DNA of 64,000 bases from Microbispora sp. H11081. Its GTDB lineage: Bacteria; Actinomycetota; Actinomycetes; Streptosporangiales; Streptosporangiaceae. A program made the translations under genes and the position numbers. Location: positions 186,001-250,000 of the forward strand of contig NZ_JABBWV010000005.1 in NCBI RefSeq assembly GCF_012999535.1. The letters run 5' to 3'. Below are positions 1 through 64,000 of the stretch, piece by piece; position 1 is the stretch's first letter; each line of letters opens with the position of its first letter. Under the pieces are notes generated by a model. The model saw nothing but the letters and a program-made list of their open reading frames with translations, did no database searches and was not told the DNA's origin.

Positions 1-51
1 CCCGATCCCCTTGTTCGCGCCGGTGACCAGCGCGATCGTCTGTTCGCTCAT
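1..51 (-). CDS. SDR family oxidoreductase, N-terminal fragment
   Basis: Only the first 17 codons lie in the window; the gene runs off the left edge. The peptide begins MSEQTIALVTGANKGIG, a first beta strand followed by the TGxNKGIG dinucleotide-binding loop of short-chain dehydrogenases/reductases. The TGANKGIG form is common in the carbonyl-reductase-like branch. An ATG nine bases upstream (position 60) is an alternative start. The gene is divergent from the LysR-type regulator that follows, a layout that often means the regulator controls the reductase. The substrate cannot be inferred from this fragment. Confidence 0.75.
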   Translation of the reverse strand, partial: MSEQTIALVTGANKGIG

Positions 52-107
52 GCGATTCATCCTGTCCCCGGCCCCGGCGGGATCTCCAACACCGTTTGAG
101 TGGGCGG

Positions 108-126
108 CGATACCCTCCGGGTATCG
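108..126. promoter_or_regulatory. Palindromic LysR-type operator candidate
   Basis: Two perfect 8-base arms, CGATACCC and GGGTATCG, flank a 3-base centre. The site contains the T-N11-A core typical of LysR-type binding sites (T at 111, A at 123). It lies in the short gap between the divergent SDR and LysR starts, so it could serve both promoters. Its role is inferred from position and symmetry. Confidence 0.6.
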
Positions 127-156
127 ATTCCCAAATCCCGGCGGTACCGTGGCGGC

Positions 157-1005
157 ATGGAGACGCGGGAGCTGCGCTATTTCGTGGCCGTCGCGGAGGA
201 GCTGCACTTCGGGCGGGCCGCGCAGCGGCTGGGGATCGCGCAGCCGCCCTTGTCCCGGGCGATCCGGCAGCTCGAACGGCGGCTCGGGGTGACGCTGCTG
301 GAACGCACGAGCCGCTCCGTCCTGCTGACCGAGGCCGGTTCGGTGCTGCTGGCCGAGGGCCGCGCGGCTCTCGACGCGGTCGAGGCCGCCGAGCGCCGTG
401 CCCGCCGCGCCGCGCTCGCCGCGACCGGCCGGCCCGGCCTGGTCCTCGTCACGAAGGCCGGAGCGTCCGGCGAGCTGCTGCCGAAGCTGCTCGACGCGTA
501 CGCCGCGGAACCAGGCGCCGTCCCCGTCGACGTGCTCCTGTGCGGCATCGGCGAGCAGGAGCGGCTGCTGCGCGACGGGCGGGCCGACGTGGCGCTGCTG
601 CACCGGCCGTTCGACTCGGCGAACGGGTTCGACACCGAGGAGCTGTGCACGGAGGGGCAGGTCGCGGTCCTGCCGGCCTGGCACCCCCTCGCCGGCCGGG
701 CCCACCTGTGCACGGCCGACGTCGCCGCGCTGCCCGGCCTGCCGATGCCGCGCTGGCCCCACCGCGACGGCACCTACCCGCCCGGCCCCGGGCCGCAGGT
801 GCGGGACCACACGCAGCTTCTCCAGCTGATCGCTCTCGGCCGGGCCTCGGCGATCCTGCCGGAGTCGTGCCGACCCCAGCTTGGCCGCGACCTCGCCGCC
901 GTACCGGTCCTGGACGCCCCCACGGTCACGACGGTGATCGCGTGGCCGCCGCACAGCCGGTCGCAGGCCCTCGCCGGGCTGGTCAGGGCCGCGACCCGCA
1001 TCTAG
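157..1005 (+). CDS. LysR family transcriptional regulator
   Basis: This is a 282-residue DNA-binding regulator. The N-terminal winged helix-turn-helix (residues about 1-60) has the family pattern METRELRYFVAVAEELHFGRAA followed by LGIAQPPLSRAIRQLE; the rest is the periplasmic-binding-protein-like effector domain. I chose the ATG at 157 because LysR proteins normally begin a few residues before the ELRYFVAVAEE stretch; the reading frame is open upstream to 100. The gene is divergent from the SDR reductase and shares the 108-126 palindrome, so autoregulation and control of the reductase are likely. The effector is unknown. Confidence 0.9.
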   Translation: METRELRYFVAVAEELHFGRAAQRLGIAQPPLSRAIRQLERRLGVTLLERTSRSVLLTEAGSVLLAEGRAALDAVEAAERRARRAALAATGRPGLVLVTKAGASGELLPKLLDAYAAEPGAVPVDVLLCGIGEQERLLRDGRADVALLHRPFDSANGFDTEELCTEGQVAVLPAWHPLAGRAHLCTADVAALPGLPMPRWPHRDGTYPPGPGPQVRDHTQLLQLIALGRASAILPESCRPQLGRDLAAVPVLDAPTVTTVIAWPPHSRSQALAGLVRAATRI

Positions 1006-1028
1006 CCGTCCGGTGCCCCGGACAGCGA

Positions 1029-2567
1029 TCAGATCCAGCCGCGCAGCAGCATGCGGCTCAGCCAGACCTCGTACGGCACGGGCTCGGCGGTGAGCACGGG
1101 CGCCAGCCACCAGAAGTTCACCAGCGCGAGCAGCGTGAACGCGCCCACCAGCGCCGCCGCCGTGGAGCGCCGGGAGCTCGACGCGCCCGGCGGCCCGAGG
1201 ACGAGCCCGCAGGCCAGCACGATCGCCAGGATCATGAACGGCACCGCCGGGAGCGCGTAGAACAGGTACATCGTGCGGTCGTCGGCCAGCGCGAAGTAGA
1301 ACCACGGCAGCCAGCCCGCGGCGTAGGCGAGCACGACGGCGCCCGCGCGCCAGTCGCGGGTCGTCGCGTACCTGACCAGCACCGCGAGCAACGCGAGCAG
1401 TCCGGCGTACCAGATCACCGGGGTGCCGGTCCCGAGGATCGCCTGCGAGCAGGAGGCCGCGCCGCACGTGCCGCGGGGCGCCTGGTAGAAGAACAGCGTC
1501 GGCCGCAGCAGCAGCGGCCAGCTCCAGGGGTCCGACTGGTAGTCGTGGCCCGTGCTGAGGCCCTGGTGGAAGCCGAGCACCTGGCTCTGGTAGTCCACCA
1601 GCGACCGCAGCGAGTCGAAGACGAAGTAGGCCCAGCCGTTGGACGTGGCGCGGTCCCAGGCGCGGCCCCACCCGGCGGCCGAGGCGAACCATCCGGCGAA
1701 CGACGCGACGTACACGGCGACCGGAACGGCCCCGAGCCAGGCGAGGCCGAGCGGCCAGTCGTGCCGGACCGCCTGCCGGTACGGCCTCCGCAGGCCGACC
1801 GCGCGTCTGGCCCCGCAGTCCCAGACGAGCGTCATGATCGCGAACGCCACCGCGAACAGCAGGCCGGTCCACTTGGTCGCGATCGCCGCGCCCAGGCACA
1901 GACCGGCCGCCAGCCGCCAGGGCCGCGGGCCGAGCCGGGGGGCGGGCCCGGTCACGACGGAGGTGCGGTACCACTCCGCCAGGCGGGCGCGTGCCGCGTC
2001 CCTGTCGGCGACCAGGCAGGCGAAGCCGGCCAGCACCCAGAACGTGAGGAAGACGTCGAGCAGCGCCGAGCGCGACAGCACCAGGTGCAGGCCGTCGAGG
2101 GCGAGCAGCAGGCCGGCGAGGCAGCCGAGGAGGGTCGAGCGGGTCATCCGGCGGGCGACCCGCGCCAGGACCAGCACGGAGAGGGTGCCCGCCAGCGCGG
2201 CCGCGAAGCGCCACCCGAAGGGCGTCAGGCCGAACAGCCACTCTCCCGCGCCGATCAGCCACTTGCCGAGCGGCGGGTGGGCGACGTACGCGGCGCACTC
2301 CTCGGCCGTACCGCACGTCTTGAACACGTCCGTGCCGCCGCGCAGGATCGTCTCATCGGCGTCGTCGGCGAAGTGCCGTTCGACGCCGAATCTGATCAGC
2401 GAGTAGGCGTCCTTGGCGTAGTAGGTCTCGTCGAAGACGAACGCGTGCGGGACGCCGAGCCGATCGAATCGGAGGAAGCCCCCGAAGGCGGCCACGGCCA
2501 GCGGGCCGAGCCATCCCCGGCCGCGCGGCATCGGCGGCACCAGCCGGGGTAAGGCGCTCCGAGGCAC
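1029..2567 (-). CDS. Dolichyl-phosphate-mannose--protein mannosyltransferase (Pmt family)
   Basis: This is a polytopic membrane glycosyltransferase of about 512 residues that transfers mannose from polyprenyl-phosphate mannose to Ser/Thr of secreted proteins during Sec export. The first extracytoplasmic loop carries the family's acidic pair in FDETYYAKDAY (Asp46, Glu47), followed by HPPLGKW and about ten hydrophobic segments. Length and motif order match actinobacterial Pmt. The start is GTG at 2567; an in-frame ATG lies 12 codons inside. The gene is convergent with the LysR gene, with 23 bases between stop codons. No linked polyprenol-mannose synthase is visible here. Confidence 0.9.
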   Translation of the reverse strand: MPRSALPRLVPPMPRGRGWLGPLAVAAFGGFLRFDRLGVPHAFVFDETYYAKDAYSLIRFGVERHFADDADETILRGGTDVFKTCGTAEECAAYVAHPPLGKWLIGAGEWLFGLTPFGWRFAAALAGTLSVLVLARVARRMTRSTLLGCLAGLLLALDGLHLVLSRSALLDVFLTFWVLAGFACLVADRDAARARLAEWYRTSVVTGPAPRLGPRPWRLAAGLCLGAAIATKWTGLLFAVAFAIMTLVWDCGARRAVGLRRPYRQAVRHDWPLGLAWLGAVPVAVYVASFAGWFASAAGWGRAWDRATSNGWAYFVFDSLRSLVDYQSQVLGFHQGLSTGHDYQSDPWSWPLLLRPTLFFYQAPRGTCGAASCSQAILGTGTPVIWYAGLLALLAVLVRYATTRDWRAGAVVLAYAAGWLPWFYFALADDRTMYLFYALPAVPFMILAIVLACGLVLGPPGASSSRRSTAAALVGAFTLLALVNFWWLAPVLTAEPVPYEVWLSRMLLRGWI

Positions 2568-2729
2568 GCGGTGATCCTAACCCGGAGAAATGCGATGATC
2601 GGGGCAAGACGAATCCGGCATCACGGACCTCCTGGAATGATCACCGCTATCCGGGGCAGTAGCCACGGCGAGCATCACCGGGCGAGCCGTGGAGCACGCC
2701 GGTGTCCAACGCCATCGGGAGCGTCGTAG

Positions 2730-3590
2730 ATGGATTTCGATGACCGAGCGAAGCTCGACACCTCACAGGTCGAGGACGTCGGCGGTGGAGGCGGGTTCCG
2801 CGGCGGAGGCCTGGCCATCGGCGGCGGGGCCGCCGGCATCATCGCCCTGATCGTGGCACTGATCTTCGGCATCAACCCCGGCGACATCACGGGCGGCGGC
2901 GGCGAGCCCGCAGGCGTGCAGCCGACCACCGACCTGAGCGCGCAGTGCAAGACCGGCGCCGACGCCGACCAGTCGGAGAAGTGCCGGGTCGTGGGTGTGG
3001 TCAACAGCATCCAGAAGTACTGGAGCGAGCAGGTCGAGGGATACACCGGGGCGAAGACCACCCTGTTCTCCGGCGGCGTGCAGACCGGCTGCGGCGCCGC
3101 GGACTCCTCCGTCGGCCCCTTCTACTGCCCTCGTGACCAGCACGTCTATCTCGACCTGTCGTTCTTCGACGAACTGCAGTCGCGGTTCGGGGCCAAGGGC
3201 GGGCCGTTCGCGCAGGCGTACGTGATCGCCCACGAGTACGGCCACCACGTGCAGGACCTGCTCGGCACGATGAACCGGGTCGGCCAGGACCAGGGCGCGG
3301 AGAGCGGCTCTGTGCGGCTCGAACTCCAGGCCGACTGCTACGCGGGCGTGTGGGCCAAGAACGCGGTGGACACCGGCTTCTACGCCGAGCCGTTCTCCGG
3401 CGCCGACATCAAGGAGGCGCTCAGCGCCGCCGCGGCCGTCGGCGACGACCACATCCAGGAGCAGGCCCAGGGCAGGGTCAACCCGGACGCGTTCACGCAC
3501 GGCACCTCGGCCCAGCGGACGAAGTGGTTCACGAACGGCTACTCGTCCGGCGACCCGGCGCGCTGCGACACCTTCTCGGGAAGCATCTGA
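2730..3590 (+). CDS. Neutral zinc metallopeptidase, YpfJ/KPN_02809 family
   Basis: This 286-residue protein belongs to the YpfJ-like putative metalloprotease family. A short cytoplasmic N-terminus and glycine-rich linker precede one membrane segment (about residues 34-47); the rest is predicted outside the membrane. The zinc motif HEYGHH sits at about 168-173, and the downstream stretch LELQADCYAGVWA gives the conserved glutamate/aspartate of the family. Length is typical. It stands alone between divergent pmt and a small downstream gene. The physiological substrate is unknown for the family. Confidence 0.88.
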   Translation: MDFDDRAKLDTSQVEDVGGGGGFRGGGLAIGGGAAGIIALIVALIFGINPGDITGGGGEPAGVQPTTDLSAQCKTGADADQSEKCRVVGVVNSIQKYWSEQVEGYTGAKTTLFSGGVQTGCGAADSSVGPFYCPRDQHVYLDLSFFDELQSRFGAKGGPFAQAYVIAHEYGHHVQDLLGTMNRVGQDQGAESGSVRLELQADCYAGVWAKNAVDTGFYAEPFSGADIKEALSAAAAVGDDHIQEQAQGRVNPDAFTHGTSAQRTKWFTNGYSSGDPARCDTFSGSI

Positions 3591-3646
3591 GATCGTCGCG
3601 GGAGCATCGGGCGCGAGCCTTCGCGCAGTCTCCTAAACTACGTACC

Positions 3647-3943
3647 GTGATCTTCAAGATGGTCGGCGACGGACGGCCCTATCCCGAGCACGGACTGTCG
3701 CCCCGAGAGTGGGCGCAGATCCCGCCCCGGCAGGTCCGGCTCGACACGCTGATCACCACGAAGGCGGTGCTGGACCTGCACTCGTTGCTCGCCAAGGATT
3801 CGACCTTCTACGGCGACCTGTTCCCGCACGTGGTGCAGTGGCAGGGCGAGCTGTACCTGGAGGACGGCCTGCACCGGGCCCTGCGCGCCGCGCTGCACCA
3901 GCGTTCCGTGCTGCACGCCCGGGTGCTGGAGCTGCAGGGCTGA
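3647..3943 (+). CDS. Conserved actinobacterial protein (often named VapB-type antitoxin)
   Basis: This is a 98-residue protein reading MIFKMVGDGRPYPEHG from a GTG at 3647. It resembles a small family very widespread in Streptomyces and relatives that automated pipelines often label a type II antitoxin. No toxin gene is adjacent, so a toxin-antitoxin role is not supported here. An in-frame ATG at 3659 is possible, but family members I know begin with MIFK, favouring the GTG. A perfect terminator hairpin lies about 45 bases past the stop. Function unknown. Confidence 0.72.
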   Translation: MIFKMVGDGRPYPEHGLSPREWAQIPPRQVRLDTLITTKAVLDLHSLLAKDSTFYGDLFPHVVQWQGELYLEDGLHRALRAALHQRSVLHARVLELQG

Positions 3944-3988
3944 CAGCTGACGGCGCGAGAGCCCTTGAGCTTCCGGTCCCCGAACGCG

Positions 3989-4028
3989 AAAGAGCCGCCG
4001 ACCTGTTCACGCAGGTCGGCGGCTCTTT
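3989..4028. terminator. Strong hairpin terminator
   Basis: A perfect 17-base-pair stem (arms 3989-4005 and 4012-4028) with a 6-base loop. The right arm ends in TTT with one more T, then C. It ends the gene at 3647-3943 on the plus strand. It also lies directly past the 3' end of the convergent tRNA-Ser, so it may act in both directions. Confidence 0.85.
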
Positions 4029-4032
4029 TCGG

Positions 4033-4120
4033 TGGCGGTGGAGGTGGGATTTGAACCCACGGTAGGTTGCCCTACACACGCTTTCGAGGCGTGCGCCCTC
4101 GGCCACTAGGCGACTCCACC
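4033..4120 (-). tRNA. tRNA-Ser (anticodon CGA)
   Basis: On the minus strand the 7-base acceptor arm GGTGGAG pairs with CTCCACC, followed by discriminator G and an encoded CCA (4035-4033). The anticodon loop holds CTCGAAA with anticodon CGA. There is a long variable arm, as expected for a serine tRNA, and the T-loop word GGTTCAAATCC. Total length with CCA is 88 bases. It reads TCG serine codons, frequent in such GC-rich genomes. Confidence 0.95.
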
Positions 4121-4179
4121 GCGCAGCAGCTTACCGGACGAACACCACTGCGCGCGCATTCGTTCCGCCGGGCCGCCCG

Positions 4180-4674
4180 TCAGGCGCGGCGGCCGGAGAA
4201 GAACTCGGTCAGCACCGCTCCGCACTCGTCCGCCAGCACGCCCATGACCACCTCGGGCCGGTGGTTGAGCCTGCGGTCCCGCAGGACGTCCCACAGCGAT
4301 CCCGCCGCACCGGCCTTCTCGTCCACCGCGCCGTACACCACGCGGTCCACCCGGGCGAGGACCGCGGCGCCTGCGCACATCGTGCAGGGTTCGAGCGTCA
4401 CCACGAGGGTGCAGCCCGTCAGGCGCCAGTCTCCGGTCGCGGCCGCCGCCGCGCGCAGGGCGAGCACCTCGGCGTGCGCCGTGGGGTCGGCGCTCGCCTC
4501 ACGGTCGTTGCCCGCCACCGCCAGCACAGCGCCCGGCTGTGACATGCCCTGTGGGGGCGGGCCGAGCACGACGGCGCCGACGGGCACCTCTCCGCGCCCG
4601 CCGGCCCGTACGGCCTCCCCCAGCGCCAGCCGCATGGCGGCCTCGTACGCCTCAGTTTGCGGGGAACCGGTCAC
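4180..4674 (-). CDS. tadA: tRNA-specific adenosine deaminase TadA
   Basis: TadA converts wobble adenosine 34 of tRNA-Arg(ACG) to inosine. In the 164-residue protein the zinc-deaminase motifs are HAE at 67-69 (zinc ligand and catalytic glutamate) and PCTMC at 96-100 (two cysteine ligands). I chose the GTG at 4674 because it overlaps the stop of the upstream gene in a GTGA coupling; an ATG 13 codons later would leave a shortened first helix. There is an extra proline-rich loop near residues 38-46 (GPPPQGMSQPG). It is the last gene of a three-gene operon with two deaminase-associated proteins. Confidence 0.93.
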   Translation of the reverse strand: MTGSPQTEAYEAAMRLALGEAVRAGGRGEVPVGAVVLGPPPQGMSQPGAVLAVAGNDREASADPTAHAEVLALRAAAAATGDWRLTGCTLVVTLEPCTMCAGAAVLARVDRVVYGAVDEKAGAAGSLWDVLRDRRLNHRPEVVMGVLADECGAVLTEFFSGRRA

Positions 4675-5153
4675 CGCAGGCGGTCGAGCTCGTCGGCGAA
4701 GCCGAGCCGTTCCGCGATGAGGGAAAGGATGTCGGCGGGCAGCACGCCCTCCTCCATGCTGAGCTCCACGAGCTCCTCCGCGCTGAGCGAGAAGTCGACG
4801 AGCAGCTCGATGTCGCCCACGGGGCGGATGCCGAGGTCGGGCGCGTCCTTGTCCACCACGGCGCCGGCGAGCTCGGCGAAGATCTCCCCGAGCGGGTCGT
4901 TCTGCACGGCGTGCGCGTCGGAGATGAACACGCGGGGGTCGAGGTCGTCCTGGTACCGGATGATCGCGAACCACTCGTCCTCGACCTCGACGCAGAGCAG
5001 GGCGAGCTCGTCGCCGCTCAGCCCCAGCGCCTCCTGCAGGGCGTCGCTCAGGTCGTCGGCGATCTCGGCCTCGCCGAGGTCGACCTCGGCGCCGGTCCAG
5101 CGGCCGTCGATGCGGGCGAAGCCCGCGGAGAAGAGGTTGGATCTGGAGGGCAT
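4671..5153 (-). CDS. tRNA adenosine deaminase-associated protein, copy 2
   Basis: This 160-residue acidic protein belongs to the actinobacterial family of putative tRNA adenosine deaminase-associated proteins, named from its constant position beside tadA. The stretch EWFAIIRYQDDLDPRVFISDAHAV and the C-terminal EGVLPADILSLIAERLGFADELDRL are characteristic. Its stop overlaps the tadA start by four bases, implying translational coupling. Biochemical function is unknown; partnership with TadA is inferred from context. It is paralogous to the gene immediately upstream. Confidence 0.82.
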   Translation of the reverse strand: MPSRSNLFSAGFARIDGRWTGAEVDLGEAEIADDLSDALQEALGLSGDELALLCVEVEDEWFAIIRYQDDLDPRVFISDAHAVQNDPLGEIFAELAGAVVDKDAPDLGIRPVGDIELLVDFSLSAEELVELSMEEGVLPADILSLIAERLGFADELDRLR

Positions 5154-5168
5154 GGCCGTCTCCCCAGG

Positions 5169-5657
5169 TCAGCCGACGGCGGCGTCGACGGCGCGTTCGA
5201 AGGGCTGGGAGAAGCCCAGCCGCGCGGCGATGCTGGACAGGACCTCGTCGGGCAGCAGGTCGAGGTCGCCGGACAGCGCGCCCAGCTCCATCTCGTCGAG
5301 CCCGAGGTCGGCGAAGATCGACAGGTCCCCGGCGGGCAGCACGCTGTCGAGCTCCTCCTCCTCGGGCACGGGCACGTCGAGGTATTCGAGGACCTGCTGC
5401 GCCAGCGGCCACTCCCAGGCGGCCGTGATGTCCGAGAGGAAGACGTCCACCTGCTCGCCGAAGACCCGTAACGCCACGAAGAAGTCATCCCCTACTGCGA
5501 CCATGCCAATCGTGGTGCCCATGCTGGGGGTCTGGCGGAGCGCGTGAATGAGGCCGTCGAGATCGGAGGTCAGCGCCACCGGGAGCATCTCCGCCTCCCA
5601 GCGGTCCTCCTCGCGATAGACGACGATGGCGAAGTCAAGAGTGTCCACGTCTGTCAT
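5169..5657 (-). CDS. tRNA adenosine deaminase-associated protein, copy 1
   Basis: A second member of the same family (162 residues, ATG at 5657) lies 15 bases upstream of copy 2. Both have a beta-rich N-terminal half (here [19 protein letters not shown] and [22 protein letters not shown]) and an acidic C-terminus ending in a similar helix ([22 protein letters not shown] here, PADILSLIAERLGF in copy 2). A local duplication is therefore likely. The gene is divergent from upp, with 138 bases between the starts. No catalytic motif is visible. Confidence 0.82.
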
Positions 5658-5795
5658 CGTCTTCCCCGCCGCGCGCTGTTCACGCAGGCCATCGTCGCAG
5701 AATCGGAGTCCCACCGTACTGCGCTCACTCCAAATCGTGATCAAAGACTCAGGCGGCGTCGAGGGTTCGTCCAGGAGACGGTAGTTTTTCTCCCC

Positions 5796-6434
5796 ATGGA
5801 GACCCTCGTCGTCGACCACCCGCTCGTCGCCCACAAGCTCACCGCCCTCCGCGACGTGCGGACCGACTCTCCGACGTTCCGCCGCCTGGCGGACGAGCTG
5901 GTCACCCTGCTCGCCTACGAGGCCACCAGGGACGTGCGGGTCACCGACGTCACGGTCGAGACTCCGCTCGCCCCGGCAGGCGGCGTACGGCTGGCGCGGC
6001 CCGTGCCGCTCGTCGTCCCGATCCTGCGCGCGGGGCTGGGGATGCTCGACGGGATGACGCGGCTCCTGCCGACCGCCGAGGTGGGGTTCCTCGGGATGAT
6101 CCGCGACGAGTCCACGCTGCAGGCCCAGACGTACGCCACGCGGCTGCCCGAGGACCTGTCGGGCCGGCAGTGCTACGTGCTCGACCCCATGCTCGCGACG
6201 GGCGGCACCCTCGCCGCGGCGATCCACTTCCTGTTCGACCGTGGCGCCCGTGACGTCACCGCGATCTGCCTGCTGGCCGCGCCCGAGGGCCTCGCGTACG
6301 TGGACGAGGCGTTCCGCGGCGGCGACCGGCCGATCCGGGTGGTGACGGCCGCACTCGACGAGCGGCTGAACGAGAACGGCTACATCGTGCCCGGGCTCGG
6401 CGACGCGGGCGACCGCCTGTACGGCGTCGTCTGA
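5796..6434 (+). CDS. upp: Uracil phosphoribosyltransferase
   Basis: Upp makes UMP from uracil and PRPP in pyrimidine salvage. The 212-residue protein shows the full family pattern: [10 protein letters not shown] near residue 80, the PRPP loop [11 protein letters not shown] at about 128-138, and the uracil-binding C-terminal stretch [18 protein letters not shown]. The start is the ATG at 5796. The nearest purine-rich box (AGGAG at 5773-5777) is rather far away, so the ribosome-binding site is weak. It stands alone and is divergent from the tadA operon. Confidence 0.96.
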
Positions 6435-6608
6435 ATTCTCCGCCGTCCGAATTCACCGCTCTGATCTCCCCGGGGATGGATTTCCCTTTCCTTTCCGCGT
6501 GCTCTGTGCACACCTCAGGACTGGTTACACTGCGCGCCCGCTAGGGTACTCCCTGTGATGACGACGTCACCTCGTGCCCTCGCGAGCGGCGCGCCACCAG
6601 GGGGAGCG

Positions 6609-6827
6609 ATGATCCAGCATCCGGCCGGCGAGCCCTACGAACAGCTCGAGGCCCTGCTCAGGGACGAGTTCGCGGGGGTGCATCCCCCCGCGACGGTGAC
6701 CCGGTGCGTTCAGGCGGCCCATCACGGCGCCATCGAAGTCACCGGGCACGCGCACCCCGCGCTGGTCGAACGCATCGCCCGCAAGCACCTGCGGGTGCTG
6801 GCGACCTCCGCCGCGGGCCGGGGATGA
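6609..6827 (+). CDS. Small protein resembling a three-helix dimerization domain
   Basis: This is a 72-residue helical protein (MIQHPAGEPYEQLEALLRDE, later FAGVHPPATVTRCVQAAHHGA). It resembles a short actinobacterial family described as a three-helix bundle dimerization domain, a similarity judged by eye. I prefer the ATG at 6609 because AGGGGGAG lies directly before it; the frame is open back to a GTG at 6555, which would add 18 residues with little character. The next gene is 70 bases away on the same strand. Function unknown. Confidence 0.6.
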   Translation: MIQHPAGEPYEQLEALLRDEFAGVHPPATVTRCVQAAHHGAIEVTGHAHPALVERIARKHLRVLATSAAGRG

Positions 6828-6897
6828 CGCGTCGAGTTCTCAACCCGTTCGCGGTTAGCCGCTTTACCAAACGGGGCGTCTGGGTAATGTATTGGTC

Positions 6898-7074
6898 ATG
6901 GGAGTGGTGACGGCGTTGCAAGCAAAGAAAGTAGTCAAGTGGACGCTCATCGTGTCGGCGGGGTTCTACCTGCTCACGAGACCGACTGACGCGGCCCACA
7001 CCGTCCACGGAGCCTTCAACGGAATCGTCAGCGCGGCCGACTCGATGGCGCAGTTCTTCGCCACCCTGTCATGA
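6898..7074 (+). CDS. Small membrane protein coupled to the PH-domain gene
   Basis: This is a 58-residue protein with one probable membrane-associated segment (about residues 12-26, VVKWTLIVSAGFYLL) and an amphipathic tail. The stop TGA overlaps the ATG of the next gene (ATGA at 7071-7074), which supports real translation and coupling. The start is ATG 6898. It is likely a partner of the PH-domain membrane protein downstream. I do not recognise a named family. Confidence 0.65.
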   Translation: MGVVTALQAKKVVKWTLIVSAGFYLLTRPTDAAHTVHGAFNGIVSAADSMAQFFATLS

Positions 7075-7601
7075 GACTTGTGACCCACGGGGACTCCGCC
7101 CCGTCGTCGGTCAACCGTTACCTCCTCCCCCACGAACACCAAGTCATCATGGTGCGGCGCCACCCCGCCGTGCTGCTGCGCCCGATCGCCGAGATCTTCG
7201 GAGGGCTCGTCGTCGCCGGGATCCTCAGCAAGTTCCTCAGTGACAACGGGGCGAGCCAGGCCCTCGCCCTCGTCTGGTGGGCCTGGCTCCTCCTGCTCGT
7301 CCGTTTCGTATGGAAGGTCGCGGAGTGGTCGGTCGACTACTTCGTCGTCACCTCCCAGCGCATGCTTCTCACCACCGGCCTGATCACGCGCAAGGTCGCG
7401 ATGATGCCCCTGAGCAAGGTCACCGACATGAGCTTCCAGCGCTCGCTCCTCGGCCGCATGCTCGGCTATGGCGAGTTCGTGATGGAGTCGGCCGGCCAGG
7501 ACCAGGCCCTGCGCACCGTCCCCCACATCCCCTATCCCGAGACCTTGTATCTGGAGGTCTGTCAGATGATCTTCCCCAGCAAGGATGGGGACGACGACTG
7601 A
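7071..7601 (+). CDS. PH domain-containing membrane protein (YdbS/YdbT-like)
   Basis: This 176-residue protein has two hydrophobic helices (about residues 35-80) followed by a bacterial PH-like domain (bPH2). The stretch WSVDYFVVTSQRMLLTTGLITRKVAMMPLSKVTDMSFQRS is the typical bPH2 signature, in which a residue pattern after VTSQR leads into the strand around the conserved KVTD. The family is of unknown function, thought to be membrane-linked. It is translationally coupled to the small membrane gene upstream. About 140 bases separate it from the next regulator. Confidence 0.85.
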   Translation: MRLVTHGDSAPSSVNRYLLPHEHQVIMVRRHPAVLLRPIAEIFGGLVVAGILSKFLSDNGASQALALVWWAWLLLLVRFVWKVAEWSVDYFVVTSQRMLLTTGLITRKVAMMPLSKVTDMSFQRSLLGRMLGYGEFVMESAGQDQALRTVPHIPYPETLYLEVCQMIFPSKDGDDD

Positions 7602-7739
7602 CGACGGCCCGGCCGTCCGGTATCTCGTCACCGTGATCGAACCTACACCGTCGTTATTCCTGACGGAGGGTTACACGATTCGCTCGCTTCGTGCCATTAT
7701 GGCGACACTATTGACCCTTCCCCCGCCCTGAGAGATCAG

Positions 7740-9062
7740 ATGCCGAGTCAGGGAACCATCGGTGACCGCGTCCGCGGACTGCGGTTGAGCAGGCGCATGT
7801 CGCAGGCCCAGTTGGCCGGACCAGACCTATCCGACAGCTACGTCTCACTCATCGAGTCCGGAAAGCGGACGCCAACGCCGGTCGTCGCCCGGTTACTTGC
7901 CGAGCGACTCGGATGCACCACCGAGTTCCTTCTCCACGGGATAGAACCCAGGCAGCGCATCGACACCGAGCTCGGCCTCCGACATGCCGAGCTCGAGCTG
8001 TATCACGGCGATCCCGCCGTGGCCGCAGAACGCTTCACCGAGATCGTCCAGGCGGCGGGTGAGGACAACGCGATGCTCGCCGCCCACGCGCGGCTCGGCG
8101 TGGCACGGGCGATGGAGGCGCAGGGCCGCCTGAGCCGGGCCGTCGAGGCGTACGAGCGGTTGCGTCGCGAGGCCGCCGCGCACCCCGAGCGCCTCGCCGA
8201 CCTGCCGCTGACCATCGCGCTGTGCCGCTGCTACCAGCGGGCCGGCGACCGGCTGCGGGCACGGGACCTCGGCGCGCACGCGCTCGGTCAGGTCGACCGG
8301 CTCGGCGTGACCGAGGGCGAGCTGGCCGTGGAGCTGGCGCTCGCGCTGGTCGAGGCCGAGACCGGCCTGCCGTACGTCGGGCAGGTTCTGTCGGCGGCGG
8401 GCCCTGAGCGAGCGAGCGACCGCAGCACGGAGGTCCTCGCGCTGTGGCAGGCGAGCGTGACGGCGGCGGAGGGCGAGGACTCGGCGCTGGCCGTGCAGCT
8501 CGCCGAGGACGCCATCGCCGCAGGCCGCCCGGCCAGGATCGCCGTACGCCGCGCCCGCATCGCGATGCACTGGGCTCGTCTCGCCGCGGCGGATCCGGGG
8601 AACACCGATTTGGACCGAGCCAACGCGCTCGCGCGGTCCGCGGCCGAGGTCTTCGCGGAGTTCCCGGCCGAACGGCAGGATCACGCGCGGAGCCTCCTGG
8701 CGCTGAGTTCGGTACTCCTGCGGACCGGAGACACGGAATCCGCAGCCGAATACGCCGACGGAGCACTGCATCTGTTGGACGGCGTTAAGGGGACCCTCGC
8801 GGCCGCCGCGCATCTGGTGTTCGCCGAGGCCGCGTTGGCACGGTCCGAAGATCCGGCTCTCTCGCTGGAGCGGGCACACGACCTGCTGGACGTCGCGACG
8901 CCCGACCGGGAGACCGCCCGGGCCTGGCGCACGCTGGGCGACCTGTGGGGCCGGGCCGGTGTCCTCGACCGGCAGTCAGGGGCATATCGTAGAGCCCTGG
9001 AAGCGGTCGGGATCCGGGTGAACATACCGGGTGCCCTGACCACGACGGTGCTCGCTCGATAG
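7740..9062 (+). CDS. XRE-type regulator with TPR-like repeats
   Basis: This is a 440-residue protein. An N-terminal helix-turn-helix (about residues 5-65) reads GDRVRGLRLSRRMSQAQLAG and SDSYVSLIESGKRTPTPVVARLLAERLG. The remainder is an all-helical superhelix with TPR-like pairs (for example AELELYHGDPAVAAERF and LGVARAMEAQGRLSRAVEAYERL). The architecture resembles actinomycete developmental and secondary-metabolism regulators that sense partner proteins or peptides through TPRs. No partner gene is adjacent. The start is ATG 7740 with a weak GAGAG box. Confidence 0.85.
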   Translation: MPSQGTIGDRVRGLRLSRRMSQAQLAGPDLSDSYVSLIESGKRTPTPVVARLLAERLGCTTEFLLHGIEPRQRIDTELGLRHAELELYHGDPAVAAERFTEIVQAAGEDNAMLAAHARLGVARAMEAQGRLSRAVEAYERLRREAAAHPERLADLPLTIALCRCYQRAGDRLRARDLGAHALGQVDRLGVTEGELAVELALALVEAETGLPYVGQVLSAAGPERASDRSTEVLALWQASVTAAEGEDSALAVQLAEDAIAAGRPARIAVRRARIAMHWARLAAADPGNTDLDRANALARSAAEVFAEFPAERQDHARSLLALSSVLLRTGDTESAAEYADGALHLLDGVKGTLAAAAHLVFAEAALARSEDPALSLERAHDLLDVATPDRETARAWRTLGDLWGRAGVLDRQSGAYRRALEAVGIRVNIPGALTTTVLAR

Positions 9063-9124
9063 CCTCCCGGGCCTCCGGACCTGTTCCGGGGGCTCTGGAA
9101 TAATAAGGGTCTACCACTCATTCC

Positions 9125-9137
9125 ATCATCGGATGAT
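9125..9137. promoter_or_regulatory. Palindromic operator candidate for the GntR regulator
   Basis: ATCATC and GATGAT form a perfect inverted repeat around a single G. It lies 22 bases upstream of the GTG start of the GntR/FCD gene. GntR-family operators are short palindromes of this kind, and autorepression from just upstream of the start is common. The role is inferred. Confidence 0.5.
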
Positions 9138-9159
9138 TGGCAACCCGAAGGAGGCTGAC

Positions 9160-9849
9160 GTGAGCCTGCGGACGGCGCAGCGGGCGTCTCTCGTAGACCA
9201 GGTGATCGACCAGCTCAAGGAGCAGATCACCTCCGGCTCCTGGCAGATGCATGCCAAGATCCCCACCGAGACGGTGCTCGCCGAGCATCTGGGGGTCGGC
9301 AGGAACACGGTTCGTGAGGCGGTCCGCGCGCTGACCCACGCCGGGCTGCTCGAATGCCGCCAGGGCGACGGGACCTACGTGCGGGCCACCAGTGAGCTGT
9401 CGGGCGCGATGGCGAGGCGGCTGCGGGCCGCCGAGCAGTTGGAGATCCTGGAGGTCCGTCGCGCCCTGGAGGTCGAGGCGGCCCGCCTCGCGGCGACGCG
9501 GCGGACCGACGGCGACGTCGCCTCGATCGAGGCCGCGCTCGCCGCACGGGAGAAGGCGTGGTCGGACGGCGACCCCGAGGCGTTCGTCGAGGCCGACCTC
9601 GCTTTCCACGTGGCGGTCGTCGAGGCCACCCACAACCGGGTGCTGATCGATCTCTACGTCGACTTCTCGGCGGCGCTGCGGGCGAGCATCGCGGCTGCCG
9701 GCGGCTCCCTGGAGCAGAACTACATTCCCCACGACGCGATCGTGCGCGCGATCGTCGCCGGCGACGCCACCGCGGCGGAGCGGGCCGGCCACGCGTGCAT
9801 GGAGCACATCCTCATCGCCCTCACCGACTCCGCCACCCTCACCTCCTGA
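9160..9849 (+). CDS. GntR family regulator, FadR/FCD subgroup
   Basis: This regulator is about 229 residues long. The winged helix-turn-helix (first about 70 residues) reads LVDQVIDQLKEQITSG and LAEHLGVGRNTVREAVRALTHAGL; the all-helical FCD ligand domain follows, with the metal/ligand residues expected in ADLAFHVAVVEATHN and the C-terminal GHACMEHI. I chose the GTG at 9160 because AAGGAGG lies 5 bases before it. The ATG at 9133 would place the start inside the palindrome at 9125-9137. Regulation of organic-acid or amino-acid metabolism is the family norm; the target is not evident. Confidence 0.9.
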   Translation: MSLRTAQRASLVDQVIDQLKEQITSGSWQMHAKIPTETVLAEHLGVGRNTVREAVRALTHAGLLECRQGDGTYVRATSELSGAMARRLRAAEQLEILEVRRALEVEAARLAATRRTDGDVASIEAALAAREKAWSDGDPEAFVEADLAFHVAVVEATHNRVLIDLYVDFSAALRASIAAAGGSLEQNYIPHDAIVRAIVAGDATAAERAGHACMEHILIALTDSATLTS

Positions 9850-9938
9850 TCCCCGCCCGGCGGGTCCGTTTCCCCGACGGCGCCCGCGGGCTTCGATCAG
9901 GCTTGAACCATAAGGCCGACACAATCAGGCCGGCACGG

Positions 9939-11030
9939 TCAGCCGAGCCGCAGGGACATGACGAGGTAGCGGAACCCCGGGTCCTCGCCCTCGTCGGTGA
10001 TCAGCGCGGGACGCGTCGGCGACTCCAGGTGGATCCGTGCCCGCTCCGTCCCCACGCCTTCGAGCCCGTCGAGCAGGAAATGGGGCTGGAAGGCGATCTC
10101 GATGTCCGGACCCTCAAGCTCGGCGGCCACGATCTCCGACCCCCGGCCGATGTCACCGCCCCCGGCCCTGATCTGCACCTGTCCCTGCGCGAACGACAGC
10201 CGGACCGCGGTGTTGCGCTCGGCGACCAGCGCGACGCGCTTGACGGCCTCCACGAACGGCGCCACCGCCACGTCGGCGTGGATGCCCCACTCGCCGGTCA
10301 GCCGGGAGCGGTAGTCGATGAACTGGTCCTCCAGCAGGCGCACCGTGGTCGTGCGGCCCTGGCTCTCGAAACCGGCCACGTTGTCGCCGAGACCGATCGC
10401 CACCTCGCCGCCGCGCAACGACCGGGCCACCTCGACCAGGACCCGCGCCGGCACGACCACGCCGTGCCGCGCGTCCTCCCGCTCGGGATGCCACAGGAAC
10501 TCGCTCGCGGCGATGCGGTAGCGGTCCGTGGCGGCCATCGCGACCCGCACGCCCTCGATGTCCACGCGGACGCCCGTCAGCATCGGCAGCGTGTCGTCGC
10601 GGCTGGCGGCGGCCGCGACCTGCCGGATCGAGTCGGCGAACACGCCGCCGCCCACGGCGCCGACCTTCGGCGGCATCGGCGGCATCGCGGGAAAGTCCTC
10701 GTCGGGCATGGTGAGCAGGTTGAACTCGACGCTGCCGCAGGTGAGCACCGCCTCGGACCCGCTCGTGGCGATCTCGACGGGCTGGGCGGGCAGGCTCCGG
10801 GTGATCTCGGCCAGGACCCTTCCGGGGATCAGCACCCGCCCCGGCTCGGCGACGTCGGCCTCGACGTCGGCCCGGGCCGACACGTCGTAGTCGAAGGCGG
10901 ACACCCGCAGGTCGTCACCCGCCTCCAGAAGCAGGCCCGCGAGTACGGGCACCGCGGGCCGGGCGGGCAGCACCCGGGCCGCCCACGCCACCGCGTCGGC
11001 GAGCACGTCACGGTTCACCTGGACCTTCAT
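9939..11030 (-). CDS. DNA polymerase III beta-subunit (sliding clamp) paralogue
   Basis: This is a 363-residue beta-clamp-like protein. It starts MKVQVNRDVLADAVAWAARVLPAR, close to the start of the canonical dnaN at the right edge of the window (DRDVLAEAVAWTARSLPARP). Three clamp domains are present, with the domain-2 stretch GVRVAMAATDRYRIA and the C-terminal YLVMSLRLG in place of the usual MPVRL tail. ATG 11030 follows AGGAGGC. The gene lies downstream of the response regulator on the same strand. It may be a specialised clamp or an accessory factor; divergence at the C-terminal tail suggests altered partner or loader contacts. Confidence 0.88.
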   Translation of the reverse strand: MKVQVNRDVLADAVAWAARVLPARPAVPVLAGLLLEAGDDLRVSAFDYDVSARADVEADVAEPGRVLIPGRVLAEITRSLPAQPVEIATSGSEAVLTCGSVEFNLLTMPDEDFPAMPPMPPKVGAVGGGVFADSIRQVAAAASRDDTLPMLTGVRVDIEGVRVAMAATDRYRIAASEFLWHPEREDARHGVVVPARVLVEVARSLRGGEVAIGLGDNVAGFESQGRTTTVRLLEDQFIDYRSRLTGEWGIHADVAVAPFVEAVKRVALVAERNTAVRLSFAQGQVQIRAGGGDIGRGSEIVAAELEGPDIEIAFQPHFLLDGLEGVGTERARIHLESPTRPALITDEGEDPGFRYLVMSLRLG

Positions 11031-11098
11031 GCCGGCCTCCTGCCTGCGCCACGACTCGCTCTCCAAAGTAGCGGCAGGCACTGACAATCCCAGTGGCG

Positions 11099-11746
11099 CT
11101 ACTTGCTGTTGAGGAAGGCGAGCACCGCGAGGACCCTGCGGTTGTCGTCGTCGGAGGGCGTCAGGCCGAGCTTGCCGAAAATGCTCGCCGTGTGCTTGCC
11201 CACCGCGCTGTCGCTGAGGAACAGCCGCTGCCCGATCGCGGCGTTGGACCTGCCCTCCGCCATCAGTTCCAGCACCTCGCGCTCCCTCGGGGTGAGCCGG
11301 CCGAGCGGTTCGTTGCGCGCGTTGCTCGCCAGGAGCCGGGCGATCACCTCGGGGTCCATCGCCGTCCCCCCGCCCGCGACCCGGCGTACGGCGTCGACGA
11401 ACTGCTCGCCGTTGAACACCCGGTCCTTCAGCAGGTAGCCCACGCCGCCGGACCCGTCGGCCAGCAGTTCCCTCGCGTACAGCTGCTCGACGTGCTGGGA
11501 CAGCACGAGGACCGGCAGCCCCGGCACCTGCCGCCGCGCGGCCAGGGCGGCCTGCAGCCCCTCGTCGGTGAAGGTCGGCGGGAGCCGTACGTCGACCACG
11601 GCCACGTCCGGACGCTCGCCGACCAGCGCGGCGAGCAGCTCAGGGCCTGACTCCACCGCCGCGACCACGTCGAAGCCGTGGGCGCGCAGCAGGGCGACCA
11701 GGCCCTCGCGCAGCAGATGCAGGTCCTCCGCAAGAACTACCCGCAC
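11099..11746 (-). CDS. LuxR/NarL-type response regulator
   Basis: This is a 215-residue regulator. The receiver domain has acidic residues Glu7/Asp8, phospho-acceptor Asp52 (VAVVDVRLPP) and Lys107 (YLLKDRV). The LuxR helix-turn-helix (about 150-205) reads LTPREREVLELMAEGRSNAAIG. The start is GTG 11746, 7-10 bases past a GGAGGG box and overlapping the end of the kinase gene by 10 bases, so the pair is translated together. It is the partner of the histidine kinase upstream. Control of the divergent ABC exporter is likely, as in many DesK-type actinobacterial pairs. Confidence 0.93.
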   Translation of the reverse strand: MRVVLAEDLHLLREGLVALLRAHGFDVVAAVESGPELLAALVGERPDVAVVDVRLPPTFTDEGLQAALAARRQVPGLPVLVLSQHVEQLYARELLADGSGGVGYLLKDRVFNGEQFVDAVRRVAGGGTAMDPEVIARLLASNARNEPLGRLTPREREVLELMAEGRSNAAIGQRLFLSDSAVGKHTASIFGKLGLTPSDDDNRRVLAVLAFLNSK

Positions 11747-13233
11747 CCGCCGCCCTCCGCTTCCCGGCTCCGCACCGTCGTCGTCAGCGCCACGGCCAGC
11801 AGGCCGCCGCCGAGCGCAATCATGCCGACGATGACCGGCCACTGGAAGGGCTCGGCCACGTGCAGGCCGAGGAACCAGGACTTCACCGGCGTCCCCGCCA
11901 GCTTGAACCCCATCGCGACCAGCCCCTGCGGGAAGAGCGCGATCGGCCACAGCGCCCAGCAGATCCGGCCGAAGTAACGCCACGCCGACACCGGCGCCGA
12001 CCGCACCCGGAACGCCCGCGGCAGTTCTATGACGGCCGTGGTCGGACCGCCCACAGGGCTGTTCACCGCGAGGACGCCGTCGAACGCCCCGAGCCTGCGT
12101 TCGATGCCGTGCAGACCGGTGCCGCGCTCGGGGTCCGCGCCGCCGCGGCCGTCGTCGGTCACCGTCACACGCAGCGCCGGGCCCTGCGCGCTCACGTCCA
12201 CCCACGCCTCGGTCGCGTCGCCGTGGCGGGCGGCGTTCGCCAGCAACTCGCTCACCGCGAAGTACGCCGCGGACTCCAGCGGGGCGGAGGCGCGCTCCGG
12301 CAGGTCGACCGTGACGTGGACGCGCAGCGGGCTGTCCAGGGCGAGGGCGCGTACGGCGTCACCGAGACCACGCTCGGCCAGCACCGGGGGATGGATGCCG
12401 CGCACCAGCCGCCGGATCTCCTGCAGCGCGGTCGCCGAGGCCTCGCTGGCCTTGCCGAGCAGTGCCCTCGCGGCCTTCGGGTCGCTTTCCAGCAGTTGCT
12501 CGGCCGCGCCGATCGTCATGCCGATCGCGACGAGGCGGGCCTGGGCGCCGTCGTGCAGGTCACGCTCGATGCGGCGCAGTTCCGCCGCCTGCGAGTCGAC
12601 GACCTCGGTCCGCACCGCGTCCAGGTGGCTGACCTGCCGGGCCAGCCTGGCCTTCTCCGTGGGCCCGAGCAGCGCGGCGGCGATCGTGCCGTGTGCCCGC
12701 ACGGCCCACGGGGCGTACCAGTACGCCGTGCTCACCGCCGGCAGGATCCAGAGCACGCCCGTGGGGTCGCCCCCGGCCAGGAGGACGATGCCGTACGCGG
12801 TCACGAGCAGCGGCGCGGCGACGAGCAGGCCGCCCATCCACACGTCGCCCATGACGAAGGCGAAGTCGCGCCATGTGGCCGGGTCCTTGGTCATCCAGTT
12901 CCACCGCTTGTTGAAGGCGGGGATCGTGGGCTTCTTGTACAGGGTGCGGCCGTCCCGGTACCAGCCGTCGGCCTGCGGGACCGGCGGGGGCGGCGCGGGC
13001 AGATAGGGCTCGTCGATCGAGACGCCCGACCATCGTGCGGCCAGCCCCCGCTGCAGCCGCGTCACCACCCGCGTGAGCCGTACGGCCGAGGGGAAGACGA
13101 AGACGGCGCCGACCAGGAAGGTGAGCAGCACGGCGGCGAGCATCAGCAGGCCCGCCACCTGTCCCAGCAGTGCGAGGCCGGCGAGGGCGGCGGCCCTGCC
13201 GAGGGCGACGAGGGTCTGACGGGCTGCGGTCAT
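11737..13233 (-). CDS. Sensor histidine kinase, NarL/DesK-like, with putative sensor domain
   Basis: This 498-residue kinase has hydrophobic N-terminal segments (about 15-50) and a sensor region with two further membrane segments (about 130-180). The HisKA_3 phosphorylation box is ERDLHDGAQARLVAIGM with His227; an HATPase domain follows (N box around SELLANAARHG, G box DDGRGG). Unusually, two more hydrophobic stretches follow the ATPase domain (WRYFGRICWALWPIALFP and WPVIVGMIALGGGLLAVAL). I chose ATG 13233 over an upstream in-frame start at 13380, which has no conserved content. It is divergent from the ABC exporter genes. Confidence 0.92.
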   Translation of the reverse strand: MTAARQTLVALGRAAALAGLALLGQVAGLLMLAAVLLTFLVGAVFVFPSAVRLTRVVTRLQRGLAARWSGVSIDEPYLPAPPPPVPQADGWYRDGRTLYKKPTIPAFNKRWNWMTKDPATWRDFAFVMGDVWMGGLLVAAPLLVTAYGIVLLAGGDPTGVLWILPAVSTAYWYAPWAVRAHGTIAAALLGPTEKARLARQVSHLDAVRTEVVDSQAAELRRIERDLHDGAQARLVAIGMTIGAAEQLLESDPKAARALLGKASEASATALQEIRRLVRGIHPPVLAERGLGDAVRALALDSPLRVHVTVDLPERASAPLESAAYFAVSELLANAARHGDATEAWVDVSAQGPALRVTVTDDGRGGADPERGTGLHGIERRLGAFDGVLAVNSPVGGPTTAVIELPRAFRVRSAPVSAWRYFGRICWALWPIALFPQGLVAMGFKLAGTPVKSWFLGLHVAEPFQWPVIVGMIALGGGLLAVALTTTVRSREAEGGGCG

Positions 13234-13366
13234 ACCCTCCAGTCTGGGGGCTCCCGCCAGGGCGGCACAGTGGCCCGAGCCACCCGATGGGGGTGGGGAA
13301 AAGTGCACCCCCGCCGGGTCCGCAGACGCATTCCGGGCAGCCCGCCCGATTCCTAACGTCGTCGGC

Positions 13367-14254
13367 ATGGCAATCATCACCGTGGATCACCTCCGCAAGA
13401 CGTACGGCACGCGGGTGGCGGTCAAGGACGTGTCGTTCTCCGTGGAGGAGGGGGAGGTCTTCGGCATCGTCGGCCGCAACGGGGCCGGCAAGACGACGAC
13501 GGTCGAGTGCGTCGCCGGGCTGCGGACCCCCACCTCCGGCACCGTCACCGTCGACGCGGACCTGAAGGAACAGGTCGGCGTGCAACTCCAGGAGTGCTCG
13601 CTGCCCGACAAGATCCGAGTCGGGGAGGCACTGGAGCTCTACGCCTCGTTCTACTCCCGCCCGGCCGACTGGCGGGCCCTGGCCGAGGAGGCCGGGCTCG
13701 ACCTCCGCGCGTCCTTCGGCAAGCTGTCCGGCGGCCAGCGCCAGCGGCTGTCGGTCGCGCTCGCGCTGGTCGGAAACCCGCGCATCGCGATACTCGACGA
13801 ACTCACGACCGGCCTCGACCCGCGGGCCCGCCGCGAGACGTGGGACATGGTCACCCGGATCAAGGACCGCGGCGTGACCGTCCTGCTCGTGACCCACTTC
13901 ATGGAGGAGGTGGAGCGCCTGTGCGACCGGGTCGCGGTCATCTCCCATGGGCGCGTGCGGGCGGTGGACACCCCCGCGGGGCTGGCCGCCCGCGCCGACG
14001 GCGAGCAGCGTCTGGTCTTCCACACCGACGCGCCCGTCGACGGCCTTCGGGCGCTGCCCGAGGTGACGTCCGTCACGGTAACCGGCGAAGGGACCGGCGA
14101 CGGGAACGGCGCGCTGGTCACGGTCGCCGGCACCAGCGACGTGCTGAGCGCGGTCACCGCCGTGCTGCCCCCCGCCCTGATGCGGGACCTGCGCATGGAG
14201 CGCACCACCCTCGACGACGCGTTTCTCGTTCTCACCGGCCAGGAGGAGTCATGA
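13367..14254 (+). CDS. ABC transporter ATP-binding protein (drug/DrrA-like exporter)
   Basis: This 295-residue ATPase has Walker A GRNGAGKTT (about 36-44), signature LSGGQRQR (about 125), Walker B IAILDELTTGLDP, where the usual DEP is DEL, and switch histidine in VTHFMEEV. The C-terminal extension matches DrrA/CcmA-type exporters. Its last codons overlap the permease start (ATGA). The two-component system on the opposite strand starts about 130 bases away and probably controls it. The export substrate is unknown. Confidence 0.93.
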   Translation: MAIITVDHLRKTYGTRVAVKDVSFSVEEGEVFGIVGRNGAGKTTTVECVAGLRTPTSGTVTVDADLKEQVGVQLQECSLPDKIRVGEALELYASFYSRPADWRALAEEAGLDLRASFGKLSGGQRQRLSVALALVGNPRIAILDELTTGLDPRARRETWDMVTRIKDRGVTVLLVTHFMEEVERLCDRVAVISHGRVRAVDTPAGLAARADGEQRLVFHTDAPVDGLRALPEVTSVTVTGEGTGDGNGALVTVAGTSDVLSAVTAVLPPALMRDLRMERTTLDDAFLVLTGQEES

Positions 14255-15000
14255 CCAAGGCATTCGGGAAGCTCGCGGCGGTGGAGGCCCGGCTGTTCCT
14301 CCGCGAGCCCGTGGCGGTGTTCTTCGTCGTCGTGCTGCCGTTGGGGCTGCTGCTCGCGCTCGGCGGCACGATTCCCGGCTTCCGTGACGCCGACCCCGCG
14401 CTGGGCGGGCAGCGCTACGTGGACGCGCCGTTCACCGGCATGATGATCCTGCTGTCGATCGTGACGCTCGCGTTCAGCACGCTGCCGTCCGCCTTGGTGC
14501 TCTACCGGGAGCGCGGGGTGCTGCGGCGGATGTCCACCACGCCGGTGCGGCCGGGGTCGCTGCTGTCCGCCCAGTTGCTCGTCAACGTGGTGGCGGGGGT
14601 CGTGGCGACCGCGCTGACGCTCACCGTGGGCCACCTCGTCCTCGGAGTGCCGCTGCCCGGGGCGCCCTTGGCGTTCGTGGCGGTCTTCGTCCTCGGATCG
14701 GTCGCCATGCTCGCCCTCGGACTGCTGCTCGCCGCCGTGGCGCCCAACTCCCGGGTCGTCCAGGGCGCGGGGGCGGCCCTCATGTTCCCCCTGCTGTTCA
14801 TCGCCGGCATGTGGCTGCCCCCGCAGCTCATGCCGGAGCTCCTGCGCCGGATCAGCGACTTCACCCCCACCGGCGCCTTCGGCCGGAGCCTCGTCCACAC
14901 GCTGGGCGGGCAGGCCCCCGAGCCGCTCCACCTCGCCGTACTGGCGGTCTGGGCGCTGGCCGCCGGCCTCGCCGCCGCCCGGCTGTTCCGGTGGCAGTAG
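14251..15000 (+). CDS. ABC-2 type transporter permease
   Basis: This is a 249-residue membrane protein with six hydrophobic segments. The ABC-2 pattern is visible: an N-terminal helix after a short cytoplasmic segment, FSTLPSALVLYRERGVLRRMSTTPVRPGSLLSAQL before the third helix, and the PLLFIAGMWLPP stretch before the last helices. ATG 14251 overlaps the ATPase stop by four bases and follows AGGAGG. Together the two genes form a complete two-gene exporter of the drug or antimicrobial-peptide type. Confidence 0.92.
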   Translation: MTKAFGKLAAVEARLFLREPVAVFFVVVLPLGLLLALGGTIPGFRDADPALGGQRYVDAPFTGMMILLSIVTLAFSTLPSALVLYRERGVLRRMSTTPVRPGSLLSAQLLVNVVAGVVATALTLTVGHLVLGVPLPGAPLAFVAVFVLGSVAMLALGLLLAAVAPNSRVVQGAGAALMFPLLFIAGMWLPPQLMPELLRRISDFTPTGAFGRSLVHTLGGQAPEPLHLAVLAVWALAAGLAAARLFRWQ

Positions 15001-15070
15001 CCGTACTCGGCCCCGCGCTTACCTCACGGGTAATCGCCGGGCCGATCGGCGAGCGGATAGCGTCGGGGCC

Positions 15071-15853
15071 GTGACCGTCGCCACGCTCCGTCAGCGGCCG
15101 TTCGGCGAGCTCCTGCGCCAGTGGCGCGAGCACCGGCGGCTGAGCCAGCTCGAACTGTCCAACCGGGCCGAGATCTCCACGCGGCACATCAGCTTCCTGG
15201 AGACCGGCCGGGCCGCCCCCAGCCGCGACATGGTGCTCCACCTCGCCGAGCACCTCGACCTTCCGCTCCGCGAGCGCAACCACCTGCTGCTGGCCGCCGG
15301 ATACGCCCCCGTCTACACCGAGTCGCCGCTCGACTCGCCGGGGATGGCCGCCGTGTACGACGCGGTACGGCGGCTGCTGTCGGCCCACGACCCCTATCCG
15401 GCCGTGGTGGTGGACCGCGCCTGGGACCTCGTCGACGCCAACGAGGGCATCTCCCTGCTCGCGGATGGGATCGACCCCGACCTGCTCGGCAACGTGCTGA
15501 GGGCGAGCCTCCACCCGGAAGGGCTCGCCCCGCACATCCTCAACCTGGGTGAGTGGCGGGCGCACCTGCTCGGGCGGCTGCGCCGGCAGATCACGCTAAC
15601 CGCCGACCCACGGCTCTCCGAGCTGTACGCCGAACTGCGCGGCTACCCCTGCGACCAGCCCGAGCCCGAGGTGGAACTGCCCGGCCCCGGGGACATCCTC
15701 GTGCCGCTGCGGGTGCGGCGGGGCGGGCGGGAGCTGTCGTTCTTCAGCATCGTGGCGACCTTCGGCACCCCGCTCGACATCACCGTCTCCGAGCTGGCCA
15801 TCGAGTCGTTCTATCCGGCCGACGCCGCGACGGCCGCCGTCCTCCTTTCGTGA
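15071..15853 (+). CDS. XRE-family regulator with MmyB-like ligand domain
   Basis: This 260-residue regulator has an N-terminal helix-turn-helix (about 8-65: FGELLRQWREHRRLSQLELS, then ISTRHISFLETGRAAPSRDMVLHLAEHL) and a C-terminal MmyB-like PAS-fold ligand domain (WDLVDANEGISLL, FSIVATFGTPLDITVSELAIESFYPAD). The family is common in actinobacteria and usually sits next to an oxidoreductase it controls. Here the next gene is a SRPBCC protein on the same strand. The start is GTG 15071. Confidence 0.9.
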   Translation: MTVATLRQRPFGELLRQWREHRRLSQLELSNRAEISTRHISFLETGRAAPSRDMVLHLAEHLDLPLRERNHLLLAAGYAPVYTESPLDSPGMAAVYDAVRRLLSAHDPYPAVVVDRAWDLVDANEGISLLADGIDPDLLGNVLRASLHPEGLAPHILNLGEWRAHLLGRLRRQITLTADPRLSELYAELRGYPCDQPEPEVELPGPGDILVPLRVRRGGRELSFFSIVATFGTPLDITVSELAIESFYPADAATAAVLLS

Positions 15854-15928
15854 TCAACCGGCGTCCGCGCGGCGATCACGGCCTGCCACAATTCCCTCGC
15901 CGGGGCCCGCGGACAAGGGGAGAGCAGG

Positions 15929-16393
15929 ATGCCCACACGGGTGCTGACCAACACGTTCCACGTGGACGCCTCGCCTGAGGAGGTCTTCGAGCACCTCACG
16001 ACGCCCGAGAGCTACATCGGCCTGTCACCGCTCGTGGTGGCCGTGCGGGACGTCGACAGGTCCGAGCCCGGGGTCGTGCGGTACACCTCCGTCGAACGGT
16101 TCCGCTTCCTCGGCCTGTCGTACGACAACCCGATCGCCGTCACGCTGCTGACCGAGCGCACGGCCGAGGGATCGTCCGTACACGGGAAGGTGCGCAGCCC
16201 CGGCGGCGTACGCCTGGACTACCGGTTCGACCTGTCCCCGCAGGACGGCGGCACCCGGGTGGACGACCGGCTGGACGTGAGCGCGTCCCGGTTCCTGCTG
16301 GGCTTCGCGGCGGGCCAGGCGCGCAAGGTCCAGCTCGCCAGGGCCGGGATCCTCGCCGAACGGCTGGCCGTACGGTCCGCCGGCGGCATCTGA
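15929..16393 (+). CDS. SRPBCC family (START-like) protein
   Basis: This 154-residue protein has the polyketide-cyclase/START-like fold pattern: an N-terminal strand-helix (TNTFHVDASPEEVFEHLTTPESY), central strands and a long C-terminal helix (AGQARKVQLARAGILAERLA). The fold binds hydrophobic ligands and serves in lipid transfer or cyclisation. It follows the XRE regulator by 75 bases and may be its target. The start is ATG 15929 after AGGGGAGAG. The ligand is unknown. Confidence 0.8.
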   Translation: MPTRVLTNTFHVDASPEEVFEHLTTPESYIGLSPLVVAVRDVDRSEPGVVRYTSVERFRFLGLSYDNPIAVTLLTERTAEGSSVHGKVRSPGGVRLDYRFDLSPQDGGTRVDDRLDVSASRFLLGFAAGQARKVQLARAGILAERLAVRSAGGI

Positions 16394-16484
16394 GTGACTT
16401 CAGCCAATCTGGCGCTCGTCACCCCTTTTCGCCGTCCTCTCGCGTGAGAAGCTGAAGCTCCCCATCATCGCCAGGAGGTAGCAC

Positions 16485-17219
16485 ATGCTCGTGCTGGCGC
16501 ACGTCAGCGACATCCACATCGACGGAAGCGAGAGGAACACCTCGCGCGCCGCACGCGCGCTCGACTACGTCCGTTCACTGCGGCCCGACGCCATCGTGCT
16601 CACCGGCGACCTGGCGGACCACGGCGCGATGGAGGAGTACGAGATCGTCCGTGAGCTGATCTCCGGCGACGACGTGCCGCTCGTGCTGTGTCCAGGCAAC
16701 CACGACGCGCGCGGCCCCCTCCGCAAGGTCCTGCTGGAGCAGGACGGCGACCACCCGGTCAACCAGGCGCTCAACCTCGACCACGCGACGATCGCGCTGT
16801 GCGACTCCAGCATCCCCGGGCGGCCCGATGGCGCGCTGGACGACGACACCCTGGCCTGGCTCGACTCCGTGCTCGCCGCCACGCCCGGCGTGCCGGCCTT
16901 CGTCGGCATGCACCACCCCGCCGTCCCGCTCGGCATCCCGTACGTGGACGGGATCCGGCTCGGGCGGCCGGAAGGGCTGGCCGAGGTCCTGGGCCGCCAC
17001 CCGCACGCCATCGCGGTGCTGGCCGGGCACGCCCACACGGCGGCGGCCACGACGTTCGCCGGGCTGCCGCTGCTGGTCGCGCCGGGAGTGGTCAGCACCG
17101 CGCTGCTGCCGTCCGAGACGTCGGCGCACCCCCCGGTCGACTACGACCTGCCGCCGGCCGTCGCCCTGCACGTGCTCGACGACGGCCGGATCACCACCCA
17201 CTACCGGGCCGTGCCCTGA
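16485..17219 (+). CDS. Metallophosphoesterase (CpdA-like class III phosphodiesterase)
   Basis: This 244-residue calcineurin-like phosphoesterase has all five metal/catalytic motifs in order: SDIH (Asp9, His11), LTGDLADHG, PGNHD, HHP and GHAHT. The family includes class III cyclic nucleotide phosphodiesterases and other phosphodiesterases. Length is typical. The start is ATG 16485 with AGGAGG upstream. It is convergent with the carotenoid-oxygenase gene, with only 4 bases between stop codons. Confidence 0.9.
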   Translation: MLVLAHVSDIHIDGSERNTSRAARALDYVRSLRPDAIVLTGDLADHGAMEEYEIVRELISGDDVPLVLCPGNHDARGPLRKVLLEQDGDHPVNQALNLDHATIALCDSSIPGRPDGALDDDTLAWLDSVLAATPGVPAFVGMHHPAVPLGIPYVDGIRLGRPEGLAEVLGRHPHAIAVLAGHAHTAAATTFAGLPLLVAPGVVSTALLPSETSAHPPVDYDLPPAVALHVLDDGRITTHYRAVP

Positions 17220-17223
17220 CCCG

Positions 17224-18540
17224 TCAGGCGGCGGGGCCCTCGTCGGGGATCCACGAGCCGTGGAACCCGGCGGGCACCCGGCGCGGCAGCCGTACGGACG
17301 CCACGCGCGCCAGGTCGGACGCGTCGAGCACCAGCAGTTCCGCGCCGTGGTCGGTGCCCGCGATCGACAGCAGCCACCCCTCGTCCTCGGCCTGCGCGCC
17401 CGCGGCGGGGACGAACACGGCCTCACCGGGCGAGCTCTCGCCTGTCCGGTGTGCCCGGCTCGCACCGGTCGCGGTGTCGTACTTCACGATCGCGCCCTTG
17501 CTGACCGCGTAGATGTAACGGCTGGTCAGGCCCGTACGGGTCTCGTTGATCGTGGGGAACTCGACGGCCAGGTCGTCGAGTTGCTCGTCCTTGGCGATGC
17601 CGGTGGCCGGGTCGAGAACCCAGCGGTGCAGGGCCGCGCCGCCGGTGTGGGCGACCGGGTTGGCCACGCCGCCGATGGTCGGCCAGAAGCCGCAGAACGC
17701 CCCGGGCGAGTAGCGCACCGCGTCGACGACGACGCGCCCGTGCTCGTCCTCGCTCGCGTTGCCGACGTGGAAGACGTAGCAGGGGTCGATCTCGAACCAC
17801 CGCACGTCGCCGGTCGCGCGGCTCATCACGCCCAGCCGGGCGCCGTAGGAGTCGTCCCACTGGTACGGCATGCCCCGGCCCACCAGGTCGAAGTCGAACA
17901 CGACCGGCAGGTCGAGCCACACCACGTGGTGCTCGGTGATCGCGAAGTCGTGGGCCATGGTGGGCCCGGGGACGTCCACCGGCCTGCTCTCCACCAGTTC
18001 GCCGGCCGCGGACAGGCGGTGATAGGTGAGGTAGGGCTCCGCCCAGCCGTACCCGAAGAAGTGCAGATCCCCCGTGACCGGGTCCTCCTTCGGGTGCGCG
18101 GTCATCGCCGTGGCGAGCCGGCCGCCGAAGTCGCACGGGCCGACCGTGTCGAGCTCCGGCGTCATCTCGTAAGGCAGGCCGTTCTCCACGAGCGCGAGGA
18201 TCTTGTCGGCGTGCCGGATGACGTGCGTGTTGGCGGGGACGGCGGCGAGATCCACGCCGCGCTCGCCCACGTAGGGCGCGCCGTCGAGGCGGGTGGTGCG
18301 CACCCAGCGGTTGCGGTACCACTCGGCCCGCCCGTCGCGCAGCCGGATGCCGTGGATCATTCCGTGGCCGACGAACCAGTGCCCGGGATCCTCGCCGGGA
18401 CGCGGGTTGGGGCCGTTGCGGAAGTAGCGGCCGGTGAGCTCGGGCGGCAGGGTCCCCTCGACGGCCAGGGCGAGGGCGTCGATCTCGTCGGGCACCGGGG
18501 CAAGCCGGCCGGTCAGGTAGGAGGCGGTGGTCTCGGTCAT
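17224..18540 (-). CDS. Carotenoid (apocarotenoid) oxygenase family protein
   Basis: This 438-residue enzyme is a predicted seven-bladed propeller with four iron-binding histidines at the expected places: His149 (TAHPKED), His197 (MAHDFAIT), His258 (YVFHVGN) and His427 (FHGSWIP). It cleaves carotenoids, apocarotenoids or related double bonds using Fe(II) and O2. It is the second gene of an operon with a membrane protein (15-base gap), and the operon is divergent from a PadR regulator with shared operators. No carotenoid biosynthesis gene is in the window apart from idi at 38.6 kb. Confidence 0.93.
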   Translation of the reverse strand: MTETTASYLTGRLAPVPDEIDALALAVEGTLPPELTGRYFRNGPNPRPGEDPGHWFVGHGMIHGIRLRDGRAEWYRNRWVRTTRLDGAPYVGERGVDLAAVPANTHVIRHADKILALVENGLPYEMTPELDTVGPCDFGGRLATAMTAHPKEDPVTGDLHFFGYGWAEPYLTYHRLSAAGELVESRPVDVPGPTMAHDFAITEHHVVWLDLPVVFDFDLVGRGMPYQWDDSYGARLGVMSRATGDVRWFEIDPCYVFHVGNASEDEHGRVVVDAVRYSPGAFCGFWPTIGGVANPVAHTGGAALHRWVLDPATGIAKDEQLDDLAVEFPTINETRTGLTSRYIYAVSKGAIVKYDTATGASRAHRTGESSPGEAVFVPAAGAQAEDEGWLLSIAGTDHGAELLVLDASDLARVASVRLPRRVPAGFHGSWIPDEGPAA

Positions 18541-18555
18541 GTCGGGGGACTCCCT

Positions 18556-19113
18556 TCAGGCGGCGTAGCGGGCGCGGACGATCTGGGGGTAGCGGATGGT
18601 GAACAGGGCCGGCAGGGCGAAGCCGCAGACCTTCACCGCGACGATCGCGGCGGTGGCGTGCGGGGCGAAGGCGAGCAGCAGGGCGAGGCCGGCGGCGTTG
18701 AGGGTGAAGCCCACCGCCCACACGGCGGTGATCACGGCGTTGACCTGGTAGAACAGCGGGGTCGCGTGGATCTCGGGAGCGGTCGTCCGACGGGCGATGC
18801 CCAGCGTGAACGGCTTGCCGATGGCCAGCGACCCCCACGCGGTGAGGGCCAGCCACGCCACGGACACGGCCGGGCCGTACTCGCCGAACGGCGCCGGCGA
18901 GACCGTGAATGCGGCGAGCGTGAGACCGGCGAAGAAGACCCCCGAGCTGAGCTCGACGACCAGCTCGTCCCAGCCCCGGCCGGCCCTGCGGTCGGCGGCG
19001 AGCAGCACGATCGAGACGAGGAGCGCGGCCGCGGCTCCGAATCTGGCCTCACCGTTCGTGCTGAGAACGGCGAAGGCGATCCAGGGGAGGAAGGTGAGGA
19101 CGTAGCGGAGCAC
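18556..19113 (-). CDS. Membrane protein co-transcribed with carotenoid oxygenase
   Basis: This 185-residue protein has five or six hydrophobic segments (for example MLRYVLTFLPWIAFAVL, AAAALLVSIVLLAA, AVITAVWAVGFTLNAAGLALLLAF). There are no soluble domains. The start is GTG 19113 after an AAGGAA box. It is the first gene of the operon repressed, by inference, by the divergent PadR protein. I do not recognise the family; by context it might act on or store a lipophilic substrate for the oxygenase. Confidence 0.75.
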   Translation of the reverse strand: MLRYVLTFLPWIAFAVLSTNGEARFGAAAALLVSIVLLAADRRAGRGWDELVVELSSGVFFAGLTLAAFTVSPAPFGEYGPAVSVAWLALTAWGSLAIGKPFTLGIARRTTAPEIHATPLFYQVNAVITAVWAVGFTLNAAGLALLLAFAPHATAAIVAVKVCGFALPALFTIRYPQIVRARYAA

Positions 19114-19129
19114 CGGGGTTCCTTCAGCG

Positions 19130-19192
19130 ACATTCCATTAGTGACATGTCGAAAGTAGAACCTCCAGGTGTGACATGTCAACACAGGAATGT
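19130..19192. promoter_or_regulatory. Symmetric PadR operator array
   Basis: GTGACATGTC occurs twice (19141-19150 and 19170-19179), each containing the palindrome GACATGTC. Outside them lies an inverted pair, ACATTCC (19130-19136) and GGAATGT (19186-19192). The array fills the gap between the divergent membrane-protein and PadR starts. Palindromes built from ATGT/ACAT half sites are typical of PadR operators. Confidence 0.7.
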
Positions 19193-19204
19193 AGGATCGG
19201 GCCC

Positions 19205-19759
19205 ATGAGCCTTCGTCACGCCGCGCTCGGCCTCCTGTCCGCCGGGCCCGCCAGCGGGTACGACCTGCTGAAGACCTTCGAGATCTCCCTGGCCGAGGTC
19301 TGGCCCGCCACCCAGAGCCAGCTCTACGGCGAGCTCGGCCGGCTGGCCAAGGAAGGTCTGGTGCGCGTCGTGTCGGAGGGCCCGCGAGGACGCAAGGAGT
19401 ACGAGATCACCGAGGAGGGCCTCGCCGAGCTGCGCCACTGGCTGGTCGAGGTGGCGCCCAACCTGTCCCGGCGCAACGACATGCTGCTCCGCGTCTTCTT
19501 CCTCGACCAGGTCGACGCCGACGCCGCCCGCGGCTACCTGGAGCGGCTGGCCCAGCAGGCCGTCCACGAGCACGACCAGCTCCGCGGCGTCCGCGAGTCC
19601 GTCATCAGCCAGGGCGACGACGCGCTGCGCATGTACGGCGACATCGCCCTGGAGTGGGGCCTGCGCCTGACCGCCGCGCAGCGCGACTGGGCCGAGTGGG
19701 CGGCCGCCCGGGTGGCGGCGCTGGAGCAGCAGAAAGCGGGGCACGCCGCGGCGGAGTGA
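19205..19759 (+). CDS. PadR family transcriptional regulator
   Basis: This is a 184-residue regulator from ATG 19205. The winged helix domain reads SLRHAALGLLSAGPASGYDLL and ATQSQLYGELGRLAKEGLV with the wing RGRKEYEITEEG; the C-terminal helical dimer domain matches PadR subfamily 2 (Vir_act_alpha_C). The frame extends upstream to 19175, but that would run through the operator. It probably represses the divergent membrane protein/carotenoid oxygenase operon and itself. Confidence 0.92.
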   Translation: MSLRHAALGLLSAGPASGYDLLKTFEISLAEVWPATQSQLYGELGRLAKEGLVRVVSEGPRGRKEYEITEEGLAELRHWLVEVAPNLSRRNDMLLRVFFLDQVDADAARGYLERLAQQAVHEHDQLRGVRESVISQGDDALRMYGDIALEWGLRLTAAQRDWAEWAAARVAALEQQKAGHAAAE

Positions 19760-19795
19760 CGAACACCCCGTGACCGCGCCACCGGAGCTGCACCG

Positions 19796-22651
19796 TCAGT
19801 GGGTGGCCATGTCCACGAAGCGGCTGTAGTGGCCCTGGAAGGCCACCGTGACCGTGGCGGTCGGACCGTTACGGTGCTTGGCCACGATCAGGTCCGCCTC
19901 GCCCGCGCGCGGCGACTCCCGCTCGTACGCGTCCTCCCGGTGCAGCAGGATGACCATGTCGGCATCTTGCTCGATCGATCCCGATTCGCGTAGGTCTGAC
20001 ACCTGCGGGCGCTTGTCCGTACGCTGCTCGGGACCACGGTTGAGCTGGGAGATCGCGATGACCGGCACCTCCAGCTCCTTGGCCAGCAGCTTCAGGGCCC
20101 GGGAGAGCTCGGAGACCTCCTGCTGGCGGCTCTCGGTCTTCTTCGGCGAGCTCATCAGCTGGAGATAGTCGACGATGACGAACCGCAGGTCGTGACGCTG
20201 CTTGAGGCGGCGGCACTTCGCCCGGATCTCCATCATCGACATGTTCGGGGAGTCGTCGATGAACAGCGGCGCCTCGGCGACCTCGCCCATGCGGCGGGCC
20301 ATCCGCGTCCAGTCGTCGTCGCTCATCGTGCCCGAGCGCATGGTGTGCAGCGCCACCCGCGCCTCGGCCGACAGCAGACGCATGGTGATCTCGTTGCGCG
20401 ACATTTCAAGCGAGAAGACGACTGTGGTCATCCCATGCTTGATCGCCGCAGATCGGGCGAAATCCAGACCCAAAGTCGAGTTGTGCGTGGGGATGCATGA
20501 CCTGCCGGCCAGATACATATGGTCGGCGTTGTCCACCTCCACACACCTCACCGGGACGGAAGACACCGGGCGAACATCCACGATGTAACGCACCCGCGTG
20601 GTCGGATGGGCCTTCGTCACCTGCCTGTCGGCCTTCCGCGCGAGCCGGAAGACCTTCTCCGCCGGAGTGAAGTTGATCATGTAGCAGGTGGACGACTTCG
20701 CGGTCCTGCCCTTGACGGGCTTCGTCCTCATCGTGGCCTTGTAGCCGAGGCTGAGCACAAGCTCCAGGGCGTCCTCCGCGAGCCTGCGGTTCGTCAGCGA
20801 GAGCTGCACCTGCCCGCCACGGTTCACATAACCGTCGGTGTCGAGGAGCCCGGCCAGCAGATCCCGCCGCTGGCGTTCGGATGCGCGCAGGTACGCCGCC
20901 GGAATGTGCTTGCCACCGAACACGCCGAGGCCGCGCAGGACCGCCTGCACGCTGCCGTGGTCGTCGCAATCCTGGCATCGCCACCGGCCTGACGAAGGCT
21001 TGCCACAGTCGACGCAGCTCGGCGGGGCCACGGAAGTCATCACGGAGCTCGCCATGTCCGCACAGGACCGTCCGCACACCCGCATCTGAGGGGTCTTGGG
21101 CATGAAAAGCGCTCCGCAGACGACGCAGGGACGCTCCGGCTCGGGAAGCTTCAGCGCATAGGCGATGCCTGTGCTCAGCTGGTCCACTCGCAGGCCCTCG
21201 GACTCGAGCTGGGCGACGATCTCGGGCTCGACGGTCGTGATCATCGCGCGGTCGCTGTGGCCGTCCCCGAGCCAGACGCCCAGAGCGTACGGCGAGAGGG
21301 GCAGCTCCCGCTCGGGCAGGTCGAACGCCTCCGCGACGGCCACAGCGTGGTTCGGGCGGTTGCCCGACGAGGCGCAGCGCAAAGTCGCGGCGATCTGCTC
21401 GGTGGTCACGACGTCGCCGCGGATGGCGGTCGTGGCCGCGTTCCTCGGCTTGCGCACGTGCTCGTTCAGGCTCTCGAAGAGCCGCCTGCGCGAGTACACG
21501 GGCGTGTTCCAGACATAGCTACGGGCCGGGCCGTTCACCGGGCGGGGCGCCTTCCCCGCCGATCCGACCACGCGCTCCACCGTGTGCAGCACGTTGCGGA
21601 ACTGCGAGCCCACGACGGCCAGCGCCTCCCGATGAGTGATGAGCTCGTCGGGAAGCGTCAGAGCCGCGGCGTTGGCGTCCTCCACCTTCCGCAGCGCGGC
21701 GGAGGACCAGTAATGGCTTGTTCTGCTCTCCGAGCGCTGCCGGCGGCCGGCCCGCGTGCTCGTACGCCACTGGTGCTGGGCGTCGGCCACGATGACCGTG
21801 CCGTCGCTGAACTCGACCTCGTAGCAGGGCCTGTCCACCATGACGTCCGTGGCCGCCACGACACGCGTCGGGCGTCCGTCGGCGCCGATGAGATGGTCAC
21901 CGACCTCCACCTCGCCCATCGTGGTCCACCCATCGGGGGTGGGCAGCGGTGTGTCGAGGGCCAACGCCTTTCCGATGGCAGGACGAGCGGCGACGACGAT
22001 CATCTGTCCGGGGTGGAGGCCGTTCGTCAGGGCGTCGAGGTCCTGGAAGCCGGTGGGCACGCCGACCATCTGGCCGCCGCGGCTGCCGATGGCCTCGATC
22101 TCGTCCAGCGCCGCCGGCATGATCTCCGACAGCGGGAGATAGTCCTCCGAGGTGCGGCGCTCGGTGACCTTGTAGATCTCGGCCTGCGCGCGGTCGACCA
22201 GGTCGTCGACCTCCTCGCCCTGGCCGCCGTACCCGTAGGACACGATGCGGGTGCCGGCCTCGATGAGGCGGCGCAGGACGGCCTGCTCCCTGACGATCTT
22301 CGCGTAGTAGCCGGCGTTCGCGGCGGTGGGCACGATCGCGGTGAGCGTGTGCAGGTAGGCGCCGCCGCCGACCCTGGCGACCTCGCCGCGCTTCTGCAAC
22401 TCGTCGAAGACGGTCACGGAGTCCGCGGGCTCGCCCCGGCCGTACAGGTCGGTGATCACCTCGAAGACGATCTGGTGGGCCGGCCGGTAGAAGTCGTCGG
22501 CGCGCAGCACCTCGATGACGTCGGCGATGGCATCCTTGGACAGCAGCATGCCGCCCAGCACCGACTGCTCGGCCTCGATGTTGTGCGGCGGCGTCCGCTC
22601 GAACATCGCGTCCGAGCCTCCCGGTCCCCCCGGGAAGTCGAGCACGCTCAC
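19796..22651 (-). CDS. dnaB: Replicative DNA helicase DnaB, intein-containing precursor
   Basis: The precursor is 951 residues long. Residues 1-228 and 725-951 join to a 455-residue DnaB: N-terminal helical domain (about 20-120), linker, and RecA-like motor. The intein (229-724) splits Walker A between Gly-Lys and Ser-Thr (ARPAIGK / STLGLDF), so the helicase is inactive until splicing. Walker B is RFVIVDYLQLM. The start is GTG 22651 after an AGGGGG box. DnaB unwinds the fork at the nearby oriC. The upstream gap carries several DnaA-box-like words. It is divergent from the MATE gene. Confidence 0.96.
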   Translation of the reverse strand: MSVLDFPGGPGGSDAMFERTPPHNIEAEQSVLGGMLLSKDAIADVIEVLRADDFYRPAHQIVFEVITDLYGRGEPADSVTVFDELQKRGEVARVGGGAYLHTLTAIVPTAANAGYYAKIVREQAVLRRLIEAGTRIVSYGYGGQGEEVDDLVDRAQAEIYKVTERRTSEDYLPLSEIMPAALDEIEAIGSRGGQMVGVPTGFQDLDALTNGLHPGQMIVVAARPAIGKALALDTPLPTPDGWTTMGEVEVGDHLIGADGRPTRVVAATDVMVDRPCYEVEFSDGTVIVADAQHQWRTSTRAGRRQRSESRTSHYWSSAALRKVEDANAAALTLPDELITHREALAVVGSQFRNVLHTVERVVGSAGKAPRPVNGPARSYVWNTPVYSRRRLFESLNEHVRKPRNAATTAIRGDVVTTEQIAATLRCASSGNRPNHAVAVAEAFDLPERELPLSPYALGVWLGDGHSDRAMITTVEPEIVAQLESEGLRVDQLSTGIAYALKLPEPERPCVVCGALFMPKTPQMRVCGRSCADMASSVMTSVAPPSCVDCGKPSSGRWRCQDCDDHGSVQAVLRGLGVFGGKHIPAAYLRASERQRRDLLAGLLDTDGYVNRGGQVQLSLTNRRLAEDALELVLSLGYKATMRTKPVKGRTAKSSTCYMINFTPAEKVFRLARKADRQVTKAHPTTRVRYIVDVRPVSSVPVRCVEVDNADHMYLAGRSCIPTHNSTLGLDFARSAAIKHGMTTVVFSLEMSRNEITMRLLSAEARVALHTMRSGTMSDDDWTRMARRMGEVAEAPLFIDDSPNMSMMEIRAKCRRLKQRHDLRFVIVDYLQLMSSPKKTESRQQEVSELSRALKLLAKELEVPVIAISQLNRGPEQRTDKRPQVSDLRESGSIEQDADMVILLHREDAYERESPRAGEADLIVAKHRNGPTATVTVAFQGHYSRFVDMATH
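20480..21967 (-). other. Class 3-like DnaB intein with LAGLIDADG endonuclease
   Basis: This is a 496-residue in-frame protein intron. It starts with Ala1 (ALALDTPLPTP) rather than Cys or Ser and ends PTHN before extein Ser. Block B has His65 and Trp67, block F has Cys475 (VRCVEVDNADHMYLAG) and block G has Thr494. This W-C-T set defines class 3 inteins, which use the block F cysteine as first nucleophile. LAGLIDADG-type motifs are YALGVWLGDG and LLAGLLDTDGYV. Between them lie cysteine pairs (CVVC, CGRSC, CVDC, CQDC) that look like two zinc ribbons. Confidence 0.92.
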
Positions 22652-22735
22652 CTCACACCCCCTGCCCGGTGGTCACAGCATCACCAGTCCGGTGCGCAAG
22701 TCTCCCCAAGCACAGGGGTGAGGAGCAACTTGACC

Positions 22736-22865
22736 AGTGGACAACCCTGTGGACAACGTGTGCAGTCCGTACGTGGGACATGTGAAAACCCTGGGGACGA
22801 GCCTGTGGACAGAGATGTGGCCGCGTCGTGGAAGTCCTCTCTCACCTGGGATTTCGATATCCACG
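22736..22865. promoter_or_regulatory. DnaA-box-like cluster upstream of dnaB
   Basis: Four close matches to the actinobacterial DnaA box (TTGTCCACA or its complement) lie between dnaB and the MATE gene: AGTGGACAA (22736-22744), a perfect TGTGGACAA (22748-22756), TGTGGACAG (22804-22812) and ATATCCACG (22857-22865). The 289-base gap holds no gene. It could be a DnaA-responsive dnaB promoter or a titration site; this is inference. Confidence 0.55.
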
Positions 22866-22940
22866 GCCTGTGGAAGGAAGAAAGTCGCGGAAGTTCTCGA
22901 TACCGAACGAGCATGACTCCGTAAGCCGCAAAATAGGTTT

Positions 22941-24269
22941 ATGCCTCTTACCTCGGGATCCGGACACGGCCGCGCCCACGACAGGGAGATCCTCCGGCTC
23001 GCGATCCCGGCATTCGGGGCACTGGTGGCCGAGCCGCTGTTCCTGCTCACCGACTCCGTCATCGTCGGCCACCTCCCCGATCCTGCGCTCGGCGCTCTCG
23101 GCGTCGCCAGCGCGGCCCTGTCCGCTCTCGTCGGGCTGTGCGTGTTCCTCGCGTACGCCACCACCGCCGCGGTGGCGCGGAGGCTGGGGGCGGGAGACGT
23201 CAGGCAGGCGATGCGCCAGGGGATGGACGGCCTGTGGCTGGCCGCGATCATCGGCCTGGCCGTCAGCGTGGCGTGCTGGCCTCTTGCTCCGTTTATCGTA
23301 CACCTGTTCGGAGCGACCGGCCAGCTCGCCGCGCAGGCCGTCACCTACCTGCGCATCAGCCTCCTGGGCATCCCCGCCATGCTGCTGATCTTCGCCGGCA
23401 CCGGAGTCCTGCGCGGGCTGCAGGACACCCGCACGCCGCTGCTCGTGTCCGTCGCGTCGTTCGCGCTCAACGGGCTGCTCAACATCTGGTTCGTGCTCGG
23501 CCTGGGCTGGGGGCTCGCCGGCTCCGCCTGGGGCACGGTCATCGCCCAGTCCCTGGCCGCCGCCACCTACCTCGTCATCGTCGTGCGGGCCGCCCGCGCG
23601 CACGGGGCCTCGCTGCTGCCCGACCTCGCCGGGGTGCGGGCCGCGGGCGCCGCCGGGTTCGCCCTGGTCGTCCGTACGGCATGCCTGCAGGCCGTGCTGC
23701 TCGTCGCCACCTCGCTCGCCACGCGGATGGGCGACGACCAGATCGGCGCGCACACGATCGCCGTCCGGATCTGGACGTTCCTCGCCTTCGCCCTCGACGC
23801 CATCGCCATCGCGGGGCAGGCCATCACGGGCCGCGCGCTGGGCTCGGGCGACACCGTCGGCACCCGGGCGGCCACCCGGCGCATGGTCATGTGGGGCGTC
23901 GCCTGCGGAGTCGTCTTCTGCGCCGCCGTCCTGCTGGCGCGCCCGCTCGTCCCCGGCCTGTTCGACGCGCACGGCGAGGCCGCCGCCGAACTGCTGGCCG
24001 TACTGTGGCCGGTCGCGCTCCTGCAGCCGGTCGCGGGCGTCGTGTTCGTGCTGGACGGGGTCCTCATCGGGGCCGGAGACCAGCGCTACCTCGCCTGGGC
24101 GGGCCTGTGGACGACGCTGGCCTATCTGCCGTTCGCCGCCGTCGCCGGCAGCCTCGTCGGCCTGTGGGTCGCGCTCGGCGCGTGGATGGCCGCCCGGCTC
24201 GTCACGCTCTCCCTGCGCGCGTACGGCACCGCCTGGATGGTCACCGGGGCGTCCCGGACGACCGCCTGA
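22941..24269 (+). CDS. MATE family efflux transporter (DinF-like)
   Basis: This 442-residue membrane protein has twelve hydrophobic segments in two similar halves, typical of MATE exporters that expel cationic compounds using Na+ or H+. N-terminal features are EILRLAIPAFGALVAEPLFLLTDSVIVGHL; the second half begins near GDDQIGAHTIAVRIW. Length is normal. The start is ATG 22941. It is divergent from dnaB and convergent with the amino-acid ABC operon, with stops 3 bases apart. The substrate is unknown. Confidence 0.92.
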   Translation: MPLTSGSGHGRAHDREILRLAIPAFGALVAEPLFLLTDSVIVGHLPDPALGALGVASAALSALVGLCVFLAYATTAAVARRLGAGDVRQAMRQGMDGLWLAAIIGLAVSVACWPLAPFIVHLFGATGQLAAQAVTYLRISLLGIPAMLLIFAGTGVLRGLQDTRTPLLVSVASFALNGLLNIWFVLGLGWGLAGSAWGTVIAQSLAAATYLVIVVRAARAHGASLLPDLAGVRAAGAAGFALVVRTACLQAVLLVATSLATRMGDDQIGAHTIAVRIWTFLAFALDAIAIAGQAITGRALGSGDTVGTRAATRRMVMWGVACGVVFCAAVLLARPLVPGLFDAHGEAAAELLAVLWPVALLQPVAGVVFVLDGVLIGAGDQRYLAWAGLWTTLAYLPFAAVAGSLVGLWVALGAWMAARLVTLSLRAYGTAWMVTGASRTTA

Positions 24270-24271
24270 CG

Positions 24272-25015
24272 TCACATGCGGCGGGCCTCGAGCACGCGCT
24301 GGAGGAACGCACGGGTGCGGGGGTGCTCGGGCGCGCTGAAGATCTGCTCGGGCGGGCCGCTCTCCAGCAGCACGCCGCCTTCGAGGAAGCACACGGTGTC
24401 GGCGATGTCGCGGGCGAAGCCCATCTCGTGGGTGGCCAGGATCATCGTCATCCCGGTCTCCTTGAGCTCGCGGATCACGCCGAGCACCTCGGTGACCAGC
24501 GTGGGGTCGAGCGCGGAGGTGACCTCGTCGAGCAGCAGCAGGCGGGGGTCGGTCGCGACCGCGCGGATGACCGCCACCCGCTGCTGCTGGCCGCCGGACA
24601 GGCGGTCGGGATACTCCCCCGCCTTGTCGGCCAGCCCGAACCGGTCGAGCAGCTCCCGCGCCCTGGCCTCGGCCTCCTCCGGCCGCACGCCGTGCACCTT
24701 GCGGGGCGCGAGCGTGATGTTGTCGAGCACGGTCATGTGCGGGAACAGGTTGTACGCCTGGAACACCATGCCGATGCGGCGGCGCACGTCGTCCGCGTCC
24801 GCCCGCACGTCGGTGATCTCCACGCCGTCCAGGTGGATCGCGCCGTCGTCGATCGTCTCCAGCAGGTTGACGCAGCGCAGCAGCGTCGACTTGCCCGAGC
24901 CGGACGCCCCGATCAGGCAGACCACCTCGTGCGGCGCGACCTCCAGGTCGATTCCGCGCAGCACGCTCAGCCCGTGGTAATGCTTCCAGACGCCCTCGAT
25001 CGTGAGCAGGCTCAT
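24272..25015 (-). CDS. Polar amino-acid ABC transporter ATP-binding protein
   Basis: This 247-residue ATPase is of the GlnQ/HisP type: Walker A GASGSGKST, Q loop FQAYNLFPHMTVLDN, signature LSGGQQQRV, Walker B LLLLDEVTSALDP, H loop ATHEMGFARDIAD. The start ATG 25015 overlaps the permease stop by four bases. It is the last gene of a three-gene operon with permease and binding protein, so it should energise uptake of a polar amino acid such as glutamate or glutamine. The specific substrate cannot be read from the sequence. Confidence 0.93.
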   Translation of the reverse strand: MSLLTIEGVWKHYHGLSVLRGIDLEVAPHEVVCLIGASGSGKSTLLRCVNLLETIDDGAIHLDGVEITDVRADADDVRRRIGMVFQAYNLFPHMTVLDNITLAPRKVHGVRPEEAEARARELLDRFGLADKAGEYPDRLSGGQQQRVAVIRAVATDPRLLLLDEVTSALDPTLVTEVLGVIRELKETGMTMILATHEMGFARDIADTVCFLEGGVLLESGPPEQIFSAPEHPRTRAFLQRVLEARRM

Positions 25016-25920
25016 GCCGTGCCGCCTCCCGTCTGCCGCCGGGCGATCCGCGTGGCGAGATGGTCGGTGAACCGCGCGAGCGGCACCGTCAGCCCGATGA
25101 ACAGCAGCGCGGCGACCAGGTAGGGCGTGTAGTTGAAGGAAGAGGCGACGTGAATCTGCGCCTGCCGCAGCGCCTCCAGCGGGCCCAGCACGGAGACCAG
25201 CGCGCTGTCCTTCTGCAGGGACACGAAGTCGTTGAGCAGCGGCGGGGCCACCCGGCGCACGGCCTGCGGCAGCACCACGTGGCGCATGGTCTGGCCGTGG
25301 CTCAGCGCCAGCGACCGCGCCGCCGCCCGCTGGCTGGGGTGCACCGACTCGATGCCCGCCCGGAACACCTCCGCGACGTAGGCCCCGTAGGACAGCACGA
25401 GCGCGATGATGCCGAGCGTGACCGGGTCGCTCGGTGTGCCCTGCAACTGGAGCGCCGGGATGCCGAAGCCGACCAGGTAGATGAGCAGGATGGTCGGGAT
25501 GCCGCGGAAGACGTCGGTGTAGAGCACGGCCAGCGCGCGCAGCGGGAAGAACACCGGCGAGCGCAGGCCGCGCACCAGCGCGACGAGGAGCCCCACCACC
25601 AGGATGAACACCTCGGCGATGAGGAAGATCTTGATGTTGAGCAGGAACCCGCGCAGCACGTCGGGCAGCGCGTCGACGAACGCCTGGGGGCTGAAGAACA
25701 ACTCCTGAACCCGCGGCCACCCCGGCGACGAGGTGATCCCGGCGACCAGGGCGACCATCACGACGATCGTGGACGCGGTGGCGACCGAGACCGACCGCCG
25801 CCCACGGGCGCGCAGCTCCGCCTCCCGGCGGAGCTGCCGCTCGCTCTTCACCCACACAGGCTCCGCCCGCTCGGCGTCTCCCGTCGGCACGGGTGAGCCG
25901 GCGGATTGCCCGTCGGTCAC
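25012..25920 (-). CDS. Amino-acid ABC transporter permease
   Basis: This 302-residue HisM/GlnP-type permease has a charged cytoplasmic N-terminal extension of about 45 residues, a first hydrophobic segment (SVATASTIVVMVALVAGI), a long loop, then the BPD core with AYVAEVFRAGIESVHPSQRAAARSLALSHGQTMRHVVLPQAVRR, the EAA loop that contacts the ATPase. I chose GTG 25920 because it overlaps the binding-protein stop in a GTGA coupling; an upstream in-frame start at 25956 would lie inside the previous gene. Confidence 0.92.
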   Translation of the reverse strand: MTDGQSAGSPVPTGDAERAEPVWVKSERQLRREAELRARGRRSVSVATASTIVVMVALVAGITSSPGWPRVQELFFSPQAFVDALPDVLRGFLLNIKIFLIAEVFILVVGLLVALVRGLRSPVFFPLRALAVLYTDVFRGIPTILLIYLVGFGIPALQLQGTPSDPVTLGIIALVLSYGAYVAEVFRAGIESVHPSQRAAARSLALSHGQTMRHVVLPQAVRRVAPPLLNDFVSLQKDSALVSVLGPLEALRQAQIHVASSFNYTPYLVAALLFIGLTVPLARFTDHLATRIARRQTGGGTA

Positions 25921-26798
25921 TTCAGCTCCGGCGCGCCGGCGGCGGCGGTCAGCCACTGGCTCTCGATCTGCGCCAGCTCACCGGACGACTTGAGCTCGCC
26001 GAGCGCCTTGTCGACGCAGCTCACCAGCGGGCTGCCCTTCTGGAACAGCAGGCCGAACTCCTCCGGCTCGCCGCTGTTGGCCGCGAACTGACCGACGATC
26101 TTCGAGCCCTCCACCTGGGCTGCGGTGACGTAGAAGGCGGTCGGCAGGTCGACGACGATGGCGTCGATCTGCTTGTTCTTCAGCGCGTTGACCGCGTCGA
26201 CCTGCTGGTTGTACACGCTCGGATCCTTGCCGGGCTGGATGACCGACCGCACCGCCTCCAGCGCGGTCGTGCCGGCCTGGACGCCGATCTTGGCGTCCTT
26301 GAGCTCGGCGAGGCTCGTGGCGGAGGCGAACTTCGTGCCGCCGAGCGCCACCACGCCCTGCTTGACCGTGTAGTAGCCCTGGCTGAAGTCGACGGCCTTG
26401 GCCCTGCTCGGGGTGATCGAGATCTGGTTGACGTCGAAGTCGAACTGCTTCGGCCCCGGCGCGAACGACGAGTCGAACGGCACGACCGTCCAGGCGACCT
26501 CGTCCCTGGTGAAGCCCAGCTTCCCGGCCACCGCGTAGGCGACGGCGCTCTCGAAGCCCTGCCCGTTGGCGGGGTCGTCCTCCTTGAACCACGGCTCGTA
26601 CGCGGGCTTGTCGGTGCCGATCGTGAGCTTGCCCGGAGTGGTGAGCTTCAGGCTCTCCTTCGCGCACACGTCGGCCGCCGCGGAGCCGGCGGCGCTCGGG
26701 GCGCCGCTCGCGGAGGTGGAGGTGTCGTTCGCCGGCGCGCAGGCGGCCGCCGCCAGCACGAGGGCGCCGGACGCCAGCAGGAGAGTAGGACGGCGCAT
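25917..26798 (-). CDS. Amino-acid ABC transporter substrate-binding lipoprotein
   Basis: This 293-residue family 3 solute-binding protein has a lipoprotein signal peptide that ends LAAAACAP with Cys20 as lipid anchor. The mature domain begins KLTTPGKLTIGTDKPAYEPWF and contains VDFSQGYYTVKQGVVAL and IGVQAGTTALEAV, typical for polar amino-acid receptors. ATG 26798 follows GGAGG by 5 bases. It is the first gene of the three-gene uptake operon. The 126 bases up to the rplI terminator should carry the promoter; no clear consensus was found. Confidence 0.93.
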   Translation of the reverse strand: MRRPTLLLASGALVLAAAACAPANDTSTSASGAPSAAGSAAADVCAKESLKLTTPGKLTIGTDKPAYEPWFKEDDPANGQGFESAVAYAVAGKLGFTRDEVAWTVVPFDSSFAPGPKQFDFDVNQISITPSRAKAVDFSQGYYTVKQGVVALGGTKFASATSLAELKDAKIGVQAGTTALEAVRSVIQPGKDPSVYNQQVDAVNALKNKQIDAIVVDLPTAFYVTAAQVEGSKIVGQFAANSGEPEEFGLLFQKGSPLVSCVDKALGELKSSGELAQIESQWLTAAAGAPELK

Positions 26799-26924
26799 AA
26801 CAGCCTCCATCAGGGGGACTATCCACGAAATCCGCTAAATCGGACGGCAAGATACTAGCGTTCCGTATAACCCGCGTTTACCTGGGGGGAATCTTCGTCT
26901 CTCCCCTGCGGGCAAGGATCGCGA

Positions 26925-26957
26925 AGGGCCCCTCCCCGGCGAGCGGAGAGGGGCCCT
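26925..26957 (-). terminator. Terminator of the rpsF-ssb-rpsR-rplI operon
   Basis: A perfect 10-base-pair GC-rich stem (AGGGGCCCCTC-type arms at 26925-26934 and 26948-26957) with a 13-base loop lies 20 bases past the rplI stop. It has no U-tract, common for actinobacterial terminators. Confidence 0.75.
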
Positions 26958-26976
26958 CGACGAACTGCGGCGGGTG

Positions 26977-27423
26977 TCAGCCCGCGACCACCTCGATGTT
27001 GACGGTGGCGGCGACCTCCGGGTGGAGCCGGACGCTCACCTTGTGGGTGCCGACGCTCTTGATCGCGTTGCCGATCTCGATGCGACGGCGGTCGAGCTGC
27101 GGACCGCCCGCGGCCTTGACGGCGTCGGCGATGTCGCCGGTCGTGACCGAGCCGAACAGCCGGCCCGAGTCGCCCGCGCGGGTCTTGAGCTGCACCTTGA
27201 GCGCGCCGAGCTGGCCGGCGACCTCCTTGGCCGCACCCAGGTCGCGGATCTCACGGTTGGCCCGCGCCTTCTTCAGCGAGGCGACCTGCGACTCGGCGCC
27301 GCGGGTCCAGCGGATCGCGAAGCCGCGGGGAATGAGGTAGTTGCGGCCGTAGCCGTCCTTGACCTCGACGATGTCGCCAGGGGCGCCGAGGCCGGAGACC
27401 TCAGTGGTGAGGATGAGCTTCAT
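26977..27423 (-). CDS. rplI: 50S ribosomal protein L9
   Basis: This 148-residue L9 has the N-terminal domain [36 protein letters not shown] with the RNA-binding pattern, a connecting helix ([14 protein letters not shown]) and the C-terminal domain ending [18 protein letters not shown]. It binds 23S rRNA near the L1 stalk. It is the last gene of the ribosomal/ssb operon and is followed by a hairpin terminator. Confidence 0.98.
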
Positions 27424-27441
27424 TGTCCTGAGTCTCCTTTC

Positions 27442-27678
27442 TCAGCGCGCGGTGCTCGTGTACGGCAGCAGGGCCATCTCACGAGCGTTCTTGATAGCGG
27501 TCGCCACGTCGCGCTGGTGCTGGGTGCAGTTGCCCGTCACCCGGCGGGCACGGATCTTGCCGCGGTCGGAGATGAACTTCCGCAGCAGCCCCGTGTCCTT
27601 GTAGTCGACGTAGGAGATCTTGTCGTGGCAGAAAAGGCAAACCTTCTTTTTAGGCTTGCGGATTGCCGGCTTCGCCAT
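27442..27678 (-). CDS. rpsR: 30S ribosomal protein S18
   Basis: This is a 78-residue S18 from ATG 27678; the frame is open further upstream but the family starts [12 protein letters not shown]. It has cysteines in the CLFCHDK and GNCTQHQ positions, marking the zinc-binding (C+) version. It forms a heterodimer with S6, encoded in the same operon. The gap to rplI is 18 bases. Confidence 0.97.
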
Positions 27679-27767
27679 CGTGGTGCTCCTCTCAGAGCCC
27701 CGCATGAAGCGGGAATGGTCGCTCGGTTGTGATTACGGTTGGTGGGATCCGGAAGGGTCCCAGGACC

Positions 27768-28307
27768 TCAGAAGGGCGGCTCGTCGCTGAAGTCGCCGCC
27801 GAAGCCGCCACCGCCCTGCTGCTGGCCGCCGAAGCCGCCACCGCCACCGCCACCGGAGCCGTAGCCCCCCTGCGGAGCGGGCGCCGCGGTCGCCCACGGG
27901 TCGTTGGCCGGGCCACCGAAGCCGCCGCCACCGCCCTGGCGCGAGGTCTTGTTGACCTTCGCCGTGGCGTTGCGCAGCGAGGGGCCGACCTCGTCGACCT
28001 CGACCTCGTAGACCGTGCGCTTCTCGCCTTCCTTGGTCTCGTACGACCGTTGGCGCAGCCGTCCCTGCACGATCACCCGCATGCCGCGCTGGAGGCTCTC
28101 GGCGACGTTCTCCGCCGCCTGCCGCCAGACGTTGCAGGTGAGGAACAGGCCCTCGCCGTCTTTCCACTCGTTGGTCTGCTTGTCGAGGAACCGCGGAGTG
28201 GACGCGATGCGGAACCGGGCCACGGCCTGCCCCGTCGGGGTGAAGCGCAGCTCCGGGTCGTCGACAAGGTTGCCGACGATGGTGATCTGTGTGTCGCCTG
28301 CTGCCAT
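27768..28307 (-). CDS. ssb: Single-stranded DNA-binding protein
   Basis: This 179-residue SSB has the OB fold in residues 1-115 ([55 protein letters not shown]), then a flexible linker with glycine runs, and the acidic tip DFSDEPPF that docks partner proteins. It sits between rpsF and rpsR, as in most bacteria. The glycine-rich linker is typical for actinobacteria. It coats single-stranded DNA in replication and repair. Confidence 0.97.
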
Positions 28308-28408
28308 CGGTCGCTTTCGCCTTCCTATCCCGTCAGCTGAGCCGTCAGAGGCTCAGAGTACGGCCCGGGCCCGACAAACCGCCGGGCTTCGGGTTCTGCC
28401 AGTGGAGC

Positions 28409-28699
28409 TCAGTGAAGCTCGGGGCGGATGACCTTGGTGCGGAGGATGCCCTCGTTCAGGTTGAGCTGGCGGTCCAGCTCCTTCACGGTGGCGGGCTCGG
28501 CGGTCAGGTCGACCACGGCGTAGATGCCCTCGGACTTCTTGGCGATGTCGTAGGACAGGCGGCGACGGCCCCAGACGTCGACCTTCTCCACGGTGCCACC
28601 GTCGTTGCGTACGACGGTGAGGAACTGGTCGAGCGACGGCTGCACAGTGCGCTCGTCGAGGGACGGGTCGAGAATGACCATCATCTCGTAGCGACGCAT
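28409..28699 (-). CDS. rpsF: 30S ribosomal protein S6
   Basis: This is a 96-residue S6 from ATG 28699 ([23 protein letters not shown]); the longer open frame upstream has no S6 similarity. It ends [10 protein letters not shown], with the family's RTKVIR. It is the first gene of the rpsF-ssb-rpsR-rplI operon. The promoter must lie in the 180 bases up to the next, divergent gene. Confidence 0.97.
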
Positions 28700-28881
28700 G
28701 AGTGATCCAACCTCCTCTGGACTCTTGCGGTCACGACACCTTGCCGTGACAGGAGGACCCTGCGCTCCGGCCGGGCGGTGATGCCCCCGGCCCATATCAG
28801 ACGCAGTCGAACAAGGCTACCAGCCCCTTGGCCTCGCCCGTTCCGAAGAGTGAAACTGGAGGTCGGAGAGGGGGAGGCGCT

Positions 28882-29214
28882 ATGTCAGACACCATCGGCA
28901 GGAAGAGAAGGCACCCCGTCCACCTCACGTTGAACACGGACGGCAGGCCGCATCCGGCGGAGAACGCGATGACTATCGCGACGCTGGTATGCGGCCTGGT
29001 GGCGTTCGTCACGGGCTTCATCGTGATGGCTCACATGATCGCGTCGTGGATCGGCGCGATCGGGTTCTGGGGCGGGCTCTACGCCCAGTTCGTCTCGTCG
29101 ACCACCAGACAGCGCGCGCTGATCATCGTGGGGGTCGTGGCGTCGTTCGTGGGCGCCGCGCTGGGGATCGCGCACGGCGGCTTCTTCCCCCGCGGGTTCT
29201 CCCTGCGCGGCTGA
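28882..29214 (+). CDS. Small membrane protein of unknown function
   Basis: This is a 110-residue protein from ATG 28882 after a GGGGGAGG box. A polar, basic N-terminus (about 28 residues) precedes three hydrophobic segments (about 31-48, 52-68 and 77-96, the last IIVGVVASFVGAALGI). Small HGxxHP-type proteins of this kind are widespread in actinobacteria, but I cannot name the family. It is convergent with a 58-residue membrane protein gene, with a hairpin between them. Confidence 0.65.
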   Translation: MSDTIGRKRRHPVHLTLNTDGRPHPAENAMTIATLVCGLVAFVTGFIVMAHMIASWIGAIGFWGGLYAQFVSSTTRQRALIIVGVVASFVGAALGIAHGGFFPRGFSLRG

Positions 29215-29250
29215 ACAGCGGCTGAGCGGCGGCTGGGGAGCGGCTAAGGA

Positions 29251-29277
29251 GCGGCTGAGTGCCGGCCGCTCAGCCGC
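29251..29277. terminator. Hairpin between convergent small genes
   Basis: GCGGCTGAG (29251-29259) pairs with CTCAGCCGC (29269-29277) across a 9-base loop. It follows the plus-strand gene by 37 bases and overlaps the stop codon of the minus-strand gene. The stretch just before it repeats GCGGCT several times. Termination is inferred. Confidence 0.5.
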
Positions 29278-29446
29278 CGATGTGCAGGTCGACGCCGAGC
29301 AGCACGAGGAACCACAGGAAGACCGCGATCAGGGCCTGGGCGACCTGCCTGAGGAGGGTGGGGGTGATGTAGTCGTGAACCCAGGCCACGTAGAGGCCGA
29401 CGAGGATGTAGATGAGAAGGAGGAAGCTGCCTAAGCGATATCTCAT
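29270..29446 (-). CDS. 58-residue membrane protein
   Basis: This short gene begins at ATG 29446 with an AAGGAG box 5 bases upstream. The product starts MRYRLGSFLLLIYILVGLYV, then a short loop AWVHDYITPT, then a second hydrophobic helix ending VDLHIGG. Two helices, a good ribosome-binding site and clean codon use with G/C at third positions support a real gene. No family is recognised; similar short two-helix proteins are common and uncharacterised in actinobacteria. Confidence 0.65.
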   Translation of the reverse strand: MRYRLGSFLLLIYILVGLYVAWVHDYITPTLLRQVAQALIAVFLWFLVLLGVDLHIGG

Positions 29447-29630
29447 GCTCGTCTCCTTGACGACGAAGTAGTATCGCGCGCGGGTTCTGGGGGCGCGTGA
29501 GACGCGACTGCCCTGATTCGCGCCCCTGAAACAGCGAGTCCTCTTGAAACGCTCTTGGAGAGCGCCTAGAGTTCGCCCTTCGCTCGGCGGCCCCCCTTCT
29601 CATCCAGGCAAGCAGTGTTGGAGGAACGGC

Positions 29631-30422
29631 ATGGACAGCCACATCGGCGCCCGCCCGCGGATCGGGGCCCACGTCGACCAGGACGACCCGCTCGCGCACG
29701 CGGCCGCCCGCGACGCCGACGTGGTGCAGTTCTTCCTCGGCGATCCACAGGGGTGGAAGAGCCCGGTGACGCCCGCCACCGCCGACGCCCTGCGCGCCTC
29801 GGACGTGGACGTCTACGTGCACGCGCCGTACGTCATCAACGTGGCCACGGCGAACAACCGCATCCGAATCCCGAGCCGCAAGCTGCTCGACTCCCACCTC
29901 AAGGCGGCGGCGGCCATCGGCGCCAAGGGCCTGATCGTCCACGGCGGGCACGTCAACGCGGGCGACGACCCCCAGGTCGGCTACGACAACTGGCGCAAGG
30001 TCTTCGAGCGCACCGAGTGCCCGATCCCCGTGCTGATCGAGAACACGGCCGGCGGCGGCAACGCGATGGCGCGCAAGCTGGAGCGCATCGCCCGGCTGTG
30101 GGACGCGGTGACGGCCGGCGCCCCCGACCCCTCCGTCGTCGGCTTCTGCCTGGACACCTGCCACTTCCACGCGGGCGGCGAGGAGCTCGCCGGGCTCGTG
30201 GAGCGGGTGATGGCGATCACCGGCCGCATCGACCTCGTCCACTGCAACGACTCGCGGGACGCCTTCGACTCCGGCGCGGACCGGCACGCCAACCTCGGCA
30301 GCGGGCAGATCGACCCCGAGTCGATCCTGGAGGTCTGCCGGACGGCCGGGGCGCCGATCGTGGTGGAGACGCCGTTCGAGGGCCAGGCCGACGACATCGC
30401 GTACCTCCGCAAGCACCTGTAG
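29631..30422 (+). CDS. nfo: Deoxyribonuclease IV (AP endonuclease IV)
   Basis: This 263-residue TIM-barrel enzyme cuts DNA 5' to abasic sites in base-excision repair. Metal-ligand motifs run in order: RIGAHVDQDDPL, YVHAPYVINVA, IVHGGHV, IENTAG, FCLDTCHFHAGG, HCNDSRDAF, DRHANLGSG and VETPFE. It is slightly short for the family, consistent with compact actinobacterial forms. The start is ATG 29631 after GGAGG. A DnaA-box pair follows directly after the stop. Confidence 0.9.
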   Translation: MDSHIGARPRIGAHVDQDDPLAHAAARDADVVQFFLGDPQGWKSPVTPATADALRASDVDVYVHAPYVINVATANNRIRIPSRKLLDSHLKAAAAIGAKGLIVHGGHVNAGDDPQVGYDNWRKVFERTECPIPVLIENTAGGGNAMARKLERIARLWDAVTAGAPDPSVVGFCLDTCHFHAGGEELAGLVERVMAITGRIDLVHCNDSRDAFDSGADRHANLGSGQIDPESILEVCRTAGAPIVVETPFEGQADDIAYLRKHL

Positions 30423-30427
30423 TCGCC

Positions 30428-30446
30428 GTCCACAGCCTGTGGACAA
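30428..30446. promoter_or_regulatory. Inverted DnaA-box pair or small hairpin
   Basis: GTCCACAG and CTGTGGAC form a perfect inverted repeat around one base. The right half extends to TGTGGACAA (30438-30446), a perfect DnaA box. It lies 5 bases past nfo, between convergent genes, so it may be a DnaA titration site. With a 1-base centre it is a poor RNA hairpin. Confidence 0.45.
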
Positions 30447-30464
30447 CTCTGCGGATTGAGAACC

Positions 30465-31712
30465 TCAGGCGGTGGGTACCGCTGCCTGGACGTTCCATTC
30501 CCCCCGCACCCGCCGGGGCTCGCGCGTGGCGCGCCACAGCTGCGCGTACGACGTGACCGCCGCGGCGAGGACGACGAGGTTGCGCACCACCAGCATGAGC
30601 GTCCCCGGCAACCTGCCGCTCCAGCTGTAGTCCAGCTCCATCCAGGGATACATGATCCCCGTCAGCAGGGCGGCGACCATGACGAGCACGGCGGCCGGCC
30701 GCTGCGTCGGCCCGTGCCCGTCCTGCCGCGCCGACAGGATGACGGCGGCGACCGCGACCACCCACACCAGATACTGCGGCGACAGCACCCGGCTGGTGGC
30801 GACCAGGAAGAGCACGGTGGTGAGCGCGGCGTCGTGGTACGTCCGTGGGCTCGGCGCCGCGCGCAGCCACCACAGGCCGACCAGCGCCAGCGCCGCGGGC
30901 GTGGCGGCCAGGCTCAGCAGCGCCACGGCGTGCGCGCCGGGGCCCACGACCTCCATCGCGCCGTGCCTGTAGGTGGTGTGGCCGCCCCACCAGCCGAGGG
31001 CCCTGGCGAGCGCGAACGGCGTGGCGGCCAGCGACTCGATCTGCAGGCCCCGCTCCTCCTGCGCGGTCAGGAAGTCCAGCGCGTGCGGCACGGTCAGGGC
31101 GGTCACACCGCACCCCGCCACGGCGACGCAGAACGCGGCTCCGGACGCGGTCAGCAGTTCGCGCCACCGCCGCAGACCGGCGAGCAGCGCGACCGGCCAC
31201 GCCTTCACCAGGAGGCCGACGCCGATGAGCGAGCCGCGCACCGCGGGGCCGGCCGGCGTCGTCAGCGCCAGCACCGCCACGAGCGTGACCATCAGGTCGT
31301 ACCTGGCGAGGAGCACCGGGCCGAGCAGGGCAGCGCCGATGGTCCACGCCCACGGGCCCGTACGGCCGCCGCCGCGCGCACCCGCCGATCGTGAGACGGA
31401 GAACCGCCACAGCAGGAGCAGGATCGCGAGGTCGCACAGCAGCGCCAGCAGGGCGAAGGCGAGGTGGTAGTCCAGCGGCAGCAGACGGGGGGCGAGCAGC
31501 GGCAGCGCCGCGAACGGCGGGTACTGCCACTTCTCGTCGCCCTCGGGGAACTCCCCCTGGATCAGGACGTCGGACCACCGGCGGTAGAGCGTGACGTCGT
31601 TCGTGAAGGCCTCGCCGTGCGCCGTGGCGACGATCTGGGTGGCGACGAGGAGGAACGTCCCCCGGGTCGCCGCCCAGACCAGCAGCAGGAGCCATGGCGG
31701 CCTCCGGCGCAT
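30465..31712 (-). CDS. Polytopic glycosyltransferase, GT87/DUF2029-like
   Basis: This membrane protein is about 415 residues long with about ten hydrophobic helices. The first loop carries FTNDVTLYRRWSDVLIQGEFPEGDEKWQYPPFA, the acidic-loop-plus-YPP arrangement of polyprenol-phosphate-mannose-dependent mannosyltransferases (GT87). SRVLSPQYLVWVV near the C-terminus is also characteristic. I chose ATG 31712 because GGGGGAG lies 6 bases before it. It is followed upstream by a related gene, so the two may act together on lipoglycans or a similar envelope glycan. Confidence 0.82.
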   Translation of the reverse strand: MRRRPPWLLLLVWAATRGTFLLVATQIVATAHGEAFTNDVTLYRRWSDVLIQGEFPEGDEKWQYPPFAALPLLAPRLLPLDYHLAFALLALLCDLAILLLLWRFSVSRSAGARGGGRTGPWAWTIGAALLGPVLLARYDLMVTLVAVLALTTPAGPAVRGSLIGVGLLVKAWPVALLAGLRRWRELLTASGAAFCVAVAGCGVTALTVPHALDFLTAQEERGLQIESLAATPFALARALGWWGGHTTYRHGAMEVVGPGAHAVALLSLAATPAALALVGLWWLRAAPSPRTYHDAALTTVLFLVATSRVLSPQYLVWVVAVAAVILSARQDGHGPTQRPAAVLVMVAALLTGIMYPWMELDYSWSGRLPGTLMLVVRNLVVLAAAVTSYAQLWRATREPRRVRGEWNVQAAVPTA

Positions 31713-31824
31713 CGCCGTCTCCCCCGTTCGTCGCACACTCTCACGCGACGTTACGCGATGCCTCCGCTCGGGCGGCTTCCTGCCGCGCCGAGACGGGCGC
31801 CAAATCCGATGTAAGTTTCAGGGC

Positions 31825-33189
31825 TCACACGGTCTCCGGCTGCTGCCGCGCGCCCCGCGCGAGGAGCGAACGGCGCAGCACGAGACGGTCCTCCGCGCCG
31901 TCGAAGACCCCGCCTGACGGGTCGTCGGCGTCCTCCTGGCGTACGACGTCGTGCTCGGGCCGCAGGATGTCGCGGACGACGAGCGCCATGAGGACGGCGA
32001 TGGTCAGCGCCCGGGCCCAGACCGACAGGAAGTACGGGTTGTCGCCGATGCCGAGGACGGGGTCGCCCGTCTGGGTGACCAGGTAGAGCCAGATCGAGAA
32101 GAAGTACCAGACCTCCGCGACCTGCCAGGCGGCGATCGCCCCCCACCTGGGCCTGGCCAGCACCGCGAACGGCACCAGCCACAGGACGTACTGCGGCGAC
32201 CACACCTTGTTCGTGATCATGAAGGCGGCCAGGGCGAGGAAGCACAGCTGCATCAGGCGCGGCCGGCGCGGCGCGGCGAGCGCCAGCACGGCGACGCCCA
32301 GCAGCAGCACCGCCAGCGCGGCCATGGCCATGGTGTTCAGCTTCTCAGGGTCGCCGAGAAAGGCCAGGAAACCGGGCCTTTCCATGCCGAACCACTCGGT
32401 CTTCTGGAAGAAGAACCACAGCCCGCCCCAGTCGGCGCCGCGCTCACTGCTGAAGGCGTAGAACCGCTTCCAGCCGTCGAAGTTGACCAGCATGATCGGC
32501 ACGTTCACCAGCAGCCACGTGGCCGCCGCCGCGGCCGCGGTCTTCAGGAACGGCACCCACTTCGCCGTACGCGCGGTGAGCAGGAACAACGCGCCGAAGA
32601 ACATGAGCGGGTAGAACTTCGTGGCCACGGCGAGTGCCAGCAGCACGCCCGCGAGCCACGGCCGTTGCCTGGCCCAGGCCAGCAGGCCGCCGAGCGCCAG
32701 CGCCCCCGCGACCAGGTCCCAGTTGATGTACGCGGTGAGGATGACGGCCGGGCCGATGGCGTACCAGAGCGCGTCCCAGCGGCGGGCCGGACCGGCCAGC
32801 GCGGCCGTCAGCAGCACGCCCACGACCAGCGAGATTCCCATCAGGGCCACGGTGATGTCGTAGAACACGACCCCGTCGCCGCCCGCGAGCCGGCGGGCGA
32901 ACTCCATGATCCCGCCGATGCCGACCGGGTATTCGACGGGGTAGTCGACGTAGGGGATCATCCCCTCGTTGAGCTTCTCCGCCCAGAACAGCGGATAGAT
33001 GTCGGTGTAGCAGAACTTCGTGAACTGCCCGACACCGCCGTTCCAGGCACCGTCGAACCGGCAGGGATATTTCCACAGGTACGCGAGAACGGCGCCGAGC
33101 CCCGCGAGAAGCCCAAGAGGCAGGTACGGCACCGCACGCGCGGCGACCCCGGGCATCGGGGCGGAGTCGTTCGTGGTCCGGGTCGTCAT
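31825..33189 (-). CDS. Polytopic glycosyltransferase, GT87-like, second copy
   Basis: This membrane protein is about 454 residues long with about ten helices. The first loop has FCYTDIYPLFWAEKLNEGMIPYVDYPVEYPVG, and the C-terminal part MITNKVWSPQYVLWLVPFAVL; both resemble the neighbouring GT87-like gene and mannosyltransferases of lipoarabinomannan-type pathways. A cytoplasmic tail rich in Asp/Glu and Arg follows. The start is ATG 33189. It lies 113 bases upstream of the first GT87-like gene on the same strand. Acceptor and product are unknown. Confidence 0.8.
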   Translation of the reverse strand: MTTRTTNDSAPMPGVAARAVPYLPLGLLAGLGAVLAYLWKYPCRFDGAWNGGVGQFTKFCYTDIYPLFWAEKLNEGMIPYVDYPVEYPVGIGGIMEFARRLAGGDGVVFYDITVALMGISLVVGVLLTAALAGPARRWDALWYAIGPAVILTAYINWDLVAGALALGGLLAWARQRPWLAGVLLALAVATKFYPLMFFGALFLLTARTAKWVPFLKTAAAAAATWLLVNVPIMLVNFDGWKRFYAFSSERGADWGGLWFFFQKTEWFGMERPGFLAFLGDPEKLNTMAMAALAVLLLGVAVLALAAPRRPRLMQLCFLALAAFMITNKVWSPQYVLWLVPFAVLARPRWGAIAAWQVAEVWYFFSIWLYLVTQTGDPVLGIGDNPYFLSVWARALTIAVLMALVVRDILRPEHDVVRQEDADDPSGGVFDGAEDRLVLRRSLLARGARQQPETV

Positions 33190-33239
33190 GCTCGGTATTG
33201 CACCATCCAACGCCTCGGATTGGCGACTCCGCGTATCGA

Positions 33240-33272
33240 AAGGGCCCGCGGCGGAGGTCGCCGCGGGCCCTT
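33240..33272 (-). terminator. Terminator of the penicillin-binding protein gene
   Basis: A perfect 14-base-pair GC-rich stem (arms 33240-33253 and 33259-33272) with a 5-base loop lies 20 bases past the PBP stop on the minus strand. It separates that gene from the glycosyltransferase at 33189. Confidence 0.85.
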
Positions 33273-33292
33273 CTGGGGTGCCTGGCCGAGGC

Positions 33293-36220
33293 TCAGGCGC
33301 CGCCGCCGTTCTTGCCGTTGCCGGGCCCTGCGGGCATCGCGGCCGGGGGCCCGGCGGGGATGTTCAGCGGGACGTCGCCGCCTCCGGGGCCGCCGTCGTG
33401 GCCGCCCTGGCCCGGGTCGTCGCCGAAGCCCCTGCCGCCACCGCCGCCGTCGTCACATCCGGGGCCGCCGTCGAAGCAGCCGTCGTCGTCGAAGAAGTCG
33501 TTCGGGATGTCGTTGGGGAACCCGCCCTCGTCCGGATCCGGGCTGGGCGACGGCGTCGGGCTCGGCACGATGTTCTCCGGGGTGCCCAGCCCGGCCTTCT
33601 GCGGGAACTGCTCGACCGGCTTGCCCGTGTGCGCCTCCAGCATGAAGGTGCGCCAGATCGTGGTCGGCGGGCCGGCGCCCTCGAAGCCCAGCGACACCTC
33701 CTTGACATGGGTGTACGGGTTGTTGGGGCCGTACTTCTTGCTCTCTTTTCCGCCCGGCGTCTGCGGGCAGTTGGAGTACAGCGGCTGAACGATCTTTCCG
33801 CTCTTGGTGACGCACTGCTCGCGGTACATGCCCACCGCGACCGACAACTGCGGGGTGAAGCCGACGAACCAGGCTTCCTTCTCGTCGTTGTTGGTGCCGG
33901 TCTTGCCGGCGGCCGGGCGGCCGATGCCCTTGCCCGCCGCTGTGCCCGACTTGAGGACCTCCTCCATGGCCGCCACCGAGTCGGCCGCCGCCTCGGGCGT
34001 GATCACCTGCTTGACGTCGCGACGCTCGGCGAAGACGACATCCTTGTCCTTCCGGACCTCCTTGACCACGTGGTAGTCGATGTGCTTGCCCTCGTTCGCG
34101 AAGATCGAGTAGCCGGCGGCCTGCTCCACGGGGGTGACCCCGGCGCTGCCGATGGAGAACTGGTACTTGTGTTCCGCGATGTCCTTGTCCAGGCTCTCCT
34201 TGCTGAGCCCCGCATCCTCGGCGATCTGCTTCACCGCGGTGAGCTGCCCGATCGTGCCGTTCGCCTCGTCCAGCTTGTACGCCATGGACGCGAAGGCCGT
34301 GTTGATCGAGTGGGAGGTCGCGTAGATCGCGTTGATGGCGTTCGGCACCGAGTGGCCGTTGGTGATGCCCTTCTCGAAGCCCGGCAGCTTCTCCGGCACG
34401 GTCTCGTTTCCGGGCAGGTAGCTGTTCAGGCTGTAGCCCGCGTCGAGCCAGGCGGCCAGCACGTACGGCTTGAACGCCGAGGCGGCCTGCTTCCTGGACT
34501 GGAACGGCTCGTTCCAGGGGTCCTTCAGATAGTCGTTGCCGCCGTAGAAGGCGAGCACCCGCCCGGTCTTGGGATCCACCGCGGCCAGGCCGGCGTGGAA
34601 CTCCTTGGACATGCCGGAGGTGGTGGCGAGGACCGCCTTCTTGGCGGCCTGCATGAGCCTTCTGTCGAAGGTCGAGACGATCTTGTAGCCGCCGCTCCTG
34701 ACCTGGTCCGCGGACAGGTTCATGCGCGACCCGAGCTCGTTCATGACCTGGGTGATCATGTAGCCCCTGAGGCCGCCGTACTCGTCCCTGTTGTTCACCG
34801 GGACGGTCTTGGGGAACTTGGCCGTGCTCGGCAGCTTGCCGTACTTGGCCGGGTCGAGCTTCGCCATGGCGTTGACGACGTCCTTGAACCGGCTCTGCAA
34901 CCGCGGGGAGTCGGCGTCCAGCGCGGGCGTCTGGATGCGCGCGGCGAGGTAGGCGCCCTGCTCCGGGGTGAGCTGGTCGACGTGCTTCTTGAAGTACGCC
35001 TGCGCGGCGGCCTCGATGCCGTACGCACGGCCGAAGGGCACCGTGTTGAGGTACTGCAGCAGGATCTGGTCCTTGGGCATCTCCTTGTCGAGCTTGACCG
35101 CGACGAAGATCTCCTTGATCTTCCGCTTGATGGAGACTTCCTGGCTGAGGCCGTCGTAGTAGTTGCGGGCCATCTGCTGGGTGATGGTCGAGGCGCCCTG
35201 GAGCTGCTGCCCGGTCGCGGTCATGTAGACCGATCGCATCATGCCGGTGATCGAGATGCCGCTGTCCGACCGGAAGGTGTCGTTCTCGATCGCGATGACC
35301 GCGTCCTGGACGTGCCGTGGCACCTTGTTGATGTCGTTCAGGATGACGCGGGGGGTGCCGACCTTGCCGATCACCGTCTTGCCGTCGTTGTAGTAGATGG
35401 TGCTGCCCTGGGCCACGGCCTCCGCCTGGGTCGCGGTCGGCGTCGGGGTGTTGGCGTACGCCACGGCGATCATGCCGAAGGTGCCGGCGGCGAGCACGGT
35501 GAAGGCCGCCACGAGGATCTTCCAGCTCGGCAGGAAACGCTTCCAGCCCCTGCGGCGCGGCTTCTCGTCGTCCTCGTCGAAGTCACCGAAGTCGCGCGGG
35601 TCCCGGGGACCGCGTCCGCCGGGCCCTTCCGGGCCGCCCGGGCCGCCCGGGCCGCCGGGGCCGCCGGGGCCACGGCCACCCCGGGCCTGGGGCCTGCGGC
35701 GGCGTCCGCCGGTCTGGATCGCCTCGGTGCTCTGCCCGTCCGCGTCCCCGCGACGACCGCCGGCCGGCATGCCCATCGCCTGGGTGCGCTCGTCCGCGCC
35801 GGGGCGGCCTGGACCGCCGAACCCCCCGGGGCCACCGGGACCGGCCGCGTAGCGCGGGTCGCGGCCGGGGTGTCCGCCGCCCATCGGCCCGCGAGGTCCC
35901 TGCTGAGGTCCTTGCTGAGGCCCCTGCGGGGCTCCCGGTGCGGGTCTGTGCGGCGGCTGGCCCGGGGGCACCGCGTTCATGGCCGCCGTGTCCTCGAAGG
36001 CCGCCGCCTCACGCCGGCGCTGCTCGGGTCCTGCGGACCGGGCGCCGCGGGGCGGCTGCGGGACCGGGCCCCTGCCGGGCTGTCTCGGCGGAGCGGGCTC
36101 GCCGTACTCGTCGGATTCCCGGGGCGAGCGACGACGGCGCCCAGGGCGGGATGATCCACCGGAGCCCGAGGCGTCCTCGGGACGGCCGGTCGGCTCCGGT
36201 CCATAGCTGCTGTTGGTCAC
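33293..36220 (-). CDS. Bifunctional class A penicillin-binding protein
   Basis: This 975-residue peptidoglycan synthase has a disordered cytoplasmic N-terminus of about 231 residues, rich in Pro, Gly and Arg with a GPGG repeat run near 183-203, and a membrane helix at 232-255. The GT51 glycosyltransferase has GASTITQQMARNYY and KIKEIFVAVKL. The transpeptidase has active-site Ser in ASAFKPY (SxxK), SHSIN (SxN) and GKTGT. A glycine/aspartate-rich tail follows. TxA(M/I) words recur in the N-terminus (TAAM, TQAM, TEAI). The start is GTG 36220. Confidence 0.95.
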   Translation of the reverse strand: MTNSSYGPEPTGRPEDASGSGGSSRPGRRRRSPRESDEYGEPAPPRQPGRGPVPQPPRGARSAGPEQRRREAAAFEDTAAMNAVPPGQPPHRPAPGAPQGPQQGPQQGPRGPMGGGHPGRDPRYAAGPGGPGGFGGPGRPGADERTQAMGMPAGGRRGDADGQSTEAIQTGGRRRRPQARGGRGPGGPGGPGGPGGPEGPGGRGPRDPRDFGDFDEDDEKPRRRGWKRFLPSWKILVAAFTVLAAGTFGMIAVAYANTPTPTATQAEAVAQGSTIYYNDGKTVIGKVGTPRVILNDINKVPRHVQDAVIAIENDTFRSDSGISITGMMRSVYMTATGQQLQGASTITQQMARNYYDGLSQEVSIKRKIKEIFVAVKLDKEMPKDQILLQYLNTVPFGRAYGIEAAAQAYFKKHVDQLTPEQGAYLAARIQTPALDADSPRLQSRFKDVVNAMAKLDPAKYGKLPSTAKFPKTVPVNNRDEYGGLRGYMITQVMNELGSRMNLSADQVRSGGYKIVSTFDRRLMQAAKKAVLATTSGMSKEFHAGLAAVDPKTGRVLAFYGGNDYLKDPWNEPFQSRKQAASAFKPYVLAAWLDAGYSLNSYLPGNETVPEKLPGFEKGITNGHSVPNAINAIYATSHSINTAFASMAYKLDEANGTIGQLTAVKQIAEDAGLSKESLDKDIAEHKYQFSIGSAGVTPVEQAAGYSIFANEGKHIDYHVVKEVRKDKDVVFAERRDVKQVITPEAAADSVAAMEEVLKSGTAAGKGIGRPAAGKTGTNNDEKEAWFVGFTPQLSVAVGMYREQCVTKSGKIVQPLYSNCPQTPGGKESKKYGPNNPYTHVKEVSLGFEGAGPPTTIWRTFMLEAHTGKPVEQFPQKAGLGTPENIVPSPTPSPSPDPDEGGFPNDIPNDFFDDDGCFDGGPGCDDGGGGGRGFGDDPGQGGHDGGPGGGDVPLNIPAGPPAAMPAGPGNGKNGGGA

Positions 36221-36302
36221 GCGTCCTCGTCAGTGTTCGGAATTTGATCGACGTCGGCCGGCAGGCCGGCGGGCGGGGGGTCCTCCTGGAGGGGGAGGTC
36301 GC

Positions 36303-36686
36303 CTACGTAGAAGGGCCCGGGGGATCGGCTGTTCCGAGGACGAACGACACCGCCAGGTGGTTCCAGGAACAACTTTGGCAGACCTCTACCACGTAGACCC
36401 GGAATTCGCGGTATTCCCGGGCCATCGCGGTGAGCTCGGCCCGCCCTTTCGCCTGGCCCGCCGCTCGTCCTAACTCGTCCCCATATGCGTATGTGACGTT
36501 GGTCACGTTCGTCCGCTCACATATGGGGCAGACGCGACTGGTGGGCTCTCCGTGGAACCGAGCCGCGCGCAACAGATAAGGGTGGGCGTCGCACACGTCC
36601 CGTGCCCGTATGCGGCCGGTACGGACGGACTGCACGGCCGCCCGTTTTGCGAGGCCGTAATCCACGACCAACCGCTGTGACCACAT
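36303..36686 (-). CDS. DUF5318 family protein
   Basis: This 127-residue protein reads MWSQRLVVDYGLAKRAAVQS and RDVCDAHPYLLRAARFHGEP, diagnostic of the actinobacterial DUF5318 family. It has a CPIC pair and a CQSC pair that could bind one zinc. It lies between the PBP gene and padR-ino1, the usual place in actinobacteria. Function unknown. The start is ATG 36686, 127 bases from the divergent padR start, so the two promoters are back to back. Confidence 0.88.
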   Translation of the reverse strand: MWSQRLVVDYGLAKRAAVQSVRTGRIRARDVCDAHPYLLRAARFHGEPTSRVCPICERTNVTNVTYAYGDELGRAAGQAKGRAELTAMAREYREFRVYVVEVCQSCSWNHLAVSFVLGTADPPGPST

Positions 36687-36734
36687 ACGGCCAGATTACG
36701 ACCCTTTGCCAAATCTTGCCCAACCGTTGACCCG

Positions 36735-36763
36735 TTGCCATCTATGACAGCCCGACGTATCCT
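36735..36763 (+). promoter_or_regulatory. Sigma-70-type promoter of padR-ino1
   Basis: TTGCCA (36735-36740) and TATCCT (36758-36763) are separated by 17 bases and lie just upstream of the padR operator. The predicted start point near 36770 falls inside the operator, suiting repression. Read by eye. Confidence 0.55.
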
Positions 36764-36766
36764 GCG

Positions 36767-36787
36767 GATGTATCGAGTCGATACATC
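36767..36787. promoter_or_regulatory. Perfect 21-base PadR operator
   Basis: Arms GATGTATCGA and TCGATACATC flank a single G, with no mismatch. The ATGTAT/ATACAT half sites are typical of PadR proteins. The site sits between the predicted -10 box and the padR start at 36814, so it should let PadR repress its own operon including ino1. Confidence 0.75.
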
Positions 36788-36813
36788 GGTCGGACACCCA
36801 GGAGGTGGTTCCA

Positions 36814-37452
36814 GTGTCGGGTTCTCGTGGAGGCGTGCTGGAGCTCGCCGTCCTGGGATCGCTGCACGAGACACCGCTGCACGGGTACGAGCTGCGCAAA
36901 CGGCTCAACACGCTGCTCGGCATGTTCCGTGCGTTCTCCTACGGCTCGCTGTATCCCTGCCTCAGAGGCCTGCTGAACGAAGGCCTCATCGCGGAGGAGG
37001 AGCCCCCTGAGGACACGGTCCTCGGCCGCAGGTCGAAGATCGTGTACAAGATCACGGCGGAGGGGAAGGAGCGGTTGCAGGAACTGCTCAGCCAGTCGGG
37101 CCCGTCCTCCTGGGAAGACGAGAGCTTCGGCATCCGCTTCGCCTTCTTCCGGCACACGGAGGCGGAGGTGCGCCTGCGCATCCTGGAGGGCCGCCGCAGC
37201 CGCCTGGAGGAACGTCTCGACCGTGTCCGCGAGGCTCTCGCGCGTACGAGAGAGCGCCTGGACAGCTACACCCTCGAACTCCAGCGCCACGGGCTGGAGT
37301 CGGTCGAGCGCGAGGTCCGCTGGCTCAACGAGCTGATCGACTCGGAACGACGGACCGGATCGGCTCCCGGCGGGGGGAGTCACCCCCCGGACCCCGCGCA
37401 AGCCGTGCAGGAAGAGACCCGAAGGGCGGACACGCCCGAGGCAGATAGGTAA
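36814..37452 (+). CDS. PadR family regulator of the ino1 operon
   Basis: This 212-residue regulator has the winged helix [42 protein letters not shown] and wing [18 protein letters not shown], then a long coiled C-terminal helix ([28 protein letters not shown]). The start is GTG 36814, 8 bases past AGGAGG. The gene lies 13 bases upstream of ino1, the conserved actinobacterial pair equivalent to Rv0047c-Rv0046c of M. tuberculosis. It likely ties inositol production to a signal, repressing through the operator at 36767-36787. Confidence 0.93.
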
Positions 37453-37465
37453 AGGAGCGAGTGCT

Positions 37466-38545
37466 ATGGGTTCGGTGCGCGTAGCCATCGTCGGTGTGGG
37501 CAACTGCGCCGCATCGCTGGTGCAGGGCGTCCACTACTACAGGGACGCGGATCCGGGCAGCCGTGTGCCGGGCCTCATGCACGTGCGATTCGGTGACTAC
37601 CACGTCGGCGACGTGGAGTTCGTCGCGGCCTTCGACGTGGACGCCAAGAAGGTCGGCCGCGACCTGTCGGAGGCCCTCGTGGCCTCCGAGAACAACACGA
37701 TCAAGATTTGCGACGTGCCACCGCTCGGCGTGACCGTGCAGCGCGGCCCGACGTTCGACGGGCTTGGCACCTACTACCGGGAGATCATCGAGGAGTCGGA
37801 CGAGCAGCCGGTCGACGTGGTCCAGGCGCTCAAGGACGCCCGGGTCGACGTCCTGGTGTCCTATCTCCCCGTGGGCTCCGAGGAGGCCGACCGCTTCTAC
37901 GCGCAGTGCGCGATCGACGCCAAGGTCGCCTTCGTCAACGCGCTGCCGGTCTTCATCGCCTCCGACCCGGAGTGGGCCGCGAAGTTCACCGAGGCCGGGG
38001 TCCCGATCGTGGGCGACGACATCAAGTCGCAGGTCGGCGCCACGATCACGCACCGCGTGCTGGCCAAGCTGTTCGAGGACCGCGGGGTCGAGTTGCTGCG
38101 CACCTACCAGCTCAACTTCGGCGGCAACATGGACTTCATGAACATGCTGGAGCGCAGCCGCCTCCAGTCCAAGAAGATCTCCAAGACCCAGTCGGTCACG
38201 TCGCAGATCCCGCACGAGATGTCCAAGGCCGACGTCCACATCGGCCCGTCGGACCACGTCCCGTGGCTGGACGACCGCAAGTGGGCCTACGTCCGCCTTG
38301 AGGGCAAGTCGTTCGGCGACACCCCGCTCAACCTGGAGTACAAGCTCGAGGTCTGGGACTCGCCCAACTCGGCCGGCATCATCATCGACGCGGTCCGCGC
38401 GGCGAAGATCGCCCTCGACCGGGGCATCGGCGGCCCGCTGCTGTCGCCCTCGTCCTACTTCATGAAGTCGCCGCCGGAGCAGTACTCCGACGACGTCGCC
38501 CGCGAGGCCGTAGAGAAGTTCATCCGCGGCGAGGCCGAGCGCTGA
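37466..38545 (+). CDS. ino1: Inositol-3-phosphate synthase
   Basis: This enzyme converts glucose 6-phosphate to 1L-myo-inositol 1-phosphate with NAD+, feeding phosphatidylinositol and mycothiol synthesis. The 359-residue protein has the Rossmann motif [10 protein letters not shown] (9-18), [30 protein letters not shown], the active-site lysines around [11 protein letters not shown] and the C-terminal [16 protein letters not shown]. It is the short actinobacterial form. ATG 37466 follows AAAGGAG. It is co-transcribed with padR and followed by a hairpin. Confidence 0.97.
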
Positions 38546-38567
38546 CGTCCGCCGGCCACGGCGCGTC

Positions 38568-38599
38568 CCGCCCCGGCTCCGTCGATCGGACCGGGGCGG
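38568..38599 (+). terminator. Terminator of padR-ino1
   Basis: CCGCCCCGG (38568-38576) pairs with CCGGGGCGG (38591-38599), extended by TCC/GGA with one bulged C, across a 7-base loop. It lies 23 bases past the ino1 stop and before the convergent idi gene. Confidence 0.7.
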
Positions 38600-38641
38600 T
38601 CGCATGTCTCGGCACGGCCCGGCTTTCGCGGGCCCTGAAGC

Positions 38642-39238
38642 TCAGTTCGGGGTGAGCGGGCGCGCGGCCGGCGGCAGGGAGGCGGGGTCGGCCACCGGCC
38701 AGGCCAGCGGGTCGGGCCCGAGCGCGACGAGCTGGGGCACCTGCTCCCGTGCCCAGGGCGAGATGTCCAGCTCTCCGCTCATCACCTCGGCGGCGAAGCG
38801 CGTCCAGGGCTCCCACCGGACCTCGCCCACCTCCTCCGCGTTGGGCGCGGCCTCCACCGAGACGACCGCGCGGTAGACGGGGCACAGCTCGTTCTCCACC
38901 GTGCCGTTGTCCATCACCGCCCGGTAGGAGAAGCCCGGCAGGATCAGGTCCACGGACTCGACGGCCAGGCCCAGCTCGAAGCCGAGGCGGCGGATCACCG
39001 CCGACGACAGCGGCTCGCCCGGCAGCGGGTGCCCGCAGCAACTGTTGGTCCACGCGTTGGGCCAGGTCAGCTTCGTCCCCGCCCGCCGGGACAGCAGCAC
39101 GCGGCCGCGATGGTCGAAGACGTAGCTGGAGAACGCCAGATGCAGCGGGGTGTCCGCGGTGTGGACGACGGACTTGGGAGCGGTGCCGATCGAGTTTCCC
39201 TCGACGTCGACCAGCACGACATGTTCCTGTGAGGTCAC
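38642..39238 (-). CDS. idi: Isopentenyl-diphosphate delta-isomerase, type I
   Basis: This Nudix-fold enzyme interconverts IPP and DMAPP for isoprenoid synthesis. It has the active-site cysteine in TNSCCGHPLPGE (Cys67/68) and the acidic ENELCPVYRA (Glu115/117). I start at GTG 39238 (MTSQEHVVLVDVEG); a GTG at 39259 gives seven more residues, and neither has a convincing ribosome-binding site. It is slightly longer than the E. coli enzyme owing to a proline-rich C-terminus. It stands alone, convergent with ino1. Confidence 0.92.
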   Translation of the reverse strand: MTSQEHVVLVDVEGNSIGTAPKSVVHTADTPLHLAFSSYVFDHRGRVLLSRRAGTKLTWPNAWTNSCCGHPLPGEPLSSAVIRRLGFELGLAVESVDLILPGFSYRAVMDNGTVENELCPVYRAVVSVEAAPNAEEVGEVRWEPWTRFAAEVMSGELDISPWAREQVPQLVALGPDPLAWPVADPASLPPAARPLTPN

Positions 39239-39338
39239 TCTGCGAGAGTACGTGATCACCTCGACGCGAGTGTGACGTAGGGGCTTTATCAGGGTTGGTC
39301 CTGATGCTCGACTGTGATCGCGCGCGTAGGCTGTCGCC

Positions 39339-40637
39339 GTGTCCTACGTCTCCGACCTGCGGGTGGTCCTGCGGGGGTCGAACTTCCGTCGGCTTTTCGC
39401 CACACGGCTCGTCTCGCAGTTCTCGGACGGGATCTTCCAGCTCGCCGTCGGCGGCTACGCCTTCTTCAGCCCGGAACGACAGGCCAGCGCGACCGCGATC
39501 GCGGCGGGACTCGCAGTGCTGCTCCTGCCGTACAGCGTGCTCGGGCCCTTCGTCGGGGTGTTCATCGACCGCTGGTCGCGGCGGCAGATCCTCGTGATCG
39601 CGCCGATCGTGCGCGGGACGCTGCTCGTGCTGGCCGCGGCTCTCGTCGCGGTGGGCACCTCCGACGTCGTCTTCTACGCGGCGGCGCTCGGCGTCCTCGC
39701 GGTCAACCGCTTCTTCCTCGCGGCCCTCGGCGCGTCGCTGCCCCACGTGGTGCCGAACGACCAGTTGATGATGGCCAACGCGGTGACCCCCACGTCGGGC
39801 ACGGTGGCGACGTTCGTCGGGATGGGCGCAGGCGTCATGCTGCGCGTGGTCGCCGGGTCAGGCGACGGGGGCGTGGCGGTGCTGCTGGTCTGCTCGGGCG
39901 TCGTCTTCGGGCTGAGCGCGCTGATCGCCAGGACGATGGGACGCTCGCTGCTCGGGCCCGCGTACGACCCGGACCGCCCGCAGGCCCGCGAGGCCGTACG
40001 GAACGTGCTGACCGGGCTGGTGGACGGCGCGCGGCACGTCGGGCACCGGCGGTCGGCGGCGGCCGCGCTCACCGGCATGGCCGGCCACCGCCTCATGTTC
40101 GGCATCTCCACCGCGGCGGTGGTGATGCTCTACCGCTACAGCTTCAGCTCGACCCCCGACCAGGCGCTGGAGGGCATCGCGCTCGTGCTGGGCGCCGTCG
40201 GCGCGGGAAGCTTCGCCGCGGTGCTGGTCACGCCATGGGCCACCAAGCGGTTCCGGATCGAGACCTGGATCCCGATGATGCTCGTGACCTGCGGCGTCCT
40301 GGAGTTCGCGCTGTGCGCGACGTTCCACGAGTGGGCGTTCGTGGCCGCCGGGCTGGTGATCGGCGTCGCCGGGCAGAGCGTGAAGATCTGCGCCGACACG
40401 GTCGTGCAGCGCGACGTCGAGGACGCCTATCTCGGCCGCGCGTTCTCCGTGTACGACATGCTGTTCAACGGCATGACGGTCCTCGGGGCGGTGCTGGCGG
40501 CGGCGCTGCTGCCGCCCGACGGCAGGTCCTATCTCGCGCTCGCCGTGATCGGCGTCGGCTACGTGGTCAGCGCGGGGCTGTACCGGATGGTCCTGCCCAC
40601 CGCCGTGCGCAGGCCGCCGGTCCCCGCCACCGACTGA
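39339..40637 (+). CDS. MFS transporter
   Basis: This 432-residue permease has about twelve hydrophobic segments. N-terminal features FRRLFATRLVSQFSDGIFQLAVGGYAFF, the motif A-like loop VFIDRWSRRQILVIAPIVRG between helices 2 and 3, and VLGAVGAGSFAAVLVTPWATKRF in the second half suit the enterobactin-exporter/macrolide-efflux-like MFS branch. The start is GTG 39339. It is divergent from idi and convergent with cca. The substrate is unknown. Confidence 0.9.
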   Translation: MSYVSDLRVVLRGSNFRRLFATRLVSQFSDGIFQLAVGGYAFFSPERQASATAIAAGLAVLLLPYSVLGPFVGVFIDRWSRRQILVIAPIVRGTLLVLAAALVAVGTSDVVFYAAALGVLAVNRFFLAALGASLPHVVPNDQLMMANAVTPTSGTVATFVGMGAGVMLRVVAGSGDGGVAVLLVCSGVVFGLSALIARTMGRSLLGPAYDPDRPQAREAVRNVLTGLVDGARHVGHRRSAAAALTGMAGHRLMFGISTAAVVMLYRYSFSSTPDQALEGIALVLGAVGAGSFAAVLVTPWATKRFRIETWIPMMLVTCGVLEFALCATFHEWAFVAAGLVIGVAGQSVKICADTVVQRDVEDAYLGRAFSVYDMLFNGMTVLGAVLAAALLPPDGRSYLALAVIGVGYVVSAGLYRMVLPTAVRRPPVPATD

Positions 40638-40642
40638 ACCGC

Positions 40643-42079
40643 CTACGACAGCAGCCCGTTGTCCCTCGCCCAGGCGAGCAGGGCGTCCTTCGCGGCCTCC
40701 TTGCCGATCAGGCCCTGGTCCATGCGGATCTCCAGCATGTGCTTGTAGGCCGTGCCGACGACCGGGCCCGGCGGCACGCCGAGGATCTCCTGGATCTCGT
40801 TGCCGTCCAGCTCCGGCCGGATCTTGGCCAGCTCCTCCTCCTCGGCCAGCCGGGCGATGCGCTCCTCCAGCTGGTCGTAGGTGCTGGACAGGGCCTGCGC
40901 CTTGCGCTTGTTGCGGGTGGTGCAGTCGGCCCTGGTCAGCTTGTGCAGGCGTTCGAGAAGGTGTCCCGCGTCGCGGACGTAGCGGCGTACGGCGCTGTCG
41001 GTCCACTCCCCCGTCCCGTAGCCGTGGAAGCGCAGGTGCAGCTCCACGAGCTTGGACACGTCGGACACCACGTCCTTGGGGAACTTGAGCTCGGTGAGCC
41101 GCTTCTTCGCCATCTGCGCGCCGACCACCTCGTGGTGGTGGAACGACACCCGGCCGCCGGGCTCGTTGCGCCGGGTCTTGGGCTTGCCGATGTCGTGCAG
41201 CAGGGCGGCCCAGCGCAGCACCCGGTCGGGACCGGCCGTCTCCAGGCCCATGGCCTGCTCCAGCACGATCAGCGTGTGCTCGTAGACGTCCTTGTGCCGG
41301 TGGTGCTCGTCGATCTCCAGCCGCAGCTTGGGCAGCTCGGGCAGGACGTGGGCGGCGAGCCCGCTCTCCACCAGCAGCGCCAGCCCCGCCCTGGGGTACG
41401 CGCCGAGGATCAGCTTGTCGAGCTCCTCACGGATGCGCTCGGCCGAGACGATCTCGATGCGGCCGGACATCGCGGTCATGGCCTCGACGACCTCGGGCGC
41501 GACCGTGAACCCGAGCTGCCCGGCGAACCGCGCCGCGCGCAGCATCCGCAGCGGATCGTCGTCGAACGACTGCTCGGGCCTGCCCGGCGTCCGCAGGACC
41601 TTCGCGGCGAGGTCGGGCAGCCCGCCGTACGGGTCGGCGAACTCGTGGTTCGGCAGGCGCACGGCCATCGCGTTGACCGCGAAGTCGCGCCGGGCGAGGT
41701 CGCCGTCGAGCGAGTCGCCGTACATCACCTCGGGCTTGCGCGAGGCCGGATCGTACGACTCGCTGCGGTAGGTGGTGATCTCCAGCAGCCAGCCGCCCTT
41801 GCGCACGCCGACGGTGCCGAAGTCGATCCCGATCGTCCAGACGGCGTCCGCCCAGTCCTTGACGATCTCCAGCACCCGCTCGGGACGGGCGTCCGTGGTC
41901 AGGTCGAGGTCCTTGCTCGCGCGGCCGAGGAGGACGTCGCGGACGGAGCCGCCGACCAGGGCCAGCTCGTGCCCCCGGGCCGAGAACAGCTCGCCGAGCT
42001 CGTCGGCGACCGGGGCGATCCGACGGAACAGTTCGTTCACGGCGCGCTGCTGGCTGTCGCTCAGATTTGAAACGGACAA
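40643..42079 (-). CDS. cca: CCA tRNA nucleotidyltransferase
   Basis: This 478-residue enzyme adds or repairs the 3' CCA of tRNAs. It has the class II nucleotidyltransferase head (LVGGSVRDVLLGRASKDLDLTT, acidic DLD), a B/A-adding region (RRDFAVNAMA, DPLRMLRAARFAGQLGF, ERIREELDKLI) and an HD phosphohydrolase-like domain (AALLHDIGKPKTR, HHHEVVGAQMAKK). Its position next to the DUF6049-murJ genes matches pcnA (Rv3907c) in M. tuberculosis. The start is ATG 42079. Confidence 0.96.
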   Translation of the reverse strand: MSVSNLSDSQQRAVNELFRRIAPVADELGELFSARGHELALVGGSVRDVLLGRASKDLDLTTDARPERVLEIVKDWADAVWTIGIDFGTVGVRKGGWLLEITTYRSESYDPASRKPEVMYGDSLDGDLARRDFAVNAMAVRLPNHEFADPYGGLPDLAAKVLRTPGRPEQSFDDDPLRMLRAARFAGQLGFTVAPEVVEAMTAMSGRIEIVSAERIREELDKLILGAYPRAGLALLVESGLAAHVLPELPKLRLEIDEHHRHKDVYEHTLIVLEQAMGLETAGPDRVLRWAALLHDIGKPKTRRNEPGGRVSFHHHEVVGAQMAKKRLTELKFPKDVVSDVSKLVELHLRFHGYGTGEWTDSAVRRYVRDAGHLLERLHKLTRADCTTRNKRKAQALSSTYDQLEERIARLAEEEELAKIRPELDGNEIQEILGVPPGPVVGTAYKHMLEIRMDQGLIGKEAAKDALLAWARDNGLLS

Positions 42080-42219
42080 GGCTGGGTAGGTCCTTCGGTC
42101 ACGGAACAGAAACTCTCCCCCGATGGCCCAGGTGTTCGGGTGTCACCCAGGGGAGACACGCCTAGCGATCACCAGGCCACGGTCAGTTCGGGGGTGCTGG
42201 ACGACGCAAGGAGCACACG

Positions 42220-42756
42220 ATGAAAGACGCTCTCGCGATTCACCGCTGGCTCCTCGCCCACCAGATCCACCATGAGATCGTACGTCTTCCGCGCCCCTTG
42301 ACATGCTCGGACGAGCTTCCCGAGGTGCTGGGGGTCACTCCTGAGACGTGCCTGGGCGTGGCGCTGTTCGAGGTGTCGGCGCGCGGGCGGACACAGGAGG
42401 TGGCCGTGGTGAGCGCGGTGAACTCCTGCCCCGGGCCGGCGGAGGTGGGCGCCGTCCTGCGTGCCCACAGGGTATCCGCGGCGTCGGCCTTCACCGTCAA
42501 CTCCGCGACCGACTACGCGCACGGCCTGGTCTGCCCGCTGCTGCTGCCCGACGGGCTGACCGTCCTCGTGGACCAGCGGCTGATCGCGCGCCTCGATGCC
42601 GACGAGGTCGTCCACACCGCGACCGGCGAGCGCCGCACCGCGTTGCGATTGCGCGCGATCCACCTGTTCGACCTGGTAGCGGCCAAACCGGTTGATCTCG
42701 CCGCAGGCGGCCGAAGGGGTCTCGCGAGCCTCGCGAGTCCTATGCGGACCGCGTAG
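42220..42756 (+). CDS. YbaK/EbsC-type aminoacyl-tRNA deacylase-like protein
   Basis: This 178-residue protein has the YbaK fold: ALAIHRWLLAHQIHHEIVRLPRPLTCSDELPEVLGV at the start, then CLGVALFEV, and a C-terminal strand around LLPDGLTVLVDQRLI. The family hydrolyses mischarged tRNAs such as Cys-tRNA-Pro in trans. It sits divergent from cca and before the DUF6049 gene, where M. tuberculosis has mutT4. Specificity cannot be inferred. The start is ATG 42220 after an AAGGAG box. Confidence 0.8.
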   Translation: MKDALAIHRWLLAHQIHHEIVRLPRPLTCSDELPEVLGVTPETCLGVALFEVSARGRTQEVAVVSAVNSCPGPAEVGAVLRAHRVSAASAFTVNSATDYAHGLVCPLLLPDGLTVLVDQRLIARLDADEVVHTATGERRTALRLRAIHLFDLVAAKPVDLAAGGRRGLASLASPMRTA

Positions 42757-42802
42757 CCAATAGCATTCTGGACGTGCGCCGTACCTCACCGCCGGCCGGC
42801 AC

Positions 42803-45049
42803 ATGATCCGTAAGGCCGCGCTGCTGACATTGCTGACCGCCCTGCTCGCCTCCCCAGCGGGCATGGCCGGTACGGCTGTCGCGGCGCCTCCGGATCGTGT
42901 CGCGGCGGCGGCCCCGGCGGATCCGCTCCTCGTGAGCGAGATCACCCCGGAGGTCGTCCGCGACACCGCCGCCCCCGTGACGATCGCGGGGACCGCCGCG
43001 GGCACGCCGGGATCCTCCGTACGCGTGGTGGTCCGCTACTCGCCGAACCGGCCGCTGGCCTCGCGCGCCGAGATGGCGGCCTACCTGGCCGAGCAGGGAT
43101 ACGCCCCCTCCAACTACAGCACCAGGGTCCAGGCGACGCCGCTCGACCAGGCGGGCAAGCTGGCCTTCCGGTTCACCATGACGTCGGAGGAGCTGAGGAT
43201 GTCCCGGCCCGGCGTCTACCCCCTCGCGATCGAGGTGGCCGACGCGGTGACCGGTCAGCGACTGGCGATCGAGCGCACCTTCCTGACGTACGCCCCCAAG
43301 GGGGAGCAGATCCCCACGGTCAAGCTGGCCGTCGCGCTGCCGCTGGTGGACCGGCCCCACCGCGCCGACGACGCGACGTTCATGGACGACGACCTGTCCG
43401 GCTCGCTCGTGTCGGGCCGCCTGGCGTCGCTGCTACAGACCGCCCAGGACACCGGCGACGGGGTGACCTGGTTCGTGGACCCCGCCCTGCTCGACGACGT
43501 CCGCGTCCTGTCCTCCGGCCCCCGCAGCGTGAAGGGCGCGCGCAAGGACGCCGACCCGGCCGCGGGCCAGTGGCTGAACGGCCTGCGCGGCGCGCTGACG
43601 GGCAAGACCGTCATCGCCACGCCGTACGCCGACCCGGACGTGGCCGCGCTGGTCCACCACGGACTCGACAAGCAGGCCGCGGCGTCGGTGCAGCGCGGCG
43701 CCGCGCTCGCGACGGAACTGCTCGGCCGGCAGATCCACGGCACCACCGCGTGGCCGGCCGGGGGCAAGATCGACCGTGACGCGGTGGACGAGCTCGCCAT
43801 GTCGGGCGTCACGTCCGTACTGCTGTCGGGGGACGCGCTGCCGCCGCGGGCCGATGGACAGACCGGGCAGACCGGGCAGACCGTCCTCCCGCCTGCGCCC
43901 ATCACCACCGACGCCGCGGCCAGGCTCGACACCGTCGCGGAGAACCCGGTCACGGCGCTGCTCGCCGACCCCGCCCTCAGCGAGATCCTCGGCGGGGACG
44001 TGTCGGCGCCCGGGGCAGCGATGCTCGCGCGGCAGCGGTTCCTCGCGGAGACCGCGATGATCGCCTTCGAGCCGCACAGCCCGCAGAACCAGCGACTCGG
44101 CCCGTTCGCGCAGCTCGGCCAGACCGGCCAGAGCGGGCAGGAAACGACGGCGCGTACGGCCTCCCCCACGGTGATCGCGGCCCCCCGGTCGCACCTGTGG
44201 ACCCCCGACCCGGCGTTCGTCTCCGGCCTGCTCCAGGCCGCCTCCGACGCCCCGTGGCTGCGCATGACCCCGCTCGACTCGGTCAAGCCCGTACGGGGCG
44301 GGACCCCGCGCGGCGACCTGAGCTACACCGAGCGCGACCGCCAGGCCGAGCTGAGCCGCTCCTACCTGGCCACCGTACGCAAGCTGGAGCGCAAGGCCGA
44401 CGCCGTGGCCACCGTCACCGAGGAGCACACGGACGTCTTCCACACGGCCATCCTCCGGCTGGCCTCCGCCTCCTGGCGGGGCGACGGGAAGCGGGCGGCC
44501 TCCTTCGCCGCCCAGGTGCAGAAGGCGATCGACGCCCGCATCGGCGACGTGTCCGTGCTCGACACCCCGCGCGCGGTCGCGGGCAGCAACGGCCAGGTCC
44601 CGGTGAGCGTGGCCAACAACCTGGACAAGGACATCCAGATCAAGATCCAGGTCACCTCCGGCAGCAAGTCACGGCTCGCGATCGAGGCCCCCGATGGGGT
44701 CTACGTGACCCCCACCACCCGGATCCTCGCGGGACGCAGCCAGCTCGTGAACGTGCCGGTGATCGTGCGCGACGAGGGCGGCGACGCGAGCATCTCCGTG
44801 CAACTGCTGACCGACGAGGACGAGAAGTACGGCAGCGCGGTGCGCGTCGTCGTGCGCGCGACCGGCTACACCGGCATCGCCCTCGTCATCGTGGGGGCGG
44901 CCGTGGTCATCATGCTGGCGGCCGTGGTGATGCGCATCCTGCGCCGCAGGTCGCGCAGGGCCTTCCCGTTCGACGGGCCGAGGGACGAGGGGGGCACGTC
45001 CGGCCGCGGTCCTGGCGCCGTCCCCGCCGAGCGCACCCAGACACCGTAG
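42803..45049 (+). CDS. DUF6049 family exported membrane protein
   Basis: This 748-residue protein has a signal peptide (about 1-27, KAALLTLLTALLASPAGMAG), a large extracytoplasmic region, one C-terminal membrane helix (TGIALVIVGAAVVIMLAAVVM) and a basic cytoplasmic tail. It matches the actinobacterial family always found next to murJ (Rv3909 in M. tuberculosis). Short low-complexity GQTGQT runs occur at about residues 352-360 and 440-448. The role in envelope assembly is inferred from linkage. ATG 42803; the gap to murJ is 36 bases, so they form an operon. Confidence 0.87.
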   Translation: MIRKAALLTLLTALLASPAGMAGTAVAAPPDRVAAAAPADPLLVSEITPEVVRDTAAPVTIAGTAAGTPGSSVRVVVRYSPNRPLASRAEMAAYLAEQGYAPSNYSTRVQATPLDQAGKLAFRFTMTSEELRMSRPGVYPLAIEVADAVTGQRLAIERTFLTYAPKGEQIPTVKLAVALPLVDRPHRADDATFMDDDLSGSLVSGRLASLLQTAQDTGDGVTWFVDPALLDDVRVLSSGPRSVKGARKDADPAAGQWLNGLRGALTGKTVIATPYADPDVAALVHHGLDKQAAASVQRGAALATELLGRQIHGTTAWPAGGKIDRDAVDELAMSGVTSVLLSGDALPPRADGQTGQTGQTVLPPAPITTDAAARLDTVAENPVTALLADPALSEILGGDVSAPGAAMLARQRFLAETAMIAFEPHSPQNQRLGPFAQLGQTGQSGQETTARTASPTVIAAPRSHLWTPDPAFVSGLLQAASDAPWLRMTPLDSVKPVRGGTPRGDLSYTERDRQAELSRSYLATVRKLERKADAVATVTEEHTDVFHTAILRLASASWRGDGKRAASFAAQVQKAIDARIGDVSVLDTPRAVAGSNGQVPVSVANNLDKDIQIKIQVTSGSKSRLAIEAPDGVYVTPTTRILAGRSQLVNVPVIVRDEGGDASISVQLLTDEDEKYGSAVRVVVRATGYTGIALVIVGAAVVIMLAAVVMRILRRRSRRAFPFDGPRDEGGTSGRGPGAVPAERTQTP

Positions 45050-45085
45050 CCGGGACCCTCCGGAGGAAGGCGGCCAGGAACACCC

Positions 45086-46684
45086 ATGAGCAGGATGCTG
45101 CGGGCCAGCGCGATCATGGCGGCCGGAACGATGGTCTCCCGGCTCACCGGCTTCGTCCGCACGGCGATGCTCGCCGCCGCGATCGGGACCTTCGCCCTCG
45201 GCGACGCGTACAACGCGGCCTACATGATCCCGTACATCCTGCTGGACCTGCTGCTCCAGGGCGTGCTGAGCAGCGTGGTCGTGCCGGTGATCATCCGGGC
45301 GCAGCGGCGCGACCCGGACGGCGGCCAGGCGTTCGAGCAGCGGCTCATGACACTGGCGGTGATCGTACTCACCGCCGTCGCCCTGATCGGCGTGCTGCTG
45401 GCCCGGCCGATCATGGAGCTCTACACCGCCTCGAACTGGTCCGAGGAAAAGGTCGACGTGGCCGCCACCCTGGCCAGGTACATGCTCCCCCAGATCGCCT
45501 TCTTCGGGATCGGCTCGCTGGCCGGGGCGATCCTGAACACGCGGGACAGGTTCGCCGCCCCGATGTGGGCGCCGGTGCTCAACAACATCGTGGTCATGGG
45601 CGTCCTTGGGGCCTACTACGCCGTCGCGTCGTCCGACATCGAGAAGGTGAGCGACCGCGACCTCGCGTTGCTCGGCCTCGGCACGACCGCCGGCATCGTG
45701 GCCCAGGCGCTGGTCCTGATCATCGCGCTGCACCGGGCCGGCTTCCGGTTCCGCCCGCGGTTCGGCGTGCGCGGGACGGGGCTCGGCGAGGCGGCCAGGG
45801 CCGCCGTGTGGACGTTCGCCTACACCGGCATCACCCAGATCGGTTTCTGGGTCACCACCAAGCTCGCGACCGGCGCGGGCGAACGGGCCCCCGGCGCGGG
45901 CAACAGCGCGTGGGCGTACGCCTTCCAGCTCTTCCAGCTCCCGTACGGGATCATCGCGGTGTCGGTGATCACCGCGATGCTGCCGAGGATGAGCCGGTCC
46001 GTGGCCGAGGGCGAGTTCGACTCCGTGCGCACCGAGTTCGCCTCGGCGGTGCGGCTGGTCTCGTCCGTCATCGTGCCGGCGGGGCTGCTGCTGATGGTCC
46101 TCGGCCCTTCGGTCACCACGCTGATCTTCTCGTGGGGCCGCATGACCACCACCGACGCGATCTACATCGGCCACGTGCTGCAGGTGTTCGGCGTCGCGCT
46201 CGTACCGTTCTCGATCTTCCAGCTGTTGTTGCGGGTCTTCTACAGCTTCGGCGACACCCGCACGCCCGCGATCATGGCGGGGGTGAACGTGGCCATCAAC
46301 GCGACACTGAGCCTGGTCGCGTACCTCACGCTCCCCGACCGTTACATCGTCCTCGGAATGGCCTTCGCCTATCTGATCACCTACTGCGTGCTCTGCCTCG
46401 TCACGTGGGTGCTCGCGAGCCGGAAGGTCGGCGGTCTCGACGGACGCGAGGTCACCGCCGGGCTCGGCCGGATGTACGCCGCGGCCATCCCCGCCGCCGC
46501 GCTGGCGCTGGGGATCCTGTGGCTGTCCAGGGAGATCACCACGATCAACCCGGTGAGCTCGGCCGTGGTGCTCGCGGTGGGCGGCGGCGCGGGGCTGCTG
46601 CTCTACCTGGTGGCCGCCCACCGGCTGCGGGTGCCCGAGGTCCGCTCCATCATTGGACTTGTGGCAAGCCGGGTAGGACGGTAA
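45086..46684 (+). CDS. murJ: Lipid II flippase MurJ
   Basis: This 532-residue MOP-family protein has 14 hydrophobic segments and flips lipid II across the membrane for peptidoglycan synthesis. Features are GTMVSRLTGFVRTAMLAAAIG, DAYNAAYMIPYILLDLLLQGVLSSVVVP and ARYMLPQIAFFGIGSL. In M. tuberculosis the homologue is fused to a pseudokinase; here the protein ends after the membrane domain and the pseudokinase is a separate downstream gene, 271 bases away. The start is ATG 45086. Confidence 0.96.
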   Translation: MSRMLRASAIMAAGTMVSRLTGFVRTAMLAAAIGTFALGDAYNAAYMIPYILLDLLLQGVLSSVVVPVIIRAQRRDPDGGQAFEQRLMTLAVIVLTAVALIGVLLARPIMELYTASNWSEEKVDVAATLARYMLPQIAFFGIGSLAGAILNTRDRFAAPMWAPVLNNIVVMGVLGAYYAVASSDIEKVSDRDLALLGLGTTAGIVAQALVLIIALHRAGFRFRPRFGVRGTGLGEAARAAVWTFAYTGITQIGFWVTTKLATGAGERAPGAGNSAWAYAFQLFQLPYGIIAVSVITAMLPRMSRSVAEGEFDSVRTEFASAVRLVSSVIVPAGLLLMVLGPSVTTLIFSWGRMTTTDAIYIGHVLQVFGVALVPFSIFQLLLRVFYSFGDTRTPAIMAGVNVAINATLSLVAYLTLPDRYIVLGMAFAYLITYCVLCLVTWVLASRKVGGLDGREVTAGLGRMYAAAIPAAALALGILWLSREITTINPVSSAVVLAVGGGAGLLLYLVAAHRLRVPEVRSIIGLVASRVGR

Positions 46685-46955
46685 GAGTCCTCAAGAGCGA
46701 CCGGCAACTGGAAGGTAGCCCAGAAGTCCGATTCGGACGTTTTCCATCGGGAAGGCGGGCACAAGCGGCACGGCACTAGCATGGTGCGCCAGGGAGTGCG
46801 TCCCGCGGAACTCGTCCTACCGGTGGTGGCGGCAGGCAGGAGGTCTCAGGGACGCGATCTGAGTTTCGGACAGGCGAGCGGAAGCGGGAAGGCGTGGGCG
46901 GAACCACCCGGCATCGGCCGATGCATGCCGACGAGCCGCGGAGCGGGGCGGCCGT

Positions 46956-48458
46956 ATGAGCATGTCCACGGTCGAACCGGGAACCCGGCTGGCGGACCGG
47001 TTTCGCCTTGAGGACCGGGTGCACGAGTCCGGCGGCGCGACCCTGTGGAAAGCCATGGACGAGATCCTCGCCCGGTCGGTCGCGGTCCACACGTTCACTC
47101 CCGACTTCCCCCGGGTCGAGGAGGTCGTCACCGCCGCCCGCCTGGCGAGCCGCCTGACCGACCCCCGCCTCACCCAGGTGTTCGACGCGGCCGACGAGGA
47201 CGGCACCGCGTACGTCGTGAGCGAGTGGGTGAACGGAGACTCGCTCCTCGACCTGCTGGAAAGCGGGCCGATCGAGCCTGAGCGCGGCGCGGCCCTGGTC
47301 GCCGAGGCCGCCGAGGCATTGGCGCACGCGCACGCGGCCGGCCTCACCCATCTGCACCTCACCCCCGCCCGCCTGGTCTGGACGAGCGGCGGCACGGTCA
47401 AGCTCCTCGGGCTCGCCGTCGACGCCGCGATCCTCGACCTGAGCAGCGACGAGCCCGCCCGGGAGGACGCGGAAGGGCTGGGCCGCCTGCTCTACGCGGC
47501 GCTGACCGGCCACTGGCCGGGCGAGCTCGACTGCGGGCTGCCCGCCGCGCCGCTGGACGACGGCAAGGTCTGCACCCCGCGGCAGGTCACCGCGGGAGTC
47601 CCCGGCTACCTCGACGCCATCACCTGCCGCGCGCTGCTGCAGGAGTCGCGGCGGGGTGAGCCGCCGCTGGCCACCCCCGCCGACGTGGCCGAGGCGCTCG
47701 CCCACGTGCCCCGCCCCGCGCCTGCCCCCGTCACCACCGGGCCGCCCGCGCTGAACCTGCACAGTGAGGCGCCGGACGGACACGGCATGTCGACGATGCC
47801 GCCGCGCATGCCGTCCCACGTGACGATGGTCCCTCCGCCGCGCCCGCAGACCGGCACCGCGAGCAAGATCCTGCTGACCGTCATCGTCCTGCTCGTGATG
47901 GCCGCCGTAGGCGTCGGCGCGTGGACCGTGGGCAAGAACCTCGGCAACACCCCGAGGGGAGTGGAACAGGCGGACGGCACGCAGTCCGCGTCCCCCTCGA
48001 TCAAGCCGGTCAAGGTCGAGGCGGTGAGCGCGGCGGGCTTCGACCCCCTCGGTTCCGACCGCGCGGAGAAGCCGGAGATCGCCCCGCTCGCCATCGACGG
48101 CAAACCGTCCACGGAATGGCACACCGACAGTTACAACAGCGCCGACCTCGGAAAACTCAAAGACGGCGTCGGGCTCATCCTCGACATGGGCAAACCGGTG
48201 CCCATCGCCGACGTGGTCGTCTCCCTGGGCTCCGCGGGCGGCTCGACGGTGCAACTCAAGGTGGGCGACTCGGCGGACCTTTCCTCGCTGAAGACCGTGG
48301 CCGAGAAGAAGGGCGCGTCGGGCACGGTGACGCTGCTTCCGGAAAAGACCGTCACCGGCCAATACGTTCTGGTGTGGTTCACCCGACTTGCCCCCTACAA
48401 CGGGCAGTATCGTGGCACTATCTACGAGGTAACGGTGCATTCCCCCGGATCGGCATAG
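46956..48458 (+). CDS. Pseudokinase with extracellular domain (MviN C-terminal-type)
   Basis: This 500-residue protein has an N-terminal Ser/Thr-kinase fold (about 1-245) that has lost the catalytic residues: the beta-3 lysine is His (SVAVHTF), HRD is LHL (THLHLTPARLVW) and DFG is LGL (LLGLAVD). A proline-rich linker, one membrane helix (about 303-323) and an extracellular galactose-binding-like domain follow. This is the domain order that follows MurJ in the fused mycobacterial MviN, where the phosphorylated pseudokinase binds FhaA. The start is ATG 46956; sigM follows 9 bases later. Confidence 0.9.
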   Translation: MSMSTVEPGTRLADRFRLEDRVHESGGATLWKAMDEILARSVAVHTFTPDFPRVEEVVTAARLASRLTDPRLTQVFDAADEDGTAYVVSEWVNGDSLLDLLESGPIEPERGAALVAEAAEALAHAHAAGLTHLHLTPARLVWTSGGTVKLLGLAVDAAILDLSSDEPAREDAEGLGRLLYAALTGHWPGELDCGLPAAPLDDGKVCTPRQVTAGVPGYLDAITCRALLQESRRGEPPLATPADVAEALAHVPRPAPAPVTTGPPALNLHSEAPDGHGMSTMPPRMPSHVTMVPPPRPQTGTASKILLTVIVLLVMAAVGVGAWTVGKNLGNTPRGVEQADGTQSASPSIKPVKVEAVSAAGFDPLGSDRAEKPEIAPLAIDGKPSTEWHTDSYNSADLGKLKDGVGLILDMGKPVPIADVVVSLGSAGGSTVQLKVGDSADLSSLKTVAEKKGASGTVTLLPEKTVTGQYVLVWFTRLAPYNGQYRGTIYEVTVHSPGSA

Positions 48459-48467
48459 CAGGGACTT

Positions 48468-49109
48468 GTGAACTCCCCACCAGACAATCCCCCGACGGCT
48501 GAACACGCGCGACGCGCGATGTCCGATGCCGATCTGCTTACCCGCCACCTCGGCGGCGACCCGCACGCCTTCAGCGAGATCGTCAGGCGGCACCGCGACC
48601 GCATGTGGGCCGTCGCCCTGCGTACGCTCGGCGACCCCGACGAGGCGGCCGACGCGGTCCAGGACGCGTTCGTCTCGGCATACCGCAAGGCGGACACCTT
48701 CCGCGGTGAGGCGGCGGTCACCACCTGGCTCCACCGCATCGTGGTCAACGCCTGTCTCGACCGGATGCGCCGCAAGTCGGTGCGCCCGGTGGCCGACGAC
48801 GAGCTGATCGAGGCCGCGGAGCGCGAGTCCCCGGCGACCGACCAGGCGGGCGAGCGCGAGGTCTCCCTGGAGGTCACGGCGGCGCTCAAGCTGCTGCCGC
48901 CAGACCAGCGGGCGGCTCTCGTGCTGGTCGACATGATGGGGTACGGCGTGGACGACGCCGCGGCGGTGCTGGGTGTCCCACCCGGCACGGTTAAGAGCCG
49001 CTGTGCCAGGGGCCGGGCGAAACTCGCCCCGATTCTTGCGCATCTACGGAACCGAACCGACCTCACTCGCGTCTCATCCGGGAAGGGAGCAGAACTTCGT
49101 GACGGGTGA
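48468..49109 (+). CDS. sigM: ECF RNA polymerase sigma factor, SigM-type
   Basis: This 213-residue ECF sigma factor has region 2 (FSEIVRRHRDRMWAVALRTLGDPDEAADAVQDAFVSAYRKADTFRGEAAVTTWLHRIVVNACLDRMR) and region 4 (LKLLPPDQRAALVLVDMMGYGVDDAAAVLGVPPGTVKSRCARGRAKL). It lies between the murJ/pseudokinase genes and trxBA, the place of sigM in mycobacteria and Streptomyces. The start is GTG 48468, 9 bases after the previous stop. Its anti-sigma gene overlaps it by 11 bases. It probably responds to envelope or osmotic stress. Confidence 0.93.
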   Translation: MNSPPDNPPTAEHARRAMSDADLLTRHLGGDPHAFSEIVRRHRDRMWAVALRTLGDPDEAADAVQDAFVSAYRKADTFRGEAAVTTWLHRIVVNACLDRMRRKSVRPVADDELIEAAERESPATDQAGEREVSLEVTAALKLLPPDQRAALVLVDMMGYGVDDAAAVLGVPPGTVKSRCARGRAKLAPILAHLRNRTDLTRVSSGKGAELRDG

Positions 49110-50022
49110 CACGCACTACGACCTGGAGGTTCTCGCCGAGTTGGCGGAGGGTCTCCTCGACGACACCACGGCCCGACGGGTCCGCGAGCATCTCGCGGTC
49201 TGCGACCCCTGCGGGGAGAGCCTTGCCGATCTGGCCGCGGTCCGCGAGGTCCTGGCGGCGATGCCGGTGCCTGCGATGCCTCTGGGCGTCGCCAAGCGCA
49301 TAGACCGGGCGCTGGCCGCCGAGGCTCCGGACTGGGACCGCATCCTGCGGGACGCCCCATGGGACAGTCCCGTGCCGGAGAAGGGTCCGTGGGAGACGGT
49401 CGAGCCTCTGGTCGCGACCACGGCCGACTCCGCGGAGCCGGAGCGCGAGCTCGCGCCGGTCACTCCGCCGGTCACGCCATCGGTCGCTCCACTGGGAGTC
49501 GTCGGCGACGACGGCACAGTCCGGCCGGCCAGGCGCCGCTCGAAGGCGTCCAGGCGGCGCACGTGGGCCATGCCCGCCGCTGTCGCCGCCGCGGCGGCCG
49601 TGGTGATCGGGAGCGGCGGTCTCGCCACCGGCCTGCTCTCGTTCGGCGACTCGCCGTCGCGAACGGTGGTGAGCCAGGGCCAGCCCGGCCAGAGCCCTGC
49701 AGACGTCCAGGCGATGACCTACTCGACGTACGCGAGCGGCCACAACTACACCAGCCGTGAGCTGCGCGGCCCGCTGCTCGGCTACTTCGGCGTGGCGCCC
49801 GGCTCGGGCACCAACGACGACGAGGACCTCGATACCTGCGTCAAGCGGTTCTCCAACGAGCTCGACCGCACGCCGATCGGCGTCGACAAGGCGCTGTACA
49901 ACGGCAACGAGGCCACCATCATGGCGTTCTGGGAAGACAAGAGCATGAACGCCGTACGCGTGGTCGTCGTGGACTCCGGGTGCCGCAAGCTGCGACCCGA
50001 GGGTCTGGCCACCTGGAAGTGA
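49099..50022 (+). CDS. Zinc-finger anti-sigma factor (RsmA-type)
   Basis: This 307-residue single-span membrane protein has a cytoplasmic zinc anti-sigma domain with HLAVCDPCGE (His-x3-Cys-x2-Cys), a long proline-rich linker, one membrane helix (about residues 158-180, WAMPAAVAAAAAVVIGSGGLATGLL) and an extracytoplasmic sensory domain. The start is GTG 49099, overlapping sigM by 11 bases. It should hold SigM inactive at the membrane until a signal arrives. A strong terminator follows. Confidence 0.9.
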   Translation: MTGDTHYDLEVLAELAEGLLDDTTARRVREHLAVCDPCGESLADLAAVREVLAAMPVPAMPLGVAKRIDRALAAEAPDWDRILRDAPWDSPVPEKGPWETVEPLVATTADSAEPERELAPVTPPVTPSVAPLGVVGDDGTVRPARRRSKASRRRTWAMPAAVAAAAAVVIGSGGLATGLLSFGDSPSRTVVSQGQPGQSPADVQAMTYSTYASGHNYTSRELRGPLLGYFGVAPGSGTNDDEDLDTCVKRFSNELDRTPIGVDKALYNGNEATIMAFWEDKSMNAVRVVVVDSGCRKLRPEGLATWK

Positions 50023-50051
50023 CCACTCGGCGAGAGCCGTACCATCGGCAG

Positions 50052-50088
50052 TGACGAAGCCCCCCGCGACCTCCGGGGGGCTTCGTCA
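50052..50088 (+). terminator. Terminator after the sigM operon
   Basis: A 14-base-pair perfect stem (arms 50052-50065 and 50075-50088) with a 9-base loop lies 30 bases past the anti-sigma gene. It insulates trxB, which has its own promoter. Confidence 0.85.
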
Positions 50089-50118
50089 TGACAGGGGTCG
50101 GCAACAGGGGTCGGCCCC

Positions 50119-50144
50119 GGAATGCCCGGGGCCTAGGATCTGTT
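50119..50144 (+). promoter_or_regulatory. SigR-like promoter of trxB
   Basis: GGAAT (50119-50123) and GTT (50142-50144) are separated by exactly 18 bases, matching the actinobacterial SigR consensus GGGAAT-N18-GTT reported for trxBA. It lies about 45 bases before the trxB start and just past a terminator. It suggests induction by thiol oxidation; no sigR gene is in the window. Confidence 0.7.
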
Positions 50145-50187
50145 GAGGGCACTGCAGCAACCACCGGGATCGAAGAAGGCGGGTCCG

Positions 50188-51117
50188 TTGAGCGACGTTC
50201 GTAACGTGATCATCATCGGGTCGGGGCCGGCCGGCTACACGGCGGCCGTCTACACCGCGCGCGCGGACCTCAAGCCGCTCGTCTTCGAGGGGTCGGTCAC
50301 GGCCGGTGGCGCGCTGATGAACACCACCGATGTGGAGAACTTCCCCGGGTTCCCCGACGGGATCATGGGTCCCGACCTCATGGACAACTTCCGCAAGCAG
50401 GCCGAGCGGTTCGGCGCCGAACTGGTCGCCGACGACGTGGTCGAGGTGGATCTGCGGGCCGACCCGAAGGTCGTCAAGACCTACACCGACACCTACTACG
50501 CCAAGTCGGTCATCCTGGCCACCGGGTCGGGCTACCGCGAGCTTGGGCTGAGCAACGAGAAGCGGCTGTCCGGCCGTGGCGTCTCCTGGTGTGCCACGTG
50601 CGACGGCTTCTTCTTCCGCGACCAGGACATCGTGGTCGTCGGCGGCGGTGACACGGCGATGGAGGAGGCCATCTTCCTGACCCGGTTCGCGAAGTCGGTG
50701 GTCGTGGTCCACCGCCGCGACTCGCTGCGCGCCAGCAAGATCATGCAGGATCGGGCGTTCGCGAACGAGAAGATCCGCTTCGTCTGGGACAGCGAGGTCG
50801 TCGAGGTGCTCGGCGAGGAGCGGGTGTCCGGGGTGCGGCTGCGCAACCTCAAGACCGGGGAGGAGAGCGAGCTCCCGGTGGGAGGCCTGTTCGTCGCCAT
50901 CGGCCACGACCCCCGCACCGAGCTCGTCAAGGACCAGGTCGATCTCGACGACCAGGGATACATCGTGGTCGACTCCCCGTCGACGCGTACGAACATCGAC
51001 GGGGTGTTCGCGGCCGGCGACGTCGTCGACCACACCTATCGTCAGGCGATCACGGCGGCCGGCACCGGATGCGCGGCGGCGCTCGACGCGGAGCGCTGGC
51101 TGACGCTGAACGCCTGA
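50188..51117 (+). CDS. trxB: Thioredoxin reductase
   Basis: This 309-residue flavoprotein reduces thioredoxin with NADPH. It has the FAD motif [19 protein letters not shown], the redox pair Cys-Ala-Thr-Cys in [11 protein letters not shown], the NADPH motif [16 protein letters not shown] and a C-terminal FAD motif [23 protein letters not shown]. The likely start is TTG 50188 ([10 protein letters not shown]) with GAAGG upstream; another in-frame TTG is at 50143, inside the SigR-like -10. trxA follows 78 bases later. Confidence 0.96.
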
Positions 51118-51195
51118 GTCCCGGCAGCGGGAATGCGGGGAGGCCCCCCGCGGTTGTCAGCACCGCCACACCACTCACGCAAGGGGAGAGATACC

Positions 51196-51519
51196 GTGGG
51201 CGCGATCAAGAGCGTGACGGACGCCAGCTTCGAGGCCGATGTCCTCAAGAGCGACAAGCCGGTTCTGGTCGACTTCTGGGCCGAGTGGTGCGGTCCTTGC
51301 CGTCAGGTCGGGCCGATCCTCGAGGAGATCGCCGCCGAGCACGCCGACCGGCTGACCATCGTCAAGCTGAACATCGATGAGAACCCGGTCACGCCGCGGG
51401 ACTACGGCGTGCTCCAGATCCCGACGATGAACGTCTACAAGGGCGGCGAGGTCGTCAAGCAGATCATCGGCGCCAAGCCGAAGGCCATGCTGCTGCGCGA
51501 GCTCGACGGCGTCATCTGA
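51196..51519 (+). CDS. trxA: Thioredoxin
   Basis: This 107-residue thioredoxin has the active site WAEWCGPCRQVGP and the cis-proline loop IPTMNVYKGGEVV. The start is GTG 51196 after AGGGGAGAG. It is the electron acceptor of TrxB encoded upstream, and both are probably expressed from the SigR-like promoter. A terminator hairpin lies 27 bases after the stop. Confidence 0.97.
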   Translation: MGAIKSVTDASFEADVLKSDKPVLVDFWAEWCGPCRQVGPILEEIAAEHADRLTIVKLNIDENPVTPRDYGVLQIPTMNVYKGGEVVKQIIGAKPKAMLLRELDGVI

Positions 51520-51545
51520 CGCCGCCCGCCGCACCACCGCGAGCA

Positions 51546-51574
51546 GAGCCCTCCGCGCCCCGCGCGGGGGGCTC
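51546..51574 (+). terminator. Terminator of trxBA
   Basis: A 12-base-pair stem with one T-G wobble (arms 51546-51557 and 51563-51574) and a 5-base loop follows the trxA stop by 27 bases, before a convergent acetyltransferase gene. Confidence 0.75.
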
Positions 51575-51575
51575 C

Positions 51576-51615
51576 TGTGTTGTGGCGGCTGTGTTGTGGC
51601 GGCTGTTGTGGCGGC
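51576..51615. repeat. Short tandem repeat between convergent genes
   Basis: TGTGTTGTGGCGGC occurs twice in tandem (51576-51589, 51590-51603) and is followed by a third copy lacking the first TG (51604-51615). It starts right after the trxBA terminator and is noncoding. It looks like a slippage product. Confidence 0.8.
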
Positions 51616-51656
51616 CTCCCCCGCAGGGGCCGGCCATAGGCACCGCTGAGATCGCC

Positions 51657-52277
51657 TCAGACGGGCCGCAGGGCCCTCTCCGGGGACATCGATCCCAGCA
51701 GCCTCTCCAGCGCCACCTCGACGTCCTCACGCCACGAGACGGCCGTCTTCAGCTCCAGCCGGAGCCGGGGGAAGCGCAGATGCTGGCGGACGGTCTTGAA
51801 CCCGACCGAGAGCAGGTAGTCCGCCGGAAGCACGCAGCCGCCCGGCTGCTCCCACTTCAGGTCGCCGAACGCCTCGATCGCCCGTACACCGCGGCGGGTC
51901 AGGTCCTTCGCGACGCCCTGCACGAGCATCCGGCCGAGGCCTCCGCCCGTGAACTCGGGCACGATGTGCGCGGTCATCAGCAGCACCGCGTCCGAGCTGA
52001 CCGGAGAGGTCGGGAACGCCACCGAGCGCGGAACGTAGAGCGGCGGGGCGTAGAGCACGAACCCGGCCGCCACCCCGTCGACATAGGCGATCTTGCCGCA
52101 GCTCCCCCATTCGAGCAGGGTCGCGGAGATCCACGCCTCCTTCTCCAACCCCGGGTCGCCGGCCTCCGCCGCGCGCTCGCCGCTGACGGGGTCGAGCTCC
52201 CAGAACACGCACCGCCGGCACCGGCGCGGCAGGTCGTCGAGATTGTCGAGAGTGACGTTGACCAGCCGACGCGACAC
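51657..52277 (-). CDS. GNAT family N-acetyltransferase
   Basis: This acetyltransferase of about 206 residues has the acetyl-CoA-binding motif in IVPEFTGGGLGRMLVQGVAKDLTRRGVRAIEAFGD and a distinctive N-terminus LDDLPRRCRRCVFWELDP with a CRRC pair. Members of this subfamily are often found beside trxA and parB in actinobacteria. I prefer GTG 52277 (MSRRLVNVTL); the frame is open to 52289. It is convergent with trxA. Substrate unknown. Confidence 0.85.
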   Translation of the reverse strand: MSRRLVNVTLDNLDDLPRRCRRCVFWELDPVSGERAAEAGDPGLEKEAWISATLLEWGSCGKIAYVDGVAAGFVLYAPPLYVPRSVAFPTSPVSSDAVLLMTAHIVPEFTGGGLGRMLVQGVAKDLTRRGVRAIEAFGDLKWEQPGGCVLPADYLLSVGFKTVRQHLRFPRLRLELKTAVSWREDVEVALERLLGSMSPERALRPV

Positions 52278-52537
52278 GTGAAGCCCCAATCCCCGTCAGG
52301 AACCCTGCCAGAAAAGCGCGCGAAAACGGCGTCTCCAGGTCGCATCGTAACTCAGCGGAAGGGCAGGAGCGGGTGCGCCACGAACAGCCCCCGCCGTCCG
52401 TTAAAGGGGTTGGCCCCACGGAAACCAGTGGGACAGGAATGCAAGAAAAGGGGCCATTGATGGTCAATACCCAGTTGTGATGTGCGTGGCGCGTTACCGT
52501 ACTCTGGATTTCCTGGCTACGTGATCGGAGGTGGACC

Positions 52538-53863
52538 GTGGCACAAGAGCTTGATCACGGTCAGACGAACGCGCCCCACGGGTCGCGCATTGACGCCTAC
52601 GTCGACAGGTACGCCGCCCGCGCCGCCGGGATGGTCGCCTCCGAGATCCGAGCTCTCTTCGCCGTCGCTTCGAGGCCCGAGGTGGTCTCGCTCGCCGGCG
52701 GCATGCCGTACGTCAACGCGCTTCCCCTCGACCTGGTCAGCGAACTCGTCGCCGACCTGGTCGCCACCCGCGGCTCCGTGGCCCTGCAGTACGGCTCCGG
52801 GCAGGGCGACCCCGCCCTGCGCGAGCAGATCTGCGACGTCATGCGCATGGAGGGCATCGAGGCGAACGCCGACGACGTCGTCGTCACCGTCGGCTCGCAG
52901 CAGGCGCTCGATCTGATCACCCGGATCTTCATCGACCCCGGCGACGTCGTGCTCGCCGAAGGGCCCTCGTACGTCGGAGCCCTCGGGACGTTCAGCGCCT
53001 ACCAGGCCAAGGTCGTGCACATCGCCATGGACGACCAGGGCCTCATCCCCGAGTCCCTCGCCCAGACCATCTACGCGCTCCACGCGGCCGGCAACCGGAT
53101 CAAGTTCCTCTACACGATCCCGACCTTCCAGAACCCCGCCGGTGTCACGCTGAACGAGGTACGCCGCCGCCAGGTGCTGGAGATCTGCCGCAGGGCCGGC
53201 GTGCTCGTGGTGGAGGACAACCCCTACGGCCTGCTCGGGTTCGACGGGGAGCCGATGCGGGCGCTGCGCGCCGACGACCCCGAGGGCGTCGTGTACCTCG
53301 GCTCGTTCTCCAAGACCCTCGCCCCCGGCTTCCGCGTCGGCTGGGCCCTCGCCCCGCACGCCGTACGCGACAAGCTGGTCCTGGCCATGGAGTCGGCGGT
53401 GCTTTCGCACTCGTCCTTCACCCAGCTCGCCGTGGGCCAGTATCTCGCCACCCAGCCGTGGCGCGAGCAGATCAAGTCGTTCCGCGAGCTGTACCGCGAG
53501 CGGCGTGACGCGCTCCTGAGCGCGCTCGACATGCTCATGCCGCCCGGTTGCACGTGGACCCGCCCCGCCGGCGGGTTCTTCGTCTGGATGACGCTGCCCG
53601 AAGGGCTCAACTCCAAGGCGATCCTCCCCCGTGCGGTCGCCGAGCGCGTCGCGTTCGTACCCGGCACCGGCTTCTACTCCGACGGCGGTGGCTCGCGGAA
53701 CATGCGCCTGTCGTTCTGCTATCCGGAGCCGGAACGCATCAAGGAAGGCGTGCGCCGCCTGGCGGGCGTGATCGAGCAGGAGCTCAGGCTTCGCGACACC
53801 TTCGGCACCGGCTCCACGCCGGGCCACGCCGGCGTCGACACCCCCAGCCCGGATCTGGCCTGA
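52538..53863 (+). CDS. PLP-dependent aminotransferase, class I/II (2-aminoadipate-like)
   Basis: This 441-residue fold-type I enzyme has GGMPYVNALPLDLVSEL, ALQYGSGQGDPALREQI, the PLP region TIPTFQNPAGVTL and VVEDNPYGLL, and the Schiff-base lysine in SFSKTLAPGFRVGW. The C-terminal half ends with PEPERIKEGVRRLAGVIEQEL. Length and order match 2-aminoadipate or branched-chain/aromatic aminotransferases that lack the MocR DNA-binding domain. The true substrate is not determinable. The start is GTG 52538. A strong terminator follows. Confidence 0.92.
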   Translation: MAQELDHGQTNAPHGSRIDAYVDRYAARAAGMVASEIRALFAVASRPEVVSLAGGMPYVNALPLDLVSELVADLVATRGSVALQYGSGQGDPALREQICDVMRMEGIEANADDVVVTVGSQQALDLITRIFIDPGDVVLAEGPSYVGALGTFSAYQAKVVHIAMDDQGLIPESLAQTIYALHAAGNRIKFLYTIPTFQNPAGVTLNEVRRRQVLEICRRAGVLVVEDNPYGLLGFDGEPMRALRADDPEGVVYLGSFSKTLAPGFRVGWALAPHAVRDKLVLAMESAVLSHSSFTQLAVGQYLATQPWREQIKSFRELYRERRDALLSALDMLMPPGCTWTRPAGGFFVWMTLPEGLNSKAILPRAVAERVAFVPGTGFYSDGGGSRNMRLSFCYPEPERIKEGVRRLAGVIEQELRLRDTFGTGSTPGHAGVDTPSPDLA

Positions 53864-53883
53864 CGCCGTTCCCCCGCGCGATG

Positions 53884-53919
53884 CCGGAGCCGCCCATGGG
53901 ACCTCATGGGCGGCTCCGG
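53884..53919 (+). terminator. Terminator of the aminotransferase gene
   Basis: A perfect 15-base-pair stem (53884-53898 and 53905-53919) with a 6-base loop lies 20 bases past the stop. The rest of the 321-base gap to ddl holds no convincing feature except the small coupled reading frame at 54087-54188. Confidence 0.85.
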
Positions 53920-54086
53920 TGCTCTTGACGGACATGCCGCGACGCCCCCGCCGGGGTGACTTGCCGTACCGCTTGGCTTGCCACACCGCGCCGCTTACGG
54001 GTATCGGGGGACACACCGGCTCGGGCGGGGCACTAGCCTGTTCAGGCTGGCCATACTGACTCCTCGAGGCGAGAAAGGCCCTCTTC

Positions 54087-54188
54087 GTGAGCGAGCGAAC
54101 GATGACCCAAGGATCGCCCCCCGTGCGTCCGTGTCGGGAGGCGCGGACCGGCGCCGCCGCCGTCCGCATGGGCGGTGATGCGCGATGA
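54087..54188 (+). CDS. Possible 33-residue leader peptide coupled to ddl
   Basis: A GTG-start frame of 33 codons ends TGA at 54186-54188, overlapping the ATG of ddl in ATGA. GAAAGG lies 9 bases before the GTG. The peptide is Arg-rich with no known motif. Tight overlap suggests translational coupling, but a chance frame is quite possible in GC-rich DNA. Confidence 0.3.
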   Translation: MSERTMTQGSPPVRPCREARTGAAAVRMGGDAR

Positions 54189-55135
54189 GCGATCTGGGCC
54201 ACGTGCTCGTCCTCGCGGGAGGGCTCTCCTACGAGCGTGAGGTCTCCATCCGGTCCGGACGCCGCGTCGCGGAGGTGCTGCGGGCGGTCGGCGTGGACGT
54301 CGAGACACGCGACGCCGACGCCACCCTCGTGCCCGCCGTGCTGGCGGACCCGCCGGACGCGGTGTTCGTCACCCTGCACGGCGGCGCCGGGGAGGACGGC
54401 GCCATCCGGTCGGTGCTGGAACTGCTCGACGTGCCGTACGTCGGGGCGACGCCGGACGCCTGCCGGATCTCCTTCGACAAGCCCACGGCGAAGGCCGTCG
54501 TCCGCTCCTGGGGGCTGAACACGCCCGACTCCGTCGCGCTGCCCAAGGAGACGTTCCACGACCTCGGCGCCACGGCCGTGCTCGCCCGCATCATCGACCG
54601 GCTCGGCCTGCCGCTGTTCGTCAAGCCCTCCCGTGGCGGCTCCGCGCTGGGCGCGTCCATTGTTCGCACGGCGGAGGAACTGCCCGCCGCGATGGTCGGC
54701 TGCTTCGCCTACGGCGACACCGCGCTCATCGAGCGGTACGTCCAGGGCGTGGAGGTCGCGGTCTCCGTGGTGGATCTCGGCGACGGACCGGTCGCCCTCA
54801 CTCCGGTGGAGATCGTGCCCGACCGGGGCGTGTACGACTACGCGGCCCGATACACGGCCGGCCAAACCGAGTTCTTCGCGCCTGCCCGGCTCTCCCCCGA
54901 GGTCGCCGAGGCCTGCGCCGGGATGGCGGTCGCCGCGCACGCCGCCCTCGGCCTGCGGGACCTCTCCCGCACCGACCTCATCGTCGACAGCTCCGGCAAG
55001 CCGTACTTCCTGGAAGTCAACGTGGCGCCCGGGATGACGGAGACCTCTCTGCTGCCGATGGCGGCGGAGGCGGCGGGCCGTGATCTCGGCACCCTGTGCA
55101 AGGGACTCCTGGAACTCGCGGCCACCCGGGGCTGA
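54185..55135 (+). CDS. ddl: D-alanine--D-alanine ligase family protein
   Basis: This 316-residue ATP-grasp enzyme should join two D-alanines for peptidoglycan. Motifs: VLAGGLSYEREVSIRSGRRV (N-terminal binding region), LHGGAGEDGAIRSVLELLDVPYVG, the ATP-grasp lysine and small loop LFVKPSRGGSALG, and YFLEVNVAPGMTETSLLP with metal-binding Glu and Asn. It is shorter than many Ddl proteins and is located near parB, so it may be a second copy beside a main ddl elsewhere. The start is ATG 54185. A terminator and parS follow. Confidence 0.85.
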   Translation: MSDLGHVLVLAGGLSYEREVSIRSGRRVAEVLRAVGVDVETRDADATLVPAVLADPPDAVFVTLHGGAGEDGAIRSVLELLDVPYVGATPDACRISFDKPTAKAVVRSWGLNTPDSVALPKETFHDLGATAVLARIIDRLGLPLFVKPSRGGSALGASIVRTAEELPAAMVGCFAYGDTALIERYVQGVEVAVSVVDLGDGPVALTPVEIVPDRGVYDYAARYTAGQTEFFAPARLSPEVAEACAGMAVAAHAALGLRDLSRTDLIVDSSGKPYFLEVNVAPGMTETSLLPMAAEAAGRDLGTLCKGLLELAATRG

Positions 55136-55145
55136 TCCCGCTGCT

Positions 55146-55159
55146 GTTTCACGTGAAAC
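55146..55159. other. parS centromere site 1
   Basis: GTTTCACGTGAAAC, a perfect match to the actinobacterial parS consensus, lies 10 bases past the ddl stop. ParB loads here and spreads; ParA then moves the origin region. Confidence 0.95.
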
Positions 55160-55160
55160 A

Positions 55161-55192
55161 CCCCTCCAGGCGCTCATCTCGGCCTGGAGGGG
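55161..55192 (+). terminator. Terminator of ddl, directly after parS
   Basis: An 11-base-pair stem (55161-55171 and 55182-55192) with a 10-base loop, followed by a short T-run (ATTTT from 55198). It begins one base after the symmetric parS word. Confidence 0.85.
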
Positions 55193-55654
55193 TGGCAATT
55201 TTGGGCTAGGCGGCCCATCACCCTAACGCCCGGCCGCTCGTGCGTAAGCCCTCGGACTCCACAGCGGGCAATAGCCGTCCATGAGCCGATCGGAACCACA
55301 GAACTCAGCACGACTGCGCATTGCGCCACGAGGCGCTGCATGCCTGGACACCCATCGGCAGCATGTTTCACGTGAAACCACTGACCCGTGGGCGGCGCCG
55401 AATGTCCTCGGTGCGTGGTCTCCGCGCCATGGGGAGCCTCCGCAGCCCTCGCGATGCCCGCGCCGTTCCTCACGGCCGACAGCACCGGTGGACGGCGCCC
55501 GCTGGTGCGCTGTGCACCGACATTCAGGGGGGTGGAGGGAGCGGAGCGGAAGGGAGCGCGGACCGCAGCGAAGGCCCAGCGGAGCGGGCTTCGCGAGGAC
55601 CGGAGTTTCCTTCCGGCGCAGCGACCGACCCGGTCGACGCTCGTGGACACCCCA
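55193..55654. other. Noncoding region between ddl and parB
   Basis: This stretch of about 460 bases carries parS site 2 and no gene I can support. Open frames crossing it have shadow-like composition. It ends in a purine-rich segment with GAGCGG repeats (about 55540-55590) just before the parB stop. A 13-base word from it (GGAGCGGGCTTCG, 55581-55593) recurs at 56807-56819 next to the parA stop. Confidence 0.7.
55365..55378. other. parS centromere site 2
   Basis: A second perfect GTTTCACGTGAAAC in the ddl-parB gap, about 220 bases from site 1. Two sites this close should nucleate one ParB cluster beside oriC. Confidence 0.95.
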
Positions 55655-56641
55655 CTAGTCGGCCGTGATACCCCTGCTGCGCATCGCGTTGGCGGCCTCC
55701 GGTGCCATCGAGTCGATGATCCGCTCAAGGTCGTCGATCGTGGAGAACTCGACGACGATGCGGCCCTTCCGGCTGCCGAGGTCGACCTTCACCTTGGTCT
55801 CGAAGTGGTCGGAGAGACGGTCCGCCAGGTCGCGCAGCGCCGGAGCGGTCGGCTTCTTGGCCCGGGGCTTACGCGGAGCGGGCCCCGCAGTCGCCTCTCC
55901 CAGCGCCACGATCTCCTCGACGGTCCGCACGGAGAGCCCTTCGGCCACGATCCGGCCGGCCAGCCGTTCCTGCGCGGCGGGATCGTTCAGCGTGAGCAGC
56001 GCCCGCGCGTGCCCGGCGCTGATGATGCCGGCGGCCAGCCGGCGCTGCACCTCGGGAGGGAGGTTCAGCAGCCGCAGGGTGTTGCTGATGTGCGAGCGAG
56101 ACCGCCCGACCTTCCTGGCGAGCACCTCGTGGGTGGCCCCGAAGTCATCCAGGAGCTGCTGGTAGGCCGCGGCCTCCTCCAGCGCGTTCAACTGCTCCCG
56201 CTGGAGGTTCTCGATGAGCGCCTCACGGAGCATCTCGTCGTCCTGGGTGCTCCGGACGATCGCGGGGATGCGGTCCAGCCCCGCGATCTGCGAGGCGCGC
56301 CACCTCCGCTCCCCCATGATCAGCTCGAAGCGACCGCCCTCCACCGCGCGGACGACGATCGGCTGCAGCAGGCCGACCTCCTTGATGGAGGCCGCGAGCT
56401 CGTCGAGGCGGTCCTCGTCGAAGACCTCACGCGGCTGCCGCGGGTTCGGGGAGACGGAGTCGACCTCGATCTCCTGGAAGTAGGCGCCTTCCACGGGGCG
56501 CAGGCCCGCGATGTCCGTCCCCAGCGTGGCAGACGGTGGACCGAGAGGCGAAGCGCTCGCCATGGACGCAGGATCGACGATCGGTGCTGTGGGGATCAGA
56601 GCCCCAAGACCCTTGCCCAGTCCCCGACGCTGCTGGCTCAA
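55655..56641 (-). CDS. parB: Chromosome-partitioning protein ParB
   Basis: This 328-residue CTP-dependent clamp has an N-terminal ParA-binding segment (RRGLGKGLGALIP), a CTPase domain with SVSPNPRQPREVFDEDRLDELAASIKEVGLLQPIVVR and GERRWRASQIAG, a helix-turn-helix (LARKVGRSRSHISNTLRLLNLP) that reads parS, and a C-terminal dimer domain. The start is TTG 56641, 5 bases past GGGAG. The operon order is parA then parB, 178 bases apart. Three parS sites lie within 2.6 kb. Confidence 0.96.
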   Translation of the reverse strand: MSQQRRGLGKGLGALIPTAPIVDPASMASASPLGPPSATLGTDIAGLRPVEGAYFQEIEVDSVSPNPRQPREVFDEDRLDELAASIKEVGLLQPIVVRAVEGGRFELIMGERRWRASQIAGLDRIPAIVRSTQDDEMLREALIENLQREQLNALEEAAAYQQLLDDFGATHEVLARKVGRSRSHISNTLRLLNLPPEVQRRLAAGIISAGHARALLTLNDPAAQERLAGRIVAEGLSVRTVEEIVALGEATAGPAPRKPRAKKPTAPALRDLADRLSDHFETKVKVDLGSRKGRIVVEFSTIDDLERIIDSMAPEAANAMRSRGITAD

Positions 56642-56819
56642 CGTTGCTCCCTCATACCCGCACAGAAGGCGGTGCCCAGCGACTCGGGGTCACTGGGCAC
56701 CGGCACGCACACACCAGGAGAGAGTACCGCTGTGACGGCGCCTCCATGAGTCCACACGCGTCGACCTGTGCACAAAACCGTTCCCCGTGCGCCGCCGGGG
56801 TGGAGCGGAGCGGGCTTCG

Positions 56820-57758
56820 TCAGGCGCCGGCGAGGGCCGCCGCACGATAGGCGATCTCGCGGGCCGCGCCCATGTACGCCAGCGCCCCGCTCGATCCGGG
56901 GTCGTACGTCATGACCGACTGGCCATAGCTGGGCGCCTCGGAGACCCGGACGCTCCTGGGGATGACGGAGTCGAGCACCGTGTCGCCGAAGTGCGACCGC
57001 ACCTCCTCGGCCACCTGGGAGGCGAGGCGGGTCCGGCCGTCGTACATGGTGAGCAGGATGGTCGAGACCGACAGCGTCTGGTTGAGGTGTGCGCGCACCA
57101 ACTCGACGTTCTGCATGAGCTGGGTGAGCCCCTCCAGCGCGTAATACTCGCACTGGATGGGGATCAGCACTTCCTGGGCCGTCGCCATGGCGTTCACGGT
57201 CAGCAGGCCCAGGGACGGCGGACAGTCGATGAGGATGTAGTCGAACTCCATCGCGTCGAACGAGGCCAGCGCCCGGCGCAGCCGGGTCTCCCGCCCGACC
57301 ATGGGAACCAGCTCGATCTCCGCACCCGCGAGGTCGAGGGTGGCGGGAGCGCAGTACAGGTTCGGCATGTCGGGGACCGGCTTCACGATCTGCGACAGCG
57401 GCATGTCGTCCACGAGGACCTGGTAGACCGACGGCATGCCCGACCGGTGCTCCGTCGCCAGCGCGGTAGACGCGTTCCCCTGCGGGTCGAGGTCGACCAC
57501 GAGGACACGCTGATCGTGCATGGACAGCGCGGCCGCCAGGTTGACGGCTGTGGTGGTCTTGCCCACGCCGCCCTTCTGGTTGGCGACCGTCATCACGCGG
57601 CACCGGGAAGGCCGGGGCCAGGCACCCTCGTCGCGCGTCGAGTAACCAACGGAAGGCGCAGCCGCCTGCGGGGATGCGGCTGTTTCACGTGAAACCACAG
57701 AACTCAGTGCCTCTCGTACCAGCGGCGAATCGCCAGGGTTAAGGGGGGTCTGGGACAC
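56820..57758 (-). CDS. parA: Chromosome-partitioning ATPase ParA
   Basis: This 312-residue ATPase has the deviant Walker A ANQKGGVGKTTTAVNLAAAL, Walker B YILIDCPPSLGLL and DLDPQGNAST. It binds DNA nonspecifically and moves ParB-parS complexes. I chose GTG 57758 (MSQTPLNPGD) after AAGGA. An N-terminal extension of about 55 residues precedes the ATPase and encodes a parS site (Val-Ser-Arg-Glu-Thr). Confidence 0.95.
   Translation of the reverse strand: MSQTPLNPGDSPLVREALSSVVSRETAASPQAAAPSVGYSTRDEGAWPRPSRCRVMTVANQKGGVGKTTTAVNLAAALSMHDQRVLVVDLDPQGNASTALATEHRSGMPSVYQVLVDDMPLSQIVKPVPDMPNLYCAPATLDLAGAEIELVPMVGRETRLRRALASFDAMEFDYILIDCPPSLGLLTVNAMATAQEVLIPIQCEYYALEGLTQLMQNVELVRAHLNQTLSVSTILLTMYDGRTRLASQVAEEVRSHFGDTVLDSVIPRSVRVSEAPSYGQSVMTYDPGSSGALAYMGAAREIAYRAAALAGA
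57682..57695. other. parS centromere site 3, inside parA
   Basis: A perfect GTTTCACGTGAAAC within codons for VSRET in the N-terminal extension of ParA. Coding parS sites here are known from other actinobacteria. The local sequence is therefore constrained for both protein and DNA function. Confidence 0.95.
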
Positions 57759-57912
57759 GGTCGTCGTCCTTTCGACCGGCGAAGCAGAGGGACGAGGCCA
57801 GCCCACCCCGGAGGACCGGCCTGCTGTCGCGATCTCCCAGCGTAGGGGGAGCCGGGTCTCCGGCCAACCCAGGCCCGCTGTCATACCGCCCGATCCGGCG
57901 TCCGCCACCGGT

Positions 57913-58593
57913 TCACCTCTTTCGTTGCCTCCGCGTGTCCGTCCGCGGTGACCGTCCGGCGACGACGCGAACGAGGGTCGCGGGCGGCTCGACCCTACCC
58001 CGCCCCACCGTGACCAGCTCGACGTCCCGCACCCCGAAGGTCTTGAGTTGCGGGCGGGCGGCGTCCAGCTCCTCCTGCGCGCGCTCGCCCTTCATCGCGA
58101 GCAGCTCTCCGCCCTCACGCAGCAGCGGCATCGACCACGCCAGCAGCCGGTCGAGCGGGGCGACGGCGCGGGCCGTCGCCACGTCGAAGACGCGCTTACG
58201 GGCCAGCTCCTCCGCCCGCCCGCGCAGCACCTCCACGTTGTCGAGCTTGAGCGCCTCCACGCACTCGGACAGGAACACCGTGCGACGCAGAAGCGGCTCC
58301 AGCAGGGTGACGGTCACGTCGGGGCGGACGATCGCGAGCACAAGGCCGGGCAGGCCCGCGCCCGAGCCGATGTCGACGAGGGTCGAGTCCGGTGGGACCG
58401 CCTCCTCGACGACCGCGCAGTTCAGCAGATGCCGGTCCCAGATGCGGGACACCTCACGCGGCCCAAGGAGTCCTCGCACCACACCCGGCCCCGCGAGCAA
58501 CTCGGCGAACACCCGGGCCCGCTCCAACGCCTCGCCGGTGAAGATTTCGCGCGCCACCGGGGGCGCCTCGGGCAGCTCGTTGCTCTCCGTCAT
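57913..58593 (-). CDS. rsmG: 16S rRNA (guanine-527-N7) methyltransferase RsmG
   Basis: This 226-residue SAM-dependent methyltransferase modifies G527 in the 530 loop of 16S rRNA; loss gives low-level streptomycin resistance. It has SRIWDRHLLNCAVVEEAVP, SAM motif LVDIGSGAGLPGLVLAI, LLEPLLRRTVFL and ATARAVAPLDRLL. ATG 58593 or GTG 58596 may be the start. It heads the rsmG-parA-parB group; the jag terminator is 140 bases upstream. Confidence 0.95.
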   Translation of the reverse strand: MTESNELPEAPPVAREIFTGEALERARVFAELLAGPGVVRGLLGPREVSRIWDRHLLNCAVVEEAVPPDSTLVDIGSGAGLPGLVLAIVRPDVTVTLLEPLLRRTVFLSECVEALKLDNVEVLRGRAEELARKRVFDVATARAVAPLDRLLAWSMPLLREGGELLAMKGERAQEELDAARPQLKTFGVRDVELVTVGRGRVEPPATLVRVVAGRSPRTDTRRQRKR

Positions 58594-58732
58594 CACTCAC
58601 TCATCCATGAACGCTCTGGGCCAAGGGTAACCGTCCTCACCCCCTCGGCGACGGCCAGCCGTACATCCGGCGTCCGCGGGCCGCGCGGATCCGGCGAAAA
58701 GGGATGGGAACTGGGGCACGTACAGGACGGAA

Positions 58733-58766
58733 AAGCCGCCGGTCCCGGATGTGGGACCGGCGGCTT
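58733..58766 (-). terminator. Terminator of the rpmH-to-jag operon
   Basis: A perfect 14-base-pair stem (58733-58746 and 58753-58766) with a 6-base loop, followed on the minus strand by TTTT. It lies 26 bases past the jag stop. Confidence 0.9.
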
Positions 58767-58791
58767 CCTCGCGTCGGAACTGTGCAGGCGG

Positions 58792-59286
58792 TCAGGCCGG
58801 CAGGACCACCACGAAGCGGCGGGGCTCCTCGCCCTCGGACTCGCTGCGCAGGCCGGCCGCGGCCACCGCGTCGTGCACGATCTTGCGCTCGAAGGGCGTC
58901 ATCGGCTTGAGCGCCTTCGGCTCGCCGGTGCGCTTGACGTCGTCGGCCGCCGAGGCGCCCACCTTGGTGAGCTCCGCGCGGCGCCGTTCCCGATAGCCGC
59001 CGACGTCGAGCATGAGCCGCGAACGCTCCCCCGTCTGGCGGTGCACGGCCAGGCGCGTCAGCTCCTGCAGCGCCTCCAGCACCTCTCCCCCGGGGCCGAC
59101 GAGCTCGTCGCCCTTGATGCCCACGATCGAGACCACCGCGCGGTCTCCTTCGACGTCCATGTCGATATCGCCGTCGAGGTCGGCGATGTCGAGCAGGCCC
59201 TCAAGGTAGTCCGCAGCGATCTCGCCCTCCTGTTCGAGGGCTTCGATGTCGGGAGCAGGCTTGAGGGTCTCCTCAGCTTCGGTCAC
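58792..59286 (-). CDS. jag: Jag/KhpB single-strand nucleic-acid-binding protein
   Basis: This 164-residue RNA-binding protein has an acidic N-terminus (TEAEETLKPAPDIEALEQEGE), a KH domain (VSIVGIKGDELVGPGGEVLEALQELTRLAV) and an R3H domain (MTPFERKIVHDAVAAAGLRSESEGEEPRRFVVVLP). It acts in RNA metabolism linked to cell elongation in Gram-positives. The start is GTG 59286. It is coupled to yidC, 18 bases downstream of it. Confidence 0.94.
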   Translation of the reverse strand: MTEAEETLKPAPDIEALEQEGEIAADYLEGLLDIADLDGDIDMDVEGDRAVVSIVGIKGDELVGPGGEVLEALQELTRLAVHRQTGERSRLMLDVGGYRERRRAELTKVGASAADDVKRTGEPKALKPMTPFERKIVHDAVAAAGLRSESEGEEPRRFVVVLPA

Positions 59287-59304
59287 GTCCGGACTCTCCT
59301 TCTC

Positions 59305-60255
59305 CTACGACTTCTTGCTGCCGCTGCGCTTGCTGCGAGGCTGGCGCGTGGGCTGCTGACGGACGATCTTGGGGGCGGGTGCCGCCTCGGGCTGCTCCGG
59401 CGCCTTGGGCTTCCCTACCAGCCTGGTGAAGATGCCGTTCGTCGGCTGGGGAGTGGTGATGTTGCCCTTCTCGTCCACGACCGGCATGGGGTGGCGGCTG
59501 TAGAACCAGTGCTGCTGACCGAGGGTCCACAGGTTGGTGGTCACCCAGTAGAGGATCAGGCCGAGCTGGAAGTTCAGGCTGAAGACGGCGAACAGCGGCG
59601 AGATGTACATGAGGATCTTCTGCTGCTGCGCCATGGGGTTGTCCGGCATCTGCGCCATCGAGCGCGTCACGCTCTGCCGGACGGTGAGGAACGTGGTGAG
59701 CGAACTGACCGCCACGAAGAGCGCGAGCACGATCTTCGTGATCACCGGGTCGGCCCCGAACTTCTCGATGTCCGCGGCGCTCGTGAAGAAGGTGGCCGGC
59801 AGCGGGGCTCCGAAGACGTGCGCCTCACGGGCGCTCTCCACGAGCTCCTTCGTCATCCCGAACACGGCCCGGTCCTCGGCGATGGCCCGCAGCACGGTGA
59901 ACATCGAAATGAAGATCGGGAACTGCGCGACGATCGGGAGGCAGCCCCCGAGCGGGTTGGCGCCGGCCTCCTGGTACAGCCGCATGACCTCCTGGTTCAT
60001 GCGCTGCTTGTCGTTCTTGTACTTCTTGCGCAGGTCCTGGACCTTGGGTGCGAGCTCCTGCATCTTGCGCGACGAGCGCATCTGCTTCATGAAGAGCGGG
60101 AAGATCAACAGACGCATCAGCACGGTCAGCGTGATGATGGTCAGCGCCCAGTTGAGACCGCTGCTGGCGGGGATGAATGTGCTGTAACCGGAGTGGATGT
60201 GGGTGATTACCCAGGCCACCGCCGTATACAGCCAGTTCAGGAATGGCAGCTCCAC
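59305..60255 (-). CDS. yidC: Membrane protein insertase YidC
   Basis: This 316-residue Gram-positive-type YidC/Oxa1 protein has five hydrophobic segments, no large periplasmic domain, RLLIFPLFMKQMRSSRKMQELAPKVQDLRKKYKNDKQRMNQEVMRLYQ (cytoplasmic coiled hairpin), and the arginine-containing groove helix. The C-terminal tail is Lys/Arg-rich, suited to ribosome binding. The start is GTG 60255, 4 bases after yidD. It inserts membrane proteins, alone or with Sec. Confidence 0.96.
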   Translation of the reverse strand: MELPFLNWLYTAVAWVITHIHSGYSTFIPASSGLNWALTIITLTVLMRLLIFPLFMKQMRSSRKMQELAPKVQDLRKKYKNDKQRMNQEVMRLYQEAGANPLGGCLPIVAQFPIFISMFTVLRAIAEDRAVFGMTKELVESAREAHVFGAPLPATFFTSAADIEKFGADPVITKIVLALFVAVSSLTTFLTVRQSVTRSMAQMPDNPMAQQQKILMYISPLFAVFSLNFQLGLILYWVTTNLWTLGQQHWFYSRHPMPVVDEKGNITTPQPTNGIFTRLVGKPKAPEQPEAAPAPKIVRQQPTRQPRSKRSGSKKS

Positions 60256-60259
60256 CGAG

Positions 60260-60574
60260 CTAGCTCCCTTGCGTTTCGTCGTGAGACCGGACTCGGCGTG
60301 GGGGCACCGGGTCGAAACCTCCAGGATGGAACGGGTGGCAGCGCCCGATGCGGCGGATGGTCAGCCAGACCCCGCGGGCCGCTCCGTGGACGGCGACGGC
60401 TTCCGCTCCGTAGGCGCTGCAGGACGGTTCGAACCGGCACCTCGGCCCCAGGATCGGGCTGATGAAGGCGCGGTAGAACTTTATGAGCGCGAGCAGCACG
60501 CGAGCGACCGGCCCGGTCGCGGGCCGGTCGGCCTCCCCGGGCAGCACTGCCGGGGTCGGTTGCTGCGCTGTCAT
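60260..60574 (-). CDS. yidD: Membrane protein insertion efficiency factor YidD
   Basis: This 104-residue protein reads [32 protein letters not shown], followed by [17 protein letters not shown], the YidD signature with its three conserved cysteines. It assists YidC. The start ATG 60574 overlaps the rnpA stop by four bases. The N-terminal extension is proline-rich. Confidence 0.95.
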
Positions 60575-60948
60575 GACCGTCCATCCGTCGGGGTCCGAGA
60601 GTCGGACCCGCGCCGCCGGAGTAAACGACTCAGCGCGACGTCGAGTTCGGCGGCCAGGTGCTCGCTGCGCGCGGACGCAGCCGGTGGATTGGCGCGTACC
60701 ACCAGAAGGCTACCTCTCGGCAGCATCGGCAGGCGGTTCCGCACGAGGTGTCTCAACCTGCGTCTGACCTGGTTCCGCACCACGGCGCCACCGACCGCCT
60801 TGCTCACGACGAAGCCGACCAGCGGTGGCTCGTCGGCGTCGCGCAGGTTCAGATGTGCGACCAGCATGGGACGCCCGGCGCGCCGCCCACGGCGAATCGC
60901 GTCGGCGAACTCGTCACCCCGCCGCATGCGGGACGCGGACGGCAGCAC
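60571..60948 (-). CDS. rnpA: Ribonuclease P protein component
   Basis: This 125-residue protein subunit of RNase P has the RNR motif in [21 protein letters not shown]. It is basic throughout. It binds the catalytic RNA and the tRNA leader. The start is GTG 60948. It lies 63 bases after rpmH and overlaps yidD by four bases. The C-terminus is slightly extended and Arg-rich. Confidence 0.95.
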
Positions 60949-61011
60949 CGGGTTTCCTCGATCGACATCTGGCCGCCCGCTCCGCTGGCACGGGCGGACG
61001 GCGTCTGGTTG

Positions 61012-61149
61012 TCAGACCGTCAGCTCGGCGCGGCCCTTGCGGCGGCGCGCGGCCAGGATGGCGCGGCCGGCCCGGGTGCGCATGCGCAGCCGGAAGCCGT
61101 GGGTCTTCGCGCGGCGACGGTTGTTCGGCTGGTAAGTACGCTTGCTCAC
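61012..61149 (-). CDS. rpmH: 50S ribosomal protein L34
   Basis: This 45-residue protein reads [19 protein letters not shown] then [20 protein letters not shown] and ends ELTV. The start is GTG 61149. Very basic, typical L34. It is the first gene of the rpmH-rnpA-yidD-yidC-jag operon, divergent from dnaA. Confidence 0.98.
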
Positions 61150-61582
61150 GGGTGGGCTCCAGGCTTCAGGTACGTCCGCGGCGTTCCGCGGGCGCGGTAC
61201 ATTCCATGGTCACGGCTCGTCAGATGCGCGGGCATGCGAAATAGCCGTCGCGTGATTAGCCGACCGGGACACGTTACGGGTCCACCGTACGTCAGGTCAA
61301 ACCGGCACCCGTGCCACCAAGCGCGTACGGCGATCGACTACGGCCCATTAGGCTGTGGACAACGTCTTGAACGCAGGTTGCGCACACCGCTACTGTCGGC
61401 CGTCCGGCTCTTCCCCCCACCAGCGTGAACGCGCCAGGGGAGAACGCGCGGGCTGTGCACATCATGTGGATCATATGTGGATGGCATCCGGACGAGGGCC
61501 GGTGCCGCGAGGCGTACCGAACTGACACGACACGGATCGCGGCGGGCGAGCGGGGCCGCGCAACGGGAGGAGGGGCCGAGCC
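61150..61582. promoter_or_regulatory. rpmH-dnaA intergenic region with DnaA boxes
   Basis: A 433-base gap with promoters in both directions. It holds a perfect TGTGGACAA box (61354-61362) and two variants, TGTGGATCA (61465-61473) and TGTGGATGG (61476-61484), just upstream of dnaA. Autoregulation of dnaA is likely. AGGAGG lies before the dnaA start. Confidence 0.75.
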
Positions 61583-63304
61583 ATGGAAGGCGTCGATCTC
61601 AACGCTGTATGGGCTCGGGCGCTCAGGACCCTGCTCGACGAGGGCGTCTCGGGGCAGCAGCGCGCGTTCCTGCAGATGACGCAGCCCTCCGGCCTCATCA
61701 ACGACACGATCCTCCTGGCCGCCCCCAACGACTTCGCCAAAGAGGTCATCGAGGTGCGGCTGCGCCCGCTGATCGTGCACGCGTTGTCGCAGGAGCTCGG
61801 CCGGCCCGTGCGGATCGCCGTGATGGTGGATCCCGGCGCCGGGATGTCCGCTCCCGCCGACGCCGCCCCCGCTCAGCCGGGCGACCATCGTCCACAAACG
61901 CAGTCCACAGGTTATCCACAGGCTGGTTCGCCGGCTCCGCGCTTCCCCTTAGGTGAGGACGGGCCGATCCGGCGCGAGGCCGAGCCCCACGGACAGCACT
62001 ATCCACAGGGCCAGCAGTATCCACAGCCCCCGCAGCACATGTCGCCGCAGCACATGTCGCCGCAGCACATGTCGCCGCAGCACATGTCGCCGCAGCACAT
62101 GTCGCCGCAGCACATGTCGCCGCAGGATCCGCAGCAGCGGCCCGGCGGCTACTCCCCCGAGCCGCCCCCGCCGCCCAAGCCCGAGCCGGTCCCCGGGCCC
62201 GTATCCGGGCCGCCCGGCGCCGGGCAGAACCGCTGGGACGCCCGCGGCGGCCGCACCTCGGGCGAGCCGGCCCGGCTGAACGCCAAGTACACCTTCGAGA
62301 CCTTCGTCATCGGCGCCAGCAACCGCTTCGCGCACGCCGCCGCCGTCGCGGTCGCCGAGGCCCCCGCCAAGGCGTACAACCCGCTGTTCATCTACGGCGA
62401 CTCCGGGCTGGGCAAGACCCACCTGCTGCACGCGATCGGCCACTACGCGCAGAGCCTGTACGACGGCGCCCGGGTGCGCTACGTGAGCTCCGAGGAGTTC
62501 ACCAACGACTTCATCAACTCCATCCGCGACCACAAGGCCGACGGGTTCCGCTCCCGTTTCCGCGCCGTGGACATCCTCCTCGTCGACGACATCCAGTTCC
62601 TCGAGGGCAAGGAGCAGACGCAGGAGGAGTTCTTCCACACCTTCAACACCCTCCACAACGCCAGCAAGCAGATCGTCATCTCCAGCGACCGGGCGCCCAA
62701 GCAACTCGTGACGCTGGAGGACCGGCTGCGCAACAGGTTCGAGTGGGGCCTGATCACCGACGTCCAGCCGCCCGAGCTGGAGACGCGCATCGCGATCCTG
62801 CGCAAGAAGGCGATCCAGGAGGGCCTGGCCGCGCCGCCCGACGTGCTGGAGTACATCGCCAGCCGCATCGCGACCAACATCCGCGAGCTGGAGGGCGCGC
62901 TGATCCGGGTCACCGCGTTCGCCAGCCTCAACCGGCAGTCTGTGGACATCCAGCTCGCCGAGATCGTGCTCAAGGACCTCATCAGCGAGGACGCGAGCCC
63001 GGAGATCACCATCTCCCTCATCATGTCCACGACCGCCGAGTACTTCGGCGTCACACTCGACGACCTGTGTGGAAGCTCACGGTCGCGGGCCCTCGTCACC
63101 GCCCGGCAGATCGCCATGTATCTGGCCCGCGAGCTCACCGACCTGTCCCTGCCGAAGATCGGCCAGCAGTTCGGCGGACGCGACCACACCACCGTGATGC
63201 ACGCGGAGCGTAAGATCCGGTCGCTCATGGCCGAGCGGCGCTCGATGTACAACCAGGTCAACGAGCTGACGACGCGGATCAAGCAGCGCGCACGCAACGC
63301 TTAG
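61583..63304 (+). CDS. dnaA: Chromosomal replication initiator DnaA
   Basis: This 573-residue protein has domain I (about 1-85), a long disordered domain II (about 86-235) rich in Pro and Gln with six QHMSP repeats, domain III AAA+ with Walker [10 protein letters not shown] (272-280), Walker [26 protein letters not shown] and sensor motifs, and domain IV DNA binding ([51 protein letters not shown]). It binds DnaA boxes at the flanking oriC. Domain II is coded partly by words that match DnaA boxes. The start is ATG 61583 after AGGAGG. Confidence 0.98.
61888..62025. promoter_or_regulatory. DnaA-box-like cluster inside dnaA coding sequence
   Basis: Five words ending in TCCACA occur in 138 bases of domain II: TCGTCCACA (61888), CAGTCCACA (61901), a perfect TTATCCACA (61912-61920), CTATCCACA (61999) and GTATCCACA (62017). 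The last three come from Tyr-Pro-Gln written TAT CCA CAG, unusual codons for this GC-rich gene. A regulatory role is inferred. Confidence 0.6.
62033..62122 (+). repeat. 15-base tandem repeat in dnaA (QHMSP x 6)
   Basis: Six perfect copies of CAGCACATGTCGCCG encode Gln-His-Met-Ser-Pro repeats in the flexible domain II of DnaA. In-frame 15-base units allow copy-number change without loss of function. The copies are identical at DNA level, indicating recent expansion. Confidence 0.95.
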
Positions 63305-63828
63305 TACACAGCTGTGGATAACTCTGTGGATCAAAAATGCCGCCCTCGGCGGCGGCTCCGTGCGTTACCCCCACCCTTCCCGGCCCGCCAACACGCCGTC
63401 CGCGCTTGGGGACAGCTTTGGGGAAAAGCTGGGGATCACTTGGGGAACACCCGTGGACGAGCTGGGGACGCCCTGTGCGTACTCGCCACACGGGACTCGG
63501 CTGTCCCATTTACCCCGTGGACAACCGGTGGAAACATGGTGGATTACTCGTGGACAGAGGGCCCTCCGCCTGGGGAGCGGGTGTGGGGACAGCGGGACCA
63601 CCCACAATCCACAGGGGGTCCGTCCACCTGTCCCCCACACCCGCAGTGGATGAAGCAGGCTCCGTGAGCTGCGAAAATGCTCGACATCCACATATCCACA
63701 CTGCCTAATGAGACTACGTGTCTCTCTCCCTCTAAAGAACTCAAGAACCATAGAAGGGGTTCTGGAGGCACACAGGTGCGGGAGAGTGAAGACTTGACGA
63801 AGCAGCGACACCCAGGAGGCTGGTCCAC
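63305..63828. other. Putative origin of replication oriC
   Basis: A 524-base noncoding gap between dnaA and dnaN. It contains at least eight DnaA-box-like words, including TGTGGATAA (63313-63321), TGTGGATCA (63325), CGTGGACGA (63452), CGTGGACAA (63516-63524), CGTGGACAG (63549), CAATCCACA (63605), ACATCCACA (63684) and ATATCCACA (63692-63700), plus a GGGGA-rich middle and an AT-richer stretch (63701-63760) before dnaN. Position and boxes match Streptomyces-type oriC. Confidence 0.88.
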
Positions 63829-64000
63829 GTGATGTTCCGGATCGATCGCGACGTGCTCGCCGAGGCCGTGGCGTGGACGGCACGGAGCCTTCCGGCCCGG
63901 CCGTCGGTGCCGGTGCTCGCGGGCATGCGGCTCGAGGTGACCGACGACCAGCGGCTGAAGCTGTCCGGCTTCGACTACGAGGTCTCCGCCGAGGTGACCC
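63829..64000 (+). CDS. dnaN: DNA polymerase III beta subunit, N-terminal part
   Basis: The first 57 codons of the canonical sliding clamp, cut by the window edge. It starts at GTG 63829 (then ATG 63832) after AGGAGG. MFRIDRDVLAEAVAWTARSL is the expected domain 1 start. It lies directly downstream of oriC. It is clearly related to the second clamp gene at 9939-11030. Confidence 0.95.
   Translation, partial: MMFRIDRDVLAEAVAWTARSLPARPSVPVLAGMRLEVTDDQRLKLSGFDYEVSAEVT

Follow-up and report, generated by a model that had tools for sequence, protein, structure and literature searches.

A full-length class 3 intein in the P-loop of a Microbispora DnaB helicase, with an eight-cysteine zinc-ribbon-like segment between its LAGLIDADG motifs

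Our analysis showed that the chromosomal dnaB gene of Microbispora sp. H11081 carries, at the P-loop (DnaB-b) site, what we take, at a probability of about 0.94, to be a mobile, full-length class 3 intein. As judged from its sequence, it belongs to the actinobacterial DnaB P-loop class 3 family, which is a known kind, and its splicing centre is ordinary; in this part it is one further class 3 intein among many. Between its LAGLIDADG motifs lies a segment with eight cysteines, a domain that is possibly undescribed. We further propose, at odds slightly short of even, that the intein stands for a widespread actinobacterial lineage of splicing inteins with a double zinc ribbon between the LAGLIDADG catalytic motifs, which would serve as an exchangeable module for DNA recognition and be common to these inteins and phage HNH nucleases.

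Location and Parts of the Intein

The window, that is, the whole stretch analysed (64,000 nucleotides, positions 186,001 to 250,000 of contig NZ_JABBWV010000005.1), contains the interrupted gene on its minus strand. The host of this dnaB gene is a soil actinobacterium. For comparison, 178 relatives were found in a scan of genome contigs and the best 80 of these were taken; two (L044 and L058) had no complete intein and were dropped, and the window copy was added, giving 79 copies (the selected copies below; best 80 of 178). The 80 were picked for their similarity to the window intein and with the help of six peptide patterns, two of them from inside the cysteine segment, so mini-inteins and copies lacking the segment are under-sampled among the 79. 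The parts of the gene are as follows, with residue counts from the selected copies.

19796..22651, minus strand: dnaB, replicative helicase precursor of 951 aa, intein-interrupted (DnaB N and C domains; flanking helicase matches TIGR00665, E 1.3e-161)
21968..22651, minus strand: N-extein, last residues ...AARPAIGK (sequence)
20480..21967, minus strand: intein, 496 aa, an open 496-codon stretch within the 951-aa dnaB reading frame (sequence, homology, invariant residues, GKST uninterrupted in nine intein-free congeners)
21965..21967, minus strand: Ala1, no nucleophile at intein position 1 (Ala in 79/79)
21824..21826, minus strand: Cys48, counterpart of MsmDnaBi1 Cys48, the disulfide partner of the block F Cys (Cys in 79/79; PMC6195587, in part)
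21773..21775, minus strand: His65, block B:10 (His in 79/79)
21767..21769, minus strand: Trp67, block B:12, W of the WCT triad (Trp in 79/79)
21425..21742, minus strand: extra insert, residues 76-181 (predicted structure and comparison of copies)
21251..21292, minus strand: first LAGLIDADG helix region, residues 226-239, with Asp235 (alignment and model)
20966..21127, minus strand: eight-cysteine zinc-ribbon-like segment, residues 281-334, CxxC, CxxxC, CxxC, CxxC (alignment and profile searches)
20825..20860, minus strand: second LAGLIDADG helix region, residues 370-381, with Asp376 (PF14528, PF05204 and alignment)
20543..20545, minus strand: Cys475, block F:4, C of the triad, predicted initiating nucleophile (Cys in 79/79)
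20486..20488, minus strand: Thr494, block G:5, T of the triad (Thr in 79/79)
20480..20485, minus strand: His495-Asn496, block G:6-7 (His and Asn in 79/79)
19796..20479, minus strand: C-extein, first residues STLGLDF..., with Ser+1 (sequence)

The junctions, read from the reverse complement of 20480-21967 and marked here by a slash, are AARPAIGK/ALALDT and CIPTHN/STLGLD, and intein residues 1, 67, 475, 494 and 496 are Ala, Trp, Cys, Thr and Asn. The Walker A motif GxxxxGKST is thus cut between its Lys and Ser (GK/A...N/ST), which is the DnaB-b allele position. A preliminary description, made from the same DNA, had given the intein's coordinates and Ala1, Trp67, Cys475 and Thr494 exactly, to the residue, and had placed it rightly in the DnaB P-loop; the strand, which it did not give, is minus. 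The endonuclease domain, the cysteine segment and the extra insert, which that description had left unmentioned, make up the bulk of the 496 residues.

Class 3 Features and Nearest Solved Relatives

The three residues of the WCT triad (Trp at B:12, Cys at F:4, Thr at G:5) are present as Trp67, Cys475 and Thr494, and position 1, being Ala, has no Cys, Ser or Thr nucleophile, as in class 3 and not class 1 inteins. Ser+1 agrees with the usual Ser/Thr +1 rule of class 3 (PMC5222942, in part). Ala1, Cys48, His65, Trp67, Cys475, Thr494, His495 and Asn496 were invariant in 79/79 copies (best 80 of 178). The preliminary description had named a conserved nucleophile at position 1 of close relatives as an observation that would count against class 3; because the key residues, Ala1 included, are invariant in these copies, that objection fails. 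As a control, we read position 1, B:12, F:4 and G:5 in two class 1 inteins that sister species carry at the second site in DnaB, and found Cys, Phe, Asp and Val.

Comparison with known class 3 DnaB inteins, which had been suggested as a check, gave the same answer. The closest solved relatives by sequence are MchDnaB1 of M. chimaera (6rix, 6riy) and MsmDnaBi1 of M. smegmatis (6bs8, 6own); their matches, with E values of 8e-45 to 2e-42, cover the blocks at both ends of the intein and are not due to chance. MsmDnaBi1 shares the P-loop site, Ala1, Cys48, His65, Trp67, the block F Cys, the THN end and Ser+1, but is a 139-aa mini-intein without endonuclease (PMC6195587, PMC7360933, both in part), whereas the window intein, at 496 aa, also contains a LAGLIDADG domain, the cysteine segment and an extra insert. 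M. chimaera DnaB1, the best PDB sequence match (E 7.9e-45), is alike in its triad and ends; unlike the window intein it is a 145-residue chain without endonuclease, according to the available part of PMC7664689. An AlphaFold2 model built from 60 sequences (mean pLDDT 88.7) could be superposed on 6bs8 across 69 columns at 0.6 A, with 83% identity.

We therefore regard the class 3 assignment of the preliminary description as sound, given the triad, Ala1 in 79/79 copies (best 80 of 178) and homology to class 3 inteins with a required block F Cys. It is exceedingly improbable that this is a class 1 or class 2 intein which has the WCT residues by chance and initiates through position 1 or directly through the +1 residue. 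An Ala start is also found in class 2 inteins, but there G:6 is Ser, the +1 residue is Cys and F:4 is Asp (PMC4031507, in part), as against His495, Ser+1 and Cys475 here; the gene is DnaB and not KlbA, position 1 is Ala in all 79 selected copies, and the PDB sequence matches are to proven class 3 inteins. Classes 1 and 2 were thus rejected on the residues at position 1, F:4, G:6 and +1.

Results with general intein models count against our reading. No match to PF14890 was found in the intein's own genome, nor to TIGR01443 at E 0.001; on the whole 951-aa protein TIGR01443 scored 16.4 bits, just above its cut-off of 15.6, and on the intein alone 15.2.

The statement in the preliminary description that class 3 is the rarest class is not supported. 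Class 2 inteins are all orthologs of one KlbA intein in the available part of a 2014 paper (PMC4031507), while a census of nr gave 1701 class 3 inteins, 82.5% of them with LAGLIDADG motifs (PMC7891396, in part). A full-length class 3 intein is the usual situation. The mycobacterial DnaB-b inteins studied in PMC5050341 are said, in the part available, to be without endonucleases; six full-length Mycobacterium copies of 403-417 aa are among the 79 copies (best 80 of 178).

A search of viral contigs gave 44 loci and 38 complete inteins, with all three WCT residues in 37/38. At position 1, 18 of these 38 have Ala, five have Cys, one has Ser and 14 have some other residue; for some of them the N-junction was extrapolated. 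Tori and Perler reportedly described mixed class 1/class 3 signatures in 2011, and we do not claim the viral WCT inteins with Cys1 or Ser1 as new class 1/class 3 intermediates.

Predicted Splicing and Dependence of the Helicase

By transfer from close relatives, Cys475 would attack the peptide bond preceding Ala1 to give a block F branched thioester, the N-extein would then pass to Ser+1, and Asn496 would cyclise; an acyl shift would join GK to ST and restore the Walker A motif. That the window intein splices is likewise suggested by analogy. In MsmDnaBi1 the block F Cys118 is required, C118A being splicing-inactive (PMC6195587, PMC7360933), a Cys48-Cys118 disulfide formed under oxidation inhibits splicing, and all Cys48 changes tried abolished it (PMC6195587); zinc blocks splicing via Cys118, Val119 and Tyr128 (PMC7360933). 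These statements rest on the available parts of the two papers.

The counterparts of MsmDnaBi1 Cys48, Cys118, Val119 and Tyr128 in the window intein are Cys48, Cys475, Val476 and Tyr485, the last two being Val in 76/79 and Tyr in 77/79 copies (best 80 of 178). By analogy with MsmDnaBi1, oxidation or zinc would thus be expected to inhibit splicing. Cys48 was present in 14/38 viral inteins, and is therefore a marker of this branch and not of class 3 at large. A need for Cys48 in splicing may be the cause of its conservation, which does not imply regulation.

The genome search found one full-length DnaB; the second match was a 22-bit fragment inside another protein, and no second full-length dnaB was found. 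Since the insertion falls within the ATP-binding loop, the helicase very probably cannot do without splicing, as the preliminary description had also held, and the lack of a second full-length DnaB in this search makes this stronger.

Endonuclease Domain, Extra Insert and Selection

The LAGLIDADG_3 and Hom_end models (PF14528, PF05204) matched above their gathering cut-offs, and two motifs with an acidic residue are present (Asp235 and Asp376, which we take to be the catalytic residues), as in the LAGLIDADG (DOD) family. Both Asp were kept in 73/79 copies, the window included (best 80 of 178). The best fold match of the whole-intein model was PI-SceI (E 7.5e-18), the VMA1-derived intein, which likewise has an inserted two-motif LAGLIDADG domain and 15% identity to the window intein. 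PI-SceI is a class 1 intein, and we know of no such cysteine segment in it. Cutting of DNA by the LAGLIDADG domain is predicted from these sequence features; the domain would cut empty dnaB alleles, into which the intein would then be copied.

Between the block B residues and the first motif, the extra insert (76-181) is predicted in the AlphaFold2 model to consist of helices and a two-strand hairpin, winged-helix-like by eye, and at least 75 residues of it were present in 40/79 copies (best 80 of 178). It and the cysteine segment probably assist the endonuclease as DNA-contact or folding modules.

Comparison with three congeners gave dN/dS values of 0.02-0.04 for the extein, 0.22-0.35 and 0.10-0.20 for parts one and two of the endonuclease core, 0.41-0.46 for the extra insert and 0.30-0.67 for the cysteine segment. 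The core values (0.10-0.35) therefore indicate purifying selection on the core, with the two added modules looser. They also bear on whether the intein is decaying, having already lost splicing or the endonuclease. Among the selected copies (best 80 of 178), a motif Asp was altered in 6/79, in two of these to Glu, and fewer than seven of the eight cysteines remained in 24/79, as decay would produce; but in the window copy the splicing residues and both motif Asp are all intact, the core is constrained, and the interrupted dnaB is the sole full-length dnaB found in the genome. We consider decay very improbable and retain an intact, mobile intein as our reading.

The Eight-Cysteine Segment

Cys281, 284, 298, 302, 318, 321, 331 and 334 sit between the LAGLIDADG motifs. 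Among the selected copies (best 80 of 178), 51 have eight of these cysteines, four have seven, one has six, 18 have four, and five have one or none. At least seven are present in 55 copies, which represent 11 named families; the window copy and one other of the 55 carry no family label. Where a column was filled, it was nearly always with Cys: 57/58, 56/56, 56/57 and 56/59 for the first four positions and 71/72, 73/74, 73/73 and 74/74 for the last four. The cysteine state (8, 4 or 0) shifts at least 12 times on the tree of the 79 inteins, and from this tree we read the shifts as mostly losses.

The double zinc ribbon family DZR_2 (PF18912) matched 45/55 copies with at least seven Cys at E <=0.1, the best at 3.2e-6 (best 80 of 178). 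The window segment scored 18.1 bits (E 0.0025) against a gathering score of 27, and is thus zinc-ribbon-like and not a member of the family. In the PDB profile search the segment had no more than weak matches, ribosomal L37Ae giving the two best (E 0.0096 and 0.011), and the fold search with the segment model alone, a weak model (pLDDT 70.6), gave nothing significant (best E 0.24).

Zinc binding is predicted from the sequence of the segment. The eight cysteines might instead bind no metal, the segment being structural, redox-active or merely tolerated; the missed gathering score, the weak model with its poor fold match, the dN/dS above that of the endonuclease core and the frequent loss or halving of the segment among the 79 copies would all suit this. 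The CxxC spacing, the nearly constant Cys in filled columns and the DZR_2 matches in 45/55 copies argue for a metal site, and the 18 four-cysteine copies suggest pairwise loss (best 80 of 178). On balance we think a segment without metal unlikely, and prefer zinc binding.

The segment also resembles phage proteins. In PHROGs the segments of the window copy (E 3.8e-5) and of another copy, L056 (E 8.5e-8), both matched phrog_1333, and the L056 segment also matched phrog_1271, an HNH endonuclease family (E 6e-5). These resemble the zinc-like segment, but they are nucleases of another type or, for phrog_1333, proteins of unknown function. In one viral intein (L082) a different cysteine/histidine stretch occupies the position and matches HNH families (1.7e-4, 0.003). 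A scan of the phylum with the segment matched 6/246 genomes, the window's included, at most 23 candidates being scored per genome, so this count is no measure of distribution; in the viral scan 54 stretches fitted a pattern and none was confirmed.

M. hainanensis (L002) has an actinobacterial DnaB P-loop intein with endonuclease that is alike in site, length and domains at 88% identity, yet its zinc-like segment is far more diverged from that of the window than the remainder. In the segment 59/189 bases differ, as against 90/1299 in the rest of the intein (Fisher p 5e-19, with bases treated as independent). With another copy, L003, no such contrast was found (39/189 in the segment, 220/1299 elsewhere; p 0.22), and the window segment is closer to that of L003 (79.4% identity) than to that of L002 (68.8%). 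From these differences, modular exchange of the segment seems possible.

In yeast HO/WHO, an intein-like LAGLIDADG protein comparably carries a zinc finger in which CxxC occurs several times, but the finger is C-terminal and there is neither splicing nor exteins, whereas the window segment lies between the LAGLIDADG motifs of a predicted splicing intein; HO/WHO were called the sole intein-zinc finger fusions in this 2020 paper (PMC7282813, in part). Zinc fingers have been reported in an HNH element that is no intein (PMC11855218, in part). Our limited search of the open literature, covering titles, beginnings of abstracts, part of PMC7765530 and few subscription papers, recognised no bacterial intein endonuclease described as having a zinc finger, and no open paper combining intein, DnaB and Streptosporangi- was found. 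If our reading is true, these inteins would be the first case of an intein-zinc finger fusion beyond yeast HO/WHO, and their zinc ribbon would neighbour a splicing centre whose counterpart in a close relative has its nucleophile blocked by zinc. If the segment binds zinc and DNA, zinc-finger modules would have entered bacterial splicing inteins as well as intein-derived yeast HO.

Distribution and Homing

Within the genus the P-loop intein is patchily distributed. Among 15 genomes, the window's included, nine had no intein at either DnaB site, four had one at the P-loop and two had a class 1 intein at the other site, where the insertion reads DLRESG/C...HN/SIEQ. The nine congeners without a DnaB intein have an uninterrupted GKST at the insertion point. 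Close species thus hold empty, class 3 P-loop (two types) and class 1 second-site alleles in near-alike dnaB genes, and this allele set is natural material for testing homing and the cost of an intein to the replicative helicase.

Among 51 named copies (best 80 of 178), the nearest extein was that of M. bryophytorum (99.4% of residues), with an intein of 412 aa only 66.7% identical; for M. hainanensis the values were 98.9% for the extein and 88.3% for the intein. Between the window and one congener, G002, dS reached 0.98 for the intein against 0.18 for the extein; the two intein types of the genus therefore have separate lines of descent. For another, G005, extein and intein dS were alike (0.235 and 0.244), and simple inheritance explains this pair no less well than homing does.

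Over 60 bases to either side of the insertion, identity of the window extein to the empty alleles averaged 86-87%, as against 89-98% elsewhere; the empty alleles averaged 87-96% against one another in the same two flanks. The three long-type carriers have AAG/TCG as their -1/+1 codons; G002 and 9/9 empty alleles have AAA/AGC. By inspection of these identities and codons, the flank pattern fits co-conversion.

The intein's own genome gave no second copy. No close phage donor was found, since none of 625 matching phage records reached 60% identity, and among the plasmid matches listed (20 of 29 records) those above 60% identity span 14 to 17% of the query.

In Streptosporangiaceae, 155 of 250 genomes matched the intein; this was not taken as occupancy of the P-loop site, many matches being partial or to other inteins, with at most six candidates scored per genome. 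TIGR00665 searches of 120 genomes of the family found both interrupted and uninterrupted genes, at a resolution that does not extend to the insertion site.

In the tree of the 79 inteins (best 80 of 178), built by a quick method with 25/76 inner branches poorly supported, Streptosporangiaceae inteins fall into a single group (26 copies), within which the long and short types are separate clades. Frequent transfer between families was not supported: extein and intein distances correlate (Spearman 0.65) over 52/79 copies (best 80 of 178), the other 27 having a C-extein that did not match the plain motif (second intein or variant). Host family changes 11 times on the tree for 11 named families, which is near the minimum; movement between families is therefore rare, while within the genus it is visible.

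Viral inteins with the class 3 triad

The triad of Trp B:12, Cys F:4 and Thr G:5 was also found in an intein of Brevibacterium phage Rousseau (L163), located in the P-loop of a DnaB-like helicase gene. Its junctions are GAGK/ALALDT...PTHN/TTF, and it lacks the cysteine segment. An identical 371-aa intein was present in five IMG/VR viral contigs (L110-L114), where the complete triad is accompanied by Cys at position 1 (junctions SAGK/CQPLYA...THN/TIV). The host protein is a helicase that appears similar to phage UvsW. Another viral intein, L121, combined the triad with Ser at position 1, a position that was extrapolated. Mixed signatures of this type, with Cys or Ser at position 1, were reportedly described by Tori and Perler in 2011.

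Cysteine segment

The zinc-like segment (20966-21127) has diverged from its M. hainanensis counterpart much more than the remaining intein has, and on sequence comparison it appears as if it had been exchanged. Different Cys-xxx-GH...CxxC-like stretches lie between the LAGLIDADG motifs of two viral class 3 inteins, L082 (448-1830) and L087; that of L082, of Cys/His type, is similar to phage HNH endonuclease families.

DnaB in congeners and neighbouring genes

In two congeners (G007 and G013) the P-loop site is empty, and DnaB is interrupted at its other insertion site by a class 1 intein (L136 and L139, 426-427 aa; junctions DLRESG/CLTA...VHN/SIEQ). A second full-length DnaB-like helicase, diverged and intein-free, was found in one congener (L141, G009:C29:38312-39595).

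Genes neighbouring dnaB in the window
17224-18540, minus strand, carotenoid-oxygenase-like protein (RPE65 family)
19175-19759, plus strand, PadR-type regulator
22941-24269, plus strand, MatE transporter, adjoining dnaB
33293-36220, minus strand, transglycosylase-transpeptidase penicillin-binding protein
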